Of a stretch of 64,000 nt of DNA, positions 1 to 64,000 are shown piece after piece. Made by a program: the position numbers and the translations under genes. The notes below the pieces were generated by a model. The model worked only from the letters and a program-made list of their open reading frames with translations. It had not been told where the DNA came from and searched no databases. Origin of the DNA: Candidatus Methylomirabilis lanthanidiphila (GTDB lineage Bacteria > Methylomirabilota > Methylomirabilia > Methylomirabilales > Methylomirabilaceae); assembly GCA_902196205.1 (NCBI GenBank), contig CABIKM010000048.1, positions 1 to 64,000 of the forward strand, read 5' to 3'. How positions within the stretch are numbered: position 1 is the first letter of the stretch; each line of letters begins with the position of its first letter.

Positions 1-91
1 GCTGCAAAGTCGTCGTAGCCGCCCGATGCCAATTGACGATGCCCGGCGGACTTCATCACACTATAGACATTCGCCGTGGGGTGGCGCAGAA

Positions 92-145
92 TTTACCTCC
101 TCGTCACTACCCCTTCATTTGACAGTAACATTTCCCGGCTATCCT
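92..145 (+). promoter_or_regulatory. Pho box plus -10, copy 1
   Basis: Four short repeats start at 92 (TTTAC), 103 (GTCAC), 114 (TTCAT) and 125 (GTAAC), exactly 11 bp apart. A -10 element TATCCT lies at 140-145, 48 bp from the first repeat start. The same geometry precedes pstS at 26777. PhoB boxes are known to be 11-bp direct repeats that replace the -35 element. I infer PhoB-type control of the oxidase genes at 226 and 787. Confidence 0.75.
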
Positions 146-225
146 CCCATCAGTCACCAGAGAGACTCTGGGCCTTCGCTTTGCCAGGATTTGCACCGGA
201 CACGAAGAGAAGGGAGGAGACGCCA

Positions 226-783
226 ATGTTACTACCACTGCTCTTGAAAGGCTTTTACTTGGTCATGGTGACGACCGTGCTCTCCATGATGTGGGTCTAT
301 GCGCGCGGGTTGACGTTGGGGCGACATGCGTCGTTGATGGCGAAGATTCCGTTCTATGGGTGGATCGGCTTTCTGGTAGTCGTGTCGATTACCTTCCACG
401 TGCTGACCGCATGGCAAGTACCATGGGTCGAGTGGGAGCTCAAGCGCGCCCGCATGATCCCCGACCGGGAGGTAGCCGTCAACGTCAAAGGCCATCAGTT
501 CAGCCTCCCGGAAGATGGTATCAGGATCAGGCAGGGGGAGATAGTGAGGTTCAGGGTCCGTTCCGAGGACCTGACCTACGGCTTCGGCGTCTTCCGCGAG
601 AACGGGCCGATGGTATTCCAGATGCAGATTGTCCCTGGACACGACAACGATATCATCTGGGCCTTCTCGGAGCCCGGCCTGTATTCTATTCGCTCAACGG
701 AGTACGCCGGACCCCAAACCTGGAGGATGCACGCGAAGAATGTGATCGAGGTCGCGTCAGACCTGCGCCTAGCCGGCGGATAG
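226..783 (+). CDS. CuA-less heme-copper oxidase subunit II
   Basis: This is a membrane-anchored cupredoxin-fold subunit, probably partner of the catalytic subunit starting 3 bp after its stop. The 185-residue protein has two N-terminal membrane helices (about 5-25 and 42-64) and an outward beta domain (about 80-180). Sequence around STEYAGPQTWRMH matches the CuA loop of cytochrome oxidase subunit II, but both ligand cysteines are absent and the protein has no cysteine at all. It therefore cannot carry CuA and probably does not take electrons directly from cytochrome c by that route. ATG 226 was chosen because a strong purine-rich site (agaagggaggaga) ends at 220. An upstream in-frame ATG at 76 would lie before the predicted promoter. 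A gNOR-like subunit is the closest idea I have, by inference. Confidence 0.75.
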   Translation: MLLPLLLKGFYLVMVTTVLSMMWVYARGLTLGRHASLMAKIPFYGWIGFLVVVSITFHVLTAWQVPWVEWELKRARMIPDREVAVNVKGHQFSLPEDGIRIRQGEIVRFRVRSEDLTYGFGVFRENGPMVFQMQIVPGHDNDIIWAFSEPGLYSIRSTEYAGPQTWRMHAKNVIEVASDLRLAGG

Positions 784-786
784 GTC

Positions 787-2394
787 ATGGTGTCTCTGCG
801 CGACCTCACGCCGCTACAGCACGTGACCCTGCGTTTCGTTGTCGTCGCCCTGCTCTTCTACGGGCTCGCCGCGCTGGAGGGGATGATGATGCGGGCAGCG
901 CTGGCCAATATGCCGCTGCTGGCCCCCGATCACTTCTACGCCGTACTGAACGCCCATCCTATTATAGGGATCTTTGGATACAGCTTCATGCTCGTCATGG
1001 GCGCGTTCTCCTTCCTGGTCCCTACGCTGCTCAAGAAGGACCTCTACAGCGTCCGGGCGGCTGAGTGGAACTGGAGGCTCATGGCCGCCGGAGTACTCAC
1101 CGTCTGGTTGAGCAGCCTCCTCTTCTCTCACTCGTCGCTCTACACCAACTACTGGCCGCTCCCCGTGACAGCCTCCAGGCCGGTGAGCCTTCTGGTGTAC
1201 GCTGCCGGAATGATCACCATCATGGCCGCCATCCTGCTCTTCTGCTTCAACCTCTTCGCGACGGTGTTCCACAGGAGGCCGGAGGACAAGCCTTTTTCAG
1301 CCCTGCTGATCTCGAGCCTCGGCCTCGATGGGTTCGTCAACCTGTATCGCGCAGTACGGGGCGGCAAGCGGATCGACGTCCCCGACGTCCCTCTGCCGAT
1401 CGTGGCAATCTTCCGGGGCACTATCGATACGATCCTGGACGCCGTGGTGCTCGGCGGGATCTCCCTTATCTTTGTCGTCTACGCCGTGTATGGATTGAAC
1501 GGGATCACGCTTCCCACGACCTGGTTCGACGCCCTGCTCTATAAGAACATCTACTGGTGGGGCCTGGACCTGATCGCCGACGGGCTGGTACTGATCTACG
1601 TGGCAGGGTCCTGGTACCTCTTGGCCATACTGATGACGGGCCGGCCGCTGTACATGCAGCACATTGCCCGCGCTGCCCTCTTCGTGGAACTGGTGGTCTC
1701 CTGGTTCGTCTGGAGCCACCACCTGCTCTCCGACCAGACGCAGCCCGGATGGATGAAACTCCTCTCTGGCGAGCTGATCACCGCCTTCGAGCTGGTGACC
1801 TCCGGGATCGCCGTTTTCTGCACCTTGGCCACGCTCTGGCAGGCGCGCCCCCTCACGATGACGATGCCCCTCAAGTTCCTGCTGGGCGGAATCGTCGGGT
1901 TCGGCCTGGGGGTGCCGGCCGGGATCCTGCAGGCCGACCTGGGGATGAACCGCGTCCTGCACAATACCCAGTGGGTAATCGGCGCCCATGCCCACATGCA
2001 GATTCTGGTCGGACTCTCCTGTACCCTGTTCGCCGCACTGTATACGATCTTCCCGCTGGTGACGCAGCGAGAGGTGAAGAGCCTGGCCCTGTCCAACGTC
2101 CATTTCTGGTGCCAGATGATCGGGGGCATCGGCATGTCGGTGGCGATGGGGTTCGCCGGGCTCGACGGGATGCTGCGCCGGACCCTGTACGTCGGGGATG
2201 CCTCCTATCTCGACGAGATGTACCTGGCAGCCGGCTTCGGAGCTGTTCTAATAATCGGCTACCTCGCCCTGATGGTAAACCTGATCCGCTCGATCGGCGT
2301 GCGGACCCTGGTATCTCTGTTTGTCACGCTACCCGAGAAACAGGGGCTGGCCGCGGGAGGAAGTTGTCCGCTCTTGAGTTGCCGTTTTCTTTAA
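787..2394 (+). CDS. Heme-copper oxidase superfamily catalytic subunit, gNOR-like
   Basis: A 535-residue, roughly 12-helix membrane protein reducing O2 or NO. His57 (NAHPII) is the likely low-spin heme ligand; His401 and His403 (AHAH) match the heme ligands of helix 10; His311-His312 (WSHHLL) are two ligands of the active-site metal. The third metal ligand, normally His in WWxxH, is Asp261 (YWWGLDLIADG). The following Glu of NO reductases (HLWVEG) is Asp265. Glu329 and Glu335 lie after the HH pair, as in NO reductases. Together with the CuA-less subunit II this points to a nitric-oxide-reductase-type enzyme such as the gNOR class rather than a standard oxidase. The family label is inference; membership of the superfamily is clear. 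It is co-transcribed with the preceding gene under a Pho-like promoter. Confidence 0.85.
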   Translation: MVSLRDLTPLQHVTLRFVVVALLFYGLAALEGMMMRAALANMPLLAPDHFYAVLNAHPIIGIFGYSFMLVMGAFSFLVPTLLKKDLYSVRAAEWNWRLMAAGVLTVWLSSLLFSHSSLYTNYWPLPVTASRPVSLLVYAAGMITIMAAILLFCFNLFATVFHRRPEDKPFSALLISSLGLDGFVNLYRAVRGGKRIDVPDVPLPIVAIFRGTIDTILDAVVLGGISLIFVVYAVYGLNGITLPTTWFDALLYKNIYWWGLDLIADGLVLIYVAGSWYLLAILMTGRPLYMQHIARAALFVELVVSWFVWSHHLLSDQTQPGWMKLLSGELITAFELVTSGIAVFCTLATLWQARPLTMTMPLKFLLGGIVGFGLGVPAGILQADLGMNRVLHNTQWVIGAHAHMQILVGLSCTLFAALYTIFPLVTQREVKSLALSNVHFWCQMIGGIGMSVAMGFAGLDGMLRRTLYVGDASYLDEMYLAAGFGAVLIIGYLALMVNLIRSIGVRTLVSLFVTLPEKQGLAAGGSCPLLSCRFL

Positions 2395-2484
2395 TGACTT
2401 CCTAAGCAGAGATGTCTGATTCCCTTGGCACATTTCGAATCGCACGGCACGCCTGATCCTGAGTCAGCGAGCCACCCGGCATAA

Positions 2485-2538
2485 TTTACGTCCTCGTTAC
2501 CACCCCTTCATTTAACGGCAACATTCCCCCACTATCCT
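2485..2538 (+). promoter_or_regulatory. Pho box plus -10, copy 2
   Basis: Repeats start at 2485 (TTTAC), 2496 (GTTAC), 2507 (TTCAT) and 2518 (GCAAC), with -10 TATCCT at 2533-2538, again 48 bp from the first repeat. Similarity to copy 1 extends through the spacers and past the -10, so the two promoters look like recent duplicates. Predicted transcript starts near 2545 for the gene at 2650. Confidence 0.75.
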
Positions 2539-2649
2539 CCAATTAGTGAGGAGATGCGGGTCACGTTCAGCCTCGATCAGGCGAACATCACCGATCCTTG
2601 AACCTACGCCGACCATTGATTGCTTGCATGAAGGAAAGGAGGGAGGGAT

Positions 2650-3624
2650 ATGTCTGGAACAACCAATCACCTTTGGGGGATTGTGCTTGCCGGCGGCGAA
2701 GGGAAGAGACTTCAATCCTTCATTCGTTCCCAGTTCGGTACTGATCGTCCTAAACAGTACTGTCGCCTCTTCGGGGGCCGTTCCATGCTCCGGCATACCC
2801 TGTGCCGAGCCGAACAACTCATTCCACGCGAACGTCTGGTGACCGTCGCCACCCGTCCACATCTTCCTTATGCGCAGGAAGAGTTGTACGACCGCCCTCC
2901 CGGCACCGTCATCGTCCAACCCAGCAACCGCGAGACGGGCCCAGGCATTCTCCTGCCGCTGTTGCACATTCTTCAGCGAGATCCAAAGGCACTCGTCGTC
3001 TTACTACCCGCCGACCACTTCATCGTCGAGGAGGCGCGGTTCATGGCCTATGTCGAGAAGGCCGCCACCTTCGTGGCGACAGCCCCCGCTTGCCTCGTCC
3101 TCTTAGGAGTCGAACCGAAACGACCGGAACCGCAATATGGCTGGATCGAGGCGGGAGAGATATTCGGACGTCATGACAGTACTGAATTCTACCGGGTACG
3201 CCGGTTCCGTGAGAAACCTGGTCCTCAGGTTGCCCAGACCCTGTATCTGAACGGCGGCTTGTGGAATACCATGGTGGTCGTCGGACGCGCCTGGTGGCTG
3301 CTTAGCCTCTTCAAAATGCTGACGCCTGAGCTTTTTCGCCTCTTCAACCGTTTCGGCTTCCACCTTGGCTCTCCGCAAGAGGCCGCGGCTGTTGAACAAA
3401 TCTATGCCAGACTGCCGGCAGTAGATTTCTCGCAGACGATTTTGACAAAGTATCCGTCCCGCCTCGCTGTTCTTCAGGTCAAAGATGTTTACTGGAGTGA
3501 CTGGGGGAACCCAGCGCAGGTCCGACAGGACCTTAACCGCCTTGAGTGCTGGCCGGCGTCAGGACACGGACCTGAAGGTGGAATTGGCAACGTCACTCCT
3601 CTGGATGCAGCCGCGCTGGTATAA
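2650..3624 (+). CDS. Sugar-phosphate nucleotidyltransferase, mannose-1-P guanylyltransferase-like
   Basis: The 324-residue protein begins with the nucleotidyltransferase signature LAGGEGKRL (about residues 12-20) followed by RPKQYC, typical of enzymes that join NTP to a sugar 1-phosphate. NGGLWNTM near residue 200 corresponds to the NSGIF-type motif of mannose-1-phosphate guanylyltransferases. The usual C-terminal cupin isomerase domain is absent. ATG 2650 follows a strong gaaaggagggaggg site. The gene stands alone and is preceded by Pho box copy 2, so induction at low phosphate is predicted. Substrate sugar cannot be read from sequence. Confidence 0.75.
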   Translation: MSGTTNHLWGIVLAGGEGKRLQSFIRSQFGTDRPKQYCRLFGGRSMLRHTLCRAEQLIPRERLVTVATRPHLPYAQEELYDRPPGTVIVQPSNRETGPGILLPLLHILQRDPKALVVLLPADHFIVEEARFMAYVEKAATFVATAPACLVLLGVEPKRPEPQYGWIEAGEIFGRHDSTEFYRVRRFREKPGPQVAQTLYLNGGLWNTMVVVGRAWWLLSLFKMLTPELFRLFNRFGFHLGSPQEAAAVEQIYARLPAVDFSQTILTKYPSRLAVLQVKDVYWSDWGNPAQVRQDLNRLECWPASGHGPEGGIGNVTPLDAAALV

Positions 3625-3808
3625 CGTCTCACCCATACCTTTACGAGCCGTTCATGGAGTGTGTATGCAAAGGTGTGCACAAGGAAGTCAGGCAGCAAGC
3701 ATGGAGGTGTCGACCGGAATCCTCAAGAGATGTCCTCATCGAACTTCTGATTCAGGACACTAACGCAGAGTCGTGCGGCCGGCGAAGGCGGTTCACCCGA
3801 ACAACGCG

Positions 3809-4069
3809 TTATGCCGCGGCTGTGCCGGGAAGCTCCCAACCCGGGAATACCAGTACACCCGGATGACACTTGAGCGCCTGGGCGAGAACCTTCGCCCGCT
3901 CAACCCCCAGACGGACCCGATCGTTCTCAATGGCGGAGATGCTCGCCTGGGGAATTCCGGTCAAACGGGAGAGCTGGCTTTGGCTCAGTTCCTGAAGTTC
4001 GCGAAGAATCCTGACGGATTCGCCGACCGACACCTCGATGCGCTTTTTCGCGGGACGATAATTTTTCAT
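3809..4069 (-). CDS. XRE-family antitoxin (HigA-like)
   Basis: A small helix-turn-helix protein; the segment LSQSQLSRLTGIPQASISAI is a classic XRE helix-turn-helix. It would neutralise the upstream toxin and repress the operon. I place the start at ATG 4069 (MKNYRP), because GGAGG sits seven bases upstream and the codon lies one base after the toxin stop. A longer reading from 4090 would overlap the toxin end. The toxin-first gene order is typical of HigBA. Confidence 0.8.
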   Translation of the reverse strand: MKNYRPAKKRIEVSVGESVRILRELQELSQSQLSRLTGIPQASISAIENDRVRLGVERAKVLAQALKCHPGVLVFPGWELPGTAAA

Positions 4070-4070
4070 T

Positions 4071-4352
4071 TCACGGCCTCCGATAGTCATGTGCGGTTAT
4101 CGACGCGACTTGGAACAACAGCTTTTTGGGAATTACGCGATAAATGACACGCCACTGAAGTCCAAGCCGGCAAGACCGGTATCCGCGCCACTCACCCGAT
4201 AACGCCTCATCGCGAAACCCCCGAATCAGACGAAGCCCCGGAGAACCGGAGAGTGTCGCGATATCCTTCCATTTTTCGTATCGCTTCAGCATGTCACTCG
4301 AGATCGAAGCCACTTGCTTGTCTACGCGGCGGTGCTCTTCGATGCGCCACAT
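4071..4352 (-). CDS. RelE/HigB-type mRNA interferase toxin
   Basis: 93 residues with the RelE-superfamily pattern: an early basic helix (HRRVDKQVASIS), then GLRLIRGFRDEALSGEWRGYRSCRLGLQWRVIYRV in short strands, typical of ParE/RelE/HigB toxins. The likely role is ribosome-dependent mRNA cleavage. It forms an operon with the XRE antitoxin immediately downstream. The start codon lies at the edge of an inverted repeat that probably serves as operator. Confidence 0.75.
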   Translation of the reverse strand: MWRIEEHRRVDKQVASISSDMLKRYEKWKDIATLSGSPGLRLIRGFRDEALSGEWRGYRSCRLGLQWRVIYRVIPKKLLFQVASITAHDYRRP

Positions 4353-4382
4353 ACCATATTATGTGTATACCGTATATGGTAT
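4351..4382 (-). promoter_or_regulatory. Inverted-repeat operator of the HigBA-type operon
   Basis: ATACCATAT at 4351-4359 and its exact complement ATATGGTAT at 4374-4382 form 9-bp arms. A nested ATACC/GGTAT pair lies at 4367-4382. The repeat abuts the toxin start codon, the usual place for autorepression by the antitoxin. Confidence 0.6.
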
Positions 4383-4511
4383 GTCCACCCGATTATTGGT
4401 GCGGCATAACGCGGTGCGCTTGAACCGCCGGTGTAGAAGGTCTCATGACTGGCACTGCAGCTCAAGCCGGTCGGTTCCAAGCGCGGGTTCGGCGTCGGTG
4501 GCGATCTTTGG

Positions 4512-5330
4512 TCAGTGGTCCGCATTAGCGCTGCAGGGCTCTACCTTTACTGGCAGGTAGGCCCATCCACTTGGGCCATACTGCCGAAAGGCCTCCTGCT
4601 TTATCTTGTCGATTGCGCGCTGATCTGGTCCGAGCGCAACACAGAAGGGCAAGCCGCAGAGTATGAAGTCAACGCAGGGCGAATCCTCCTCGTCATGCCA
4701 AATCCGCTTCGGGAACTCGTGACAGTACCGCCAGTCTTCGGGTACCATAACAAGAACTTCACGATGACCAAGTTCTTTGATCACATAGTCCCGGATGGGA
4801 TCGAACCTTGATTCAAGAGCGGCGTCCCAAGACGTGAGTTTCACGAGCCATTCGAACGCGACCTTGTGGATGGCGCGGCTAAAGTCAGGATGCCCGCCGA
4901 TGGTAAAGTTCATCCGCGTCCGCGCTAAGGGTCCGATTCGCTCAAAACTCCCGGCCACGTCGCGATGCGAACCAGAAGCGGCAGGGATGGTACCAAAGGT
5001 CCCGCTTTCGACGGCATGCTGTTCCAGATTGAGGTGAAGGTCGACGTGGCCTCGCCGAGTTACCGAGGCCCGAAGGTTTGTGCGTCCGGTCATCCGTGGC
5101 GGCTTTTTCTTCTTTCCCGGGACTCGCGCCCACACCCGCAAGAAATCGAAGGACTCTCCCAGAACGTCGTCCAACGGCGACAACACTGTCGAATTGCAAT
5201 CGGCACAGACTTCCCCACGGTTGAGCACCAGCCCTGGAGGACAGCCCAACACCTCGGGAACGATATGCTCTTTGGACTTACGTCCTTCCTTCAGACACCA
5301 GACACACAGGCGCTTTCGAGATTTCGTCAT
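4512..5330 (-). CDS. HNH-type zinc-binding nuclease-like protein
   Basis: The 272-residue protein starts with CVWC, EHIVPEVLG and CADCN within the first 45 residues. That is the arrangement of HNH_5-like endonuclease domains, with two zinc CxxC knuckles and a catalytic His in EHIVPE. The remaining 220 residues show no motif I recognise. It is a single gene between a TA operon and a mobile-element scrap zone, so a role in defence or element biology is possible. Whether the nuclease is active is unknown. Confidence 0.65.
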   Translation of the reverse strand: MTKSRKRLCVWCLKEGRKSKEHIVPEVLGCPPGLVLNRGEVCADCNSTVLSPLDDVLGESFDFLRVWARVPGKKKKPPRMTGRTNLRASVTRRGHVDLHLNLEQHAVESGTFGTIPAASGSHRDVAGSFERIGPLARTRMNFTIGGHPDFSRAIHKVAFEWLVKLTSWDAALESRFDPIRDYVIKELGHREVLVMVPEDWRYCHEFPKRIWHDEEDSPCVDFILCGLPFCVALGPDQRAIDKIKQEAFRQYGPSGWAYLPVKVEPCSANADH

Positions 5331-5451
5331 GCCTCGATCATCCTACATTTCCACGGAGCGTCGCCACACCTGCTGTTTTGCAAAGCCGAACCATTGAGTA
5401 GCTGACCGGCCTATTGCCATCCGAAATGTTTGACGACTGCGGCGATTCTCC

Positions 5452-5555
5452 TGCCCTTTTGGGAACTTGTCAAGTATGCGGGGACCGATTGGTGTCGGCA
5501 AAGGCCGACCAGCCTAATCCCATTATGCCCGGTCGGCCTAATACCGTTATGGCTG
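5452..5555 (+). repeat. Left flanking direct repeat of decayed mobile patch
   Basis: This stretch holds, in order, TGCC-TTT, GGGAACTTGTCAA, GGCAAAGGCCGACC, then two direct 17-mers (CCTAATCCCATTATGCC at 5513 and CCTAATACCGTTATGGC at 5537, period 24). The same order of motifs recurs at 6816-6903. It sits just beyond the 3' end of the integrase remnant, as expected for an element terminus. Confidence 0.5.
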
Positions 5556-5584
5556 TCCAGGAGGCACGCTGACGAGGAGGCCGT

Positions 5585-5765
5585 CAACCGGACTTTGAGC
5601 CCCCTCCCTCCTCACTTCAACACGTGGGTGCAGATTATCGCCGTGCTGACATCCCGACCTGCCTAGCGGCAGACAGGCGACCCAACAGCTCCTGAACCGT
5701 GCGGATATCAGAGCCGTCTTCGAGGAGATGTGTAGCAAAAGCATGGCGAATGTCAATGAACATTG
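5585..5765 (-). pseudogene. Tyrosine recombinase (integron-type integrase) C-terminal remnant
   Basis: Reading the minus strand gives [20 protein letters not shown] and TVQELLGR, the conserved box II of tyrosine recombinases. Then, in a shifted frame after a palindromic insert of about 20 bp (CCTGTCTGCCGCTAGGCAGG), comes [12 protein letters not shown], matching the catalytic-tyrosine segment with Y changed to C. Nothing of the N-terminal half is present. The gene is dead. Confidence 0.7.
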
Positions 5766-5787
5766 CCGCTGGGGGACGGTGGCGAGC

Positions 5788-5945
5788 TTATGCTGGAGTT
5801 GCGGCTGAGGTGGACGACACCTTGCTCGGCTTGCAGCGTTCCGGTAACGTCCAGGAAGGTGATGATTTTGGCCAACGTCGCGTAGCGCGCGAAGACCTTG
5901 GGCCGAAGATCAAGATTTGCGAATTCAGCAGCAAGCGCACTCCAC
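5788..5945 (-). pseudogene. Fragment resembling the C-terminus of error-prone DNA polymerase DnaE2
   Basis: One minus-strand frame reads LRPKVFARYATLAK, then FLDVTGTLQAEQGVVHL. This resembles the OB-fold tail of DnaE2/DnaE polymerases (RPxVFERY ... GxLQxExGVxHL). No start, polymerase core or proper ending is present. The match is short and read by eye, so the call is tentative. Confidence 0.4.
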
Positions 5946-6035
5946 AGCTGATCCGCCGGCCGTGAAGGCGAGGATTACACAAGCACTCAGACGTGTGTTT
6001 GTAGGCATCGCCATCGCGCAGACGAAGCGGCCAGA

Positions 6036-6388
6036 TTATCCTTGCCGCCTGATTCGGACCCGGCCAGGCGTGATGACCGTGAACGCGGGATCATCTCGGC
6101 CGAACGAGCGGATAGAGCGGCGGCGAGATGTTCGCACTTACTGTCGGCGGAGAGGCCGGCCAAACGGAGGAGGATGACGCCAGCATGAATGCGGTGCATT
6201 CGAAAAACCAGTTCGCCGAAGTCCTTGTCCGCCGTGAGAAGCAGAGCGCCGCTCCGATTAGCCCGGCCCAGAAGCGCGTCATCCGAAGTTGCTGGAGCTG
6301 ACTCGGCAGCGTAGAAGACGTCGTGGCCCAGTGCGCGCAGACGATCGACGATCTGGCGATCGACGCCCTCGTCTGCGAGGAGGTTCAT
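6036..6388 (-). pseudogene. DUF5615 PIN-like toxin with C-terminal frameshift
   Basis: The N-terminal 95 codons give MNLLADEGVDRQIVDRLRA and LLTADKDFGELVF, the DUF5615 (PIN-like) pattern with acidic catalytic residues. Near 6094 the frame breaks. The expected ending AFTVITPGRVRIRRQG followed by TAA (6036-6038) is present in the next frame, one base being missing in a C/G run. Read straight on, the frame runs with a scrambled tail to 5987. It overlaps the upstream DUF433 gene by four bases (ATGA). Either the toxin is inactivated or the sequence has an indel error. Confidence 0.75.
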
Positions 6389-6618
6389 GCTGCCTTGTCA
6401 GGTATCGGGTAGGTCACATCGGCCCGGAGCGCGCGGGCGGCGAATTGTAACGCATCGAGCACGGCCTCGCGCGTCAGTCTCGGATGGGCTGCCAGGATCT
6501 GATCGATGGTCTCACCAGCCGCAAGCTTCTCGATGATCAACTCGACGGTAATACGGGTGCCGACAATCACTGGCTTGCCCATCATGATAGAAGGGTTCGC
6601 TTCAATCCGTTCTGCCAT
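6385..6618 (-). CDS. DUF433 antitoxin
   Basis: The protein MAERIEANPSIMMGKPVIVG through DALQFAARALRAD follows the DUF433 pattern (ERI..NP.I..GKPVI.GTRI.V..I). DUF433 proteins pair with DUF5615 PIN-like toxins, as here with a 4-bp overlap. I chose ATG 6618 because CGAGGT lies seven bases upstream; a longer frame from 6657 lacks such a site. A second DUF433/DUF5615 pair is at 18018-18676. Confidence 0.8.
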   Translation of the reverse strand: MAERIEANPSIMMGKPVIVGTRITVELIIEKLAAGETIDQILAAHPRLTREAVLDALQFAARALRADVTYPIPDKAA

Positions 6619-6659
6619 GCATGTACCTCGATAGGAAGGACGGCGCTCGGTCATCACGA

Positions 6660-7255
6660 CCAGCCAACAGTGACACTATACCACGGAACGATGAGCGATT
6701 CGAGTCCCAACCCGGCCAGTGTGCCACGTCGCCTCTCCATTCCAGTCGTCGAACTACGATTAGGCTGGTCTGTAGAGCACCAGCCGAAGAATCTTCATCA
6801 TATGCGGGATTGTCTTGCCATTTCAGGGACTTGTCAACGGAATTTCAACAGGATCTGCGGCGGCAAAGACCGCCCCAGCGGTCGGCATAATCCTGTTTAG
6901 GGCCGACCAACGCTAAGGTCGTGCGCGCGCGGTCAACCGGACGGCGGACTCCCCTGCCGTCCCGGTTCAATAGAAGACATTGGGAAAGCCGGACGTCTCA
7001 AATTTACTCTGGTGTCATCGATCCTTCATACGGCCGCAACACATGACCGTTAGGATCTCGCCAAGGCGTCTACCGGAGCGATTGGGAGAATGCGACACAG
7101 GTCGCATCGGTTCCCGACCGCCCCGGCCTCTACCCGATATCGGGAGATAGAACAGCGAGTAAATCAGCCTGCAGACGCACCTGTATCTGTGGGGCCTTGG
7201 ACGTGTGTCGGTTGTCGGGGTGTCAACATCAACTTCTTAACAGGAGGTATGGTCA
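6660..7255. other. Intergenic region with mobile-patch right end and Pho box
   Basis: No gene is seen. The right-hand copy of the flanking repeat lies at 6816-6903 (TGCC-TTT, GGGACTTGTCAA, GGTCGGCATAAT), same orientation as the copy at 5452. A Pho box occupies 7003-7056. The remaining leader to 7255 is about 190 bases long. Confidence 0.5.
7003..7056 (+). promoter_or_regulatory. Pho box plus -10, copy 3
   Basis: Repeats start at 7003 (TTTAC), 7014 (GTCAT), 7025 (TTCAT) and 7036 (GCAAC), with -10 TAGGAT at 7051-7056. Spacing is identical to copies 1, 2 and 4. Sequence between repeats is nearly the same as in copy 4 (24404), indicating promoter duplication. It would drive the PhoX-family gene at 7256. 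Confidence 0.75.
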
Positions 7256-8806
7256 ATGTCGAGTACAGTTGGAAGAGCGCTAAGTCAGGCAGCTTTCGTT
7301 CTCGGGTGTGCGGCAACCATTGCCGGCGTCGCGTCGGCGCAAAGTATCGGGCCAAGCACAACCACGGCTCCTTACCTGCTCCCCTCGATGCCGGGGATCG
7401 AGACAGTTTCGATCCTGACCGTTGGGGACGCTATTGGCGGCTATCCCCTGGTGGGCATCCCGGATGGACTGGGCGCATTCAAAAGCGGTCACGGAAGGTT
7501 TACGCTGCTGGTGAACCACGAGCTTGCTAACAACAAGGGTGCTGTCCGCGCCCACGGCTCGCAGGGTGCGTTCGTGTCCCGCTGGGACATCAAGCGGAAC
7601 ACGCTGGAAGTCGTGAAGGGCGAGGACCAGACACCGTCGCCCAACGACGTCTACGCCTGGGATCCGGTGAACAGCCAGTACGTGCAAGGAACAGTCGCCT
7701 GGAACCGCTTCTGCTCGGCGGACTTGGGGCCTGAGAAGGCGTTCTTCCATCAGGGGAAGGGTACGCGGGATCGCCTCTTTCTCAACGGTGAGGAGACCGA
7801 CGAAGGGAGGGCCTGGGCCCATGTCGCCACGGGGCCTCATAAGGGTGAGTCCTGGCAATTGCCGCGTCTCGGGCGCATGGCGTTCGAAAACGTGGTCGCC
7901 AGTCCGCATCGGCAGTTCAAGACCGTCGTCATTGGGCTGGACGATGCTGATGTGAACACGAGCCCGGCACCGGGCAACGTCCCGAGCGAGTTATATGTCT
8001 ATATCGGCACGAAGACGAAGCACGGCACTCCTGTTGAACGCGCCGGCCTCACAAATGGCGCCCTGTACGGTATGAAAGTAGCGGTTAACGGGACCACAGT
8101 GACCGAGGAGAGCAACGCGGACGGACTCGGGAGCGGAGGCACCTACGTCGGGTCAGGTACCTTCAGCCTCTACAACTTCGGCGACGTCTCCGGGCTCAGC
8201 GGGTCTCAACTGCAGGCAGCCTCTATCACCAACGACCTCTTCCGGATGCAGCGAGTCGAGGACGGGGTGTGGGATCCCAGGCCAAGTCATAAGAACGACT
8301 TCTACTTTGTGACGACTGCGAGTTTCTCAGACCCCCTCCATAGCAACAGCCGTCTGTGGAGACTTCGCTTCCATGACATCGAACACCCCGAGAACGGCGG
8401 GACGATCGAGATTCTGTTGACGGGCAGCGAGGGTCACAAGATGCTCGACAATATCACCATGGACCGGCGCGGCCGCCTTCTGATGCAGGAGGATATCGGC
8501 AAGCAGGATCCACTCGGAAAGATCTGGCTGTACGCCACCGGCAGCGGCCAACTGATCGAGATTGCGGCACACGACCCTGCCTTCTTTGCGCCGCCGGTCC
8601 CGCCGGCCCTCACGACCGATGAAGAATCTTCCGGGATCATCGATGCAAGCCGAATCCTGGGAAGGGGATGGTTCCTGCTCGATGTCCAGGCTCATTACAC
8701 TCACCCTGATACGACGCTGGTTCAGGGCGGGCAATTGCTCGCCATGTACGTGGACCCGAGCATCGGTTCCAGTTCGGACGACGAGGAGGACGAGGAGGAC
8801 GAGTAA
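7256..8806 (+). CDS. Secreted PhoX/DUF839 family protein
   Basis: 516 residues with a Sec-type signal peptide (cleavage expected after ASA near residue 28). The body has DUF839/PhoX hallmarks: LLVNHEL near residue 86, then FLNGEETDEGRAWAHV and DNITMDRRGRLLMQED. PhoX enzymes are extracellular calcium/iron-dependent phosphatases; DUF839 relatives also include proteins of unknown role. A strongly acidic tail (DDEEDEEDE) ends the protein. The start is supported by CAGGAGGT at 7241-7248. The upstream Pho box agrees with a phosphate-scavenging role. Phosphatase activity itself is not proven by motif reading. Confidence 0.8.
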   Translation: MSSTVGRALSQAAFVLGCAATIAGVASAQSIGPSTTTAPYLLPSMPGIETVSILTVGDAIGGYPLVGIPDGLGAFKSGHGRFTLLVNHELANNKGAVRAHGSQGAFVSRWDIKRNTLEVVKGEDQTPSPNDVYAWDPVNSQYVQGTVAWNRFCSADLGPEKAFFHQGKGTRDRLFLNGEETDEGRAWAHVATGPHKGESWQLPRLGRMAFENVVASPHRQFKTVVIGLDDADVNTSPAPGNVPSELYVYIGTKTKHGTPVERAGLTNGALYGMKVAVNGTTVTEESNADGLGSGGTYVGSGTFSLYNFGDVSGLSGSQLQAASITNDLFRMQRVEDGVWDPRPSHKNDFYFVTTASFSDPLHSNSRLWRLRFHDIEHPENGGTIEILLTGSEGHKMLDNITMDRRGRLLMQEDIGKQDPLGKIWLYATGSGQLIEIAAHDPAFFAPPVPPALTTDEESSGIIDASRILGRGWFLLDVQAHYTHPDTTLVQGGQLLAMYVDPSIGSSSDDEEDEEDE

Positions 8807-8833
8807 GAGAATTTTGATAGCGAGGTGCTGAAA

Positions 8834-8872
8834 AAAGCCAGAGCCGGCCTTCTCCGGGCCGGCTCTGGCTTT
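8834..8872 (+). terminator. Rho-independent terminator after the PhoX-family gene
   Basis: AAAGCCAGAGCCGGCC at 8834-8849 pairs perfectly with GGCCGGCTCTGGCTTT at 8857-8872 (16 bp, 7-base loop). It is preceded by an A run and followed by TCACTT. Confidence 0.85.
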
Positions 8873-8904
8873 CACTTCGTTGTGCTAGCAAGTTATAGCA
8901 GTTT

Positions 8905-8996
8905 GTCATTCCGGGCTCGACCTGGAATCCAGTCCCCCTGCTGGATTCCCGCTTTCTCGGGAATACCTCATGCGCTAGTGGCGCGCCCATGAAGAT
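8905..8996 (+). repeat. Dispersed intergenic repeats (GTCATTCC type and partial 151-bp element)
   Basis: GTCATTCCGGGCTCGACC with GGAATCCAG and the facing CTGGATTCC form an imperfect palindrome, similar to 18738-18800 and 35601-35665. From 8961 the text GAATACCTCATGCGC through GGCGCGCCCATGAAGATGA matches the first 35 bp of the composite repeat at 39667 and 35429. No gene is seen from 8873 to 9137. Confidence 0.6.
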
Positions 8997-9137
8997 GACC
9001 GGAGCAAGAGACTTTCTAACTAATGACGCTCACAAAGGGAACATCGCAACCTGATCCTGCTATGTACAACGGGTACCTGCACCATGATGATTCAGGGGCG
9101 CTGTTTGTCGTTCTTTTCCGTTTTCAGACGCTTCGCT

Positions 9138-10955
9138 CTACACATGAAGCGCGACGGTCCGTAATTCGGCCTCGGCTCGACCGCGACTCGCTTTCCAGGC
9201 ATGGCCCAATGCGGCGTGCAGATCTGAGAGGGTGTACGGCTTGGCCAGCACCAGGTCTACCCCGGTGTCGGCAAGTTGGGAAGCATCAATATGATCCCCC
9301 CACCCTGTCACAAGTATGACGGGTAGATCAGCGCAACGTCTCTTTACTGCCTGAGCCACATCCCACCCCGACATCCCCGGCATGCCCAGATCGGTGAGAA
9401 CCATATCAAAGTCATCGATCTCCAGCAGTGCGAGACCATCAGTTCCGCCGGTTGCCACTACAGCCTCGTAGCCAAGTGTCTGCAAGAGAGCAGACAGGGT
9501 CTCCCTGGCGAGCGGGTTATCGTCGATAACCAGGATCCTCGTGCCGCTCGGAACCCCAGGCAGCGTCACAACCTCAAGCGTGGCCGTCTCAAGCGCTTCT
9601 ACCGCAATCGGCAGAGACACCGTCACACTCGTGCCGTGCCTTTCTTGGCTGATCACCCGAATCTCGCCGTGGTGACGGCGAACGATCTCACGAACCATGC
9701 TGAGACCAAGGCCGGTCCCCCGCTCCCCTTTCGTGGTGAAGAACGGATCGAAGATGCGCGATTTAATGTTGTCAGGAATCCCGACCCCGGTATCCGTAAT
9801 TGTTAGCTGGACAACCCCTCTCGGTTCAGGCCGGTGCTCTTCCCCCCACTTTCCTCCAAGGATCGATCCGTCAGTTCTCTGAGCGCCCACCATCCCTCCA
9901 CGAACATACTGGAGCGCAATGGCCACAGTTCCCCCTTGGGGCATGGCATCCAAGGCATTGAAGAGTAAGTTGGTCATAGCCTCTCGAAGTTCTGCAGCAT
10001 TGCCAAAGATGAGAGGAATGGCGGGGAGCTTGGTCACAATCCGATAGTTGAGGCCGCTGGCCTCAGCTTGATCTTTCCAACGGGGCCTGGTCGTTTCCAA
10101 CACCTGTCCGACCACCTCACCGACGGCCACCGGCGTGAATGTGTCTGCTTCCTTGGGCCGAGTAAATTCACGGAGTTTTCGGACGATCTCAGCGCCGTCG
10201 AGGGCCGCCCGTTCCAGTATCTGTAGGGTCGCCCCCACCTGTGATCCCTCGACAGACCCAAGCGCAACACGCGTCTTTAACAGTTGCACATGGCCGAGGA
10301 TCACAGAAAGGATGTTATTGAAATCGTGCGCCACACCGGAGGCCATCCGGCCCACGACCCGGAGCCGCACCGACTCTACGAGGGCGGCGTGAACCTCCGC
10401 GAGGGTCTCGACCTTTTGCTGGAGTTCGGCGGCCGTTCGTCTTGCGTCCTCATAGAGGCGGGCATGTTCGATAGCTGTAGCCGCCTGGGCTGCAAACAGC
10501 TCCAACAGTTGAATCATCTCACGGTCCAGGGTCCAGCCCCCCTCCGGATGCTCAACACCCAGGACGCCGATCACTCGTCCCTGCACGATGAGCGGGAGAT
10601 TCAAGAACCCGTTAGGGGGCAGCTCAAGGGTCTGATCATAGGGCGGATACAGGCGCACCGCCTCGGCCGCCGGCATCCGTGAATTCCAGAAGACCGGCAC
10701 GCGGGAATGATAGGCCTGAACAATAGGATTCTCCGACTCGGTCGCTGGAATCCGCCGCGATTCCACGTCCGGAGCTGTGCCGGCCGCTGCACGCAGATAC
10801 GACCCTTCACAATCGGCGAGGAACAGCGTCAGGCGCCGAAGCCTTAAGAGATCCCTCGCGGTTCCCATGATCCGGTCCAGACGTTCACGAAGTTCCAGGG
10901 GTTCGCGGATGTGGAGGCTTGCATGGAGCAGATCGAGAGACTGGACATGTTTCAT
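9138..10955 (-). CDS. Hybrid histidine kinase: GAF, HisKA/HATPase, receiver
   Basis: 605 residues without membrane helices, so cytoplasmic. A GAF sensor domain covers about 20-175. The kinase core has the H-box VAHDFNNILSVILGH (about 214), an N-box-like NLLFNALDAMP, and G-boxes DTGVGIP and GTGLGLSMV. A C-terminal receiver domain (about 475-595) carries DDNPLARE, the phospho-acceptor LTDLGMPGMSGW and the conserved lysine in LAKPY. It has no cognate regulator beside it. The start has GAGGTG seven bases upstream. The signal sensed is unknown. Confidence 0.9.
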   Translation of the reverse strand: MKHVQSLDLLHASLHIREPLELRERLDRIMGTARDLLRLRRLTLFLADCEGSYLRAAAGTAPDVESRRIPATESENPIVQAYHSRVPVFWNSRMPAAEAVRLYPPYDQTLELPPNGFLNLPLIVQGRVIGVLGVEHPEGGWTLDREMIQLLELFAAQAATAIEHARLYEDARRTAAELQQKVETLAEVHAALVESVRLRVVGRMASGVAHDFNNILSVILGHVQLLKTRVALGSVEGSQVGATLQILERAALDGAEIVRKLREFTRPKEADTFTPVAVGEVVGQVLETTRPRWKDQAEASGLNYRIVTKLPAIPLIFGNAAELREAMTNLLFNALDAMPQGGTVAIALQYVRGGMVGAQRTDGSILGGKWGEEHRPEPRGVVQLTITDTGVGIPDNIKSRIFDPFFTTKGERGTGLGLSMVREIVRRHHGEIRVISQERHGTSVTVSLPIAVEALETATLEVVTLPGVPSGTRILVIDDNPLARETLSALLQTLGYEAVVATGGTDGLALLEIDDFDMVLTDLGMPGMSGWDVAQAVKRRCADLPVILVTGWGDHIDASQLADTGVDLVLAKPYTLSDLHAALGHAWKASRGRAEAELRTVALHV

Positions 10956-11049
10956 GTTGACACCTCAGCGTGGCGTATTATTTTTTGTACGTAGGCACCC
11001 GCTCCTACCCATCTCCCACAGAAAGGAACAGGGGATCATAGTGGAGAAC

Positions 11050-11073
11050 AGCCGTAACGGCTCCGTTACGGCT
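11050..11073. promoter_or_regulatory. Perfect 11-bp dyad between divergent genes
   Basis: AGCCGTAACGG and CCGTTACGGCT are separated by two bases. The dyad lies between the kinase gene (leftward) and the DUF5132 operon (rightward), and is followed by GGGTTTC. It could be an operator or a hairpin; sequence does not decide. Apart from the promoter at 11255 nothing else is seen in 10956-11328. Confidence 0.45.
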
Positions 11074-11254
11074 GGGTTTCTGTGATGTAAATTCCCGGGC
11101 AGGGCGCATAACGGTCTGATGTGAGCGAGACGGTGTACGGCGTCTCAACAACCCAGCGGGGATGCCGCTTCGATTCCACTCTGTTGCTTTTCGACGTGTG
11201 TTTGCACTCCTGCCGACAGGGTTTCCGGTGTGAGGTAAGTAATGAATGATCACA

Positions 11255-11284
11255 TTGACAGCGGCGCTTCCGAAAGCCTACATT
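11255..11284 (+). promoter_or_regulatory. Sigma-70-like promoter of the DUF5132/HMA operon
   Basis: TTGACA at 11255-11260 and TACATT at 11279-11284 with an 18-bp spacer, 45 bases upstream of the start codon at 11329. Confidence 0.6.
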
Positions 11285-11328
11285 GCTAACGGGTAGGACA
11301 GCCGACCGGATGCGAAAGGAGGATCGTC

Positions 11329-11619
11329 ATGGGATTGTTGGATAGCGGTCTGAAGGGAAACGTGGTGACAGGGCTGGCCATCGGTATCGGCGCGTCTATA
11401 TTGGCCCCCCTTGTCATTCCGGTGGCTGCGGCCATCGTCAAACCCCTGCTGAAGGCCACGATAAAGGGCGGCATCATGCTCTACGAAAAGGGGCAGGAGG
11501 TGGTGGCTGAGGCCGGCGAGGTGATCGAAGACCTGGCAGCCGAGGCGAAAGCGGAATTGGCGCAGACTCCAACCGAGACCGGATCGGTGGTCTCGGACAC
11601 GACTCGATCTGAAGCATAA
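11329..11619 (+). CDS. DUF5132-like small membrane protein
   Basis: 96 residues. A long hydrophobic stretch (about 10-48, glycine/alanine/isoleucine-rich, with two prolines in LAPLVIPVAAAIVKPLL) probably forms a hairpin in the membrane. It is followed by an acidic amphipathic helix. This fits the DUF5132 family, whose function is unknown. GAAAGGAGG precedes the ATG. It is the first gene of a run 11329-17145 with an HMA-like protein, a 22-residue-repeat protein, a P-type ATPase and a MetK relative. Confidence 0.65.
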   Translation: MGLLDSGLKGNVVTGLAIGIGASILAPLVIPVAAAIVKPLLKATIKGGIMLYEKGQEVVAEAGEVIEDLAAEAKAELAQTPTETGSVVSDTTRSEA

Positions 11620-11632
11620 CGGCAGGTGCCTG

Positions 11633-12109
11633 ATGCTTCCGAATGCGTTCATTACTCATGCGACTCATGGAAGGGTCAGAATCAAAATCCCTGCGAAGAA
11701 GGGCGATGCGGCCTATTTTGCTTCGCTGAGAGACAAGCTGGCAGCGTTGTCCGAACTGCCGGGCATTCAGCGGATTGAGGCGAACCCCCTGACAGGGAGT
11801 ATCCTCGTCCTCCATACCCTGGACCCGGAGGCCATTGACCTTGGGCTGGTCGCTCAATACAGCGAATTCAACCAACTGTTCCGCCTGCAACAACCCCCCG
11901 CCAAACAAACGCCGGCGCCTGGCAACAAGGCGAGCGGCCGCACAGCCGGCGAAATTGATCCTAAGGTGCTGGCCATGCTGGGATTCGTTGGCGTGGCTGT
12001 TATTCAACTGAAGAGGGGCCATATCATGATGCCTGCCATAACAGCACTGTGGTATGCCTACAGCCTTATGAAAGAACGGCAACGTGAAGCAGCAGGCGGT
12101 GGTGAATAA
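11633..12109 (+). CDS. HMA2-like protein without metal-binding CxxC
   Basis: 158 residues. The N-terminal 80 residues (HATHGRVRIKIP ... PGIQRIEANPLTGSILVLH) have the beta-alpha-beta ferredoxin-like pattern of heavy-metal-associated domains. The place of the CxxC metal loop is taken by HGRVRI. The same GR-hydrophobic-R signature recurs in the ATPase N-terminus (KGRIRLRV) and at 21672 (PGRLRVRT). A C-terminal hydrophobic segment (about 118-150) may anchor it to the membrane. Function unknown. Confidence 0.7.
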   Translation: MLPNAFITHATHGRVRIKIPAKKGDAAYFASLRDKLAALSELPGIQRIEANPLTGSILVLHTLDPEAIDLGLVAQYSEFNQLFRLQQPPAKQTPAPGNKASGRTAGEIDPKVLAMLGFVGVAVIQLKRGHIMMPAITALWYAYSLMKERQREAAGGGE

Positions 12110-12136
12110 CAAGAGTAAAAGTAAAGGAGATTCACA

Positions 12137-12838
12137 ATGGTAAGCGAGGAGAGTGAAAAAGAGGGACAGGGCACATCTCCAACGATCGGAAAGGCTGGCA
12201 CGACCGTGAAGGAGGGGATCGTTCAGAGCCTGAAGGGGATCAATGAGATCGAGGCTGAGATTGTCAGTCTTGTGCGAAATACGGTGTCTCACACCCTCAG
12301 AGCAACGGGCGGAGTCACCGGTGAAGCCATCAGCCTCACACGGGATGTGGTGAAAGGCGCCATCCAGGCCACAGAGGAGGTCGGCACCGGTCTGGTCATG
12401 AGCACCAAGAGTGTCGCCAAAGGGGTCATTATGGGGGTCGGCGATGTCGGAGGCGACGCAATGAGTGTTGCCGGTCAGACCGTGAAGGCGGCCGTCTCCG
12501 GAGCGTCCGAGATCGGGGCGGACATCGCGCTGGTGGCGAGAAGTGCTGTCGATGGCGTCGCTGAGGCCATCAAAGAAACAGGCGGCAACGCAGAAAAAGC
12601 CGTCGGAGTAGCCGTGACCGGGGCTATCGAAGCGGCAGGCAGCATCGGACAGACCGCCGTCAGGGCCGTACGAGATATTCTGCTTGGTGTCGTGGAGGGC
12701 GTGAAGGACGTCGCGGGCGCCGCGCTCCCAAGATCAGGCGCGAGCGCTCCGGCTCCACCATCACCGGCCAGTTCCCCGGAACCCGCCGAGCCCGTGGAAT
12801 CAACAACCATCCCCAAAGGCCGCACGAAAAGTAAGTAA
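12137..12838 (+). CDS. Protein of tandem 22-residue amphipathic repeats
   Basis: Of 233 residues, 31 to about 201 consist of seven complete and one partial unit of exactly 22 residues, without gaps. Units start at 31, 53, 75, 97, 119, 141, 163 and 185. Position 8 is I/V/T, position 7 mostly E or D, position 12 mostly A/I/L, position 20 hydrophobic (usually V), and position 22 usually G. A 22-residue period (two 11-mers) is characteristic of lipid-surface helices such as apolipoproteins; a similar role here is inference. The tail is proline/serine-rich and ends in a basic KGRTKSK. No signal peptide or cysteine is seen. GTAAAGGAG precedes the start. Confidence 0.8.
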   Translation: MVSEESEKEGQGTSPTIGKAGTTVKEGIVQSLKGINEIEAEIVSLVRNTVSHTLRATGGVTGEAISLTRDVVKGAIQATEEVGTGLVMSTKSVAKGVIMGVGDVGGDAMSVAGQTVKAAVSGASEIGADIALVARSAVDGVAEAIKETGGNAEKAVGVAVTGAIEAAGSIGQTAVRAVRDILLGVVEGVKDVAGAALPRSGASAPAPPSPASSPEPAEPVESTTIPKGRTKSK

Positions 12839-12853
12839 TACTCACGTCATTAA

Positions 12854-12904
12854 AAGCCATCCTGATTGATACCTGCCCCTGCCCTCAATCAGGATGGCTT
12901 CTTT
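12854..12904 (+). terminator. Intrinsic terminator/attenuator at the ATPase start
   Basis: AAGCCATCCTGATTGA (12854-12869) pairs perfectly over 16 bp with TCAATCAGGATGGCTT (12885-12900). AA precedes the stem and CTTT follows. The 3' arm contains the ATG at 12894 that would otherwise be the first start codon of the ATPase. Confidence 0.75.
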
Positions 12905-12917
12905 CAGAGGTCTGCTC

Positions 12918-15900
12918 GTGGTTCAGGCTGTACACAATCTGGTGAAGGGGAGGATCAGGCTCAGGGTCAGCGGACTCTATCGCTCACGGATGCTCAAAGG
13001 CTTCCTCGAATCCCGTCTCCATCAGGTCAAAGGTATCAGCGGCGCCTCGGCAAATGTCCTGACCGGGAATCTCCTCATCGTGTTCAATTCGCACCATACC
13101 ACCCAGACGGTCACCATCCTGATCGAGGGGATCGTGTCGGACTATAGGCGCCTGCCGTCTAACGGACATGTGTCGCCTTCTACCGTAACGACCGCCGCCG
13201 CCTCTCCCCTCGAACAACCAGCCGTCCACCCATGGCATGCCCTCCGAACCGATTCGGTTCTCACGATGCTGGCGACAACCGGGGCGGGACTGCCGGAACA
13301 CACGGCACGCGAACGCCTTATGCAATATGGTCCGAATGTCTTGCCTGAGGCGCTCCGTCGATCACGATTCGGTATCCTGATCGATCAGTTTGCCTCGCTT
13401 CCCGTTGCCCTCCTTGCCGCAGCGGCCGCGCTCTCTTTTATGACCGGCGGGATTGCCGATGCGCTGGTCATCCTTGGAGTCGTCTGTATCAACGCCACCA
13501 TCGGGTATGTCACCGAATCTCAAACGGAGGACACGCTCCATTCCCTCAAGAAACTGGTGACCCCGTCTGCGGCAGTCGTTCGAAACGGCGCCCTCCTGAC
13601 GATTCGTGCAGAAGAGGTGGTCGTCGGAGATCTTTTGGCGCTGAGACCCGGAAGCTACATTGCTGCCGATGCCAGGATCGTGGAGAGCCGGCATCTGTAT
13701 GTGGATGAGTCGGCGCTCACCGGCGAGAATATGCCTGCGTTCAAGACTGCAGACTCGACCCTCGCGGCCGCCGTTCCGCTGGCCGATCGGATCAACATGG
13801 TCTATATGGGGACTCTGGTGACGGGAGGCGAGGGCCTGGCCGTGGTCGTCGCGACCGGGGGCGTGACAGAGATGGGACAGATTCAGGTCCTGACCGGCGA
13901 GGCGTTGCCGCCCGAGACCCCCATGGAAAGGCGGCTCAGACAGATCGGAAACCATTCGGTGTGGCTCGGGGGTCTGGCCTGTGGGCTGGTCTTTGTCATC
14001 GGCCTGCTCCGCGGATACGGCTTTGTCCGGATGTTCAAGATCGCCATCTCGCTGGCAGTGGCGGCCGTCCCCGAAGGTCTGTCCACCGTGGCCACAACGA
14101 CGCTGGCGTTGGGAATCAGGAGCATGAGACGCCATCATGTCCTGATCCGCTATCTTCATGCCGTGGAGACGCTGGGATCGGTTCAGACGATCTGTCTCGA
14201 CAAGACCGGAACCATCACCATGAACCGGATGTCGGTGGTGGCCATTCACACAAGCCTGCAACCCATCACGATCGCAGAGGGCAGGTTCGTCTCAGGAGGG
14301 GTCCCGATCGACCCGTTCATCTGCGACGAACTCCTGAGATTGATCCATGCCTCGGTATTGTGCAACGAAACCGTCGTGAGTCATCTCGAGGAGGAATGCG
14401 TGCTGACAGGCTCGCCGACCGAAAACGCCCTGGTCCATCTGGCCGTCAGCGCGGGGATCGATGTCCTGAAGATCCGGGAGCGGTATCCCCTGCTCAGGAT
14501 GACTCAGCGCTCCGAAAATCGGAATTACATGACGACCCTGCACCGGTCGGATCCCTCATCACGACTGTTGGCGGTCAAGGGCAGTCCTCGAGAGGTGTTG
14601 GACATGTGCCGGTGGTACCTGAAAGACGGTCAACAGGTTCCCCTCTCCGAAGAGATACGAGCCACGATTGAGATCGAGAATGAACGCATGGCCGGTGATT
14701 CGCTCAGGGTCCTGGGCATCGCCTATGCCTACCAGGATCATACCGGGGAGGATGGGGTACATGCCGAACGCGGGCTGATCTGGCTTGGGTTGGTCGGCAT
14801 GGCTGATCCGATCAGGAGCGGGGTCAAGGAGCTGATCCCCCGGTTTCACCAGGCGGGAATCGATACCGTCATGATTACCGGAGACCAGAGTCCTACGGCC
14901 TACGCCATCGGCAAGTCGTTGAATCTTGGCGGAAACGGGTCGCTTGAAATCCTGGACTCGACCCACCTGGCGACCGTGGATCCCCAGGTCATGGAGGCGC
15001 TCTCGAAGAAGGTCCACGTCTTCTCGAGGGTCAGCCCCGCCAATAAGCTGCAGATCGTCCAGGCGCTTCAGCGAGCCGGCAGGGTCGTGGCCATGACCGG
15101 TGACGGCATCAACGATGGACCGGCCCTGAAAGCCGCCGATATCGGGATCGCCATGGGCCACGCCGGCACGGATGTGGCGCGGGAGGTGGCGGATGTGGTG
15201 CTGGAAAACGACGATCTTGAAACGATGATCGTCGCGATCAGTCACGGCAGAACGACCTACAACAATATCAGAAAGGCGGTCCATTTCCTGCTGGCCACCA
15301 ACCTCAGCGAGATGCTCGTTATGTCGGCCTCTATGACGGCGGGACTGGGTGAGCCGCTCAACCCCATGCAGCTTTTGTGGATTAACCTGATTTCCGATAT
15401 CTTCCCGGGACTGGCGCTTGCGCTTGAGCCGCCCGAGCCTGATGTGTTGAGTCGCCCGCCCCGCAATCCGCACGAACCGATTCTGAACACTGCCGACCTG
15501 AAGAGGATTGCGTACGAGGCCGGCGTGATCTCTGCAGGTTCGATGGGGGCCTATACCTATGGCATCCTGAGATACGGCATGGGGCCACAGGCCGGCACGA
15601 TGGCCTTTCTGACCCTGGTCCTGGGACAGCTCATGCACGCCCTCAGTTGCCGCTCAGAACGACACACGATCTATGATTCGTTGGCTGCCGGGACTCCGCT
15701 CCCTCCCAACCGATACCTGCAGCTTGCACTTGGCGGATCGTTTGCCGTTCAGGCTGCCACCCTGGCTTCTCCAGGACTCCGCAGCCTCCTGGGCATTGCG
15801 CCTCTCGGGGTAGCAGACGCGCTTGTGGTGGGAGGAGGCGCGTTGTTTCCATTCCTGGTCAACGAGGCCACGAAACATCGTATACATTCAACGACGAACA

Positions 15901-15956
15901 ACCACACCACACTGCGCCCGACACCGGCCATACGAGGTGACGTACATGAAGGCTGA
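12918..15956 (+). CDS. P2-type cation-transporting ATPase with HMA-like N-terminal domain
   Basis: About 1012 residues. An HMA2-like domain without CxxC (KGRIRLRV) occupies the first 85 residues, then the ATPase core. It has DESALTGEN in the actuator domain, AAVPEGLST in helix 4 (the PEGL motif of P2 calcium/sodium-type pumps, not the CPx of heavy-metal pumps), the phosphorylation site DKTGTITMN (near residue 428), and GDGINDGPAL. The C-terminal helices include LLWINLISDIFPGLALAL, again P2-like. Ion specificity is not readable. I prefer GTG 12918 (CAGAGG seven bases upstream) because ATG 12894 lies inside the terminator stem. The end overlaps the metK-like gene by 11 bp. Confidence 0.85.
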   Translation: MVQAVHNLVKGRIRLRVSGLYRSRMLKGFLESRLHQVKGISGASANVLTGNLLIVFNSHHTTQTVTILIEGIVSDYRRLPSNGHVSPSTVTTAAASPLEQPAVHPWHALRTDSVLTMLATTGAGLPEHTARERLMQYGPNVLPEALRRSRFGILIDQFASLPVALLAAAAALSFMTGGIADALVILGVVCINATIGYVTESQTEDTLHSLKKLVTPSAAVVRNGALLTIRAEEVVVGDLLALRPGSYIAADARIVESRHLYVDESALTGENMPAFKTADSTLAAAVPLADRINMVYMGTLVTGGEGLAVVVATGGVTEMGQIQVLTGEALPPETPMERRLRQIGNHSVWLGGLACGLVFVIGLLRGYGFVRMFKIAISLAVAAVPEGLSTVATTTLALGIRSMRRHHVLIRYLHAVETLGSVQTICLDKTGTITMNRMSVVAIHTSLQPITIAEGRFVSGGVPIDPFICDELLRLIHASVLCNETVVSHLEEECVLTGSPTENALVHLAVSAGIDVLKIRERYPLLRMTQRSENRNYMTTLHRSDPSSRLLAVKGSPREVLDMCRWYLKDGQQVPLSEEIRATIEIENERMAGDSLRVLGIAYAYQDHTGEDGVHAERGLIWLGLVGMADPIRSGVKELIPRFHQAGIDTVMITGDQSPTAYAIGKSLNLGGNGSLEILDSTHLATVDPQVMEALSKKVHVFSRVSPANKLQIVQALQRAGRVVAMTGDGINDGPALKAADIGIAMGHAGTDVAREVADVVLENDDLETMIVAISHGRTTYNNIRKAVHFLLATNLSEMLVMSASMTAGLGEPLNPMQLLWINLISDIFPGLALALEPPEPDVLSRPPRNPHEPILNTADLKRIAYEAGVISAGSMGAYTYGILRYGMGPQAGTMAFLTLVLGQLMHALSCRSERHTIYDSLAAGTPLPPNRYLQLALGGSFAVQAATLASPGLRSLLGIAPLGVADALVVGGGALFPFLVNEATKHRIHSTTNNHTTLRPTPAIRGDVHEG

Positions 15957-17145
15957 CTTTATGTTTACCTCCGAATCGGTAACAGAGGGGCACCCTGACA
16001 AACTGTGCGATCAGATCAGCGATGCGGTCGTCGATCATATCCTGCAGCGCGACCCATGTTCGCGGGTCATCGCCGAATGCGCGGTCTCAACCGCCATCGT
16101 GTTTATTGCGGCCAGGTTTTCCACCAATGCCTCCATCGACTTCGCCAACATCGCCAGGCAGGTGATCAATCAGGTCGGGTATGTGGAACACTCCTTTACG
16201 GCCAAGACCTGCAGTATCCTGACAAGTCTCAAAGAGTTGCCTGTTGAGGAGTCCGACGTTTTCGATGAACGGTGTCTGTCCGACGAAGAGATAGAACGGA
16301 TCCCGGTGAGAAATCAGGTGACAGTATTCGGGTATGCATGCGATCAGACCCCTGCCCTCATGCCGCTTCCCATCTGGCTGGCCCATCGGCTTGCCAGGAG
16401 GCTGACCTCCGTAAGGCTCCAAAAGCTCCTTCCCTACCTGTCTCCTGACGGCAAGACGCAGGTCGGCGTCGAGTACAGAGATCGGAGGCCCTACAGGATT
16501 CATAGCATCACGCTCATTGCCGGCCAGAGCAGACCCTCAACATCCGGCGGTCCCGATCTGAAAAGACTGGAACAGGATCTCAGAGAGATGGTTATTCATC
16601 CGATCCTCCAGGACGAGAAGATTACAACGGATGACAGGACCAGAATATTTGTCAATCCGGATGGTCCATTTATTGTCGGTGGGCCCTCTGTCCATTCCGG
16701 ACTGACAGGCAGAAAGAATGCCATCGACACCTATGGGGAGTATTCACGACACAGTGGGGCGGCTCTCAGCGGAAAGGATCCCATGCGGATCGACCGCGTC
16801 GGCGCCTACATCGCCCGCTATGCGGCCAAGAACGTGGTGGCTGCAGGGCTGGCGCGGGAATGCGAAGTCCAATTGAGCTACTCTATCGGCCTGTCACGAC
16901 CTGTCAGCGTGCAGGTCGAAACATTCGGCACAGGCACGCTGCCGGATGCCCGGATCGCCCAGCTCCTCGAGAGCCATGTCGATTTTCGGATCGCGGGGAT
17001 CATGAAGCAGTTCAACCTGCGTTATCTGCCCTCCCTGATTAAAGGCGGGTTTTATAAGAGGCTGGCTGTCTACGGACATGTGGGGCGGATGGACATCGGG
17101 CTTCCCTGGGAGGTCACCGACAAGATCGGTGCCCTGAAGGACTGA
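15946..17145 (+). CDS. Divergent S-adenosylmethionine synthetase-like protein
   Basis: 399 residues clearly of the MetK fold. TEGHPDKLCDQISDAV (14-28), GLTGRK (252-257) and SGKDP (275-279) are kept. Several conserved elements are altered: GDQG before FGYA is RNQV (122-125), the glycine-rich GGPxGDxGLTGRK reads GGPSVHSGLTGRK, HGGGAFSGKD reads HSGAALSGKD, and the segment usually reading GGEIT reads AARFS (about 55-59). It may be a reduced-activity or altered-substrate enzyme. ATG 15946 has CGAGGTG upstream and overlaps the ATPase stop, so the two are translationally linked. A normal metK is presumably elsewhere. Confidence 0.8.
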   Translation: MKADFMFTSESVTEGHPDKLCDQISDAVVDHILQRDPCSRVIAECAVSTAIVFIAARFSTNASIDFANIARQVINQVGYVEHSFTAKTCSILTSLKELPVEESDVFDERCLSDEEIERIPVRNQVTVFGYACDQTPALMPLPIWLAHRLARRLTSVRLQKLLPYLSPDGKTQVGVEYRDRRPYRIHSITLIAGQSRPSTSGGPDLKRLEQDLREMVIHPILQDEKITTDDRTRIFVNPDGPFIVGGPSVHSGLTGRKNAIDTYGEYSRHSGAALSGKDPMRIDRVGAYIARYAAKNVVAAGLARECEVQLSYSIGLSRPVSVQVETFGTGTLPDARIAQLLESHVDFRIAGIMKQFNLRYLPSLIKGGFYKRLAVYGHVGRMDIGLPWEVTDKIGALKD

Positions 17146-17187
17146 GAGGGACGCTCACTGCGAGAGTCGTAAAGCAGAAGAGCATCC

Positions 17188-17233
17188 TTGACAGGGTTGA
17201 TGATGTGGATTATTATCACTATGATCATCCACA
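17188..17233 (+). promoter_or_regulatory. Promoter with operator of the MazEF-type operon
   Basis: TTGACA at 17188-17193 and TATTAT at 17211-17216, spacer 17 bp. TGTGGAT (17204-17210) and ATCCACA (17227-17233) form an inverted repeat bracketing the -10, as expected for antitoxin autorepression. Confidence 0.75.
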
Positions 17234-17254
17234 TGATGAAGGGGGTAGTTTATA

Positions 17255-17488
17255 ATGCGCACCATACAGATGACACTGGACGACGATCTGGTCAAGTCAG
17301 TGGATCGAATTGCAAAGGAGCTCAAGACCACACGGTCGGCTTTTGCTCGCAAGGCGTTACGGGACGCCATTCATCAGATGCAAGTCCGTCGTCTTGAGGA
17401 ACGACACAGAAAAGGGTACCAGTCGAAGCCTGTAAAAAAAGGGGAATTCGACGTATGGGAAGCGGCACAGGCCTGGGGTGATGAATGA
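17255..17488 (+). CDS. Ribbon-helix-helix antitoxin
   Basis: 77 residues beginning MRTIQMTLDDDLVKSVDRIA, the ribbon-helix-helix pattern of MazE/CopG-type antitoxins. The C-terminal third (basic, then EFDVWEAAQAWGDE) is the expected toxin-binding tail. It overlaps the MazF gene by 4 bp. Confidence 0.85.
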   Translation: MRTIQMTLDDDLVKSVDRIAKELKTTRSAFARKALRDAIHQMQVRRLEERHRKGYQSKPVKKGEFDVWEAAQAWGDE

Positions 17489-17796
17489 AGCGGGGTGAGA
17501 TCCGGTGGTACAGGTTCAAGGCCCCGGACAAGAAACGTCCCGTGCTGATCCTGACTCGTGACTCCATGCTTGAGTACCTCGGGGAAGTTACCGTTGCGCC
17601 TCTGACATCCACGATCAGGGACATCCCCAGCGAAGTGTTGTTGACGAAACCGGATGGTATGCCCACGGAGTGTGCGATTAATTGCGATCATATTCAAACC
17701 GTCTCCAAGGGAAACATCGGCTCAGTGATTACGATATTATCACCGGAGAAATTGCAAGCCGTTCGAGCGGCTGTCATGTTCGCGCTCAATCTGTAG
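17485..17796 (+). CDS. MazF/PemK endoribonuclease toxin
   Basis: 103 residues with the MazF pattern: RGEIRWYRF, KKRPVLILTRD, VAPLTSTIRDIPSEV, ECAINCDHIQTVSKGNIG. This family cleaves mRNA at short motifs. It is the second gene of the operon controlled by the promoter at 17188. Confidence 0.9.
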   Translation: MKRGEIRWYRFKAPDKKRPVLILTRDSMLEYLGEVTVAPLTSTIRDIPSEVLLTKPDGMPTECAINCDHIQTVSKGNIGSVITILSPEKLQAVRAAVMFALNL

Positions 17797-18017
17797 CGGT
17801 GGCCGCGGGGTATAATCCCTCTGTGAATTCGCCTCCTTCGTCAGGTACTCGCCCTACTTGACCTTGATTCGAATGTTCTTCTGATGACTGGAGCCGCCGC
17901 TTGAGGTGGCTTATACGACGTGATCCGGACCCTAACCCATAACTCCTCCTCTGCACCGACCGGTTTCATGGTATTATAATAACGTTTAAACCTGAACAGG
18001 CCAGCGAAGGAATAAGG

Positions 18018-18317
18018 ATGAGTCTTACCGCGACAAACTACCAGCACATCACGCTCAGGGACGACGGGATGGCCGTCATCGCCGGTTCCACCATGAAGGT
18101 CGCTGAACTCGTTGCCGAAGTGCAGGCCTATGGCTGGAGCCCTGAAGAGCTTCACTTTCAGCATCCTCATCTCTCCCTGGGACAGATCCATTCTGCCTTG
18201 GCCTACTACTCGGATCACAAGGACACCCTGGATCGCGAACTCGCTCAGGCGCTCCGGGAAGCGGATGAGCACCGCGCTGCCGCCGGCCCATCGGCATTCT
18301 CTCACATCCGGTCCTAA
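18018..18317 (+). CDS. DUF433 antitoxin, second copy
   Basis: 99 residues; HITLRDDGMAVIAGSTMKVA and ELHFQHPHLSLGQIHSALAY follow DUF433. A GAAGGAATAAGG site precedes the ATG. An AT-rich TATTATAAT at 17972-17980 is a likely -10. It is partnered with the DUF5615-like gene 12 bases downstream. Confidence 0.75.
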   Translation: MSLTATNYQHITLRDDGMAVIAGSTMKVAELVAEVQAYGWSPEELHFQHPHLSLGQIHSALAYYSDHKDTLDRELAQALREADEHRAAAGPSAFSHIRS

Positions 18318-18328
18318 GATCGTCCGTA

Positions 18329-18676
18329 CTGCCCTTTTCTCTCTACACCGACGTTCACATTCCGCGTGCGATTGTTATCGGCCTCCGACTCCGCGGCGTC
18401 GATGTGCTTACCGCCCAAGACGATCACGCCTCCAGTTTGACCGATTCGGTCTTGCTGGATCGCGCCACCAGCCTGGGACGCGTGCTTTTCTCCTTTGACA
18501 CCGATCTGCTCCAAGAAGCCGCACGACGCCAACGTGAACAGATCCCGTTTGCCGGTTTGGTGTACGCCCACCTCGCCCGTATCTCAATCGGCGACTGCAT
18601 CAACCATCTGGAATTGATCGCTACGGTTGGAGGGTCGGCCGACATGGTGAATCGGGTCGAGTTCTTGCCCTTGTAG
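18329..18676 (+). CDS. DUF5615 PIN-like toxin with unclear start
   Basis: The frame reads LYTDVHIPRAIVIGLRLRGV through LLDRATSLGRVLFSFDTDLL, a full DUF5615 pattern with the N-terminal acidic residue in YTDVHI. No ATG, GTG or TTG lies upstream of that motif; the first standard codon (GTG 18404) would remove it. CTG 18329 is a possible start coupled to the DUF433 stop. The N-terminus is therefore uncertain; the gene may use a rare start or have lost its start. Confidence 0.65.
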   Translation: MPFSLYTDVHIPRAIVIGLRLRGVDVLTAQDDHASSLTDSVLLDRATSLGRVLFSFDTDLLQEAARRQREQIPFAGLVYAHLARISIGDCINHLELIATVGGSADMVNRVEFLPL

Positions 18677-18695
18677 AAGGATTACAAAATGAACG

Positions 18696-18717
18696 ACCCC
18701 GCAGCAAGCCGCGGGGT
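18696..18717 (+). terminator. Weak GC hairpin after the DUF433/DUF5615 pair
   Basis: ACCCCGC (18696-18702) pairs with GCGGGGT (18711-18717). There is no T run after it, so a terminator role is uncertain. Confidence 0.35.
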
Positions 18718-18727
18718 GGCGTCTGCT

Positions 18728-18800
18728 GTTCTAACCCGTCATTCCGTGCTTGACATGGAATCCAGTCGGCCCCCTCTGGATACCGGCGTCCGCCGGTATG
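18728..18800 (+). repeat. GTCATTCC-type intergenic repeat
   Basis: CGTCATTCCGTGCTTGACATGG with AATCCAG and the facing CTGGATACCGGCG resembles the repeat at 8905. Sequence then contains CCGGCGTCCGCCGG, a local palindrome. Confidence 0.5.
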
Positions 18801-18837
18801 ATGAACTCGCGGCAAGTCGCAGGGAATGAATATCCCT

Positions 18838-19010
18838 GAAGGGACACGGGTCGTGTATGCCAATACCTCGTATCTTTATGCCGCGTTGGACCGCCGTGAC
18901 CGAGATCATAACCGTACGCCGGCTTTAGCCCGCCAAGTTCAGGAACAGGGCGTCGGGATCGTGACGACTCCCCAATGCCATCCATACCTCAACCTCGCCA
19001 CAATTGTCAG
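18838..19010 (+). pseudogene. PIN-domain toxin fragment
   Basis: TRVVYANTSYLYAALDRRDR followed by ALARQVQEQGVGIVTT matches the first 45 residues of PIN ribonucleases (VDTSALYALLDRRD). The first catalytic Asp is replaced by Asn, and homology stops after about 50 residues. The downstream text is unrelated. It is a remnant. Confidence 0.6.
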
Positions 19011-19209
19011 CTTCGACACATTGAGTGAGACTCCAGCTATGCGAGTGATAAGAAATCGGTATTGTGTCCCCCGAATTGCAGAATTGCATCGAGATCAAGG
19101 CGTCCAGGGTTCCACGCTTCAAGCCGGGAAAAGCGCTAAAGGATGCGGTGGACCGATAGAGGGGAAAGGACGCCTTGGCGGAGGTTCAGTTATGAGGCGA
19201 CAACATCAG

Positions 19210-19584
19210 CTAGGGTTCTTCGTCCAGTCCGAGGAGATCGAGAAACTCCAAATGACGCAGGACCTTGTCGGCCACCTCGTGACGTAGCTGGCGGTCCGTT
19301 AAGCGGCCACAGAGGCGGCGGATGCGATGGGCGGCGATCGTCCGGATCTGGTGCGGCAGGAGAATCGAATCCAGCGGGTTTCCAGCCGCTCCCGCCGGAA
19401 GGAACACCTCAAACGGGTGCGGTCGGCGATCCGGCTTGACCGAGGTGGCAGGCACAACGGTCAACAGACCAGAGGCCTGGTTGAACGCCTCATTGCTGAT
19501 CACCAGCACCGGTCGGAGGAAGCCCTGCTCGTGACCGTGTGGGTGCCCCAAGTCCGCCTCCAGCAACGCCCATCGTCGCCGCAT
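19210..19584 (-). CDS. PemK/MazF-family toxin
   Basis: 124 residues. GFLRPVLVISNEAFNQAS, LLTVVPATS and DSILLPHQIRTIAAHRIRRL match PemK/MazF ribonucleases. The N-terminus is atypical: MRRRWALLEADLGHPHGHEQ replaces the usual RGEVW start, so the beginning may be altered. It lies five bases downstream of its ribbon-helix-helix partner. Confidence 0.7.
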   Translation of the reverse strand: MRRRWALLEADLGHPHGHEQGFLRPVLVISNEAFNQASGLLTVVPATSVKPDRRPHPFEVFLPAGAAGNPLDSILLPHQIRTIAAHRIRRLCGRLTDRQLRHEVADKVLRHLEFLDLLGLDEEP

Positions 19585-19589
19585 CGCGG

Positions 19590-19868
19590 TTACACGATCT
19601 GTGCGGCGGTGTCGGCATCCGCTTGGGCGAAGTCATCGGCGAGGGCATCCTGCTCGGCTCGATAGGCAGGATCGCCAAAGGCGGCCTGATACTGTCTGAG
19701 AGCCTCGGCCTCGCGTTGCTGCTGCTGCTGGCGCCGACGAGCCTGTTCCACAAGCTGTTCGATGAGGGCAGCCTTGCTTGGAGCCAGGCCGTCTTTGACT
19801 AGTTCATCGATGCTCTCCACGGTCGGCTGGTGCAAGCGAAAGGTGATGCGTTTCGCGGCAATCGGCAT
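19590..19868 (-). CDS. Ribbon-helix-helix-like antitoxin
   Basis: MPIAAKRITFRLHQPTVESI suggests a ribbon-helix-helix N-terminus. A glutamine-rich helix (RRRQQQQQREAEALRQY) and an acidic tail follow. I chose ATG 19868 because AGGAGG is eight bases upstream and a promoter (19889-19916) overlaps longer readings. Partner of the PemK gene at 19210. Confidence 0.7.
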   Translation of the reverse strand: MPIAAKRITFRLHQPTVESIDELVKDGLAPSKAALIEQLVEQARRRQQQQQREAEALRQYQAAFGDPAYRAEQDALADDFAQADADTAAQIV

Positions 19869-19888
19869 CTCCATGTCCTCCTGTTGCC

Positions 19889-19916
19889 AATATAGCACGC
19901 GATAACGGCGTGTCAA
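19889..19916 (-). promoter_or_regulatory. Sigma-70 promoter of the PemK operon
   Basis: On the minus strand TTGACA (19916-19911) and TATATT (19894-19889) are 16 bp apart. The transcript would begin near 19882, excluding start codons upstream of that. Confidence 0.7.
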
Positions 19917-20089
19917 GCGTGAACGTCATCAGGCAACACATTTACGCAGGAAATGAAGACCTTTGACGCCATTGGGGTAGCCACTTGGCTGGACTGCGCG
20001 CGAGATGTAGTCGTGACCAGGATGGAGAACTATCGCCGGACCTGGTGGATCGAGCCCTGTTGCTGGACGCCCGTTCAGACTGCCCGTGG

Positions 20090-20340
20090 CCCGGATCGGC
20101 CCAACCGACGTGAATGCGGAGCAGGTGCGCCAGGGAATGGCGTGGGTCTACCGCCGATATGTTCGCGACAAGAGCCTGTTCACGATAGAGCAGGAGGCGA
20201 GAGAGGCCAGGCGCGGCCTGTGGGTCGATCCTCACCCGGTGCCGCCATGGGAGTACCGGCATGGCGGCCGCGAGATATTCAAGGATGTTGCTGCGCCGAC
20301 TAGGTCAGCGCGGGAGGCTCAGGGCGTCAGTCCGACCTAG
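20090..20340 (+). pseudogene. Staphylococcal-type nuclease, C-terminal fragment
   Basis: DVNAEQVRQGMAWVYRRYVR followed by EAREARRGLWVDPHPVPPWE is the C-terminal third of the SNase fold. The N-terminal catalytic part (Asp/Arg/Glu of the OB fold) is missing; upstream sequence does not encode it in any frame. The region 19917-20090 has no other gene. Confidence 0.7.
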
Positions 20341-20455
20341 TAGTGCGGCGCGAAGCGTTATTGTAGCGAGATGACAAGCTGCGCTGAGGCGAGGTATTGT
20401 CTGATCTCCATGTTGCGCGGCGAGGTGACGCCCCGGGCGCGGACGCGGCGCCCCC

Positions 20456-21091
20456 CTAAAATTTACCCGTATCCGCGATCATCTGATCCCGTATCTGCTG
20501 CATCGCATGCGTAAAGGCCTTGTTCAGCGCCGTCCCTACACCGAACGTCGACTGATTGTATATCGTGTTCCAGTCCGAGAACTGTGCACGGCCGCTGTAT
20601 GTGCCAAGCAGCGTGCCATCGGATCGACGAATCGAGACGTCCAGGTCGACCCCGCCCTCGCTCGACTGCATAGGGACACCAAGGAACCAGATCGGGTTGA
20701 TGGGGAGCGTAATCCACCCCGCGGCGTTGAGCCCAGCTCGCCCGTAGAACCGTGTGATCTGACCGGTCATGACGGCATCGGGACGGTCGACGTGTCTGCC
20801 GACTTCGGCAAACACGCCATTCGCCAGGAAGTCGGCGATGATGGCGTTGGTAACCTCCGTTCCCAGGTCGCCGGTCATGGAGTCCGGTTCGGTGGCCGAA
20901 CTTCCCCCGGCACGTTTGGTCTTGTCCTCTGCGGGCGAACGGTCAACGAATGTCTCTACTTGGACCTTGGCGGGGATCTTCACCGGGCTGGGGCCAAGGG
21001 AAAGCGTCGGCTTGTAAGAGATCGCGGTGCAGGCGCCGAGGCAGAGCGCTGATACAAGGGTGAACGCGAAGACACGGCGTCTCGTCATCAC
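20456..21091 (-). CDS. Outer-membrane or periplasmic lipoprotein
   Basis: 211 residues with a lipoprotein signal: basic start, hydrophobic core and lipobox LGAC (Cys20). The mature part has FVDRSP, TGQITRFYG and repeated beta strands, similar to small lipoproteins with an internal repeat that bind or assemble outer-membrane complexes. A specific function is not recognised. A good site (GGAGGAAG) precedes the start. Confidence 0.7.
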   Translation of the reverse strand: MMTRRRVFAFTLVSALCLGACTAISYKPTLSLGPSPVKIPAKVQVETFVDRSPAEDKTKRAGGSSATEPDSMTGDLGTEVTNAIIADFLANGVFAEVGRHVDRPDAVMTGQITRFYGRAGLNAAGWITLPINPIWFLGVPMQSSEGGVDLDVSIRRSDGTLLGTYSGRAQFSDWNTIYNQSTFGVGTALNKAFTHAMQQIRDQMIADTGKF

Positions 21092-21671
21092 GGCTTCCTC
21101 CTTCAGTCACGTCTCAACACTCACGTGTCTCAGTCTCATGGCTAGAGCCTAAAACGATCAGTCACGAGCAGACTTGACTTCCCTCCCCTGTCAAGAAAAA
21201 AGACTGCCAAGCAAGCTTCGAGCTCATGAGTCGTGCTGTTCTCCTAAGCTGTTGGCGGCGAGTCCTTCGACTCGGCTTCCTTCGACACGCTCAGGACAGG
21301 CCTGTCGAACCTCAACGGGGATTTACATGTCGAGGCATGTTAGATGGGCGGCCAGAGAAAGTCAATACGCCTAATGGCGTATGTTCCATTCCAGGGGCAC
21401 TGCGTTGTACCGTCCTACAGTCCTGTACACCACCCGACACTGTGCAGGCGACCAGGACGAGTGGGAAGCAGAGAAGGGAAGAAATGATGCGGGGACGCTT
21501 CCGATGAAACAGCTCGATCGGTGTGCCGGCTTTACTCCTCAACGAATTCCCGCGGCATCATCGTATGCTGCTCCCCTTACCGGGCGTACATAAGGTCACA
21601 GAGCTTACCGCGAGTCAGAATATCAAGGCAGGGCCAGAGGACAGGAAGCGAAGACTGTCAAATGAGGAATG
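21092..21671. other. Intergenic region with repeats
   Basis: No gene is supported. CTTCGACACGCTCAGGACAG with GGCCTGTCGA around 21277-21310 is an imperfect palindromic intergenic repeat. ATACGCC-TAAT-GGCGTAT at 21365-21382 is a perfect 7-bp dyad that could be an operator. Confidence 0.5.
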
Positions 21672-22043
21672 TTAGAGTAGGATTGCCACGAACGACAGCG
21701 CGGACCCTTCCAGCGCCGTATCCACAAAGACCCCGAAGAACGCCTTCCACACGATATTGCCGGTCTTGACGCATGCGGCATGCAGATAGTCATCGTGGGT
21801 GATCGCCTTCCCGGGATCAAAATACCCGCCATGGGTGAGAGCCGCAATGATTTCTCGAGACCGGATTATTTTGAGGTCATAGTGAATCACGATACTCCCG
21901 GTCACAACCTTGACCGTCACGCTCTCTATTCCGCGAAGCACCGCCAACAGCCCGTAGACTTCCTGGGCAAGATGGGGATTGCGCTGGATCACGGGCGTCC
22001 TTACCCTGAGCCTTCCCGGTATATCGTGGATATAGTGGCTCAC
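21672..22043 (-). CDS. HMA2-like protein, second stand-alone copy
   Basis: 123 residues. DIPGRLRVRTPVIQRN and RGIESVTVKVVTGSIVIHYD form the HMA-like fold without a CxxC. It shares the GRLR signature with the proteins at 11633 and 12918. The C-terminus (VWKAFFGVFVDTALEGSALSFVAILL) is hydrophobic and probably membrane-inserted. It is 15 bases downstream of a zinc-ribbon gene and probably shares its Pho-type promoter. Confidence 0.7.
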   Translation of the reverse strand: MSHYIHDIPGRLRVRTPVIQRNPHLAQEVYGLLAVLRGIESVTVKVVTGSIVIHYDLKIIRSREIIAALTHGGYFDPGKAITHDDYLHAACVKTGNIVWKAFFGVFVDTALEGSALSFVAILL

Positions 22044-22058
22044 GTCACACCTCCTCGC

Positions 22059-22304
22059 TCACTGTGTTTGAAAACCCCGACAGTTCGGATAACCTGAACA
22101 CCTGAATCTGATCATGTTGCCTTGCCTTTTATAGATGTGCATCGGTCCGCCGCACTTGCTGCAGAAAGGCCGCTTGGCGGGTATGGCGTTTCGATTGCCA
22201 AGCGTGAACTGCCTGCCGCACATCACACACCGGAACCGCTGTTTTTGAGTCCACGCCCGTCCATACCGATATACGACGTCTGAGCCGCACGACGGGCACG
22301 CCAT
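22059..22304 (-). CDS. Double zinc-ribbon protein
   Basis: About 81 residues with two zinc ribbons. CPSCGSDVVYRYGRAWTQKQ and RFRCVMCGRQF resemble the IS1/InsA-type ribbon. CSKCGGPMHIYKRQ and FRCSGYPNCRGF resemble the topoisomerase-I C-terminal ribbon. It is probably a nucleic-acid-binding protein of unknown role. A longer reading from 22355 begins at the predicted transcription start, so the internal ATG 22304 is more likely. Confidence 0.65.
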   Translation of the reverse strand: MACPSCGSDVVYRYGRAWTQKQRFRCVMCGRQFTLGNRNAIPAKRPFCSKCGGPMHIYKRQGNMIRFRCSGYPNCRGFQTQ

Positions 22305-22361
22305 CTCACGCTGCTTTTGCTCGATTTCTACCGGTTCCGGACAGGCTATCCTCATGGCCTA

Positions 22362-22415
22362 AGTACACCAGACTACAATTACACGAACATTACCGTGTTG
22401 TTACATTGGTGTAAA
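22362..22415 (-). promoter_or_regulatory. Pho box plus -10, minus-strand copy
   Basis: Reading the minus strand, repeats begin at 22415 (TTTACAC), 22404 (GTAACAA), 22393 (GTAATGT) and 22382 (GTAATTG), each 11 bp apart. TGTACT at 22367-22362 is 48 bp from the first, the same geometry as the other copies. It would drive the zinc-ribbon and HMA2 genes. Confidence 0.65.
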
Positions 22416-23021
22416 ATTCTTTCCATTTTGGCCGTTGATGCCTCAGGGCATGCCGCAACGTACTGGATAGACGACTTGTCGCAAGATGAATCTGCCGGAT
22501 TACTGAGGAAGCCTCCCTCGATACGCGTAAAAGAAAGGCTCCTTCCCTCGTGGATGAGTAGAGGTCGAATGCACCATCACGATGCGTTGACGCCAAGGGC
22601 TTTCGCGCCGTCTTTTTTACCCATGAACTGTCGCAGACTAGGGACAATAAGGGCTCATGCTATCTACCAGTGCGTTGTCGCCGGACAGGCTGAGGTTGAT
22701 GAAGACGATGCCGAGCCAACGGGCTCAGAACCCTGGATCAAGCAGAAATGGCATTCGGTGTCCCACAGGAACGATTAGAACTGTCGCGGCGAAGAGCGTC
22801 GGCTTTTGTTCCGGGCGTGCGCTGCCACATGAACCTCAGCAGAAGCCCCGATTTTATCAGGCTAGCGTAGTCTGTGTGACAGTAGCATTAAGGCGAAGGA
22901 AACAATGCGTAAACACCGAGTGGAACCGGGTGAGTTCTGCGAAGCTTACCTGGAACGAATATTAAGAGCAGTTTCCCGGCGGGAGCTCCTTATACCCATT
23001 TCATTCACAATATAAAGAACT
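22416..23021. other. Gene-free stretch
   Basis: About 600 bases between the Pho box and the end of the flavoprotein gene. I see no convincing coding frame, RNA gene, terminator or repeat. Short open frames here lack ribosome sites and domain motifs. Confidence 0.4.
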
Positions 23022-24263
23022 TCACGGTCTCTTGAGATCCTTGCCGGATATTTTCAACAGCAATGCCGGATGAAGGATTCCTGTTAAGGCGGAGGGAGGG
23101 AGTAAATCGCCGACGACACCGAGCAGCAGGTCCGCAAAGGATTGACGTCCGCGGAGGAACCGCACGACGAGATTAGCAGTCAGAGGATGACGGATGACGG
23201 TCTGCAGTGTCACGCCCAGGCGCTTCCGGCTCTTGAAGGCAGCGCGCTGCTGCCGATCGAACCGCATCAGGCGCGATTCTGCGAGGTAACCATCACCCTC
23301 AGTGAGGGCTGAGGTGATCTCGCGCGCCGCGAGCTGGGAGCCGCTGAGCGCGTGCCCTACCCCTTCGCCGGTAAACGGATCGTAAAAACCCGCCGCATCC
23401 CCAATGAGCAGCGCGCCGGCCTTGGCGCTGCGGCCCGTATGGAACGCAAGAGGCCCAAGACAACGGATGGGTCCCGACCGTTGCGTGTCACCGAGGGTCC
23501 TGACGGCCAAGGGAAACTCCTGAAGCATCACATCAAACAGCTCCTCAACGTGTCCCTTCCACCCACGCACGACCCCATGATCTGCTACGATGCAGGCATT
23601 CACCAGCCGTTTACCGATCGGATTCAGAATACAATACGATCGAACGCCGACCGAGATCAGCCCGTAATCAATAAGTTTAGCAGCCCCCTCATAGTGCGCG
23701 ACGAGGGCTGTCCGATGCAGAGTGGGATGAGGCCGGTGCAGTCCGAGCCGCCTGGCCACCACCGAGTCTCGTCCATCTGCGCCCACGACGATCCGCCCTC
23801 GATACGTCTCCCGACCTTTCGATCCGATTCCCGCCACACCGCGCACCTGCCCGTTTTCCCAGATCAGATCAGTCACGCGAAATCCTTCGACGCACCGTAC
23901 GCCGGAGCGTTGAGCCCATTTCAGCAACACGCTGTCAAGAGTGGCCCTGGAGATGGAAAGCGCAAAGGGGGAGGCCTGACCCTCGACGATAGCGGGAAAC
24001 TTGGCCCGAAAGGTCGTGCCGTCTGGAGAGGCAACCGTCATGCCCCAGAGCCGTTGCGCCCCGGCCTCGCACACGAGAGTGAGCAGGCCAAGTTGATCGA
24101 GGAGTCTGACGGTCCCCGGGCTGAGATAGTCGCCGCAGGTCTTCTGACGAGGAAACGCGGCCTTATCAAGCAGGAGCGTGTCAACATCATGCCGGGCCAG
24201 GAGGCCGGCCAGGACTGAGCCGGCCGGGCCGGCGCCCACTATAATCACCAAAGGCTGCGCCAT
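23022..24263 (-). CDS. Geranylgeranyl-reductase-family FAD oxidoreductase
   Basis: 413 residues. The N-terminal FAD motif VIIVGAGPAGSVLAGLLA is followed by FPRQKTCGDYLSPG (conserved Cys region of the family), the mid-chain VVGADGRDSVVARRLG, and LLIGDAAGFYDPFTGEGVGHAL. These are hallmarks of the geranylgeranyl reductase/group-A monooxygenase family, which saturate isoprenoid chains or hydroxylate quinones. No isoprenoid genes are beside it, so substrate is open. It is transcribed divergently from the Pho-boxed operon at 24480. Confidence 0.85.
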   Translation of the reverse strand: MAQPLVIIVGAGPAGSVLAGLLARHDVDTLLLDKAAFPRQKTCGDYLSPGTVRLLDQLGLLTLVCEAGAQRLWGMTVASPDGTTFRAKFPAIVEGQASPFALSISRATLDSVLLKWAQRSGVRCVEGFRVTDLIWENGQVRGVAGIGSKGRETYRGRIVVGADGRDSVVARRLGLHRPHPTLHRTALVAHYEGAAKLIDYGLISVGVRSYCILNPIGKRLVNACIVADHGVVRGWKGHVEELFDVMLQEFPLAVRTLGDTQRSGPIRCLGPLAFHTGRSAKAGALLIGDAAGFYDPFTGEGVGHALSGSQLAAREITSALTEGDGYLAESRLMRFDRQQRAAFKSRKRLGVTLQTVIRHPLTANLVVRFLRGRQSFADLLLGVVGDLLPPSALTGILHPALLLKISGKDLKRP

Positions 24264-24403
24264 GAGGAGATCCTCATCCAGGAACCGCCACCCCCGTGAA
24301 CCGTCCCACTACCTCATCCATCGAGGCGCGTTTACGCCTTACTAAAGATAGCATACGCACAAATCTCCGAGTGAAGCCGACCTCAAAAAAGATCCATAAA
24401 ATA

Positions 24404-24457
24404 TTTACGTCGGTGTCATCGATCCTTCATACGGTCGTAACAAACGGCGGTTAGGAT
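24404..24457 (+). promoter_or_regulatory. Pho box plus -10, copy 4
   Basis: Repeats start at 24404 (TTTAC), 24415 (GTCAT), 24426 (TTCAT) and 24437 (GTAAC); -10 TAGGAT at 24452-24457. Inter-repeat sequence is nearly identical to copy 3 at 7003. It excludes an ATG at 24456 and supports the start at 24480. Confidence 0.75.
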
Positions 24458-24479
24458 GCCAGTCAAAAAGGAGGATGAG

Positions 24480-24698
24480 ATGCTGATTACGTTGAAGGTG
24501 GATGCGGGTTCTTACGGTCGGCTGGTCGTCAAGGGCGAGGTGAAGAAGGGGTACCTGTTGGGCTTCTCTCCATATTTCGATGATCAATTTGTGTTGAGCC
24601 CTATCGATGGAACCATCGAACGGATCTCGTACGATACGGAAAGGCTCACGCTCCTTGTCAGTATTCGCCAAAGGAGCAGTCAGCGACTGGCGGCTTAA
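24480..24698 (+). CDS. Small barrel-like protein of unknown function
   Basis: 72 residues, MLITLKVDAGSYGRLVVKGE onward. The part FVLSPIDGTIERISYDTERL resembles the hammerhead/barrel fold of biotinyl-lipoyl or RnfC-type domains, but lacks a modifiable lysine motif. AAAAAGGAGG at 24465-24474 fixes the start. It is first in the Pho-boxed run before the STAS protein, porin and pst genes, so a role linked to phosphate stress is inferred. Confidence 0.6.
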   Translation: MLITLKVDAGSYGRLVVKGEVKKGYLLGFSPYFDDQFVLSPIDGTIERISYDTERLTLLVSIRQRSSQRLAA

Positions 24699-24720
24699 CG
24701 ATAACAAGGAGGAACGGAGT

Positions 24721-25080
24721 ATGCGATACCAAATCAAGGAGTTCAAAGGAGGTCTGATCATTAAGCTTGATGGGGTGGCAGAGGATAACGAGGCGACCAG
24801 AGCACGCCAAGTCTTCTTGCCGCTACTCCAGCGCCCTGGCGTGAAGGTCGTCCTCAACCTTGCCAGGCTGTGCGAACTCGGCATTTCGGAGCTGGAAATT
24901 CTAGGGCTGATCCGCCAGGAGGTGAGGGCGCAGGGCGGCACCCTCCGGCTCTGCGCCCTTCACGACGACCTTCGGGCGCAGTTGGACTGGAATCCCTTCC
25001 TGCAGATTTACGCCCTGCATCATGACCTGGAAAGCAGCCTTTCGGAGATACCCGACCTGCCCATGAAGCGGTCGGCCTGA
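24721..25080 (+). CDS. STAS-domain protein (anti-anti-sigma-like)
   Basis: 119 residues with the STAS pattern: a first strand (YQIKEFKGGLIIKLDG), then VKVVLNLARLCELGISELEI where family members carry the regulatory DSSG serine (here GIS), then GGTLRLCAL. STAS proteins bind kinases or transporter partners. AAGGAGGAACGGAG precedes ATG 24721. Second gene after Pho box copy 4. Confidence 0.75.
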   Translation: MRYQIKEFKGGLIIKLDGVAEDNEATRARQVFLPLLQRPGVKVVLNLARLCELGISELEILGLIRQEVRAQGGTLRLCALHDDLRAQLDWNPFLQIYALHHDLESSLSEIPDLPMKRSA

Positions 25081-25247
25081 ATCGAGCGACAGGAGCTGAG
25101 GCCATGTGCAAGTATTTGCGACGCCCTGCACCAGGAGGACAGGCGCCACATGTCAACATCGACACTCAGTCGGCATTACCACTCACGGTCTTAACCCGCA
25201 ACGACGAAGTCCGCGTTCACCATCTCTATCACACAAGGAGACAAAGT

Positions 25248-26645
25248 ATGGGACGATTCCTACGCAAGATCTTTGCTGTCGCGACAACGCTTACGATTGT
25301 GCTGGCGTTCGGTCCGCTCGCTCCAGCGGCTGTGGCGGCCCAAACAAAGGAGGATAAGGCGGTCCTGGACGAGTTGCTGGACATCTTGAAGGACAAGGGT
25401 CACATTACCGAAGACAAGTATCAAGAGCTCAAGACGCGAGCCAAGAAGGAAGGGGCCGAGAGGTTGCTGGCCGGGTTAAAGGACTGGACTCCCTATCTCA
25501 AGTCCGCAGACGGCCAGCACAAGGTCGAATTGCACGGGCGACTCAATTTCGACGTACGCTCCTATGAGGGGGATGCCAAGAAACTGGACAGCAACCGCAG
25601 CAACGTCTCCCCCACCCGCAGCGATCTCGTGACGAATCTCCTGGTCCGCAGAGCTCGCATCGGGATCGATGCAACCTTCTTCAAGTACTTGGACTTTAAA
25701 GTCGAGGGAGATTTCAGCGAGGGCAGCTCATTCAGCCTGACTGATGGCTACGGCGAATTGAACTACTGGCCGGAATTCAGAGTCAGAGGCGGCCAGTTCA
25801 AGGTTCCTTTCAGTTTTGAGGAGCTGACCTCTTCCCGGTTCATCGACTTCGTGGAACGGTCGGTCGTCAACAACCTGGTCCCGGCCCGCGATGTCGGCGC
25901 TATGGTCCACGGATCTCTTCTTGGAGGTTCGCTCGACTATTCGGCCGGGATCTTCAACGGTACCGGAGCGAACGCTTCCGACAAGAACGACTCCAAAGAC
26001 TACGCCGGTCGTCTGTTGGTCCGCCCATTCAAGGGGCTCGACGTCCCGCTACTCCAAAAGCTCCATATCGCCGGCCACATGACCTACGGCGACCAGGATA
26101 AGGCAGACAGCCTTCGCGGGCGTACCGATGCCCGATTCGAGTTCTTCCCACGCGTCCCAACGCAAGGAGATCGCGTCCGCTACGGCTTCGAGGTGGTCCA
26201 CGCCTACGGCCCATTTGGGCTATACGGCGAATATGTGAAGACCAGAGAGGAGCGCAATGGGCTCGGAACTGGAGGGACTGATCTTGACGATGTCGAGGGC
26301 CGTGGCTGGTACGTCGCCTCGACCTGGCTCCTAACGGGTGAGGAAAAGGTCCACGGGAAGGCGCCCAAAGTTAAAAATAATTTCGATCCCAGAACTGGTC
26401 GCTGGGGAGCACTGGAACTCGCAGCCCGATTTGCTCAGCTCGACTTTATTTCCGACGACCCTCTGGCCAGCCCTGGCGAGAACGGCGTCGATGCGCTGAC
26501 CGTCGGCTTCAACTGGTACCTCAGCCCGAACGTCCGTTTGATGTTCAACTATGTCAACAACTGGTACGACAACAAGAAGATGACCGCTGTCAAGGGCGAC
26601 GAGACGTCGTGGGAGATCCTCTCGCGGCTGGCCGTCTGGTTCTGA
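25248..26645 (+). CDS. Phosphate-selective-type outer-membrane porin (OprP/OprO family)
   Basis: 465 residues. A signal peptide ends near AVAAQ (about residue 34). A short helical segment (KAVLDELLDILKDKGHITED) corresponds to the N-terminal coiled coil seen in this family. The rest alternates beta strands (LHGRLNFDVRSYEG, VRRARIGIDATFFKYLDFKV) and ends in LSRLAVWF with a terminal Phe, the outer-membrane insertion signal. The family includes phosphate- and polyphosphate-selective porins. The position between Pho boxes and directly before pstS supports phosphate uptake. ATG 25248 has ACAAGGAG upstream. Confidence 0.85.
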   Translation: MGRFLRKIFAVATTLTIVLAFGPLAPAAVAAQTKEDKAVLDELLDILKDKGHITEDKYQELKTRAKKEGAERLLAGLKDWTPYLKSADGQHKVELHGRLNFDVRSYEGDAKKLDSNRSNVSPTRSDLVTNLLVRRARIGIDATFFKYLDFKVEGDFSEGSSFSLTDGYGELNYWPEFRVRGGQFKVPFSFEELTSSRFIDFVERSVVNNLVPARDVGAMVHGSLLGGSLDYSAGIFNGTGANASDKNDSKDYAGRLLVRPFKGLDVPLLQKLHIAGHMTYGDQDKADSLRGRTDARFEFFPRVPTQGDRVRYGFEVVHAYGPFGLYGEYVKTREERNGLGTGGTDLDDVEGRGWYVASTWLLTGEEKVHGKAPKVKNNFDPRTGRWGALELAARFAQLDFISDDPLASPGENGVDALTVGFNWYLSPNVRLMFNYVNNWYDNKKMTAVKGDETSWEILSRLAVWF

Positions 26646-26776
26646 GGAGACTCCGCATCTCCTACAAGTGTGAACTGCCCTTGATAACCCGAGAAAGGCG
26701 CATCGCCGCGTCTGACGAGAAGTCCTCCCTCCTCGCAGCGCGGCGATGGGCTGATCCGGGGATGAATCTGTGGAAC

Positions 26777-26831
26777 GTAACATATCTGTAACATGACCGT
26801 AACGTGACTGTCACAGTACGTTTCATATAAT
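26777..26831 (+). promoter_or_regulatory. Pho box plus -10 of pstS
   Basis: Four repeats, GTAACAT at 26777 and 26788, GTAACGT at 26799, GTCACAG at 26810, are exactly 11 bp apart. A consensus TATAAT is at 26826-26831, 49 bp from the first repeat. This is the best-formed box in the window and stands before the canonical Pho gene pstS. Confidence 0.9.
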
Positions 26832-26857
26832 TTTGCCGTGAAAGGAGACCAATAACC

Positions 26858-27862
26858 ATGATAAGTAAGAGACCACGAGTGGGCAGGTTGGCGTTATCGA
26901 TACTTCTCGCGCTGATTGTCGGCACGATCTCGCTATGGTCGGCGCCCGGCGTCGCCGAAGTTCTCAAGGTGGACTCGGCGCTGCCGGCATACAAGACAGC
27001 AAGCGGCGTGTCCGGAAACCTCTCGAGCATCGGGTCGGACACGATGAACAACCTGATGACCCTCTGGGGTGAGCAGTTTGGCAAGTTCTACCCGAACGTC
27101 AAGCTCCAGATCGAGGGGAAAGGCTCATCCACGGCGCCTCCGGCGTTGATTTCCGGGACCGCTCAACTCGGCCCGATGTCCCGTCCGATGAAGGGAACCG
27201 AGGTCGACGCCTTCGAAAAGAAGTTCGGGTATAAGCCGACCGGCCTCCGCAGTTCCGTGGACGCGTTGGCCGTATTTGTGAACAAGGATAACCCGATCCA
27301 GTGCCTGACGATGGAACAGGTCGATGCGATCTTCTCCAAGTCCAGGCGACACGGCTACAAGGAAGATATTACAACCTGGGGGCAGGTCGGCCTTAAGGGC
27401 GACTGGGCAAATCGGCCGATCAGTCTGTTCGGTCGAAACTCGGCCTCGGGGACGTATGGCTTCTTTAAGGAACATGCGTTGAAAAACGGCGACTACAAGA
27501 ATGAGGTCAAAGAGCAGCCGGGGTCGGCCTCTGTGGTGCAGGGGCTCACCGTCGATCGTTACGCCATCGGCTACAGCGGAATCGGCTATGCGACAGCCGG
27601 CGTTCGGGCGGTCCCAATCGCCGAGAAATCCGGAATGCCCTGTACGGAGGCCACTGCCGAGAACGCGTACGCCGGCACATATCCCCTGTCCCGCTTCCTT
27701 TATGTCTATATCAACAAGGCGCCGGGGAAGGCCATGGATCCGCTGATGAGGGAGTTCGTCAAGTTCATGTTTACCAGTCAAGGCCAGGAGGTCGTGATCA
27801 AAGACGGCTACTTCCCTGTCCCGAACTCTATTGCGAAGGAAGAGCTGAGTAAGCTTCTCTAG
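26858..27862 (+). CDS. pstS: Phosphate ABC transporter substrate-binding protein PstS
   Basis: 334 residues, secreted (hydrophobic signal ending near VAE at about residue 34). SSIGSDTMNNLMTLWGEQFG and IEGKGSSTAPPALISGTAQL hold the phosphate-binding serine/threonine loops. GRNSASGTYGFFKEH is the typical second phosphate loop. It captures phosphate in the periplasm for PstCAB. AAAGGAG at 26841-26847 precedes ATG. It heads the operon pstS-pstC-pstA-pstB-phoU. Confidence 0.92.
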   Translation: MISKRPRVGRLALSILLALIVGTISLWSAPGVAEVLKVDSALPAYKTASGVSGNLSSIGSDTMNNLMTLWGEQFGKFYPNVKLQIEGKGSSTAPPALISGTAQLGPMSRPMKGTEVDAFEKKFGYKPTGLRSSVDALAVFVNKDNPIQCLTMEQVDAIFSKSRRHGYKEDITTWGQVGLKGDWANRPISLFGRNSASGTYGFFKEHALKNGDYKNEVKEQPGSASVVQGLTVDRYAIGYSGIGYATAGVRAVPIAEKSGMPCTEATAENAYAGTYPLSRFLYVYINKAPGKAMDPLMREFVKFMFTSQGQEVVIKDGYFPVPNSIAKEELSKLL

Positions 27863-27869
27863 TACCGAT

Positions 27870-30155
27870 TTGAACGATCACATGAAGGAGAACACCAACG
27901 TCGCGATAACAGGCGGGTCGCATCAGGCGACCCGCCTGTTATCGACGACCGGCGAGCGACTCACGCGGCGCCTCCGGCTCGATCGACTCGCCGGTCGCCT
28001 TGTCACTCTGGGCGGAGTGACGATTATCTTCTCGATTCTCGCGATATTTATCGTCATCGCCGCCGAGGTCTACCCTCTCCTGAAAAAGCCGACCGCCACG
28101 TTCGTCGGCACTGTTCCTGCCGGAACCGACGCCGCCGTTCTTGCCGTAGGGGTGGACGAGTATCGCGAAATCGCATACCTGATTACCGCCAGCGACATTC
28201 AGCTCACTTCGCTAAAAGACGGCGCGGCACCGCCACCGATCGTTCCAAAGGGGCTGAACGAGGCCCGCATCGTGGGAACCTCGGCGTTGGGACGCGGGCT
28301 TTTCGCCCTGGGGCTGTCGGACGGACGAGTCATCCCTGCCGAGATGAGGTTCTCCGTCTCGTTTCCCGATGGACAACGTCGGGTAGACGCCGAATTTATT
28401 GAGGGAGACCCGATGACGCCCGATCCCGGCAAACGCCCCGTGGCGCGGATCGCGCATGTGGCAGCGCCCAACGGGCCGATCACCGCTGCTGTTGTCGGCC
28501 CCACAGATGTGGTGCTCTTGACGGTTACCGCGACAAAAGCCCTGATCGGGCCGTCGACGAGGGAGGAGTCGCGGCGGCGTCTCTCCCTGCCCATCGAAGG
28601 GGAGATAACCGGAGTTGCCCTTGACGGTCGCGGCGAGAATCTGTTTATCGGCGTCTCGTCCGGCCAGGTTCTCAGAGTCAGTGCGCTGGATTCGACCGAG
28701 CCGAATATCGCCGAGACGGTCGCAGTCGGCAGCCGACCGGGAATCGGCGTCACCACCATGGGGTTTCTCATCGGCGACCGCACCCTGGTTATAGGTGATA
28801 CTTCGGGCGGCGTCAGCTCCTGGCAGCTTCTCCGGACTGATGGAGGCGAGCAACGCCTCACCAAAATCTACGACTTTCAGCCGCACGCCGGGCCGGTTGT
28901 CGCGTTCGCCCCGTCCAGCCGGGATAAGGGGTTCATCACGGTTGATGCCTCCGGCATCCCGTTGCTCCGTTATGGGACGACCGGACAGACCTTGCTGGCC
29001 GTCGGCGCCAAGAGAGAAAACGGATTTGCGGGAGCTGCCTTCGCCCCCAAGGCGGACGGCCTCATCACGATAGATGCGACAGGGCGTCTCTCGCACTGGA
29101 CTCTGGACAATCCCCACCCCGAGAGCACTGTCAAGAGTCTCTTTGGAAAACTCTGGTACGAGGGGTATGCTGCGCCGGAACATGTATGGCAATCCACCGG
29201 CGGGACCGACGACTTTGAGGCCAAGTTCAGCCTGACCCCGCTTATCTTCGGAACCGTCAAGGGAACCCTCTACGCTTTATTCTTCGCCATCCCAGTGGCG
29301 CTTCTCGGCGCTCTGTACGCATCCCAGTTCATGCATCCCACACTGAAGGGCGTCATGAAACCGGTTGTAGAGATCATGGCTGCGCTCCCGAGTGTCGTTC
29401 TCGGTTTCCTGGCCGGCCTCTGGCTCGCACCCATGGTCGAGAAGGTTGTCCCGGGTCTCTTTCTTATGCCGATTATCACCGCGCTCCTGATTCTGATGAC
29501 GGTCTTTTGCTGGCGATTTGTCCCCATCGGGATCCGCCGGAGAATCAGGGCCGGCACCGAGATCTTCCTGCTGATCCCGGTCGTCATCCTGGGCGGGTGG
29601 ATATCCTTCCAGCTTGGCGGTGTATTCGAGCGTCTATTGTTGTCCGGCGATTATCGAGGCTGGCTACTCCAGGTCCTTGGGCTCACCTACGATCAGCGCA
29701 ACTCCCTGGTGGTGGGCATCGCTATGGGCTTTGCCGTCATCCCGATCATCTTTACCATCGCCGAGGATTCCCTCTCCAATGTTCCGCCGCACCTGGTGGC
29801 CGGTTCCCTCGCCCTGGGCGCGACCCGTTGGCAAACCGCGCTCAGGGTTGTCCTTCCAACCGCAAGTCCTGGAATCTTTTCGGCGATCATGATCGGCTTC
29901 GGCAGGGCCGTCGGCGAAACCATGATCGTGCTGATGGCGACAGGCAATACCCCCGTCATGGACTGGAGCATCTTCAGCGGATTCCGGGCACTCTCGGCAA
30001 ATATCGCCGTGGAACTCCCCGAAGCCCCGGAAGGAGGTACGCTATTCCGGATCCTGTTTCTGGCTGCCCTCCTGCTGTTCGTCATGACATTCATCTTAAA
30101 CACGATAGCTGAACTCGTTCGCCTGAAGCTACGGCGGAGATACCGATATTTATGA
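27870..30155 (+). CDS. pstC: Phosphate ABC permease PstC with large periplasmic domain
   Basis: 761 residues, far longer than the roughly 320 of E. coli PstC. After the first membrane helix (about 45-72) there is an insert of about 370 residues with beta-propeller-like repeats (for example GFAGAAFAPKADGLITIDAT). Then comes the permease domain with its cytoplasmic loop near EDSLSNVPPHLVAGSLALGA. Long PstC forms are also known in pseudomonads. The start is TTG 27870 seven bases after pstS; ATG 27882 is an alternative. It overlaps pstA by 4 bp. Confidence 0.88.
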   Translation: MNDHMKENTNVAITGGSHQATRLLSTTGERLTRRLRLDRLAGRLVTLGGVTIIFSILAIFIVIAAEVYPLLKKPTATFVGTVPAGTDAAVLAVGVDEYREIAYLITASDIQLTSLKDGAAPPPIVPKGLNEARIVGTSALGRGLFALGLSDGRVIPAEMRFSVSFPDGQRRVDAEFIEGDPMTPDPGKRPVARIAHVAAPNGPITAAVVGPTDVVLLTVTATKALIGPSTREESRRRLSLPIEGEITGVALDGRGENLFIGVSSGQVLRVSALDSTEPNIAETVAVGSRPGIGVTTMGFLIGDRTLVIGDTSGGVSSWQLLRTDGGEQRLTKIYDFQPHAGPVVAFAPSSRDKGFITVDASGIPLLRYGTTGQTLLAVGAKRENGFAGAAFAPKADGLITIDATGRLSHWTLDNPHPESTVKSLFGKLWYEGYAAPEHVWQSTGGTDDFEAKFSLTPLIFGTVKGTLYALFFAIPVALLGALYASQFMHPTLKGVMKPVVEIMAALPSVVLGFLAGLWLAPMVEKVVPGLFLMPIITALLILMTVFCWRFVPIGIRRRIRAGTEIFLLIPVVILGGWISFQLGGVFERLLLSGDYRGWLLQVLGLTYDQRNSLVVGIAMGFAVIPIIFTIAEDSLSNVPPHLVAGSLALGATRWQTALRVVLPTASPGIFSAIMIGFGRAVGETMIVLMATGNTPVMDWSIFSGFRALSANIAVELPEAPEGGTLFRILFLAALLLFVMTFILNTIAELVRLKLRRRYRYL

Positions 30156-31771
30156 CACGATTCTGGAAGAGCGGCGATCCTTTTATCTGGCTCACCGGGG
30201 GCACGCTTGCCGTCAACCTCATCATGGTGGCCGGTCTTGTGATCCTGGTGCTAGTCAACGGGCTGGGCTTCTTCTGGCCGTCGCCGATTGCGCATCTGAC
30301 ACTGACCGACGGCAGGGAGTTGCTGGGTCAGGTGGTCGAACGAGAAAAGATTCCGGAACCCGGGACGCCTCAAGGAACCCAAACTCTGTACCGGATCAAG
30401 ATCAAGGTTGGAAATCGCGATCTGTACGGCGCCGACTTTGTCTGGGTTGATGAGGCGACGATCGTTCGCCGCGACTTCCCAATCGAGGCTCTCGTGGTAG
30501 AGAGACAGGAGTGGGGAAATCTTCATGGCTTCATTAGGGAGGTTCGAGACGGTAATGAGATCGTGGCCAGCGGACCGGTGAATGCCTGGCAGGAGCTTCA
30601 GCGTCGGCTTCCGGCCGCGCGCACTACCTCTCAGGAGATCGGGCGGATCGAAAAGAAAGAGATCGGAGGGATCAACCATGCCCAGGAAACGATTCGCCTG
30701 AAACTGAAGAAGCTGGCGCTGCAAGGTCGGGGAGAACACTCCGAAGTGAAGCAACTCCAACAGGCATTAGAGGACTGGGAGGCACAATACCAGATACAAA
30801 CGACGCGTCTGAACGAGTTGCGCCAGACCCTACGACACACGCTGATCGTCTCGGTCGCAGGCGGCCAGGAGGCAGAACTGCCGCTTGCGCAGATCGTCCT
30901 GGCCTATCGCCCGAACATGATGGGCCTCTGGGCCAAAATCGGATTCTATCTATCCGGTATCTGGGAGTTCGTGTCGGGCGAACCCCGGGAGTCGAATACT
31001 GAGGGCGGGGTCTTCCCCGCCATCTTCGGTACCGTCCTGATGGTGATGATGATGAGCCTCTTCGTCACGCCTTTAGGCGTCCTGGCCGCCTTCTACCTGC
31101 GGGAGTACGCCAAACAAGGACCGTTCGTCAGCGCCGTCAGGATCGCCGTCAATAACCTGGCCGGCGTCCCCTCCATCGTCTTCGGGGTGTTCGGTGTCGG
31201 CTTCTTCATCTACCTCGTCGGGGGCGGGATCGACCGCCTCTTCTACCCCGAAGCGCTCCCCACCCCGACCTTTGGAACAGGCGGCATTCTGTGGGCGTCT
31301 CTCACGTTGGCGCTCCTGACGGTGCCGGTCGTAATCGTGGCAACCGAAGAGGGCTTGGCGGCAATCCCGGTCGGCCTGCGCGAAGCGTCGCTGGCGCTGG
31401 GCGCCACGAAGTTTGAGACGATGTGGCGCGTCGTGCTTCCCTCCGTCATGCCGTCGATTTTGACCGGGCTGATTTTGGCAATGGCGCGCGCCGCCGGCGA
31501 GGTTGCCCCGCTCATGATCACCGGCGTCGTCAAGCTTGCCCCCACGCTTCCGATCGACGGCTACTGGCCGTATCTGCATCTTGAGCGGAAGTTCATGCAT
31601 CTCGGGTTCCATATTTATGATGTCGGGTTTCAATCGCCCAACGTTGACGCCGCCAGGCCGATGGTGTATGCCACCGCACTATTGCTGCTTCTGGTCGTCA
31701 TTATTCTGAATTTAACGGCTATCCTGCTCAGGAACCGGCTGCGGCGGCAATACGCTCTGTCGGCGTTTTAA
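30152..31771 (+). CDS. pstA: Phosphate ABC permease PstA with extended periplasmic loop
   Basis: 539 residues. One N-terminal helix is followed by about 240 residues of soluble sequence including a coiled coil (about 165-235, rich in K/E/L/Q). The permease domain then has the conserved loop [20 protein letters not shown]. The insert mirrors that of PstC, so the two periplasmic parts may interact. The start overlaps the pstC stop (ATGA). Confidence 0.88.
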
Positions 31772-31784
31772 GGATGAATGTAAG

Positions 31785-32678
31785 ATGGCAGTTGACACAG
31801 AGATCGCTGTTGCGGGCCAACAGATCGCAGTCCAGACAACAGACGCGGCACAGCGAAACACCGGCGGAGCATTCTCAAGGGATCGCGGAATCCGCGGCGA
31901 GGAAGATGAATCGAGAGCGACAATGGACCCGATGATCGAGATTCGGAAATTGAGTCTCAAATACGGCACGAAGCCTGCCATCGAGGATATCAGCCTCGAT
32001 ATCCCGAAACACCAAGTGACCGCCTTCATCGGGCCATCCGGGTGCGGCAAGACCACCCTCCTTCGTTGTCTGAACCGTCTGACCGATCTGATCGACGGCG
32101 TCACGATCAGCGGGACCATCCGGATCGGCGGAATGGATATCCACGATCCACACCTGGAGATCACCGAACTACGAAAGCGCGTCGGCATGGTCTTCCAGAA
32201 ATCCAATCCTTTCCCGAAGTCGATCTACGAGAATGTCGCCTATGGGCCCAGGATCCTGGGCGTCAATGGCCGATCGAAGTTGGATGAGATCGTGGAGAGG
32301 GGCCTTCGGGATGCCGCTCTCTGGGATGAAGTCCACGACCGCCTACACCTGAGCGCCCTGAGCCTGTCTGGCGGACAGCAACAACGTCTGTGCATCGCCA
32401 GAGCGATCGCGGTCGAGCCAGAGGTCCTGCTAATGGACGAGCCCTGCTCGGCATTAGATCCGATCGCCACGGCCAAGATCGAAGAACTGATCGCCAACCT
32501 CAAGCACAACTATACGATCGTGATCGTGACCCATAACATGCAGCAGGCGGCCAGAGTCTCCGATTACACGGCTTTCCTTTACCTTGGCCAATTAGTAGAG
32601 TACGATCTGACCAGGCAACTGTTTGTGAAGCCTTCCAAGAAACAGACCGAGGATTACATCACGGGCCGATTCGGCTAG
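31785..32678 (+). CDS. pstB: Phosphate ABC transporter ATPase PstB
   Basis: Walker [14 protein letters not shown]-loop [11 protein letters not shown], signature [14 protein letters not shown], Walker [13 protein letters not shown], and switch histidine in VTHNM; all are typical PstB. The reading from ATG 31785 carries an unusual 46-residue polar N-terminal extension. ATG 31923 would give the family-length protein of about 251 residues. Neither start has a strong ribosome site. Confidence 0.92.
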
Positions 32679-32686
32679 GCGGAGCC

Positions 32687-34045
32687 ATGAGACCGATGCA
32701 ACGACATTTCGACGAGCAGTTGCAGGAGCTGAAGGAACGCCTGCTGGCCATGGGCGGTCTTGCCGAGACGATGATCGCCAAGAGCGTCAAGGCGCTGGTG
32801 GAACGGAGCGAGGCATTGGTCCAGGAGGTCTTTGCCCACGAGGAGGAGATGGACCGGCACTGCATCGACACCGACGACCGCTGCTTTACTCTCCTCGCCT
32901 TGCACCAGCCGATGGCCGGCGACCTTCGCTTCATCGCCGTTGCCATTAAGATCAACAGCGACATCGAACGGATCGGCGATCTGGCGGTCAACATCGCCCA
33001 GGCGACTATGTCGCTCATTACCGAACCGCAGCTCAAACCGCTTGTCGATATCCCGCGGATGGCCCGACTCTGTCAGGAGATGGTGAAGAAAAGCCTGGAT
33101 GCGTTTGTGGCGCAAGACCCGGAGTTGGCGAGGATTGTCATCGAGTCGGACGATGCCGTCGATCTTCTGCGGGAGCAGGTCTTCAGAGATCTCCTGAACT
33201 GTATGATCGACAACTCCGCGACGGTCCCCAGAGCCATGGACCTGATTCTGGTATCGCGCTGCCTGGAGCGGATTGCCGACCATGCCACCAATATCGCAGA
33301 GGACGTCGTCTATATCGTTCGAGGCGAGGATGTCCGGGAGCGCGGCGATAAAGAGATACGGAAAGGGATCAGACGCCAGACAGCGGCCGTGCCATTGATA
33401 TCGGAAGCTGATCGAAAGGCCGTCCTCGCGGCCCACAGGCTGATGCCGGAAGAGCGCGAGTTCCTGACGCTTATTGAATCCGCCGCTCGCAACCTCCTCG
33501 AGGCGGCCGGAGCCCTGCAGACGATGTTCGACAATTACACCAATCCCGAAGCGCAATGGCGGAAGATACGGGACGTCGAACACCAGGGCGACGCCATTAC
33601 CCACCGCATTATGAAAAAACTGAATCAAACCTTTATCCCGTTCATCGACCGGCAGGAGCTTCGGGCGTTGACATCGACCATCGACGATGTCGTAGACTTC
33701 ATAGAGGCGGCGGCCTCTAGAATGGTGCTCTATCACATCGCACAACCGACGCCGCAGTCCCGCGAGATGGTCGCCCTCATCACGGCATCAGCCGAACAGA
33801 TCGTAAAGGCCATCGGGCACCTGCCCACATTCGCCGGGGTAGATGAGATCTGTGTAGAGATCAATCGGCTGGAGAACCTGGCGGACGATCTATACCGGCA
33901 CGCCATCGCCTCCCTCTTCGAAGGCGATCGGCCGATCCTCGATGTGACCAAGTGGAAAGAGATTTATGAATTGCTGGAAGGCGTAACCGACCGATGCGAG
34001 GACGTCGCCAACGTCGTCGAGACGATCGCCCTCAAACATTCGTAA
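32687..34045 (+). CDS. phoU: PhoU fused to a DUF47 (PhoU-divergent) domain
   Basis: 452 residues, about twice normal PhoU. Residues 1-215 are PhoU with the two metal-binding repeats NSDIERIGDLAVNIA and CLERIADHATNIAE. Residues about 236-452 are a second helical domain that resembles the separate DUF47 protein at 36148 along its length (EINRLENLADD, VTKWKEIYE, RCEDVANVVETIALK). PhoU restrains Pst transport and PhoR kinase when phosphate is ample. DUF47 proteins usually pair with Pit transporters. The fusion is the last gene of the pst operon. Confidence 0.88.
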   Translation: MRPMQRHFDEQLQELKERLLAMGGLAETMIAKSVKALVERSEALVQEVFAHEEEMDRHCIDTDDRCFTLLALHQPMAGDLRFIAVAIKINSDIERIGDLAVNIAQATMSLITEPQLKPLVDIPRMARLCQEMVKKSLDAFVAQDPELARIVIESDDAVDLLREQVFRDLLNCMIDNSATVPRAMDLILVSRCLERIADHATNIAEDVVYIVRGEDVRERGDKEIRKGIRRQTAAVPLISEADRKAVLAAHRLMPEEREFLTLIESAARNLLEAAGALQTMFDNYTNPEAQWRKIRDVEHQGDAITHRIMKKLNQTFIPFIDRQELRALTSTIDDVVDFIEAAASRMVLYHIAQPTPQSREMVALITASAEQIVKAIGHLPTFAGVDEICVEINRLENLADDLYRHAIASLFEGDRPILDVTKWKEIYELLEGVTDRCEDVANVVETIALKHS

Positions 34046-34085
34046 GTCTCGCCACGTCATTTCAGAACCTTGAACCTTGAACGTC

Positions 34086-34886
34086 TTACACCCCCTCCGT
34101 CGCCTCCTGCGAGGCGGCTGCCGTTCTTCTGACCAGCATGCGGGCAGCCAGAATCCCGATCTCATACAGCAGGTACATCGGTAACGCCATTAATGTCTGA
34201 TTGAAGACATCCGGCGTGGGAGTGAGGATGGCGGCGACCGTAAAGGCGATGAGGATGGCGTATTTTCGATTCCTGGAGAGATACTGGGGCGTCACCAGCC
34301 CCATCTTGGCCGCGATCCCGATTGCAAGCGGCAGCTCGAAGACCAGCCCGAAGGCTAATAAGAACTTCGTGGTAAAATCGATGTAGTTGCCGATAGAGAT
34401 CATCGGCTTCAGGTTTTCGGTTTTGTAGGTCAAGAGGAAGTTCAGCGAAAACGGCAGGACAAAATAGAAGCAGAACGCCACACCACACACAAAGAAGATG
34501 GTCGACAACACAACAAATGGAAGCGCATAGCGCTTCTCGTGAGAGAGGAGACCTGGCGCAATAAACCTCCAGATCTGGTAGAGCACGATCGGCAGCGTCA
34601 ACAGAAGGCCGGTCACCAGAGCGATCTTCATATGCATCCAGAAGGCCTCGGCGGGCGCCAGGAAGATCAGGTCGATGGGGGGACCGGTGCGCGGGACAGA
34701 TCGCAGGAAGGGGTAGGTCCGGGCAAAGATGAGATCGGTCGTCAGGGGGCGTTTGAGAAGATGAAGGATGGTCTCCGAATAGTTAAAGGTTATAACAAAC
34801 CCGACCCCAATAGCCGCCAGACAGACGATGATCCGCTTTCGAAGCTCTTCGAGATGGGAGACAAACGACATCTTCTCATCAGACAT
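34086..34886 (-). CDS. tatC: Sec-independent translocase subunit TatC
   Basis: 266 residues, six membrane helices. The N-terminal cytoplasmic [12 protein letters not shown] is the TatC signature that binds twin-arginine signals, and FRFIAPGL-type sequence appears as [16 protein letters not shown]. It exports folded proteins with TatA. It overlaps the end of tatA by 8 bp. Confidence 0.95.
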
Positions 34887-35169
34887 TCCGCGTCTCGTGC
34901 GTGTCCTTCGCCTTTTCCTCCAGGCCTACCGTCGGAGGCGCCTCATCTTTTTCGCTCGTGTACTGCTGCGGCTGAGTCGTCGCATTCACCTTCTCTTCCT
35001 CTACCGACATCTCGCCCGACAGCCCTTCCTTCAGCTCTTCAGAGGCTCGCTTAAACTCCGCGACGCCCCGACCCAGCGACCGAGCGAGCTGAGGTAACTT
35101 CTTGGGCCCAAAGACCAAGAGCGCGATGACAAAGATCACAATCAGCTCCTGCATCCCCAGTCCGAACAT
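34879..35169 (-). CDS. tatA: Twin-arginine translocase subunit TatA/TatE
   Basis: 96 residues: one N-terminal helix ([21 protein letters not shown]), the FGPKKLP hinge, an amphipathic helix ([14 protein letters not shown]) and an acidic, charged tail. It forms the protein-conducting pore with TatC. First gene of the tat pair. Confidence 0.93.
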
Positions 35170-35278
35170 CCCTATACCTCCTCACTGATACCGCTATCCG
35201 ATCTACCTCGTCACTGAGGCTACCCTTGACCCGCGCGAAAGTCAAGCCGTCCGTTGGTGAAGCCGTCATTACCCAGAA

Positions 35279-35429
35279 AGTCCCCTCACTCCAACCCTCT
35301 CCCAAAACGGGGCGAGGGGGATCAAAAAAGATCTCCTCTCCCCTCACCTGGGGGAGAGGACGAAGGTGAGGCGGATCGGGCACTGACTTTCATGCTCATG
35401 AGCGCGCCACCGGCGCATGCGGTATTGCT
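35279..35429 (-). repeat. Composite 151-bp dispersed repeat, copy 2
   Basis: On the minus strand it begins GCAATACCGCATGCGCC, passes GGCGCGCTCATGAGCATGAA, then CCCCAGGTGAGGGGAGAGGA and GGGAGAGGGTTGGAGTGAGG. The same order and length (151 bp) occur at 39667-39817 on the plus strand. A partial copy is at 8961. Several internal inverted repeats suggest a folded element; no coding frame. Confidence 0.75.
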
Positions 35430-35445
35430 TCGAAGGTCTTCCCGC

Positions 35446-35555
35446 GTCATTGCGAGCACCCGAAGGGTGCGTGGCAATCTCACCGTTCTACCCTTGTGAT
35501 TCCTTGGACTGGAACGAGAAAAACGGTTGGATTGCTTCGCTGTGCTCGCAATGAC
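35446..35555. mobile_element. MITE-like element with 13-bp inverted ends
   Basis: GTCATTGCGAGCA (35446-35458) and TGCTCGCAATGAC (35543-35555) are perfect inverted repeats 110 bp apart overall. Inside are GTGGCAATCTC and GGATTGCTTCG, the pattern of small palindromic elements scattered in many genomes. After it, 35601-35665 holds a GGATTCC...GGAATGAC palindromic repeat. No gene is seen in 35170-35701. Confidence 0.6.
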
Positions 35556-35701
35556 CCACTACTCGGGTTGTAGTGCTACACACTGTCATGCTCACTTCCT
35601 ATTATTTCCTGGATTCCGGCTCGCACCCGCGATGCGGCCCCCGACCAGATCGGGGGCGGAATGACGGCGGATAATATGCCGCGAATTTCAGAAACGGGAG
35701 A

Positions 35702-36080
35702 CTAGAAAAAGAGCAGGAGCTTGATTGCGGCAAATGAGCCGGCGGCGATAGCGGCAGAGAGGGGAATGGTGAGGACCCATGCCCACACGATCTGTCTCGC
35801 TACCCCCCATCGTACTGCCGAGATACGTTGCGTTGCGCCGACGCCGGAAATTTCCCCGGTGATGGTATGGGTTGTGCTGACCGGAATCCCCGCAATGGCG
35901 GTGCCGATGAGCGTTACGGCCCCTGCCGTTTCAGCGCAGAAACCGCCGACCGGTTTGAGCTTTGTCAGCCGCATCCCCATCGTTTTCACGATACGCCATC
36001 CGCCGGCCAGGGTCCCGAGGCCGATCGCCGCGTGGGCCGACAGAATGACCCACATGGGGACATAGAACTCACTGCCAGTG
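35702..36080 (-). pseudogene. Low-affinity phosphate transporter Pit, C-terminal remnant
   Basis: The reading GSEFYVPMWVILSAHAAIGL through GIPVSTTHTITGEISGVGAT and WAWVLTIPLSAAIA is the last third of PiT permeases. The preceding two thirds (about 210 residues) are missing: only about 70 bases lie between this and the stop of the DUF47 gene, and an in-frame stop sits just upstream. An ATG at 36055 could be translated into 117 residues, but transport by the fragment is unlikely. Confidence 0.8.
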
Positions 36081-36147
36081 TCAGCATGGGCGGGTCGTTA
36101 TGCGGCGGGATAGCGCGGTATATTCTCGATGAGTAGGATCACGGGGA

Positions 36148-36765
36148 TCAAGTGCTCTTCAGAGCCACTGATTCAACGATATTGGCCACATCTTCGCATG
36201 CGTCAGTGGTCATCTCCATCGTCTCGTAAATCTCCTTCCACTTGATCACATCCATCGGGTCGTGCCCCTTATCAAACAGGTCGGCAATCGCCTCTCGACT
36301 GATCTCGTCGGCCATATTCTCCAGCCGATTGATCTCGATGCAGTGTTCCATCACATCGTCCATCCGCTCGAGGTTCGACACCGCCTTGACAATCTCCTCC
36401 GCGGACTTCAGGATGACCATGGCAAGCTTTCCAGCCTCTTCTGTTGGCTGCTTAATTTTATAGAGCGTCATGCGGACCGCGGACGCCTCAATCAGATCCA
36501 TCACGTCATCCAACGCCACAGCCAGGCTATGAATATCTTCGCGGTCGATGGGCGTAATGAAGGTCCGATTCAACTTTCGGATGATCTGGTGGGTAATCTT
36601 GTCCCCCACATGCTCGAGCTCTTCGAGTCGCTTCCATCGCTCCTGAAAGTTGACGTTACCTTCCTCCGTCATCTGAACGAGGACCCTTGCGCCTTCCAGG
36701 ATGTTACTCGCCGCCTTCTCGAAGAACTCAAAGAACTTCTCTTCCCGAGGGATCAATCTGAACAT
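36148..36765 (-). CDS. DUF47 (PhoU-like) protein
   Basis: 205 residues, all helical, with EELEHVGDKITHQIIRKLNR, LDDVMDLIEASAVRMTLYKI and HCIEINRLENMADEISREAI. It belongs to the PhoU-divergent DUF47 family that normally works with a Pit transporter. Its Pit partner immediately downstream is truncated. It closely resembles the C-terminal half of the PhoU fusion at 32687. Confidence 0.85.
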   Translation of the reverse strand: MFRLIPREEKFFEFFEKAASNILEGARVLVQMTEEGNVNFQERWKRLEELEHVGDKITHQIIRKLNRTFITPIDREDIHSLAVALDDVMDLIEASAVRMTLYKIKQPTEEAGKLAMVILKSAEEIVKAVSNLERMDDVMEHCIEINRLENMADEISREAIADLFDKGHDPMDVIKWKEIYETMEMTTDACEDVANIVESVALKST

Positions 36766-36793
36766 GCCGGATGACTCTCGACGATACGGTACG

Positions 36794-37210
36794 CTATCGG
36801 GATCCTGGTCGATCGGTGATCATCCCGACAGTCTCGATCCCCGAGGACTTGATGGCATCCATCACATCGATCACGAAGCCGTACGGGACTCTGGCATCGC
36901 CACGCAAGTAGAGAACCCGCTCCTTCCCAGGACCGGCTATGGATTTGAGGCGGGTTTCAAGATTCTGCCGCGCCACCTCTTCATTATCGACGAAAATGCG
37001 GCTGTCTTTCGTTACCGTGAGGGTGATGCGCTGCTCCTCTTTGACTTGCGATGCCTGCGCGGTCGGAAGTTGGACATCCGTCCCCCGCTGGAGCATCGGA
37101 GTCGTCACCATAAAGATAATCAGCAAGACGAGCGTCACGTCCACCAAAGGGGTCACGTTGATCTCTGAAAGCATTCGTCGATCTTTTCCACCGTTCGACT
37201 GCATACCCAT
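36794..37210 (-). CDS. TolR/ExbD-family membrane energiser subunit
   Basis: 138 residues with a single N-terminal helix (LVDVTLVLLIIFMVTTPMLQ) containing the conserved, proton-conducting Asp, and a periplasmic domain. It pairs with TolQ/ExbB encoded five bases upstream to use the proton gradient for outer-membrane work. TolR versus ExbD cannot be settled without tolA/tonB nearby. Confidence 0.88.
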   Translation of the reverse strand: MGMQSNGGKDRRMLSEINVTPLVDVTLVLLIIFMVTTPMLQRGTDVQLPTAQASQVKEEQRITLTVTKDSRIFVDNEEVARQNLETRLKSIAGPGKERVLYLRGDARVPYGFVIDVMDAIKSSGIETVGMITDRPGSR

Positions 37211-37215
37211 CCTCT

Positions 37216-37893
37216 TTAATCCTCGTGATGGTCGGCCTGATCCAGCAACCGGTCCACCATTTCCGAGGCTGCACTGTCCATGGCTGCCGTAAACAGCTTT
37301 ACCCTGCCAACGAAATAGTTGTATGCGATGACCGCCGGAATCGCCACGAACAGGCCTGCGGCCGTAGCCACGAGCGCCTCGGCGACCCCGGCCGATACCG
37401 TGCCGATCCCGCCGGATCCCGTCTTGGCGATCGCCTCGAAGGCCCGAATGATCCCCAGAACCGTCCCGAAGAGACCGACAAACGGGCTCACATTACCGAG
37501 GGTCGCCAGCGAGCCCAGATACCGTTCCAGACGGGAGATCTCCGCGGAGGTGGCCCGCTGCATCGCCCCTTTGCACGATTCCAGCCGACGCGCAAATTGC
37601 TTACCGGCGATAGCCGGATCGTCGCGATCAATGACGGCCAGGAGACCGGCCGTCAGGACCTTGGCAATCGGGCTGCCGTCGTTCTGCTGACACAGCCGGA
37701 GCGCCTCAACCATCTTGCCATCCGCCACATACTGCAACCCCTTCTCCGCCACCTGTCCTGTAGCTTGCTGAGCCTTGTAAAAGGTATAGAGCCGCTCGCC
37801 GATCACGGCGAGCGAAAAGATGGAAAATATGGCAAGGACCACCATCGTGATCCCGCCTTGGGCCATAACCTGAAAGATCCCCTGTCCCATCAT
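37216..37893 (-). CDS. TolQ/ExbB-family proton channel subunit
   Basis: 225 residues, three helices, with the family segment LATLGNVSPFVGLFGTVLGI and GVAEALVATAAGLFVAIPAV. It works with the TolR/ExbD protein downstream. ATGATG start; AAGGA lies about nine bases upstream. Confidence 0.9.
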   Translation of the reverse strand: MMGQGIFQVMAQGGITMVVLAIFSIFSLAVIGERLYTFYKAQQATGQVAEKGLQYVADGKMVEALRLCQQNDGSPIAKVLTAGLLAVIDRDDPAIAGKQFARRLESCKGAMQRATSAEISRLERYLGSLATLGNVSPFVGLFGTVLGIIRAFEAIAKTGSGGIGTVSAGVAEALVATAAGLFVAIPAVIAYNYFVGRVKLFTAAMDSAASEMVDRLLDQADHHED

Positions 37894-38062
37894 GTCTGAT
37901 TATCCTTCGAAAGCCGCCATGTACCGGGTTTCTCCCAATCGCCTCGTTCCCCGCCATACCCTCCGGCAGATCTACTCTTGTTTAACTGTATAGCACGGAA
38001 CAGCAGTGAACGAAAGCGGATTACGAATCCCGTAAGGGGCAACGCCCATGGCAACCCAATCG

Positions 38063-38653
38063 TTATCCTGTGCCTCGCCACCGATTCGGCAAGTCGGTGT
38101 AGACCCCGATCTGGTCCAGTACCCGTCCGACGATCTGGTCCACCAACCCCTCGACCGTTGTCGCCCCCTGATAGAACGGCGGCACCGGCGGAACGATGCT
38201 GACGCCCGACCTTGCCAATATCAACATCTGTTCGAGATGGATGGCGGTCAAGGGGCTCTCTCTCACCACAAGCGCAAGTCGTTTCCCCTCCTTCAGGACA
38301 ACATCAGCCGCTCTGACAATCAAGGTTTCAGCATAGCCGGTGGCGATGGCCGCCAAGCTTTTCATCGAGCAGGGCGATACAATCATTGCGCGTACATTGG
38401 GCGAAACATAGGAACCGCTCGAGATGGAGGCGCCGAGGTCCCGATCGTCGTAAAAAAAGGCAGCCAAGCGCTTGAGATCCTCCACCGTACGTCCGCTTTC
38501 TTCCCGGAGTGTCGTCTTCGCCCCTTCGGATACGATCAGATGGACAGGCAGACTCAGCGCCTGGAGCACCTCCAGCATTCGGACGCCGAGAATGACCCCG
38601 CTGGCTCCGGTAATCCCGAGGATATACTCCTGTCTCGTTTCAATCTGTTTCAT
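38063..38653 (-). CDS. ubiX: Flavin prenyltransferase UbiX
   Basis: 196 residues. ILGITGASGVILGVRMLEVL is the FMN-binding start of UbiX/Pad1. SPCSMKSLAAIATG and the C-terminal VPPVPPFYQG are further family motifs. It makes prenylated FMN for UbiD-type decarboxylases in quinone synthesis. No ubiD is in the window. Confidence 0.92.
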   Translation of the reverse strand: MKQIETRQEYILGITGASGVILGVRMLEVLQALSLPVHLIVSEGAKTTLREESGRTVEDLKRLAAFFYDDRDLGASISSGSYVSPNVRAMIVSPCSMKSLAAIATGYAETLIVRAADVVLKEGKRLALVVRESPLTAIHLEQMLILARSGVSIVPPVPPFYQGATTVEGLVDQIVGRVLDQIGVYTDLPNRWRGTG

Positions 38654-38689
38654 GGTGTAACAATCAGCAATCAGCTAAATGGAGAAAGG

Positions 38690-38783
38690 GTATGGGGTAT
38701 AAGGTATGGGGTGTAGGGTAGAGCGTTGCAAGGCCAGCGTTGTCCGCCACACCCTATACCCTAAACCCTATACCCTGTCTTTC
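38690..38783. repeat. CCCTATACCCTAAACCC-type intergenic repeat, inverted pair
   Basis: GGGTATGGGGTATAAGGTAT and GGGGTGTAGGG (38690-38720) face ACACCCTATACCCTAAACCC with TATACCC (38750-38783). A further copy is at 42328-42362. The telomere-like heptamers can form a hairpin between ubiX and maf. Confidence 0.65.
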
Positions 38784-39350
38784 CAGCGGGTCGATGCCGA
38801 ACCGCAGAAGCAGCGCGCGAAGCCTGCCGAGCGGCAGTCCGACCACATTGGTAAAGCTTCCCTTGATCCCCTCAATGAAGGTCTCGGCAGCTCCCTGGAT
38901 CGCGTACCCCCCAGCCTTATCGAACGGCTCACCGGTCCGGACATAGGCATCGATCTCGGCATCCGTCAAGGCTCGCATTCGCACCTCGGTTACCTCGTGT
39001 CCGACCTCAGTTCTGGCATCGCCGGTCTGCACGATAGCAAGCCCCGTTATGACCTGATGGCTTCGACCGCTCAACCGTTGCAGAAACCGGCGAGCTTCAT
39101 CGCGATCTTTCGGTTTACCCAGCAGGCAACCGTCACATTCGACAATAGTATCCGCGCCTAGGATCAACCCCTCCTCCACGCGAGCCGCCACCTCGGTTGC
39201 CTTCCGAAGAGCCAGGGCCTCCGCGCAGCCGACCGTCGTCCCATCGAACAGTCCCTCTTCATCGACCAGGCTTGGGATTATTCGGTGTTCAACCCACAGC
39301 GCCCGCAGAAGCGCCTCCCGTCTGGGAGAAGCAGAAGCCAGTATAATCAT
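38754..39350 (-). CDS. maf: Maf-family nucleotide pyrophosphatase
   Basis: 198 residues. LASASPRREALLRAL is the N-terminal Maf signature; LILGADTIVECDG and GKPKDRDEARRFLQRLSGRS follow. Maf proteins hydrolyse non-canonical nucleoside triphosphates. The end runs into the CCCTATACCC repeat. The start overlaps the DUF4321 stop by 4 bp. Confidence 0.92.
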   Translation of the reverse strand: MIILASASPRREALLRALWVEHRIIPSLVDEEGLFDGTTVGCAEALALRKATEVAARVEEGLILGADTIVECDGCLLGKPKDRDEARRFLQRLSGRSHQVITGLAIVQTGDARTEVGHEVTEVRMRALTDAEIDAYVRTGEPFDKAGGYAIQGAAETFIEGIKGSFTNVVGLPLGRLRALLLRFGIDPLERQGIGFRV

Positions 39351-39616
39351 AACTTCCGATAGAGTAAGAGCGCCAGACCGATGCCAAGTAGACTTGAGAG
39401 GTTAATCTTCACGTTAAAACCGAAGGAGATGCTCAATACCTTCAGATCGAGCGTCGCGGGCGGGGAGAGGCCGGGAGTGATCCCTTTGCTGAAGATCTTT
39501 TCTACTATTCCGCCTGGCGCCATAACAGCAATAACCTCTCCCATCACAGTGCCGATCAATGCCCCCAATATGAGGATCACCAACAACACGATGGCGCTGT
39601 CATCTCGTTTGGCCAA
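39347..39616 (-). CDS. DUF4321 membrane protein
   Basis: 89 residues with two membrane helices (IVLLVILILGALIGTVMGEV and SLLGIGLALLLYRKL) joined by a glycine/proline loop and a short beta segment (LKVLSISFGFNVKIN). This is the DUF4321 layout. It is commonly next to maf, as here, but function is unknown. Confidence 0.75.
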   Translation of the reverse strand: MAKRDDSAIVLLVILILGALIGTVMGEVIAVMAPGGIVEKIFSKGITPGLSPPATLDLKVLSISFGFNVKINLSSLLGIGLALLLYRKL

Positions 39617-39666
39617 CCAACCCTCCCTTCCGCCATTCTTGCGGCATCAGATCTTCTATTTCGCCG

Positions 39667-39817
39667 GCAATACCTCATACGCCGGCAGCGCGCCCATGGG
39701 CATGAAAGTCGATACCTCGCACTCCCCTCACCTGCATCCTCTCCCCCAGGTGAGGGGAGAGAAAATCTTTTTTAATCCTCCCCTCGCCCCTTTGGGGAGA
39801 GGGTTGGGGTGAGGGAA
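39667..39817 (+). repeat. Composite 151-bp dispersed repeat, copy 1
   Basis: Begins GCAATACCTCATACGCC, continues GCGCGCCCATGGGCATGAAA, CCCCAGGTGAGGGGAGAG and GGGGAGAGGGTTGGGGTGAG. Same length and order of parts as 35279-35429 in opposite orientation. It fills the gap between DUF4321 and the end of cobA-hemD. Confidence 0.75.
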
Positions 39818-39850
39818 CTTCGAACCAATCAACTTACCTCGGATTCGGCG

Positions 39851-41371
39851 CTATGGCGCAAAGTACTCGGCGATCGCCGATGCGAAGGTCGGGATGGTGT
39901 ACTGCTGTGGCATGATATCGACCGTAAGGCCGACGCGTTCGGCGGTCTCTTTCGTGATGGGGCCGATACAGGCGACACGCACCCCTTCGCAGATCGCCTT
40001 GAGATCCTCCTGCGCCAGCGCCTCTACAAAGTTGGTGACAGTGGAGGAACTGGTAAACGTCACCAGGTCGATCTTCCGATCCTGCAGGAGCGGCTTCAGA
40101 ATATCGCCGGCTGTTGGTGATTTCACCGTCCTGTAGACGGGCACGACGTCGACTGTCGCCCCCCGCTGCTCGAGCTCCACCGGCAGAAGATCCCGCGCGA
40201 CTTCAGCCCGGGGCAGCAGGATCTTCGCGCCTTGCACATCATACGGCTTCAGCGCCTCGATGACCCCTTCGGCGCGGAACTCGGCCGGAACAACATCTGG
40301 GATAATGTTATATCTCTCGAGGCTGCCGGCCGTGGCAGATCCGATGGCGCAGACTCGGGCAGCTCCCAGACGTCTGGCATCCAGACGAAGCGCTTGCAGT
40401 CGTCGGAAAAATTCTTCGACGCCGTTCGTGCTGGTAAAGATTATCCACTTGTATGTCTCAAGCCGCTCGATAGCCTGATCCACGGGCTTCCAGCTTGTGG
40501 GCGGCGCGATTTCGATGAGCGGGATCTCCACGACCTCTGCGCCTTGTCCCTCCAGCAGTTCGGCAAAACGCCCCGCCTGCTCGCGGGTCCTGGTTACCAG
40601 GATCCGCTTCCCGAAGAGCGGCCGCCGCTCGAACCAGTTCAGCCGCTCCCGCAATCTCACGACATCGCCGACGACCAGGACCGCCGGCGGCCCTATCCCG
40701 CGCATCTGGGCGAGCCCCACGATAGTGTCGAGCGTACCGACGACGGTCTCTTGCTCAGGCTTCGTGCCCCAGTGCATGACAGCGGCAGGCGTATCTTTGG
40801 CTCGACCGTGTCCAAGCAGCTTGTCGACGATAGACTGGAGATTGCCGCACCCCATCAGGAATACCAACGTCCCGATACCGGTCGCCACCTTCTCCCAGGC
40901 AATCAGCGACGTCTGCTTCGAGGGATCCTCGTGTCCGGTCAGAATAGCGACCGTCGAGGCATAATCGCGATGGGTAAGGGGGATGCCTGCATACGCCGGC
41001 ACGGCAATCGCTGAGGTGATTCCCGGAACGACCTCGAAGGGAATGCCCGCCCGGAACAGTTCCTCCCCTTCTTCGCCGCCTCGCCCGAAAATGAACGGGT
41101 CGCCCCCTTTCAGCCGCGCCACCACCTTTCCGGCCAGCGCCTTCTCAATCAGCAGGCGGTCGATTTCCGCCTGTATGGCCGCGTCGGCGTTGCCGCCCTT
41201 TTTGCCGACATAAATCAGCTCGGCGTCGGGCTTCGCATAGGACAGCAGGCGCGGGTTGGCGAGATAGTCGTACACAACGACATCGGCCTCGCGCAGACAC
41301 GCGACACCACGCAGCGTAAAGAGGCCGGGGTCTCCCGGCCCGGCGCCAATCAGATAGACCTTCCCCGTCAC
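39851..41371 (-). CDS. Uroporphyrinogen-III methyltransferase/synthase fusion (CobA-HemD)
   Basis: 506 residues. Residues 1-245 are SUMT/CobA (VYLIGAGPGDPGLFTLRG, GDPFIFGRGGEE, MGCGNLQSIVDKLL). Residues about 255-506 are HemD, the uroporphyrinogen-III synthase that closes and inverts ring D (ILVTRTREQAGRFAELLEG, TSTNGVEEFFRRL, TFTSSSTVTNF). The fusion provides the branch to siroheme, heme d1 or cobalamin as well as heme. It overlaps hemC by 4 bp in a hemA-hemC-cobA/hemD run. Confidence 0.93.
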   Translation of the reverse strand: MTGKVYLIGAGPGDPGLFTLRGVACLREADVVVYDYLANPRLLSYAKPDAELIYVGKKGGNADAAIQAEIDRLLIEKALAGKVVARLKGGDPFIFGRGGEEGEELFRAGIPFEVVPGITSAIAVPAYAGIPLTHRDYASTVAILTGHEDPSKQTSLIAWEKVATGIGTLVFLMGCGNLQSIVDKLLGHGRAKDTPAAVMHWGTKPEQETVVGTLDTIVGLAQMRGIGPPAVLVVGDVVRLRERLNWFERRPLFGKRILVTRTREQAGRFAELLEGQGAEVVEIPLIEIAPPTSWKPVDQAIERLETYKWIIFTSTNGVEEFFRRLQALRLDARRLGAARVCAIGSATAGSLERYNIIPDVVPAEFRAEGVIEALKPYDVQGAKILLPRAEVARDLLPVELEQRGATVDVVPVYRTVKSPTAGDILKPLLQDRKIDLVTFTSSSTVTNFVEALAQEDLKAICEGVRVACIGPITKETAERVGLTVDIMPQQYTIPTFASAIAEYFAP

Positions 41372-42315
41372 TTGCCCTTCTCCAAAAGCTGGGCATTCAC
41401 CTCGCGAAGGATCTCATCGGCGCCGCCGGCGAGCAACATCTCCGCCAATGCCTGCCCCGCCTGCTCAGGCGCCTCAGCCTTTCCCGAAACGGCTTCTCTG
41501 AGCAGCCGCTTGCCGTCCAGACTCGCTACCATTCCTGTCAACGCGAGCGCCTCTCCGTCAATCTCGCCGAAGGCGGCGATCGGAGTGACGCAGCTCCCTC
41601 CCAGATATCGCAGGAACGCCCGTTCCGCCGTTGTCGCCTGTCGCGTCTCGCGATGATTGAGCGTCTCCACCAACCCGGCCGTTCGCTTATCGCCCTCACG
41701 AATTTCGATGACCAGAGCCCCTTGACCAATGGCCGGAAGACACAGATCCGCCGGCAGCCGCTCGGTGATTCGATCCTGCAGACCAAGGCGAATGAGACCG
41801 GCAGACGCCAACACGACCGCCTCGAGGTCGAGTTCCTCGAGCTTCCTCAACCGTGTCTGCACATTGCCGCGCAGTGATACGATCTGAAAATCCGGGCGAC
41901 AATGGAGGAACTGGACTTGTCGGCGAAGGCTGCTGGTTCCAATTTTGGCGTGACGAGGAAGGTCCGCGAACCGGAGACTGTTTCTCGCGATGAGCGCATC
42001 GAGCGGGTCTTCGCGGCGCATGACCGCCCCCTCACAAAGACCAGGCGCCAGCTCCGCAGGCAGGTCCTTCAGGCTGTGGACTGCGAGGTCGATCCGGCCG
42101 TCGAGCAGGGCCTCCTCGATCTCCTTCACAAAGAGGCCCTTTCCACCCACCTGTGAAAGGGCCACATCGAGGAACTTATCGCCGGAGGTCTTGATAGGAA
42201 TGGTGACAACCTCCAGACCCGGCCATTGCCGGCGCAGACTATCCGCCACGAGTCCTGCCTGGCAAAGCGCCAGCGGACTTCCCCGCGTCCCCAACTTCAC
42301 TGTATCGTTACGCAT
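41368..42315 (-). CDS. hemC: Porphobilinogen deaminase HemC
   Basis: 315 residues. KLGTRGSPLALCQAGLV at the start, FVKEIEEALLDGRIDLAVHS, and LGGSCVTPIAAFGE with the cysteine that carries the dipyrromethane cofactor. It polymerises four porphobilinogens. Second gene of the heme run. Confidence 0.95.
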   Translation of the reverse strand: MRNDTVKLGTRGSPLALCQAGLVADSLRRQWPGLEVVTIPIKTSGDKFLDVALSQVGGKGLFVKEIEEALLDGRIDLAVHSLKDLPAELAPGLCEGAVMRREDPLDALIARNSLRFADLPRHAKIGTSSLRRQVQFLHCRPDFQIVSLRGNVQTRLRKLEELDLEAVVLASAGLIRLGLQDRITERLPADLCLPAIGQGALVIEIREGDKRTAGLVETLNHRETRQATTAERAFLRYLGGSCVTPIAAFGEIDGEALALTGMVASLDGKRLLREAVSGKAEAPEQAGQALAEMLLAGGADEILREVNAQLLEKGK

Positions 42316-42327
42316 ATCTTTGCTCTT

Positions 42328-42362
42328 ACCCTATACCCTAAACCCTATCCCCCATACCCTGT
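42328..42362. repeat. CCCTATACCCTAAACCC-type repeat
   Basis: TACCCTATACCCTAAACCC followed by CCATACCCTGTCCC, the same family as 38690-38783, here in the hemA-hemC gap. Confidence 0.6.
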
Positions 42363-42364
42363 CC

Positions 42365-43633
42365 CTACTCCTCCTTAATACCGAAGAGTCGGCGTAACAC
42401 ATTAACGTAGAGGTGGCCCTCTTTTTCGGCCGACTGACGTTTCAGTTCTATCGTCGGATCGTGCAGAATCTTATTCACGATCGATCCGGTCATGAGGGAG
42501 ATAGCATGACGCTCCTCCGGCGTCAAGTCTTGCAGCTTCGCAAATATCCTTTGGAGTTCCTCCTCGCGAATCGATTCGACCTTCTGACGCATGGCGACAA
42601 TCGTCGGGACGACGTGGAGACTCGCGAGCCACCCGGCAAACTGCGCCACCTCCCGGTCGATCAATGCCTCCGCCAGTTCCGCCTCGCGCTGCCGCTCCAG
42701 AAGGTTGGCCTGGACGACCCCCTTGAGGTCATCGAGGTCGTACAGATACACATTCTCTATCTCATTGGCCGCGGGGTCAATATCTCTCGGAACGGCGATA
42801 TCGATGACGAAGATCGGACGGTTATGACGCTGCGCAATGATCTCCTGGAAGTCGTCCCTGGAGAGGATCTGGTGCGGGGCGCCGGTCGAACTGATGACGA
42901 TGTCCGCCTGGAGCATCTCCACTTTCACGAAATCGTATTGAACGGCCCGACCGCCCCATCGTTTGGCCAATTCTACCGCCCGGTCGAAATGTCGATTAGC
43001 CACGAGAACTGTGCCTACGCCATCAGCCAGCAGATGTTTAGCCGACAGCTCCGACATCTTCCCGGCCCCGATCAGCATGACCGTCCGGCCCGTCAGGTCG
43101 CCAAAGATCTTCTTGGCCAGCTCGATGGCGGCGGTGGAAACCGAGACAGCCGAGGTGGCAATCCCGGTCTCGGTGCGAACCCGCTTCGCGACGCGCAACG
43201 CCCTGTCCATCAGGGCATTAAGAATCATGCCCGTAGCCTCTCGCTCGAGGGCCACTGCATACGCCGCCTTCACCTGGCCCAGGATCTGCGCCTCACCAAC
43301 CACCATTGCGTCCAGACTTGAGGCGACACGGAAGAGATGTCGGATCGCCTGGTCGGCCGTCAACAGATACAGACAGTTCTCGAACGTTTCCGGTTGAAGC
43401 TTCTGCCGCTCTGACAGAAACTCCACAAGGAACCGACGCGCACCCTCCACGTCGTCTACGACGGCGTACGTCTCCACGCGATTGCAGGTGGAGAGTATCA
43501 TCCGCTCCAGGATCTGCCCGCATCCGCCCAGCTCGTCCAGGACTTCCGGCAGCTCCGACTCCGGGATGTGGAGCTTTTCCCGAAGCTCGATCGGCGCTGT
43601 CTTATGGCTCAGACCAAGGACAATGATTTCCAT
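42365..43633 (-). CDS. hemA: Glutamyl-tRNA reductase HemA
   Basis: 422 residues. VLGLSHKTAPIELREKL, STCNRVETYAV with the nucleophilic Cys near residue 50, GEAQILGQVK and the NADPH site IGAGKMSELSAKHL. It commits glutamyl-tRNA(Glu) to tetrapyrrole synthesis; the tRNA-Glu(UUC) gene at 57045 is the only tRNA in the window. Confidence 0.95.
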   Translation of the reverse strand: MEIIVLGLSHKTAPIELREKLHIPESELPEVLDELGGCGQILERMILSTCNRVETYAVVDDVEGARRFLVEFLSERQKLQPETFENCLYLLTADQAIRHLFRVASSLDAMVVGEAQILGQVKAAYAVALEREATGMILNALMDRALRVAKRVRTETGIATSAVSVSTAAIELAKKIFGDLTGRTVMLIGAGKMSELSAKHLLADGVGTVLVANRHFDRAVELAKRWGGRAVQYDFVKVEMLQADIVISSTGAPHQILSRDDFQEIIAQRHNRPIFVIDIAVPRDIDPAANEIENVYLYDLDDLKGVVQANLLERQREAELAEALIDREVAQFAGWLASLHVVPTIVAMRQKVESIREEELQRIFAKLQDLTPEERHAISLMTGSIVNKILHDPTIELKRQSAEKEGHLYVNVLRRLFGIKEE

Positions 43634-43838
43634 TTCAACTTTGCGGTTCCAGGTTCATGATTGACAACTCAGAACCGTATCAAAATGCGTGCGTCCCTCT
43701 AATGGGGAGATTCGCTAACATGGAAGCAAACATGACATGCGCCAAGCTTGTGCTCAGGTGACACAGCAGCGCGAGCAGGTGAAGGTACGGTCCATCGTCG
43801 CCTCGAGAGCGGATCGCCGACGGACTCATCGCCCTCCA

Positions 43839-44312
43839 TCACGGGGCTTTCCGACGCCGCCCCCCTTCCCGGAGACCCTTCACCTCCTCGACGAACTGAC
43901 TGACGTCCTTAAACTGGCGATAGACCGAGGCGAAACGGACGTACGCCACCTCATCAATCTCGTGCAGCCGCTCCATAATCAGCTCGCCGATCTCCGCAGA
44001 AGGCATCTCGCGCTCCGCCCTCTCCGCAAGGCGGCCCTCGATCTCATCCACAATCTTTTCGAGCTGGACGACGCTGACAGGCCGCTTCTGGGTCGCCTTG
44101 AGCAATCCCGCCAGAATCTTGTGCCGATCGAACGGCTCCCGGCGTCCGTCCGCCTTAATCACCATGAAATGGATCTCTTCGATCCGCTCATAGGTCGTGA
44201 AGCGCTTCAGGCACTGTTGGCATTGGCGGCGGCGGCGGACCACTGCGCCATCCTTGCCCTCGCGGGAATCGACGACCTTTTCTTCGAGATTACCACAGTA
44301 GGGACACTTCAC
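43839..44312 (-). CDS. nrdR: Ribonucleotide reductase regulator NrdR
   Basis: 157 residues. A zinc ribbon (MKCPYCGNLEEKVVDSRE ... CQQCLKRFTTYERIE) is followed by an ATP-cone (VIKADGRREPFDRHKILAGL). It represses nrd genes according to ATP/dATP. It lies 21 bases after glyA in the same direction. Confidence 0.95.
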   Translation of the reverse strand: MKCPYCGNLEEKVVDSREGKDGAVVRRRRQCQQCLKRFTTYERIEEIHFMVIKADGRREPFDRHKILAGLLKATQKRPVSVVQLEKIVDEIEGRLAERAEREMPSAEIGELIMERLHEIDEVAYVRFASVYRQFKDVSQFVEEVKGLREGGRRRKAP

Positions 44313-44333
44313 ACGCGGGTCCCTCGGAGGTTC

Positions 44334-45602
44334 CTACGTAAGGTGGGGGGAGGAGAGGGCGAGTTGCTCTCGGTACAACGGGAAGGCATCGCAAAGCTCT
44401 TTCACCCGGGCCGCGACCCCAGCCAGAGCCGCAGCATTCGATATATCTTTCAGGGCATCGGCAATCAGGTTCGCAATCTCTCTCATTTCGCCTTCGCGCA
44501 TCCCACGGGTCGTCACAGCCGGCGTCCCGATCCGAATACCTGAAGTCACCGTCGGCTTTTCCCCGTCAAAGGGGATGGCGTTCTTGTTCGCGGTAATCCC
44601 GGCCTGATCCAGCGCGATTTCTGCCGCCTTTCCGGTGAGTCCTTTTCCTCGTAGATCGACCAGCATGAGATGGGTATCGGTTCCGCCGGAGACCAGACGG
44701 AAGCCGTGGCTCTGCAACGCCTCACCCAGAGCCCTGGCGTTTGCCACAATCTGGCGCTGATAGGACCCGAACTCAGGCGTCAGCGCCTCGGCAAACGCCA
44801 CCGCCTTGGCCGCGATGATATGCATCAGCGGACCGCCCTGCATCCCGGGAAAGACCTGCTTGTTCAGGAGCGGGGCATACGCCGCCTTGCACATGATCAT
44901 TCCGCCCCGAGGTCCCCGTAGCGTTTTGTGAGTGGTGGTCGTGACAAACTCGGCATACGGGATGGGGCTTGGGTGCAACCCGGCTACGATCAATCCGGCA
45001 ATATGCGCGATGTCGGTCATGATCAGCGCGCCGACCTCTTTCGCAATCTCACTGAACGTCGCAAAATCGAGAGTTCTGGGATAGGCGCTCGCGCCGACCA
45101 CAATCAGCTTGGGGTGATGGGTTTTCGCCAGCGACCGAAGTGCGTCAAAGTCTATCCGCTCCGTCTCCCGATTGACTCCGTACGGGATCACCTTAAAGAA
45201 ACGGCCGGAGAAGTTGACCGGGCTACCGTGGGACAGATGCCCCCCGTGCGCCAGGTCCAGTCCGAGAATGGTATCCCCGGGCTCAAGGACGGAAAAATAC
45301 ACGGCCATGTTGGCCTGCGTACCGGAATGTGGTTGGACGTTGACGTGATCGGCGCCAAAGAGCCGCTTCGCCCGCTCGATCGCCAGGTTCTCCGCCATGT
45401 CAACAAACTCGCACCCGCCGTAGTAGCGTCGGCCGGAGTAGCCCTCGGCATATTTGTTGGTGAGCGTAGACCCGGCCGCCTCCATGACCGCCGCGCTGAC
45501 AAAATTCTCGGAGGCGATTAGCTCTAACTTACCGGCCTGACGCTCGGTCTCAAGCCGAATGACTTCAGCAATATCCGGATCAACATCAATAAGACGCTTC
45601 AC
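44334..45602 (-). CDS. glyA: Serine hydroxymethyltransferase GlyA
   Basis: 422 residues, normal length. [20 protein letters not shown]-type sequence ([15 protein letters not shown]), and [16 protein letters not shown] with the pyridoxal-phosphate lysine. It converts serine to glycine and methylene-tetrahydrofolate. Co-directional with nrdR. Confidence 0.96.
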
Positions 45603-45759
45603 GTTCTGACCCCCTCAACACACCATGAATAACGATAACCCCAATTAAAACGGATAGTAATCCCCAAGGCCGTTTCTTGTCAAGGTAAATTGGGTTACAG
45701 GGGGCGCTTCGCACGCTGATCTTCGAGGCTGTCTCACGGGGACCCTTTATGACGGCGGA

Positions 45760-46554
45760 TTACACCAGCGACGGGTGGCGCATCTCTTCCGCTTCCCAGG
45801 AATCCAGCGGATCGCGCTCATCCCATTTGTAGGGAAGCTGGACGAGCGTCCCCGGAGTGGTTGCCGTTTCGAGCAGATGGAGCGCGTCGAGCAGGATCCT
45901 GGACTGCCCCTCCGGGTCAAAGGACTTGCCGGCCTGATGCCCGAGGGGAAAGTTTACGAAGACGGCGCGGGGCGGTTTGACGGCGGAGGTGATATCGAGA
46001 GCAGCCGCGAGCATGACGGTCGGGATGCCGGCCTCCTCGATGGCGCGCGCGAACAGTCCCACGGACTGGTGGCACAGTTGTCAGACCGGGACCAGGAAGG
46101 CCGCATCAACGTGTAGTTCCTTCAGGCGCTCGATGAGATGCGGCGCCATCTCTTTCTGGAGTCTGGTCCGCGTGAAGATGCGCCCCATGAAGGTAAAGGC
46201 CACAGAAGCGAATTCGCCGATGCGCTCTTGAGCCTCCAACTCCCTGAACCGCTGGAGAGGAAAGATCGTATTGAGGTCTTTGACATCTCTGGCATTTTTG
46301 GAGTAGTGCGAGACGCGGAGGTCGGCCAGATCGGCCGTCTTGGGGATCTCCCGAAACGTGAGATCGTTCTTGACTGAATTGAACGGCTCCTGGCTCCTGT
46401 GATAGATCCCCCCCGAGCTGATCAGGGCGATCCGGCACTCCCGGACCGGCTTCATCATCGGCGTCCAGGGACTCGTCAGGTTGACCGTCCACTGGTAAGG
46501 CGGCTCGTTCGCGTAGAGCCGCCGGATCTGTTCAATGTACGCCACTGGAGCCAT
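45760..46554 (-). CDS. Probable selenoprotein, glycine/sarcosine/betaine reductase B-like
   Basis: A 264-codon frame interrupted by one TGA at 46083-46081 (codon 158). Reading TGA as selenocysteine gives VDAAFLVPVUQLCHQSVGLF, which matches the selenoprotein-B-like family where U-x-x-C is the redox centre. Sequence before (LISSGGIYHRSQEPFN) and after (AIEEAGIPTVMLAAALDITS) belongs to the same family and the same frame. A SECIS-like hairpin follows the TGA. Catalysed reaction is unknown; glycine-reductase partners are not nearby. If the host lacks selenocysteine machinery the gene would be a truncated pseudogene instead. Confidence 0.75.
46054..46083 (-). promoter_or_regulatory. SECIS-like hairpin next to the in-frame TGA
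   Basis: On the minus strand, twelve bases after TGA (46083-46081), CAGTCC (46068-46063), GTG loop and GGACTG (46059-46054) form a 6-bp stem. Bacterial SECIS elements are short stem-loops about this far downstream of UGA with G and U in the loop. Folding was judged by eye. Confidence 0.5.
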
Positions 46555-46585
46555 GCCTCACTCCGTGAAAGGTTGAGCAACGACT

Positions 46586-46712
46586 TAGGCGTTTAGGCTG
46601 AAGGCTGAAGGTTCTACATTATCCCGCAAGGTACGGATCAAATGCCCAGAGTGTTGTGTGATCCCGCATGACTTACTCCTAAAAGCCTTCAGCCTTCAGC
46701 CTTCAGTCTATC
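46586..46712. repeat. GCCTTCA heptamer repeats, inverted pair
   Basis: GGCTGAAGGCTGAAGG around 46597 faces AGCCTTCAGCCTTCAGCCTT around 46683. The two can pair into a hairpin between clpB's end and the selenoprotein gene. Confidence 0.5.
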
Positions 46713-46752
46713 CACCTGAGTAGTTATCCCGCTGACGGCTAAAGGCTGCATT

Positions 46753-49350
46753 TCAATCCTTGCTGAGGATCAACTCACCGCGGGATGCATCGACCCTCAC
46801 GGTGTCGCCTTCGGCGAACTCGTGCTCCAACAGGCGACGGGCTAAGGGATCCAGCAGCACTCGCTGGATCGCTCGCTTCAGCGGCCGCGCCCCAAAGACC
46901 GGATCGTACCCTTCTTTGGCCAGGAACTCCTTCGCCGGCTCCGTCACCGCAAGAGTGAGCTTGCGTTCGGTCAGTCGCTGGGCGACCCGCGTAAGCTGGA
47001 TCTCTACAATCGCCTTAATCTGGGCCAGCGAGAGGGTATGGAAAATCAACAGCTCGTCTACCCGGTTCAGGAACTCCGGTCGAAAGTGGGCTCTCGCGGC
47101 CTCCATCACCTGTCGCCGCATCTCCTCGTCATCCCGGCCGCCCAACTCCTGAATGACCTGACTGCCCAGGTTGCTGGTCATGATGATGATCGTATTTTTG
47201 AAGTCTACGGTTCGTCCCTGCCCATCGGTCAGGCGGCCGTCGTCCAGAATCTGCAGCAGGACGTTAAAGACATCGGTATGAGCCTTTTCGATCTCGTCAA
47301 GCAGCAGGACCGAATAGGGGCGTCGCCGGACCGCCTCAGTGAGTTGTCCCCCCTCCTCGAACCCGACATAGCCTGGCGGCGCACCGATCAGGCGGGAGAC
47401 CGTGTGCTTCTCCATGTACTCGCTCATGTCCAGACGGACCATCGCCCGCTCGTCGTCGAACAGAAACTCGGCCAGCGCCCGCGCCAGCTCGGTCTTGCCC
47501 ACGCCAGTCGGCCCCAGGAAGATGAAGGAACCGATCGGCCGATTCGGGTCCTGAAGGCCAGAGCGGGCGCGACGGATCGCGTCGCTCACCGCGCTGATTG
47601 CCTCATACTGCCCCACGACTCGCTCCCTGAGCTTCTCCTCCATGGTCAGAAGCTTTTGGGTCTCCCCTTCCAGCATCCTGGAGACCGGAATCCCGGTCCA
47701 CTTGGAGACGACTTGGGCGATGTCTTCCTCGTCCACCTCCTCCTTAAGCATGGCGCTGTCCTGCTGGACCTGCTCAAGACCCCGCTTTTCGCTGTCCAAT
47801 TCCTTTTGCAGCGACGTGACCAGGCCATAGCGGAGTTCGGCGACCTTCCCCAGATCACCCTGCCGCTCGGCCATCTGCTCCTGCACCTTCGCCGCCTCGA
47901 TCCGCTCCTTGAGACTCCTGATCCGCTGGATAAAGCCCTTCTCCTGCTCCCAGCGAGCCTTGAGGCGTTCCTCTTTGATCCGAATCTCCGCAAGTTCATC
48001 CGCCAGACGCGCGAGCCGTTCCTGCGACTCCGGGTCGGTCTCTTTCTTCAGGGCATGGTACTCGACCTCGATCTGCCGTGCCCGCCGGCTGAGTTCGTCC
48101 AGCTCCGTCGGCATACTGTCGATCTCCATCCGCAGGCGCGACGCCGCCTCATCGATCAGATCGATCGCCTTGTCCGGCAGGAACCGGTCGGTGATGTACC
48201 GGTTGCTCAACACGGCGGCCGCCACCAACGCCGAATCCCTGACCCTTACGCCGTGGTGCACCTCGTAGCGCTCCTTCAACCCACGAAGGATCGAGATGGT
48301 ATCTTCCACCGACGGCTCGCCGACCAGAACCGGTTGGAATCGGCGCTCAAGCGCGGCGTCCTTCTCTACCCGCTTACGGTATTCATCCAGCGTCGTGGCC
48401 CCCACGCACCGAAGCTCGCCGCGGGCCAGCGCCGGCTTGAGCATATTCGAGGCGTCTATGGCCCCCTCGGCGGCGCCCGCCCCAACGAGGGTATGGAGCT
48501 CGTCGATGAAGAGGACAATCTGTCCCTCCTGCTCGGTGACCTCGCGCAGGACCGCCTTCAGCCGGTCCTCGAACTCACCCCGGTACTTGCTCCCGGCCAC
48601 AAGGGCGCCGATGTCCAGCGCCAGGACCCGCTTGTTCTTCAACGACTCCGGCACATCCCCGTTGACGATTCGCTGCGCCAGCCCTTCCACGATGGCGGTC
48701 TTGCCGACGCCGGGCTCGCCGATCAGAACCGGGTTGTTCTTGGTTCGCCGCGCCAGGACCTGGACCACTCGACGGATCTCATCGTCTCGACCGATCACCG
48801 GGTCCAACTTCCCCTTGCGGGCCAGATCGGTCAGATCGCGGGCGTACCGTTCCAACGCCTGATACTTCTGCTCGGGGGCCTGGTCGGTCACGCGCTGGCT
48901 GCCGCGTACGTCCTGCAGGACGGCATAGATTCTGTCTTTTGTAATCCCGACCTCGTGCAAGACCTTCCCGACAGCGCCGCCGCCCGCATCGGCAATCGCC
49001 AGCAACAGGTGCTCCGTGCTGACATACTCATCCTTCAGACGTTCGGCCTCGGACAGCGCCGCACTCAGCACCTTTTCAAGGCGCGGACTAATATGGACCT
49101 GGCCATGCGGCACACCGGTCACTCGGGGCAGTCGCTTAAGCTCCTCCACGAGTCGTGAGGCAACCTGGCGGAGATTGACCCCCATCTTTCTCAGGATCGG
49201 CTGAACCACCCCCTCCGGCTGTTCGACCAGCGCCAGCAGCAGGTGTTCGACATCGATCGTCTGGTGATCTCGCTCTTCGGCCAGTTTCTGGGCCTGCTGG
49301 ATCGCCTCCTGCGCCTTAAAGGTAAATTGATCAAATCGCATAAAGGCCAT
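46753..49350 (-). CDS. clpB: ATP-dependent disaggregase ClpB
   Basis: 865 residues from ATG 49350. An N-terminal Clp repeat domain, first AAA module with [17 protein letters not shown], a long coiled-coil middle domain (about 400-530, distinguishing ClpB from ClpA/C), and second AAA module with [17 protein letters not shown]. It rescues aggregated proteins with DnaK. I prefer 49350 over 49377 because AAGGAGG lies just upstream and the promoter's predicted transcript starts near 49382. Confidence 0.95.
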
Positions 49351-49388
49351 GGCTCCTCCTTCTACAGGGATCGTCACTCTTCCTAATA

Positions 49389-49417
49389 ATCATAGGCATG
49401 CCACATTCGATTGTCAA
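49389..49417 (-). promoter_or_regulatory. Sigma-70 promoter of clpB
   Basis: Minus strand TTGACA (49417-49412) and TATGAT (49394-49389) with a 17-bp spacer. No CIRCE or sigma-32 motif was seen. Confidence 0.7.
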
Positions 49418-49513
49418 CGCCGCCCGCCTACAGCGCGACTGACCTTCCGGCCGGCAGCCCTGCGTGGTACTATCCCTTGAGGAACTTGATTTACGCAGGA
49501 AGAGCAAAAAGTG

Positions 49514-50787
49514 ATGACGCGGTTCGTGTGTCGGTGGTTCCTGCCGAGTTTCTTGATCGTCTTGCTGTCGGGCTGCGGTACACGCGATGACAGAGTAGTG
49601 GCCAAGGCGAACGCGCTGGCCCGCACCGGCCAGAGTGCGGAATCCCTACGCCTGCTGACCGAGTACCTGGTTCAATACCCTCTTTCGATCGTACCTCGCC
49701 GCGCGAAGATCCTCCTGGCAATCCACGCCGAGCGTTCGGAAGAGGCCCTTGCGGATTACGCAGCGATCACTACATCGCAAGCAAAGGATGACACCGCCCT
49801 CCTTCACATGCTCGCGCTCGGCCTGATCCGCGATGCGTGGCAGCGTCATGACGGCTTCCTCCGCGCGCGAGCCGCCGCGGCCTTGACTGAACTGGCCGAT
49901 CTATCCGCCGAGTGGCTTCTAAAACGAGGTCTGGACCATCCAGACCCGACTGTCCGGGCCCTTGTTGCAGAGACGGTCGGGCGCTCTCGTAATCTAGCCT
50001 TCCAGTTGGATCTTGAACGCCTGTTGAACGATCCGGATCCATTCGTCAGGGCTGAGGCTGCTGGGCAATCGGCCGGTTTGGCCAATCCTCCGGCCAACCC
50101 CTTCTGCGACGAGCGCTCCAGGACCGCTACGCTCAGGTAAGGGTCAAGGCCGCTGGCGCCCTCGTGATGTTGGGCGACCGGCCTACGCTCGCTCTCCTTA
50201 TCAACGCGCTTGAGGCGCCGAATCCTTCAGTGAGGGCGCAGGCTGCCGAGGTTCTGGGGTTCCTCCTCGTACCGTCTGTCCGAAAGCCGCTCACACAACG
50301 GCTTGAAGATCCTGATAGGTATGTCCGGCTGTATGCAGCCCTCGCCCTGGCCAAGATGCAAGATCCATCGGCCCTCTCTTATCTCCAGACCGCACCCCGC
50401 GAAAACAACCCATTCCTGGGGCTGTTTGCCGGAGAGTTGCTCTCCAACCTGGGTGACCGCTCCGCGATCCCATTTCTGAGGGAGTCATTACAAATCGATG
50501 GGGATATCCCTATGCGGCTGTACGCGGCCTGGACACTTGGGCGACTGGGCGACCGGTCGGGCTTGGTCTCGGTGGCTGAGATACTGAAACACTCTAATCC
50601 GAACCTGCGGGCTAATGCCGTCTGGACCCTTGGAGAGATCGGAGGGGAAGAGGCGGTCGCGTTACTGAAAAGCGCACTGCACGACGAAACTCTCACCGTC
50701 GCGATACACGCGCTCTGGGCACTGGACCGGATCGCCAGATCTTCTATCAGGACCTCAGCCGCGATAACCGTTGACAAGCTCTCTTGA
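49514..50787 (+). pseudogene. HEAT-repeat lipoprotein with internal frameshift
   Basis: The first part starts with a lipoprotein signal (LIVLLSGCG) and HEAT repeats up to FVRAEAA. At about 50058-50062 the frame changes: continuing in the next frame gives WAIGRFGQSSGQPLLRRALQ and KAAGALVMLGDRPTL, exactly what HEAT repeats require. The second part then reads without break to 50787. Uncorrected, the first frame ends at 50140. One missing base explains it; either recent inactivation or sequence error. HEAT repeats mediate protein binding; partner unknown. Confidence 0.75.
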
Positions 50788-50850
50788 AGTAACAACTTCA
50801 GACGAGGTATTGCCTCGACCTGTGAGAGGGAAGGTGGTAGGGGTAGCGGC

Positions 50851-50988
50851 ATGAGAAGAGCCCGGAAGGCAGCAGAAATTCGAGAGACCAAGAAGGCCCT
50901 ATTCGAACAGATGGATCGGCTCAGTGAAAAGATTGGACCGATTCGCGTACGCGCGGCTACACTCATCCGCGAAGGGAGGCGAAGATAG
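50851..50988 (+). CDS. Small basic protein upstream of MNT/HEPN pair
   Basis: 45 residues, MRRARKAAEIRETKKALFEQ then a second helix, highly charged and probably coiled. GTAGGGGTAG lies upstream. Its stop overlaps the probable beginning of the nucleotidyltransferase gene, suggesting one operon. No family recognised. Confidence 0.4.
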   Translation: MRRARKAAEIRETKKALFEQMDRLSEKIGPIRVRAATLIREGRRR

Positions 50989-51356
50989 TCATCAATCAGA
51001 CTACCATTGATGAGCTTATTCGGCGGATCGTAGAAGCTGTCCAACCGCGAAGGATTGTCCTGTTTGGATCGGCCGCCAGGGGACAAATGGGACCCAACAG
51101 CGATGTCGATCTGCTGGTGGTCATGCCTGACGGAGTCCATCGCAGGCGCACCGCTCAAGACCTCTACCGAAGTCTCACCGGCATGGGAATCGCCAAGGAC
51201 ATCGTCGTTGCGACGGAGAGCGACATCCGCTCGTATGGGGACAATCCGTCTCTGGTACTGTTTCCAGCCCTGCGAGAAGGACGGGAGCTCTATCGTGCCG
51301 CAGAGCAAATCGGTTCCCGGCTCTCCTGGGGATTGGCTCACCCGCGCGAGGGGTGA
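50985..51356 (+). CDS. MNT-type nucleotidyltransferase antitoxin
   Basis: The frame reads INQTTIDELIRRIVEAVQ then RIVLFGSAARGQMGPNSDVD and LLVVM, the minimal nucleotidyltransferase motif GSxARG(x)nDxD. MNT antitoxins adenylylate their HEPN toxin. The only ATG (51087) lies after the catalytic motif, and no GTG or TTG lies before it. A strong AAGGGAGG (50972-50979) precedes ATA 50985, GTC and ATC, so an unusual start codon is likely. It overlaps the HEPN gene by 62 bp. Confidence 0.7.
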   Translation: MVINQTTIDELIRRIVEAVQPRRIVLFGSAARGQMGPNSDVDLLVVMPDGVHRRRTAQDLYRSLTGMGIAKDIVVATESDIRSYGDNPSLVLFPALREGRELYRAAEQIGSRLSWGLAHPREG

Positions 51357-51705
51357 CATGGCGCTGGCTCGTGCCCCACTACCCAAGGGCGGCTTCTACG
51401 AGGATCTCTGCTTTCACGCTCAGCAGGCGGCCGAAAAGGCTTTGAAGGCGGCCTATATTCCGCGCGGCTGGGCCTTCCGATATGTGCATGACCTGGATGA
51501 GCTGATCACCGGTCTTCAAGAGAAAGGAATCGACGTTCCGGAGGAGTTCCGGGAATCGGTCATCTTGACGAGCTACGCTTTCGAAGTGCGGTATCCCGGA
51601 TTCGCGGATCCCGTAACCGAAGACGAATACACTAAAGTTATAGTCCTGGCCGAGCGCGTGGTCCAATGGGCCGAGTCGCTTATCGCAGGCGCAACCTGGC
51701 GATAA
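51295..51705 (+). CDS. HEPN-domain toxin
   Basis: 136 residues from GTG 51295 (GGGAG eight bases upstream). FYEDLCFHAQQAAEKALKAA is the HEPN signature, and RYVHDLDELI supplies the RxxH-type catalytic neighbourhood. HEPN proteins paired with MNT antitoxins are RNases. The gene starts inside the MNT gene. Confidence 0.8.
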   Translation: MPQSKSVPGSPGDWLTRARGDMALARAPLPKGGFYEDLCFHAQQAAEKALKAAYIPRGWAFRYVHDLDELITGLQEKGIDVPEEFRESVILTSYAFEVRYPGFADPVTEDEYTKVIVLAERVVQWAESLIAGATWR

Positions 51706-51778
51706 CACCGCTCTGCCCCGCACGTTACCTTAGCCGACAACGAGGTCTTGATGCTCCAAGCCTATCTTCGACAAATAT

Positions 51779-52594
51779 GTGATGTGGCGCGGCACGACGA
51801 TGCCACCCACGGTAGGATCAGTCAAGAGGATAAAAGTGCTCGACTTCCTTAATCAGAATTCGGGAGCACTAACTGAAGTATTCTCCGCTGCAGTGGCGCT
51901 TTCTACGGTCGTATACGCCGCTCTCACCAGTAAGCTCGTAGCTGAGACGCGCAAAATGCGGCAAGCACAAACCGAACCGAATGTTGAAGTTGTGGTAAGG
52001 CCTCGCGAGGAATGGATCAATCATGTCCACGTGTATGTCCGGAATATCGGCCTTGGTCCAGCCTATGAAATCACCTTCAACACACAGGTTGAACGCGGGG
52101 GAAAAGGCGCTCACACCCTTATCGATGATTTCACGAAAGCGCACTTCTTTAAGACGGGGCTCAGCTACTTAGGTCCAGGTCAGGAGGTAACATCCAATTT
52201 ATCTCAGATGACTGAAAGGTTTGACGAGAAGATTCAATCCGTCCTCATCTTTGACGTGATGTATAGAAGCGCGACACACCAAGCCTTTCAGAAGAGATTT
52301 CGGATCGACTTTTCTGAGTTCAAAGGGCGAACGCAGATTGGTAGGCCGCTTCTCTACGCCATCGCTCAGCACCTGGAAAAGATTCAGCAAGATTTTCACC
52401 ATTTGACGACCGGTTTCAAGCGGATCAAGGCCGATACCTATAACAGGGAAGATAGACAACAGGAAGAACAAGAATGGGAAGAGCGCCACGCAAGCCTTGT
52501 TGCAGAAATCAAAAAGGCGGAAGGTAGCGACTCCCAACGCGGCGATGATGACCTACCAAGCACCTCCCTTAATAAAGTGGACACCCGAACCTAA
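51779..52594 (+). CDS. Membrane-anchored protein of unknown function
   Basis: About 271 residues. One helix (LTEVFSAAVALSTVVYAALT, about 30-50) is followed by a probable beta domain (EVVVRPREEWINHVHVYVRN) and a charged helical C-terminus rich in E/K/Q. The pattern resembles small membrane proteins found near defence genes, but no family is recognised. The start is uncertain (GTG 51779, ATG 51782 or ATG 51800). Confidence 0.55.
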   Translation: MMWRGTTMPPTVGSVKRIKVLDFLNQNSGALTEVFSAAVALSTVVYAALTSKLVAETRKMRQAQTEPNVEVVVRPREEWINHVHVYVRNIGLGPAYEITFNTQVERGGKGAHTLIDDFTKAHFFKTGLSYLGPGQEVTSNLSQMTERFDEKIQSVLIFDVMYRSATHQAFQKRFRIDFSEFKGRTQIGRPLLYAIAQHLEKIQQDFHHLTTGFKRIKADTYNREDRQQEEQEWEERHASLVAEIKKAEGSDSQRGDDDLPSTSLNKVDTRT

Positions 52595-52720
52595 TGATTG
52601 AAAGGATGTCCGAGCCTCGGATGGCCCCTCTGATCCCGCCCTTCCTTCAAGCATAAGGCGGCTAATCTGGGCTTTCCCACGTCCCGGATGCCCTCCTCTT
52701 GTCACGCTTGCTGCCAAAGG

Positions 52721-53212
52721 CTACGGGTAGCTGAGCTTCTCTGGCGAGGCTGGACTGATCCGATCCTTTTCCGTCTGACTACCCGTGACCTGACGGCGAT
52801 TGATCTCAATCTCACCCTTCAAGGAGGCGCCCTCTGCGGCAGCGATGCTGCCGGTCTTGACGTTCCCCGTCACGCTGCCGGTCGGCAGGAGATCGACGCG
52901 TCCACTGGCGATCAGATTACCTTTCACGTGGCCGCCGACAACGATGTTGGTCGCCGCGATGTCGGCCTCGACTCTGGCCGCCTCTCCGATCATAATAGTC
53001 CCAACGAGATCAATGGTCCCGTGAAACCCGCCCATGAGCTGCATGTCGCCTTCGCCGGTCAACTCACCGCGAATCTCGATCTTTTCGCCAACGACAAACG
53101 CGTTATTTGTCGGCATCTCCATCGTTGGCGTTGGCATCGGTCTCGTCGGTTCCGGGCTGTTGGATCCCAGCGCCCCCCAGATTGAGTCTAACATCCCGCG
53201 TTTCTCCTGCAT
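52721..53212 (-). CDS. Bactofilin
   Basis: 163 residues. The core (EIRGELTGEGDMQLMGGFHG, VGGHVKGNLIASGRVDLLPT, GNVKTGSIAAAEGASLKGEI) is the right-handed beta-helix of bactofilins, which polymerise into cytoskeletal filaments and help organise cell shape. A proline-rich N-terminal tail is typical. GGAGGGAGGG precedes ATG 53212. Confidence 0.9.
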   Translation of the reverse strand: MQEKRGMLDSIWGALGSNSPEPTRPMPTPTMEMPTNNAFVVGEKIEIRGELTGEGDMQLMGGFHGTIDLVGTIMIGEAARVEADIAATNIVVGGHVKGNLIASGRVDLLPTGSVTGNVKTGSIAAAEGASLKGEIEINRRQVTGSQTEKDRISPASPEKLSYP

Positions 53213-53276
53213 AATACACCCTCCCTCCATGAACGGTTTCCCACATTTACACGATCCGGATCTAAGAACATGGTGG

Positions 53277-53975
53277 TTAGAAAGTCGCCTCGGCCGGAAC
53301 GGTCGGAGCACTCCCACCTTTGAACCACCCGCTGGAGCCGCCGCTTACCGATTCTACGAGGTAATTGAGCAGCTTCTCATACTCCAGCAGCACCTCTTTT
53401 GCGTCACTGCGAGAATGCCACCACCCCTCCGGATTAAAGGTATCGTAGCGGGTGGGCCGGCTGATGATGCTGATCCTCCCGCCTGACACGCTCGCCAGAA
53501 TCTTACTCGCCCGCGTAGAATGCGATCTGTCCGTCACAAGGATTACTGTGTCTATCCGGTGTTCCTTGAGAAAGCGTACGAGATAGTCCATCTCGCTTGC
53601 CGTACTGTCGGCCCGCTCACTGACCTGGAGGACCACGGTGGCCGGTACTCGCATCGCCTTGAGGACCATCCACTGAATGGTCCGCTCTTCAGGAACGGTA
53701 AAGCCCAGCCGCGCCAGCGCGTCGTATCCTTTCGGCAAGCGCTGATGGGTCAGGATGATTCTGGGCGCATAGCCGTCCTGGTACAGCCTGACAGCCTCGA
53801 GGATGCGGGCGACCCCCCCATCCCCCGCCAGCACGACGATCGCATCAGCCTTTCGTAGACGATCCTCCGTCACCAGATAACGACCCATACCTCTGAGAAA
53901 GAACGGGTAACTCAGGTAGAGCGCCAAGCCGAGAATCGGGAAAACGATCAGCCACCGGATCAGTTTTCCTATCAT
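53277..53975 (-). CDS. DUF218 (YdcF/SanA-like) membrane protein
   Basis: 232 residues: an N-terminal helix (about 7-28), then ADAIVVLAGDGGVARILEAV, DGYAPRIILTHQR, ADSTASEMDYLVRFLKEHRI and ILVTDRSHSTRAS, the DUF218 motifs with conserved acidic and serine/threonine residues. The family is linked to envelope integrity; exact reaction unknown. It lies upstream of bactofilin on the same strand. Confidence 0.85.
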   Translation of the reverse strand: MIGKLIRWLIVFPILGLALYLSYPFFLRGMGRYLVTEDRLRKADAIVVLAGDGGVARILEAVRLYQDGYAPRIILTHQRLPKGYDALARLGFTVPEERTIQWMVLKAMRVPATVVLQVSERADSTASEMDYLVRFLKEHRIDTVILVTDRSHSTRASKILASVSGGRISIISRPTRYDTFNPEGWWHSRSDAKEVLLEYEKLLNYLVESVSGGSSGWFKGGSAPTVPAEATF

Positions 53976-54059
53976 CGTCCCGATATCGTTCCCACCGCAA
54001 CCAGTTGCTCCCGTCCGTCGATCTGATCCGGAACGATCATCCCCGTTGGAATGATTGAT

Positions 54060-54515
54060 TCAGCGCAACTGCCCACGATTGCCGTTCTCCTCAGGTACAG
54101 GCAGCCGTTGTGAGTGGGAAGATCGGCGAAAGGCTCGGCGCAGTCGAGCCTGCAGCCATAGCCACAGGCGTCCTACAGGGGACCGGGTCAGGCGCTCCAG
54201 TCGTTGCAACCGGTCCAGGACAAGACGGTGGGCCTCCTCTGCCTCCTCTGCCAATTCCCCCTGCCAGGCACGAGATACCATCGGCCCAGTGAGCCCTCGG
54301 ACACACACGGCATAGTCCAGTGTCAGTCGAGTCAACCGGTCGTCACCGATTCGCTGTAGCGCGTGGCGGAGTTCCCGGTCATCCTCCTTGGGAACATGAT
54401 CCGCATCGCTCTCCAGCAGTTTCGTTTCGAGTCGGCCAAGTATCTTCCGAACCGCGGCAAGTTCCTCCACCAGCGTGTGCTCATGCCGCGAACCGTGATG
54501 ATTGGACGCAACCAT
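54060..54515 (-). CDS. Hypothetical helical protein
   Basis: About 151 residues, highly charged and probably all helix (TLVEELAAVRKILGRLETKL, ELAEEAEEAHRLVLDRLQRL), ending in an arginine-rich tail. Codon use is like its neighbours. No domain recognised. A longer reading starts at 54560. Confidence 0.5.
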   Translation of the reverse strand: MVASNHHGSRHEHTLVEELAAVRKILGRLETKLLESDADHVPKEDDRELRHALQRIGDDRLTRLTLDYAVCVRGLTGPMVSRAWQGELAEEAEEAHRLVLDRLQRLERLTRSPVGRLWLWLQARLRRAFRRSSHSQRLPVPEENGNRGQLR

Positions 54516-54685
54516 CACCACCCTTCCCACGCAGTCACGTCGTGTATGTCCTTGTGACAATTGCTTGCCAGGCCGAGGATAGTATGGTATCCAAGCTTAG
54601 TCAACCTCATTTCAACACCTCACAAAGGCTGTCATACTACCTGTCGGCATCGAATTCAGAGAAGCCCTTGAAGAGACACCTAACC

Positions 54686-56584
54686 ATGACATCATCCTCC
54701 TCCGAGTCCGGCGTGTTCGACCCCTCTTCGTTCGACGCGCTCAGCGCCTCGAACACGATCGGCGAAATCGTCCGCTATCAGGCGGAACACCGCGTAGATG
54801 CGCCCTGGTGCTACCTGCTCCACGGTACGGACCCCGATGCGCCGGTACAGTTCAGTACGTTGCGCCAGGAGGCCGAGCGGGTAGCCGCGCTCCTTCAAGA
54901 ACTGGGAGTCCGGCCCGGCGACCGGGTCCTCATCATGCTGCCTACCGGGCGACCGATCCTGCAGGCGCTGTTCGGGACCTGGCTGGCAGGTGCTGTGGCC
55001 GTTCCCACGTACCCACCCCTTCTTCTCCCGAAGGGGCTGCTGCAAACGCTGGCTGCGGCAACCGCGACCCGCACGTATGCTCCAGCTAAGTGGATCATCG
55101 ACCGGCTTCTGCAACAACCGTTCGCCAGACGCGGGCGCCAGGGGAAAAGGGCGGGACGGCCTGTCATCGCTCTGCTGGAAAAGCTCCAGCGCCTCTGTCG
55201 CTACGTGGACCAGCAGGTCCACGTCTGCCAGACCTCGAGGCCGGCTGTGGTGATTGCCGAACCGGATTTCGGTCCGGTCTGCCGGGCGGCGGCCAGGTTG
55301 CTCTCTGAGGCGCCGACCTTCGTGGCGGCATCGGACCTCTTGCGAGGAACCGCCCGGTTTCGGACGCCGGACGCGGACAGTAGCGCAACGGCACTGATCC
55401 AGTTCACTTCCGGATCGACCGGCGTTCAGAAGGGTGTCATGCTCAGCCATCGAGCGATCTTAGCCAACATCCGGGCGTTCGGGGAAGCGATCCGGCCGAC
55501 GCCGGATGACAGAGTGGTGTCGTGGTTGCCGCTCTATCATGACATGGGGCTCATCGGGGTCACACTGGGATCATTTGCCCTCGGCATGGAAGCCTGTCTG
55601 ATGTCGCCCACCGACTTTACCCGCGATCCCATCCGCTGGATCTGGGCGCTCCATCGGTTTAGCGCGACAATCTCGGTGGCCAATAATTCAGCTATCGGCC
55701 GGCTCGCAAGAATGTGCCGGATTGCCCCCAGACGGTTTGCGCACGATCCGGCTCATGGACCGGAGAGCCGTCTTGACCTCTCTCACCTGCGGATCCTGAT
55801 GAACGGCTCTGAACCGGTCACGGTGCAAGCGATGGAGGCGTTCCAACGCGAGTTCGAGCAGTTCGGCCTTCGCCGGGAAGCGCTGTCCCCGGTCTATGGA
55901 CTGGCCGAGATGGCGCTCGCGGTCTCCTTCCCGGACCTCGCGGCACCCTATCGAGTCAATAGACAACGGGGCGAGGAATGGGTGTCTGTGGGGCCGCCGC
56001 TTCAGGGTTTTGAGATTCAAATCATAAGCGGGGAAGGTCACCGGCTTCCGGCGGGGCATCTCGGCGAGGTGATCGTTGCCGGACCAAGCCTCATGGACGG
56101 CTATTTTGCGGACCCTGAAGCAACCGCGCAGGTCATTCGAGAACGAGACGGACAACCGTGGTTGCACACCGGCGATGAGGGCATGATCGACCCGACAGGA
56201 GAGCTGTACATCACCGGAAGACTGAAAGAGATCGTCATCAAGAGTGGCCGCAACTATGCTCCGGCCCATCTCGAAGAGGTCGTAGAAACCGTCGAGGGGA
56301 TCAGACCGGGCCGAACCGTTGTCTTCGGCGTCACCGACGTCAGATCCGGAACCCAACGCGTGGTCGCCGTGGTCGAGCTTGCCGACCCACACTGTCACGA
56401 GTCGCTCCGGGACACCTTGATGCGGGAGATCCGCTCCCGAGTGGATGACGTTTATCGACCGGCAGGCGGGACGGTGCTCGATCAGGTGCTGCTGGTCGCG
56501 CCGGGAACCCTGAGTAAAACCACCAGCGGCAAGCGGATGCGGCTCGACGCCCGAGAGCGATTCCTCCGGGGCGAGTTCGGTTAA
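54686..56584 (+). CDS. Fatty acyl-AMP ligase (FAAL-like)
   Basis: 632 residues of the adenylate-forming superfamily. TALIQFTSGSTGVQKGVMLS is the A3 motif, WLPLYHDMGLIG and SPVYGLAEMALAVSFP are typical of FAALs rather than acyl-CoA ligases, and LHTGDEGMIDPTGELYITGR with KEIVIKSGRNYAPAHLEE completes the core. FAALs activate fatty acids as acyl-adenylates for loading onto carrier proteins. No carrier or PKS gene is adjacent. ATG 54686 gives the family-length N-terminus, though its ribosome site is weak. Confidence 0.85.
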   Translation: MTSSSSESGVFDPSSFDALSASNTIGEIVRYQAEHRVDAPWCYLLHGTDPDAPVQFSTLRQEAERVAALLQELGVRPGDRVLIMLPTGRPILQALFGTWLAGAVAVPTYPPLLLPKGLLQTLAAATATRTYAPAKWIIDRLLQQPFARRGRQGKRAGRPVIALLEKLQRLCRYVDQQVHVCQTSRPAVVIAEPDFGPVCRAAARLLSEAPTFVAASDLLRGTARFRTPDADSSATALIQFTSGSTGVQKGVMLSHRAILANIRAFGEAIRPTPDDRVVSWLPLYHDMGLIGVTLGSFALGMEACLMSPTDFTRDPIRWIWALHRFSATISVANNSAIGRLARMCRIAPRRFAHDPAHGPESRLDLSHLRILMNGSEPVTVQAMEAFQREFEQFGLRREALSPVYGLAEMALAVSFPDLAAPYRVNRQRGEEWVSVGPPLQGFEIQIISGEGHRLPAGHLGEVIVAGPSLMDGYFADPEATAQVIRERDGQPWLHTGDEGMIDPTGELYITGRLKEIVIKSGRNYAPAHLEEVVETVEGIRPGRTVVFGVTDVRSGTQRVVAVVELADPHCHESLRDTLMREIRSRVDDVYRPAGGTVLDQVLLVAPGTLSKTTSGKRMRLDARERFLRGEFG

Positions 56585-56605
56585 CGTCACCCTGAGGCGT
56601 GAGTG

Positions 56606-56986
56606 ATGGGATTTCTCATTCGACTGTTTCTTAACGCGCTGGCTCTCGTCATCGTATCGGCCGTCATCCCCGGCATCGAGGTGCGTGGGGTCCTCCCTGC
56701 GCTGGCTGCCGCCTTCTTTCTCGGGGTGGTCAACGCCTTTATACGACCTGTGCTCCTGATCCTGACACTTCCACTTACGATCATCACACTGGGGCTGTTC
56801 ATCCCGTTGCTTAACGCCGCTCTCCTGAAACTCGTCTCGCTGATGATCCAGGGATTCGAGGTGCACGGCTTCTGGTCTGCGGTGTTCGGGGCAATTCTGA
56901 TCAGCCTGATCAGCGGCGTCTTGAATCTTCTGATTAATGACCGCGGTCGGGTGGAGGTCATTGTCCACCGCCACAGAAACTTGTAA
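56606..56986 (+). CDS. Four-helix membrane protein (PF04020-type, 'phage holin family')
   Basis: 126 residues with four hydrophobic helices; AFFLGVVNAFIRPVLLILTL and PLTIITLGLFIPLLNAALLK are the conserved NxxIRPxL and LPxTxxTLGLF motifs of this chromosomal family (often called YvlD-like). Not evidence of a prophage. GTG 56603 is an alternative start. Confidence 0.8.
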   Translation: MGFLIRLFLNALALVIVSAVIPGIEVRGVLPALAAAFFLGVVNAFIRPVLLILTLPLTIITLGLFIPLLNAALLKLVSLMIQGFEVHGFWSAVFGAILISLISGVLNLLINDRGRVEVIVHRHRNL

Positions 56987-57044
56987 CCAGCCCTTTCCTG
57001 ACAACCGGAACTATGCTATAAAGAGCGGCGATCCGTCCTTCAAC

Positions 57045-57118
57045 GTCCCCATCGTCTAGCCGGCCCAGGACGCGGCCCTTTCAAGGCCGAAACACGGGTT
57101 CGAATCCCGTTGGGGACG
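57045..57118 (+). tRNA. tRNA-Glu (anticodon TTC)
   Basis: Acceptor stem GTCCCCA (57045-57051) pairs with TGGGGAC (57111-57117), discriminator G. The anticodon arm CGGCC-CTTTCAA-GGCCG has anticodon TTC at 57080-57082. The T arm ACGGG-TTCGAAT-CCCGT is canonical. CCA is not encoded. Confidence 0.95.
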
Positions 57119-57293
57119 CTAAGTAAATTAGGTAGTTGCTCGCCTTCACGCGTCCTCTGTTGATCGTCAGTCACCAAATCACCACTACTCCGCGCGCCCC
57201 TGGCGAACCACACTTTCCCTCAGCAACCATTGGTGGTATCCTGTGCCGATACAACATCGTTGCGCGGGTGTACCGGATCGGTCGGAGTCCTGG

Positions 57294-60143
57294 ATGACCT
57301 TGACGCCTTACCACACGAAGTACTTCGCGCATGAGCTGACCAAGCGCTGTCCGTCCGACAGTATCGAGAAGCTCGCCGGCGCGCTCGTCGATGCTCAGGT
57401 CGACCTTAATCCCCACCAAGTACAAGCCGCGCTGTTCGCCTTTCAGTCCCCCTTCTCAAAGGGCGCGATCCTCGCCGACGAGGTGGGGCTGGGTAAGACC
57501 ATCGAGGCGGGCCTGGTAGTGTCGCAGAAATGGGCAGAGCGTAAGCGGCGTATCCTGATCATTACGCCCTCGAATCTTCGCAAGCAGTGGCACCAGGAAC
57601 TGGCCGAGAAGTTCTTTCTACCCTGCCGCATCCTTGAGACCAAGTTCTACAATGAAGCGATCAAGTTGGGAAATGTCCGGCCATTTCACGACCACGCCAT
57701 TGTCATCTGCTCGTATCAGTTCGCTCGCAACAAGGCCCCCGACATTAGTACGACACCGTGGGACCTGGTGGTCATCGACGAGGCCCATCGACTTCGCAAC
57801 GTCTATAAACCCTCTAACGTCATCGCCAATACCCTCAAGTCGGCCTTAAAGGATGCCCCCAAGCTGCTGCTGACCGCGACCCCGCTTCAGAACTCACTGT
57901 TGGAACTGTTCGGCCTGGTGAGCGTCATTGACGAGCGGATATTCGGCGATGTCCAGAGCTTCCGTGAGCAGTTTACCGCTCTTGGCAACCAGGCCGTATT
58001 CAATACCCTGAAGACTCGTCTGCAACCGATCTGTCATCGGACGCTGCGCCGCCAGGTACTGCCGTATGTGCGGTACACCAGGCGGCTGCCTATCGTCCAG
58101 CCCTTCACCCCGGAGGAGAGCGAGGATCAGCTCTACCACCTCGTCTCGGACTATCTCCGCCGCGACAACCTGCAGGCCCTGCCGGCCAGTCAACGCTCCC
58201 TCATGACCTTGGTCCTACGCAAGCTGCTCGCCTCGTCCACGTTCGCCATCGCCGGCGCGCTCCACTCGCTCAGCCGCCGGCTGCAAGTCCACCTCGCACA
58301 GCTAGAAGCCCAGGCGCCGCTCGAAGAGGAGCTGGATCAGGACTACGAGGCCCTCGGCGAGACGGCGGAAGAATGGCCGGAGCAACAAGCCCCCGAACCG
58401 CTCTCTCCGGCCGACCGCGCGGCGATCGAGAGCGAGATCGCCGATCTTGAACGGTTTCGCCGACTCGCCGTGTCCATCACACACAACGCCAAGGGGAAGG
58501 CGCTGCTCATCGCCCTTCAACGGGCCTTTGCCGAAGCCGACCGGCTCGGTGCACCTCGCAAGGCCATCGTCTTCACCGAATCGCGCCGTACGCAAGACTA
58601 TCTGCTGCGCGTGCTGGCCGACAGTCCATACAAGGACAGCATCGTGCTCTTCAACGGCTCGAACAGCGACGAGCGATCGCGCCGTATTTACGCCGACTGG
58701 ATCGAGCGCCATGCCGGTACCGACCGTATGACCGGCTCGCGATCCGCCGACATGCGCTCAGCCCTGGTGGATTATTTCAAAGAACAGGGCCAGATCATGA
58801 TCGCCACCGAGGCCGGCGCCGAGGGGATCAACCTCCAGTTCTGCTCGCTTGTCGTGAACTATGATCTGCCGTGGAACCCGCAGCGGATTGAGCAACGGAT
58901 CGGACGCTGCCACCGCTACGGCCAGCAGCACGATGTGGTGGTGGTCAACTTCCTCAACCAGAAGAACGAGGCCGACCAGCGCGTCTTTCAGCTCCTGGCC
59001 GAGAAGTTTCAGCTGTTCGAAGGCGTCTTCGGCGTCAGTGACGAGGTGCTCGGCGCCATTGAATCGGGTGTCGATCTTGAACGGCGCATCGCCGAGATCT
59101 ATCAACGGTGTCGTACCCCGGAAGAGATCAATGCCTCTTTCGACGCCCTCCAGAACGAACTCGGCACACAGATCGACGAGGCCATGACGCAGACGCGCCG
59201 GCAACTGCTGGAACATTTTGACGACGAGGTCCGAGAGAAGCTGCGGGTCAGCGACGAGCATTCGCGCCACTTTCTCAACCACTTCGAACGGATGCTCATG
59301 AAGCTGACGCGGCACGAGCTGAACGGCCATGCCGACTTTCTCGGCGATTCAGCCTTCCGCTTGAAGTCCTGCCCATTCGACAGCGATATCCCGCTGGGTC
59401 TGTATGAACTGCCCCGCCGCTCCGGCGAGGCGCACTTGTATCGTCTTGGCCATCCGCTGGCCCAGCGGATTCTGGAGCAGGCGAAGGATCGGGAGCTTCC
59501 GCCCGCCGAACTGGTCTTCGATCTGAGCATCCACGAGGGGAAGGTCAGTGTCCTGGAGCCTTTCGTCGGCCGATCCGGGACGCTCGCGCTCGCACTACTG
59601 ACCATTGAGGCTCTCGATCAATCGGAGGATCACCTGATCTTTGCGGCCGCGACGGACGACGGCCGAGTGTTGGATGAAGCGGTTGCCCGCCGCCTGTTTG
59701 GCGTGCCGGCGCGCGCAGTCACGCAACTTCCAAACGGAAATGAGGACTCCACCATACAGGACATCCTCAGTCAACGTCAGGAGGCTATCCAGCGGACCAT
59801 CTCCCAGCGTAATGCCGCCTTCTTCGAGGCCGAAGCCGACAAGCTGGACGGCTGGGCGGACGACCTGAAGGTGGGCCTGGAACGCGAGATTAAAGACCTG
59901 GATCGTCAGATCAAAGAGGCTCGGCGGGCGGCCAAGGCGACTCTCACCCTGGAGGACAAGCTGGCCGGACAGAAGCAGGTGAAAGCCCTTGAAACTCAGC
60001 GCAATACCAAGCGCCGCGCCCTCTTTGACGCGCAAGACGACATCGACCGTCGCCGCGAACAGCTCATCGCCGAGATTGAGGGCAAACTGCAGCAGCGCGT
60101 CTCGCAGACGACGCTGTTTTCGATCCGGTGGAAGCTCACGTGA
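57294..60143 (+). CDS. SNF2/RapA-like helicase of a defence island
   Basis: 949 residues. LADEVGLGKTIEAGLVVSQK (motif I), VVIDEAHRLRN (II), LLLTATPLQNSLLELFGLVS (III), VFTESRRTQDYLLRVL (IV), GAEGINLQFCSLVVNYDLPW (V) and QRIEQRIGRCHRYGQ (VI). A long charged C-terminus with coiled coil (about 845-930) follows. Such helicases occur in restriction-like and DISARM-type loci with methyltransferase partners, none of which is adjacent here. ATG 57294 has CGGAG upstream; GTG 57243 is the longer option. Its last codons are partly duplicated at 61540. Confidence 0.85.
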   Translation: MTLTPYHTKYFAHELTKRCPSDSIEKLAGALVDAQVDLNPHQVQAALFAFQSPFSKGAILADEVGLGKTIEAGLVVSQKWAERKRRILIITPSNLRKQWHQELAEKFFLPCRILETKFYNEAIKLGNVRPFHDHAIVICSYQFARNKAPDISTTPWDLVVIDEAHRLRNVYKPSNVIANTLKSALKDAPKLLLTATPLQNSLLELFGLVSVIDERIFGDVQSFREQFTALGNQAVFNTLKTRLQPICHRTLRRQVLPYVRYTRRLPIVQPFTPEESEDQLYHLVSDYLRRDNLQALPASQRSLMTLVLRKLLASSTFAIAGALHSLSRRLQVHLAQLEAQAPLEEELDQDYEALGETAEEWPEQQAPEPLSPADRAAIESEIADLERFRRLAVSITHNAKGKALLIALQRAFAEADRLGAPRKAIVFTESRRTQDYLLRVLADSPYKDSIVLFNGSNSDERSRRIYADWIERHAGTDRMTGSRSADMRSALVDYFKEQGQIMIATEAGAEGINLQFCSLVVNYDLPWNPQRIEQRIGRCHRYGQQHDVVVVNFLNQKNEADQRVFQLLAEKFQLFEGVFGVSDEVLGAIESGVDLERRIAEIYQRCRTPEEINASFDALQNELGTQIDEAMTQTRRQLLEHFDDEVREKLRVSDEHSRHFLNHFERMLMKLTRHELNGHADFLGDSAFRLKSCPFDSDIPLGLYELPRRSGEAHLYRLGHPLAQRILEQAKDRELPPAELVFDLSIHEGKVSVLEPFVGRSGTLALALLTIEALDQSEDHLIFAAATDDGRVLDEAVARRLFGVPARAVTQLPNGNEDSTIQDILSQRQEAIQRTISQRNAAFFEAEADKLDGWADDLKVGLEREIKDLDRQIKEARRAAKATLTLEDKLAGQKQVKALETQRNTKRRALFDAQDDIDRRREQLIAEIEGKLQQRVSQTTLFSIRWKLT

Positions 60144-60312
60144 TCTCCACGCTCCAGAAATCCGGCAGAGCCGGTTCCGGTCATACAGGCTGCAGCGGCA
60201 ATGCGTTCGTGAGTTTATTCCTATGCCATCCGAACAAGGGGTTCTTGTGAAATCAGAGGATCAGTGAACTTTCCACTTGCGGTTGGTTTAACATTCATCT
60301 AGTTTAACAAAC

Positions 60313-61110
60313 ATGGCTAGTGGATCACGCAGCAAAATAAACCAGCTCCTTAAAGCATGGCCATCCGGCACGGTAGCGGTCTTGCCGTGGCTCCAAAAAC
60401 AGGGAGTCTATCAGCAACTGGTTCATGAATATGAAAAAAGCTCCTGGGTACGCAGGGTGGGCCAGGGGGCCTATGCCAGGGCAGGCGATACGGTCGAGTG
60501 GACTGGCGGTCTCTATGCCATCCAGGAGCAAATGGGGCTGTCCGTACACGCGGGCGGAAAAACCGCACTTCAGATGCAGGGATACGCTCATTTCCTGCCG
60601 ATGGGAGCAGGCGCAACAGTGACGCTCTTCGGGCTTCCCAATATCAAACTACCCATGTGGTTCCGGCGATACCGCTGGGGCGTTAAGGTCCGGTATACGA
60701 CGACGAATCTTTTTACCAGCGACGCAGAACAAGGACTGACAGGAAGAGCAATGGGATTCTACGTGGTTCGCCTGTCCACACCCGAGCGGGCCATCATGGA
60801 GGTCCTCTACGGAGTACCCAAAGAAGAATCATACGAGGAAGCCAAGCTGCTCATGGAGGGTCTGACGACATTGCGTCCCCGGTTGGTGCAGATGTTGCTC
60901 GAATCCTGCGTCTCCATAAAGGTCAAACGACTGTTCATGGTGCTGGCTGAAAGCTGCGGGCATACCTGGGTCAAGAAGCTCGACCTATCAAAAGTTGATT
61001 TCGGCAAGGGGAAGCGCATGCTGGTCAGGGGAGGACGGTTTGATTCCAAATATAACATCACGGTGCCGGAGAAAGGCGTCCGTCGGGGTGCAGCCGGAGA
61101 GCGGGCGTGA
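60313..61110 (+). CDS. AbiEi-type antitoxin
   Basis: 265 residues. An N-terminal winged-helix region (INQLLKAWPSGTVAVLPWLQ, LVHEYEKSSWVRRVGQGAYA) precedes the AbiEi antitoxin domain (GLYAIQEQMGLSVHAGGKTA, RLSTPERAIMEVLYGVPKEE). It is the antitoxin and repressor of type IV AbiE abortive-infection systems. Two GTTTAAC repeats (60291 and 60302 region) lie immediately upstream and may be its operator. It overlaps the next gene by 4 bp. Confidence 0.8.
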   Translation: MASGSRSKINQLLKAWPSGTVAVLPWLQKQGVYQQLVHEYEKSSWVRRVGQGAYARAGDTVEWTGGLYAIQEQMGLSVHAGGKTALQMQGYAHFLPMGAGATVTLFGLPNIKLPMWFRRYRWGVKVRYTTTNLFTSDAEQGLTGRAMGFYVVRLSTPERAIMEVLYGVPKEESYEEAKLLMEGLTTLRPRLVQMLLESCVSIKVKRLFMVLAESCGHTWVKKLDLSKVDFGKGKRMLVRGGRFDSKYNITVPEKGVRRGAAGERA

Positions 61111-61493
61111 TAGAGAGCCCATATTTCAAGCAGGCGGAATTAATGCTCAGAGCGATCCCGCACGTGGTAGGAGAGGCATGTTTTGCCCTGAAGGGTGGAA
61201 CGGCGATCAATCTGTTTGTGCGGGAGATGCCGCGGCTGTCCGTGGACATTGATCTGGCGTATCTGCCGGTTGATGAGCCGCGTGAAACAGCATTGAAAAA
61301 GATCAGTGAGGCCCTCAGCCGTGTCGCGGCGGCAATCACGAAGGCGATTGGCGGCGCAAAGGTTCAGGAAAGTCAGGCGCATGGATCGAAGCGCATCACA
61401 AAGCTCATCGTGACGACCGGATCGGCTCGCAAAATGAACAAAAAGAAGCACGCCGAATCCCTGGATAAGCTCAAAAGAACACTTGGCGTGTAA
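61107..61493 (+). pseudogene. AbiEii toxin, truncated
   Basis: 128 codons. CFALKGGTAINLFVREMPRL followed by SVDIDLAYLP is the nucleotidyltransferase core (GGT...DxD) of AbiEii. Normal AbiEii is about 250-300 residues. After KLIVTTGSAR the protein switches to an unrelated lysine-rich tail (KMNKKKHAESLDKLKRTLGV) and stops. The catalytic motif is complete but the C-terminal half needed for activity is missing. Confidence 0.7.
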
Positions 61494-61529
61494 GACCGGC
61501 GAACAAGTGATCCCGGAGAGCGAAGAAAG

Positions 61530-61584
61530 TTGGAACATCGCGTTCCACAGACGACGTTATTTTTGATCCGGTGGAGGCTGGCGT
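61530..61584 (+). pseudogene. Duplicated tail of an SNF2-helicase-like gene
   Basis: One frame reads HRVPQTTLFLIRWRLA then a stop. It matches QRVSQTTLFSIRWKLT, the last residues of the helicase ending at 60143, and DNA similarity covers about 50 bp. It looks like the end of a second, deleted helicase copy fused behind the truncated AbiEii gene. Confidence 0.65.
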
Positions 61585-61668
61585 GATTCGCAGGGTCCAC
61601 TTGACCGGCATTCGCAATGCTGCGAACATGTGACGTGCCCGACCAGAGAACGATCAGGAGGCTTGCTG

Positions 61669-62001
61669 ATGTCTAAGAGCAAGAAACCGGCCACCACGGA
61701 TGCCGTGGAAATTCTCCACCGTCGCTATTACGAAGGCTGCCCCGAGCGGCTTGCGGCACTTGAGGAGGCGCGCGCCAACGATAGCGTGGCCCGGAAAATT
61801 GCCGCGCTGCGCGTCAAGGCCGGGATGACACAACGCCAACTGGCGAAGCTAGTCGGCACCACCCTCTCCGTCATTTGCCGGCTCGAAAATGCGGAGTATG
61901 AAGGTCACTCGCTGGCGATGTTGAACAGGATCGCCGCCGCGCTGAATCAGCGGGTAGAAATCTGTTTCGTGCAAGCCCGCGAGCGGGTTCAGCACGCATG
62001 A
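61669..62001 (+). CDS. XRE-family transcriptional regulator
   Basis: 110 residues. RVKAGMTQRQLAKLVGTTLS and VICRLENAEYEGHSLAML form the helix-turn-helix; RIAAALNQRVEICFV ends the domain. AGGAGG at 61656-61661 fixes ATG 61669. The N-terminal half (YYEGCPERLAALEEARANDS) is typical of RelB/HigA-like antitoxins whose toxin partner is encoded upstream. No toxin is left there. Confidence 0.75.
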   Translation: MSKSKKPATTDAVEILHRRYYEGCPERLAALEEARANDSVARKIAALRVKAGMTQRQLAKLVGTTLSVICRLENAEYEGHSLAMLNRIAAALNQRVEICFVQARERVQHA

Positions 62002-62065
62002 GACAGGTTGACGGTCCTTACACGTTGGATGCTGCGTTGACTGCGCGCATGGCCCATGTGGAGGA

Positions 62066-62220
62066 GCCTGGATCAAGGAAGCGCAACGCCGGTTTTCCGC
62101 GTGGCGTCGCGAGGAGCAAGCCGGAGTCCAGGTTGAGCGGGTATTCGAACGGCTCCGAAAGGAGCCCAACTACGGTATAATCCCTTCAAATCTGCGAAAC
62201 GGGAAGGGCGACCGGAGGTA
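62066..62220 (+). pseudogene. Remnant of an addiction-module antitoxin (Unstab_antitox-like)
   Basis: One frame reads AWIKEAQRRFSAWRREEQAG then VQVERVFERLRKE, similar to the C-terminal half of PF09720 antitoxins. No start or N-terminal half is found, and the reading runs on to a TAA just before the next gene. Confidence 0.45.
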
Positions 62221-62224
62221 AAAG

Positions 62225-62476
62225 ATGAGCAGGATTACAATGGATATACCGGAGGAGATCTTGCTGGCGCTGAAGCTCCAGCCGGATGCGATGAGCGAGG
62301 AGTTACGAACAGCGGCGGCGGTGAAGCTGTTCGAGCTCGGGCGGTTGTCTTCCGGTGCAGCCGCGCGTTTGGCCGGTATCCCCAGAACAGTATTCCTCAC
62401 CAAGCTGGCGCAGTACGGGGTGGATACGTTCCGATTGACCGAGGAGCAACTGCGGGAGGAATCCGGCATTGCCTGA
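62225..62476 (+). CDS. UPF0175-family antitoxin
   Basis: 83 residues. ITMDIPEEILLALKL, LRTAAAVKLFELGRLSSGAA and AARLAGIPRTVFLTKLAQYG are the UPF0175 pattern, a small helix-turn-helix antitoxin. ACCGGAGGTAAAAG precedes the ATG. It overlaps its DUF3368 partner by 8 bp. Confidence 0.85.
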   Translation: MSRITMDIPEEILLALKLQPDAMSEELRTAAAVKLFELGRLSSGAAARLAGIPRTVFLTKLAQYGVDTFRLTEEQLREESGIA

Positions 62477-62957
62477 GGTCATTTCCAACACCTCACCACT
62501 ACAATACTTGGCTCAGATCGGTCTGTTGCACATATTGCCGGCCATGGCCGGACGTATTATCGTACCACAGGCCGTCGTGGAGGAGTTGGCGCAGGGACGA
62601 GCGGCAGGACTGAGTCTACCTGATCCGACGGCAATCGAGTGGATGACGATCCGGCGTCCGGTTGGCGCGTCTGCCCTGCCACTTGTTACAGACCTGGGGC
62701 CAGGGGAAACGGAGGCCTTGCTATTGGCCCTGGAATCGCAAGACGCCCGAGTCATACTGGACGACGCGCTTGCCCGTCGCATAGCCAAAACACAGGGCCT
62801 TCAAGTCATTGGAACACTGGGGCTGCTTCTGGAGGCCAAGCGGGCTGGCCACCTACCCCTCATTCGCCCCTACATCGAGCACCTCGACGCGCTGCGGTTT
62901 CGTCTGGCTCCGTATACCCGCGAGGCAGTCCTCAAGCTGGCAGGCGAGTCGATGTAA
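62469..62957 (+). CDS. DUF3368 PIN-like toxin
   Basis: 162 residues. VISNTSPLQYLAQIGLL, VPQAVVEELAQGRAAG, DLGPGETEALLLAL and ARVILDDALARRIAKTQGLQ are the PIN-like DUF3368 motifs with catalytic acidic residues. It is a probable ribonuclease. The start is TTG 62469 with GGGAGGAA ten bases upstream. Confidence 0.85.
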   Translation: MPEVISNTSPLQYLAQIGLLHILPAMAGRIIVPQAVVEELAQGRAAGLSLPDPTAIEWMTIRRPVGASALPLVTDLGPGETEALLLALESQDARVILDDALARRIAKTQGLQVIGTLGLLLEAKRAGHLPLIRPYIEHLDALRFRLAPYTREAVLKLAGESM

Positions 62958-63110
62958 TGATGCAGAAGTCAAAACTCGAACTCACCCGGGTTGCAAAGGA
63001 GAATCGGCCGAATCTGGAGTCGCGCATCCTGCTGGAAAACCCAGCCCTATTATGCGGCCGAGTTGAGTACCCGACACTGACTACTGCTTCACTAACAAGG
63101 CCATGGCGAA

Positions 63111-64000
63111 ATGAAGATAGCTCGGACAATAATAGAAAACTTCCGAGGTCATAAGCGTACTGAACTTGAGTTCGCAGACCACCATGTATTGGTCGGTGAG
63201 AACGGGTCCGGCAAAACTGCTGTGCTCGAAGCCATCAATTACGCGACATCCTCGTACTACCTTTCTTCTCGATTGGATGAGCAAGACTTCAATAATGCCG
63301 ACGCGGAAGCAATAAAAATAACGGTCGAGTTCGATAAGCCCTTTGCTGTTAAATGCCCCGACGGGTACACTCACCAAAACCTTCTTTCAAAATCAGTCCA
63401 GCTATACGCCAAACGACGGGATAAGGCGGCCCCCGGTAAGACATTCTCTGATCCATTTGTTGTTTCACACATCTGTATACCGATCACCTTTCAGAAGAAA
63501 TCTGACATTGCCGAACTTGTTCTGCCAGATGGTGTAACAATGAATGATCTGCCGACTTCGGTTGTCGAGACCCAGGAAGGTTTCGCGGTTCAGAGAAAAA
63601 CTGGAAAAGTCATGAACCTTCGCCGAGATACCCTTTCTTTGACGAATGACCTTGCGGGCTTTCCGAATGTCTTCTATTTCGATCGCCAGCGGGAGCGCGA
63701 GACCAAAACGGGCTTTAATTCACTTCTCAGCAAGATTGCAAAGGATCTCAATTGGCGCTATCGAAAAGGTTGGTCTCAAAAAGACGCGACAGAAAAATGG
63801 GGTACGTACTATGACACCGTAATTAGTATTGTCGAGGACCCAAAAAAGAGTAAGATTCTTAGCCCATTGAAAAAGCAGTTGGGTGAGTTCCTTGGTAAGG
63901 ATTTTGATTCACTGGAGATATCGCTGCTTAATATTGAAAAGCCCTTTGCAAAAGGGTTTCTATCATTCCGGGATGGGTCAAACCAGGTCGATTTAGAAGG
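63111..64000 (+). CDS. AAA ATPase of SMC/OLD type, partial
   Basis: The frame is open from ATG 63111 to the window end (296 codons). MKIARTIIENFRGHKRTELE, then LVGENGSGKTAVLEAINYAT (Walker A) and NVFYFDRQRERETKTGF, are typical of RecF/OLD-like AAA proteins used in many defence systems. The C-terminal part with Walker B lies outside. The gene is visibly more AT-rich than its neighbours and uses A/T-ending codons, suggesting recent acquisition. Confidence 0.8.
   Translation, partial: MKIARTIIENFRGHKRTELEFADHHVLVGENGSGKTAVLEAINYATSSYYLSSRLDEQDFNNADAEAIKITVEFDKPFAVKCPDGYTHQNLLSKSVQLYAKRRDKAAPGKTFSDPFVVSHICIPITFQKKSDIAELVLPDGVTMNDLPTSVVETQEGFAVQRKTGKVMNLRRDTLSLTNDLAGFPNVFYFDRQRERETKTGFNSLLSKIAKDLNWRYRKGWSQKDATEKWGTYYDTVISIVEDPKKSKILSPLKKQLGEFLGKDFDSLEISLLNIEKPFAKGFLSFRDGSNQVDLE

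Follow-up and report, generated by a model that had tools for sequence, protein, structure and literature searches.

A gapless 22-residue repeat protein in an ion-pump gene cassette: a predicted helix stack and possible scaffold

Does an exact 22-residue periodicity in a bacterial protein mark a helix lying on a lipid surface, or could it mark a different fold? The question is raised by a gene at 12137..12838 (+) of the window, i.e. the whole stretch of 64,000 nucleotides from Candidatus Methylomirabilis lanthanidiphila that we analyzed. The gene encodes a 233 aa protein, REP; an earlier note had described it as a row of apolipoprotein-like units, a kind of protein rare in bacteria and situated in an unusual operon.

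A strictly conserved 22-residue repeat

The repeat core of REP occupies residues 23-198 (12203..12730, +), running from TVKEGI to AALP; its 176 residues make exactly eight units of 22 without gaps. A disordered C-terminal tail follows (12731..12835, +), Pro/Ser/Ala-rich with a basic end (GRTKSK), poorly conserved and modeled by AlphaFold2 (AF2) with low confidence. The BLOSUM62 self-match of residues 21-205 gave z=7.7 at lag 22, z=8.2 at lag 44 and z=4.8 at lag 11; the hydrophobicity autocorrelation of the same residues at lag 22 was 0.55. The earlier note was thus correct about a gapless repeat without insertions. The unit starts that it gave (residues 31, 53 ... 185) have the same period in another phase, but its last unit, 185-206, conforms to the repeat only as far as Pro198; with the natural limits at 23-198, those coordinates and that phase were nearly right.

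A Fourier scan showed a hydrophobic stripe in REP with the peak at 98.0 degrees and a moment of 0.31, 300 shuffles reaching 0.22 at most; in all homologues tested the peak was at 98.0-98.5 degrees. The amphipathic face at the 11/3 helical pitch, expected in the earlier note, is therefore present.

In comparison with three orthologues in the same genus REP had dN/dS of 0.09-0.10, indicating a protein under selection; this ratio, along with zero gaps in the 176-column core of 44 aligned homologues, shows that the gene is real. Chance or low-complexity origin of the repeat was ruled out by the self-match, the moment, dN/dS and the gapless alignment. REP belongs to a genuine, strongly conserved family that has no name: neither Pfam nor NCBIfam has an entry for it, and it matches none of the named solenoid families (TPR, HEAT, ARM, PPR etc.). 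On the opposite strand, an open frame of 272 codons (window 11474-12292, -) lies antisense to genes of the cassette described below; it is probably fortuitous.

About 60 homologues were found in several phyla, and all the unit numbers seen (8, 9, 12 or 14) keep the 22-residue register, whose loss would have told against the earlier reading. When 72 distinct matching frames were phase-decoded, nearly all full-length ones had a single unbroken register. Most forms have ∼8 units, while there are 9 in Chloroflexi, 12 in locus L095 and 14 in L068-L071; the number varies by whole units only, the 9-unit form differing from the 8-unit form by one exact insertion of 22 residues.

Relatives of REP occur in Nitrospirae, Planctomycetota, Desulfobacterales, Syntrophaceae, Rhodospirillales, Thermodesulfatator, Rokuibacteriota and Chloroflexi, with more coming from genome searches. 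The gene is present in 4 of 15 genomes of the window's genus (which includes Candidatus Methylomirabilis contig NSJM01000018). Matches were found in 17 of 95 genomes of the window's own phylum (E ≤ 1e-6) and, at E ≤ 1e-15, in 27 of 246, 13 of 198, 6 of 201 and 1 of 249 genomes of the phyla of loci L011, L014, L023 and L017, respectively. What had been called rare in bacteria is better described as patchy, with matches in part of the genomes of five phyla. Carriage by phages or plasmids was rejected, as neither collection gave a tblastn match of REP.

Some loci are irregular. In L072 (8063-8992) the first 3.4 units are followed by unrelated sequence, possibly due to recombination or misassembly; L037/L045 and L038/L046 carry, directly beside the gene of the first repeat protein, a gene of another, shorter one (∼4 units), which in L045 is on the opposite strand.

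Long amphipathic helix or stack of short helices

An amphipathic face and a conserved register are compatible with a lipid-surface helix and with a helix stack alike. The nonpolar or uncharged face of REP takes 6 of the 11 wheel positions (∼197 degrees) along the entire core, and the 98-degree stripe is coherent through all 176 residues, as would also be the case in a single long helix. The core is Ala/Val/Thr/Gly-rich, with 15% glycine and no aromatics. Synuclein and perilipin form 11/3 amphipathic helices of similar Ala/Val/Thr/Gly-rich, aromatic-free composition; the neighbors of REP are membrane proteins as well. All these features would suit a lipid-surface protein of the type of exchangeable apolipoproteins, alpha-synuclein and perilipins, that is, one long amphipathic helix, which would be disordered in solution and would lie around the pump encoded next to REP on the inner membrane, or else a helix stack opening on lipid. 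We consider such a protein unlikely for reasons that come from the anatomy of the unit, from its conservation and from modeling.

Position statistics were computed from the homologue alignment for units 2-7. A hydrophobic residue occupies unit position 10 in 100% and position 16 in 97% of cases; position 17 is Gly in 80% and position 19 is Ser, Thr, Asp or Asn (N-cap type) in 64%. Position 8 is Gly in 75% and position 12 Ala or Gly in 89%, a spacing that looks like a GxxxA/G packing motif; position 3 is Lys or Arg in 72% and position 15 is acidic in 69%. The pattern at positions 16-19, hydrophobic-Gly-x-(D/N/S/T), is the classical combination of helix stop and helix start, and its conservation resembles a helix C-cap followed by the next N-cap.

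In the 14-unit homologues lags 44, 88 and 132 had z of 11-18 versus 7-11 at lags 22, 66 and 110; lag 11 was nearly lost in these forms (z 0.6-2.4) and was negative in L019. Two-helix units should give such a 44-residue super-repeat with vanishing lag 11, whereas a uniform lipid helix of 11/22 residues should not; read from sequence, this super-repeat is evidence on the fold independent of AF2.

AF2 predicted eight helices from 16 sequences (pLDDT 72.5, pTM 0.66); with 44 sequences the best model had pLDDT 77 and pTM 0.72, all five models being at 73-77. The helices in the latter run are 16-31, 38-57, 62-82, 86-103, 108-126, 130-148, 152-170 and 172-196; the same separate helices, 16-25 residues in length and joined by short turns, were obtained with both alignments. 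These values should be read with the caveat that AF2 may idealize repetitive sequences into solenoids and that an alignment of 44 is shallow; units 1-2, with atypical turns and lower AF2 confidence, are less certain. Designed helical repeats were the sole good PDB fold matches of the model (E 3e-4 to 8e-3, TM (query) 0.50-0.67), with no natural solenoid among the best. Tandem two-helix repeats of constant length, as in alpha-solenoids, are seen in REP as the 44-residue super-repeat and the predicted eight helices.

Charge placement also differs from that of apolipoproteins. Class A helices have Lys/Arg at both interfaces and acids in the center of the polar side, and apolipoprotein units start with Pro. 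On the REP wheel Lys/Arg are at 196 degrees on one edge and Asp/Glu at 295-327 degrees on the other; the only Pro among 176 core residues is at the end, and none is at a unit start. Thus, five lines (the AF2 model; Gly/N-cap turns with GxxxA/G; the 44-residue super-repeat; a mean identity of 67% in the cassette set; no class-A pattern) favor eight short helices with Gly-x-Asp turns over an apolipoprotein-like helix. Further points against a lipid-surface protein are units of 22/44 residues with Gly caps where an 11-residue unit would be expected, no half-unit (11-residue) length change among ∼60 homologues, gapless alignment at 67-69% identity, while lipid-surface helices usually conserve composition only, and a net charge of ∼-5, unfavorable on anionic membranes. 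The apolipoprotein profile of Pfam had no match up to E=1 with REP, 15 relatives and remote forms. Of the apolipoprotein-like reading, the 22-residue amphipathic unit stands; the analogy as such is probably wrong. A role on lipid and a role as scaffold are compatible, since the stack of helices could open when on lipid.

The 11/3 hydrophobic pitch in all homologues, together with z of 4-6 at lag 11 in several of the 8-unit forms, could also suggest a continuous hendecad helix making a straight coiled-coil oligomer or filament beside the pump; many small residues and zero aromatics would make tight packing possible. We find this quite improbable, as the hydrophobic face is wider than a simple coiled coil would allow, Gly and N-cap residues occupy the turn positions in units 3 to 6, and the lag-11 signal fades in the long forms as described above.

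Composition of REP might equally point to a stress-type or intrinsically disordered protein, LEA-like or phasin-like, with no dedicated link to a pump; single members do have sub-threshold Pfam scores (Phasin_2, E 0.011; Senescence, E 0.034; L1R_F9L, E 6.6e-5). None of the scores reaches its curated cut-off, and strong sequence constraint and co-inheritance with the cassette leave this alternative with very little probability. Membership of REP in the apolipoprotein, LEA or phasin families was rejected for want of a curated Pfam match; a Senescence/spartin link was rejected too (14.5 bits versus the cut-off of 24.6), and a PDB match of REP to alpha-synuclein (E 1.5) was at chance level.

The ion-pump cassette

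The operon was rightly called unusual; moreover, its gene cassette is conserved across loci. REP is preceded by genes of a DUF5132 protein (11329..11619, +; 96 aa; Pfam PF17195, E=1.1e-14), present in nearly all cassette loci, and of an HMA_2 protein (11633..12109, +; 158 aa; PF19991, E=1.4e-12). It is followed by a gene of a 1020 aa P2A-type ATPase with an N-terminal HMA_2 domain (12894..15956, +), the end of which is overlapped by a gene of a second SAM synthetase paralogue (15940..17145, +). The order DUF5132-HMA_2-REP-ATPase recurs in most loci with enough flanking sequence. The SAM synthetase shares 47% identity with the genome's other copy; near-identical copies of it were found only in cassette genomes, from several phyla, plus a fragment in genome G001.

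By hydropathy, the DUF5132 protein has a Gly-rich hydrophobic segment (residues 12-30) and a Glu/Ala-rich tail; in the HMA_2 protein a hydrophobic segment is situated at the C-terminus. Cysteine is absent from both proteins and CxxC is absent from the ATPase; hence there is no classical CxxC metal binding. The nearest solved relatives of the ATPase are SPCA1 (Ca/Mn; E=4e-140) and Listeria LMCA1 (E=3e-139); this closeness and the VPEGL-type and WINxxxD motifs suggest that the pump ion is likely Ca2+ or Mn2+. The ATPase gene appears split in two frames in L014 (3027-6042) and L018 (5702-8224), possibly because of frameshifts or assembly errors.

Pairwise distances of REP correlated with those of the ATPase (r=0.70), HMA_2 (0.64) and DUF5132 (0.59) proteins, each value being reached in 0 of 999 permutations, although such correlations are also expected from shared descent of the cassette. 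Conservation, measured as mean identity, is highest in REP among the four cassette proteins compared: 0.67-0.69 versus 0.63 for DUF5132, 0.56 for the N-terminal part of the ATPase and 0.38 for HMA_2. Distant relatives of REP in the window's phylum (L036-L039, L044-L046) adjoin P2A ATPases as well, and the 14-unit forms (L068-L071) are near MscS-like, MgtE, CNNM, RimK-like or zinc-protease-like genes.

We favor, at a probability of roughly 45%, the reading that REP is an alpha-solenoid that serves a membrane ion-pump complex as its scaffold, similar to mycobacterial PacL (see below) but unrelated to it. Its eight antiparallel helices of ∼19 residues are predicted to stack as four two-helix (44-residue) units carrying the flexible basic tail; a three-residue Gly-x-Asp/Asn/Thr turn would follow most of the helices. 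Membrane anchors of the complex would be the HMA_2 protein and the DUF5132 protein, the latter having one hydrophobic segment and a Glu/Ala tail; between these anchors and the N-terminus of the SPCA1-like ATPase, which bears the ATPase's HMA_2 domain, the solenoid would form the bridge. We infer that REP may in this way cluster or stabilize a pump exporting Ca2+ or Mn2+.

Counting against a scaffold, its contact with the pump is a presumed one, its role is assigned by analogy, and some loci have no adjoining pump. Clade-2 forms (Rokubacteria/Rokuibacteriota, Chloroflexi) have none, one member of the pumpless Rokuibacteriota clade being next to a BrkB-family gene; L017 has DUF5132 and HMA_2 genes with no ATPase within the stretch examined; and in L061 and L075 the pump is not next door to REP.

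Comparison with known systems

Exchangeable apolipoproteins (apoA-I type 22-mers) share with REP the 22-residue amphipathic unit; REP differs in having no proline punctuation, in the 44-residue super-repeat and in Gly turns. Alpha-synuclein, perilipins and the spartin senescence domain are, like REP, Gly/Ala/Val/Thr-rich 11/3 amphipathic helices; however, they have no significant homology to REP, whose unit is 22/44 rather than 11 residues and is gapless across phyla. The solved folds closest to the AF2 model, DHR4 (5cwb), RPB_LRP2_R4 (7udk) and O43_dn18 (6vfi), are artificial and without homology to REP, whereas the REP family is natural and Gly/Ala/Val-rich. The cassette ATPase shares with the Ca2+-ATPases SPCA1 (ATP2C1) and LMCA1 the P2A core with VPEGL-type (M4) and WINxxxD (M6) motifs; it differs from them by the N-terminal HMA_2 domain without CxxC and by being a part of a cassette.

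In the paper library searched there was none on DUF5132, and nothing on 22-residue bacterial repeats or on a solenoid scaffold of P-type ATPases. One could speculate, though we regard this broader claim as doubtful, that REP stands for an undescribed natural alpha-solenoid family of exact 22-residue helix-turn units, closer to designed repeats than to solved natural folds, that organizes a patchy Ca2+/Mn2+-pump cassette with a dedicated SAM synthetase and that is PacL-like with independent origin outside Actinobacteria. If so, a natural repeat fold would be so regular that engineered proteins are its best match among solved structures, and it might be useful as a template in repeat-protein design; it would also be a clean case of a 22-residue periodicity, usually taken as lipid-binding, marking a helix stack.

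The closest functional parallel would be PacL of Mycobacterium tuberculosis, a small membrane protein that combines a TM helix with Glu/Ala repeats; its gene is located beside P-ATPases, and it clusters and stabilizes these pumps (PMC9374683, PMC13043812). PacL partners are P1B pumps, PacL1 also has a metal-binding motif, and PacL was reported in Actinobacteria only (PMC9374683, PMC13043812). As in the Mycobacterium effluxosomes of PacL1-3/DUF1490 with CtpC, CtpG and CtpV, accessory proteins of our cassette are encoded in an operon with a P-type ATPase, REP itself being next to the pump gene; the DUF5132 protein is PacL-like in its hydrophobic segment and Glu/Ala tail. The DUF1490 domain had no Pfam match in REP, DUF5132 or HMA_2 proteins, and the cassette differs from PacL systems by the 176-residue repeat core, the P2A pump and the phyla where it is found. 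Should the scaffold reading be true, PacL-type scaffolding platforms for pumps would turn out to be a recurring theme rather than something peculiar to mycobacteria.
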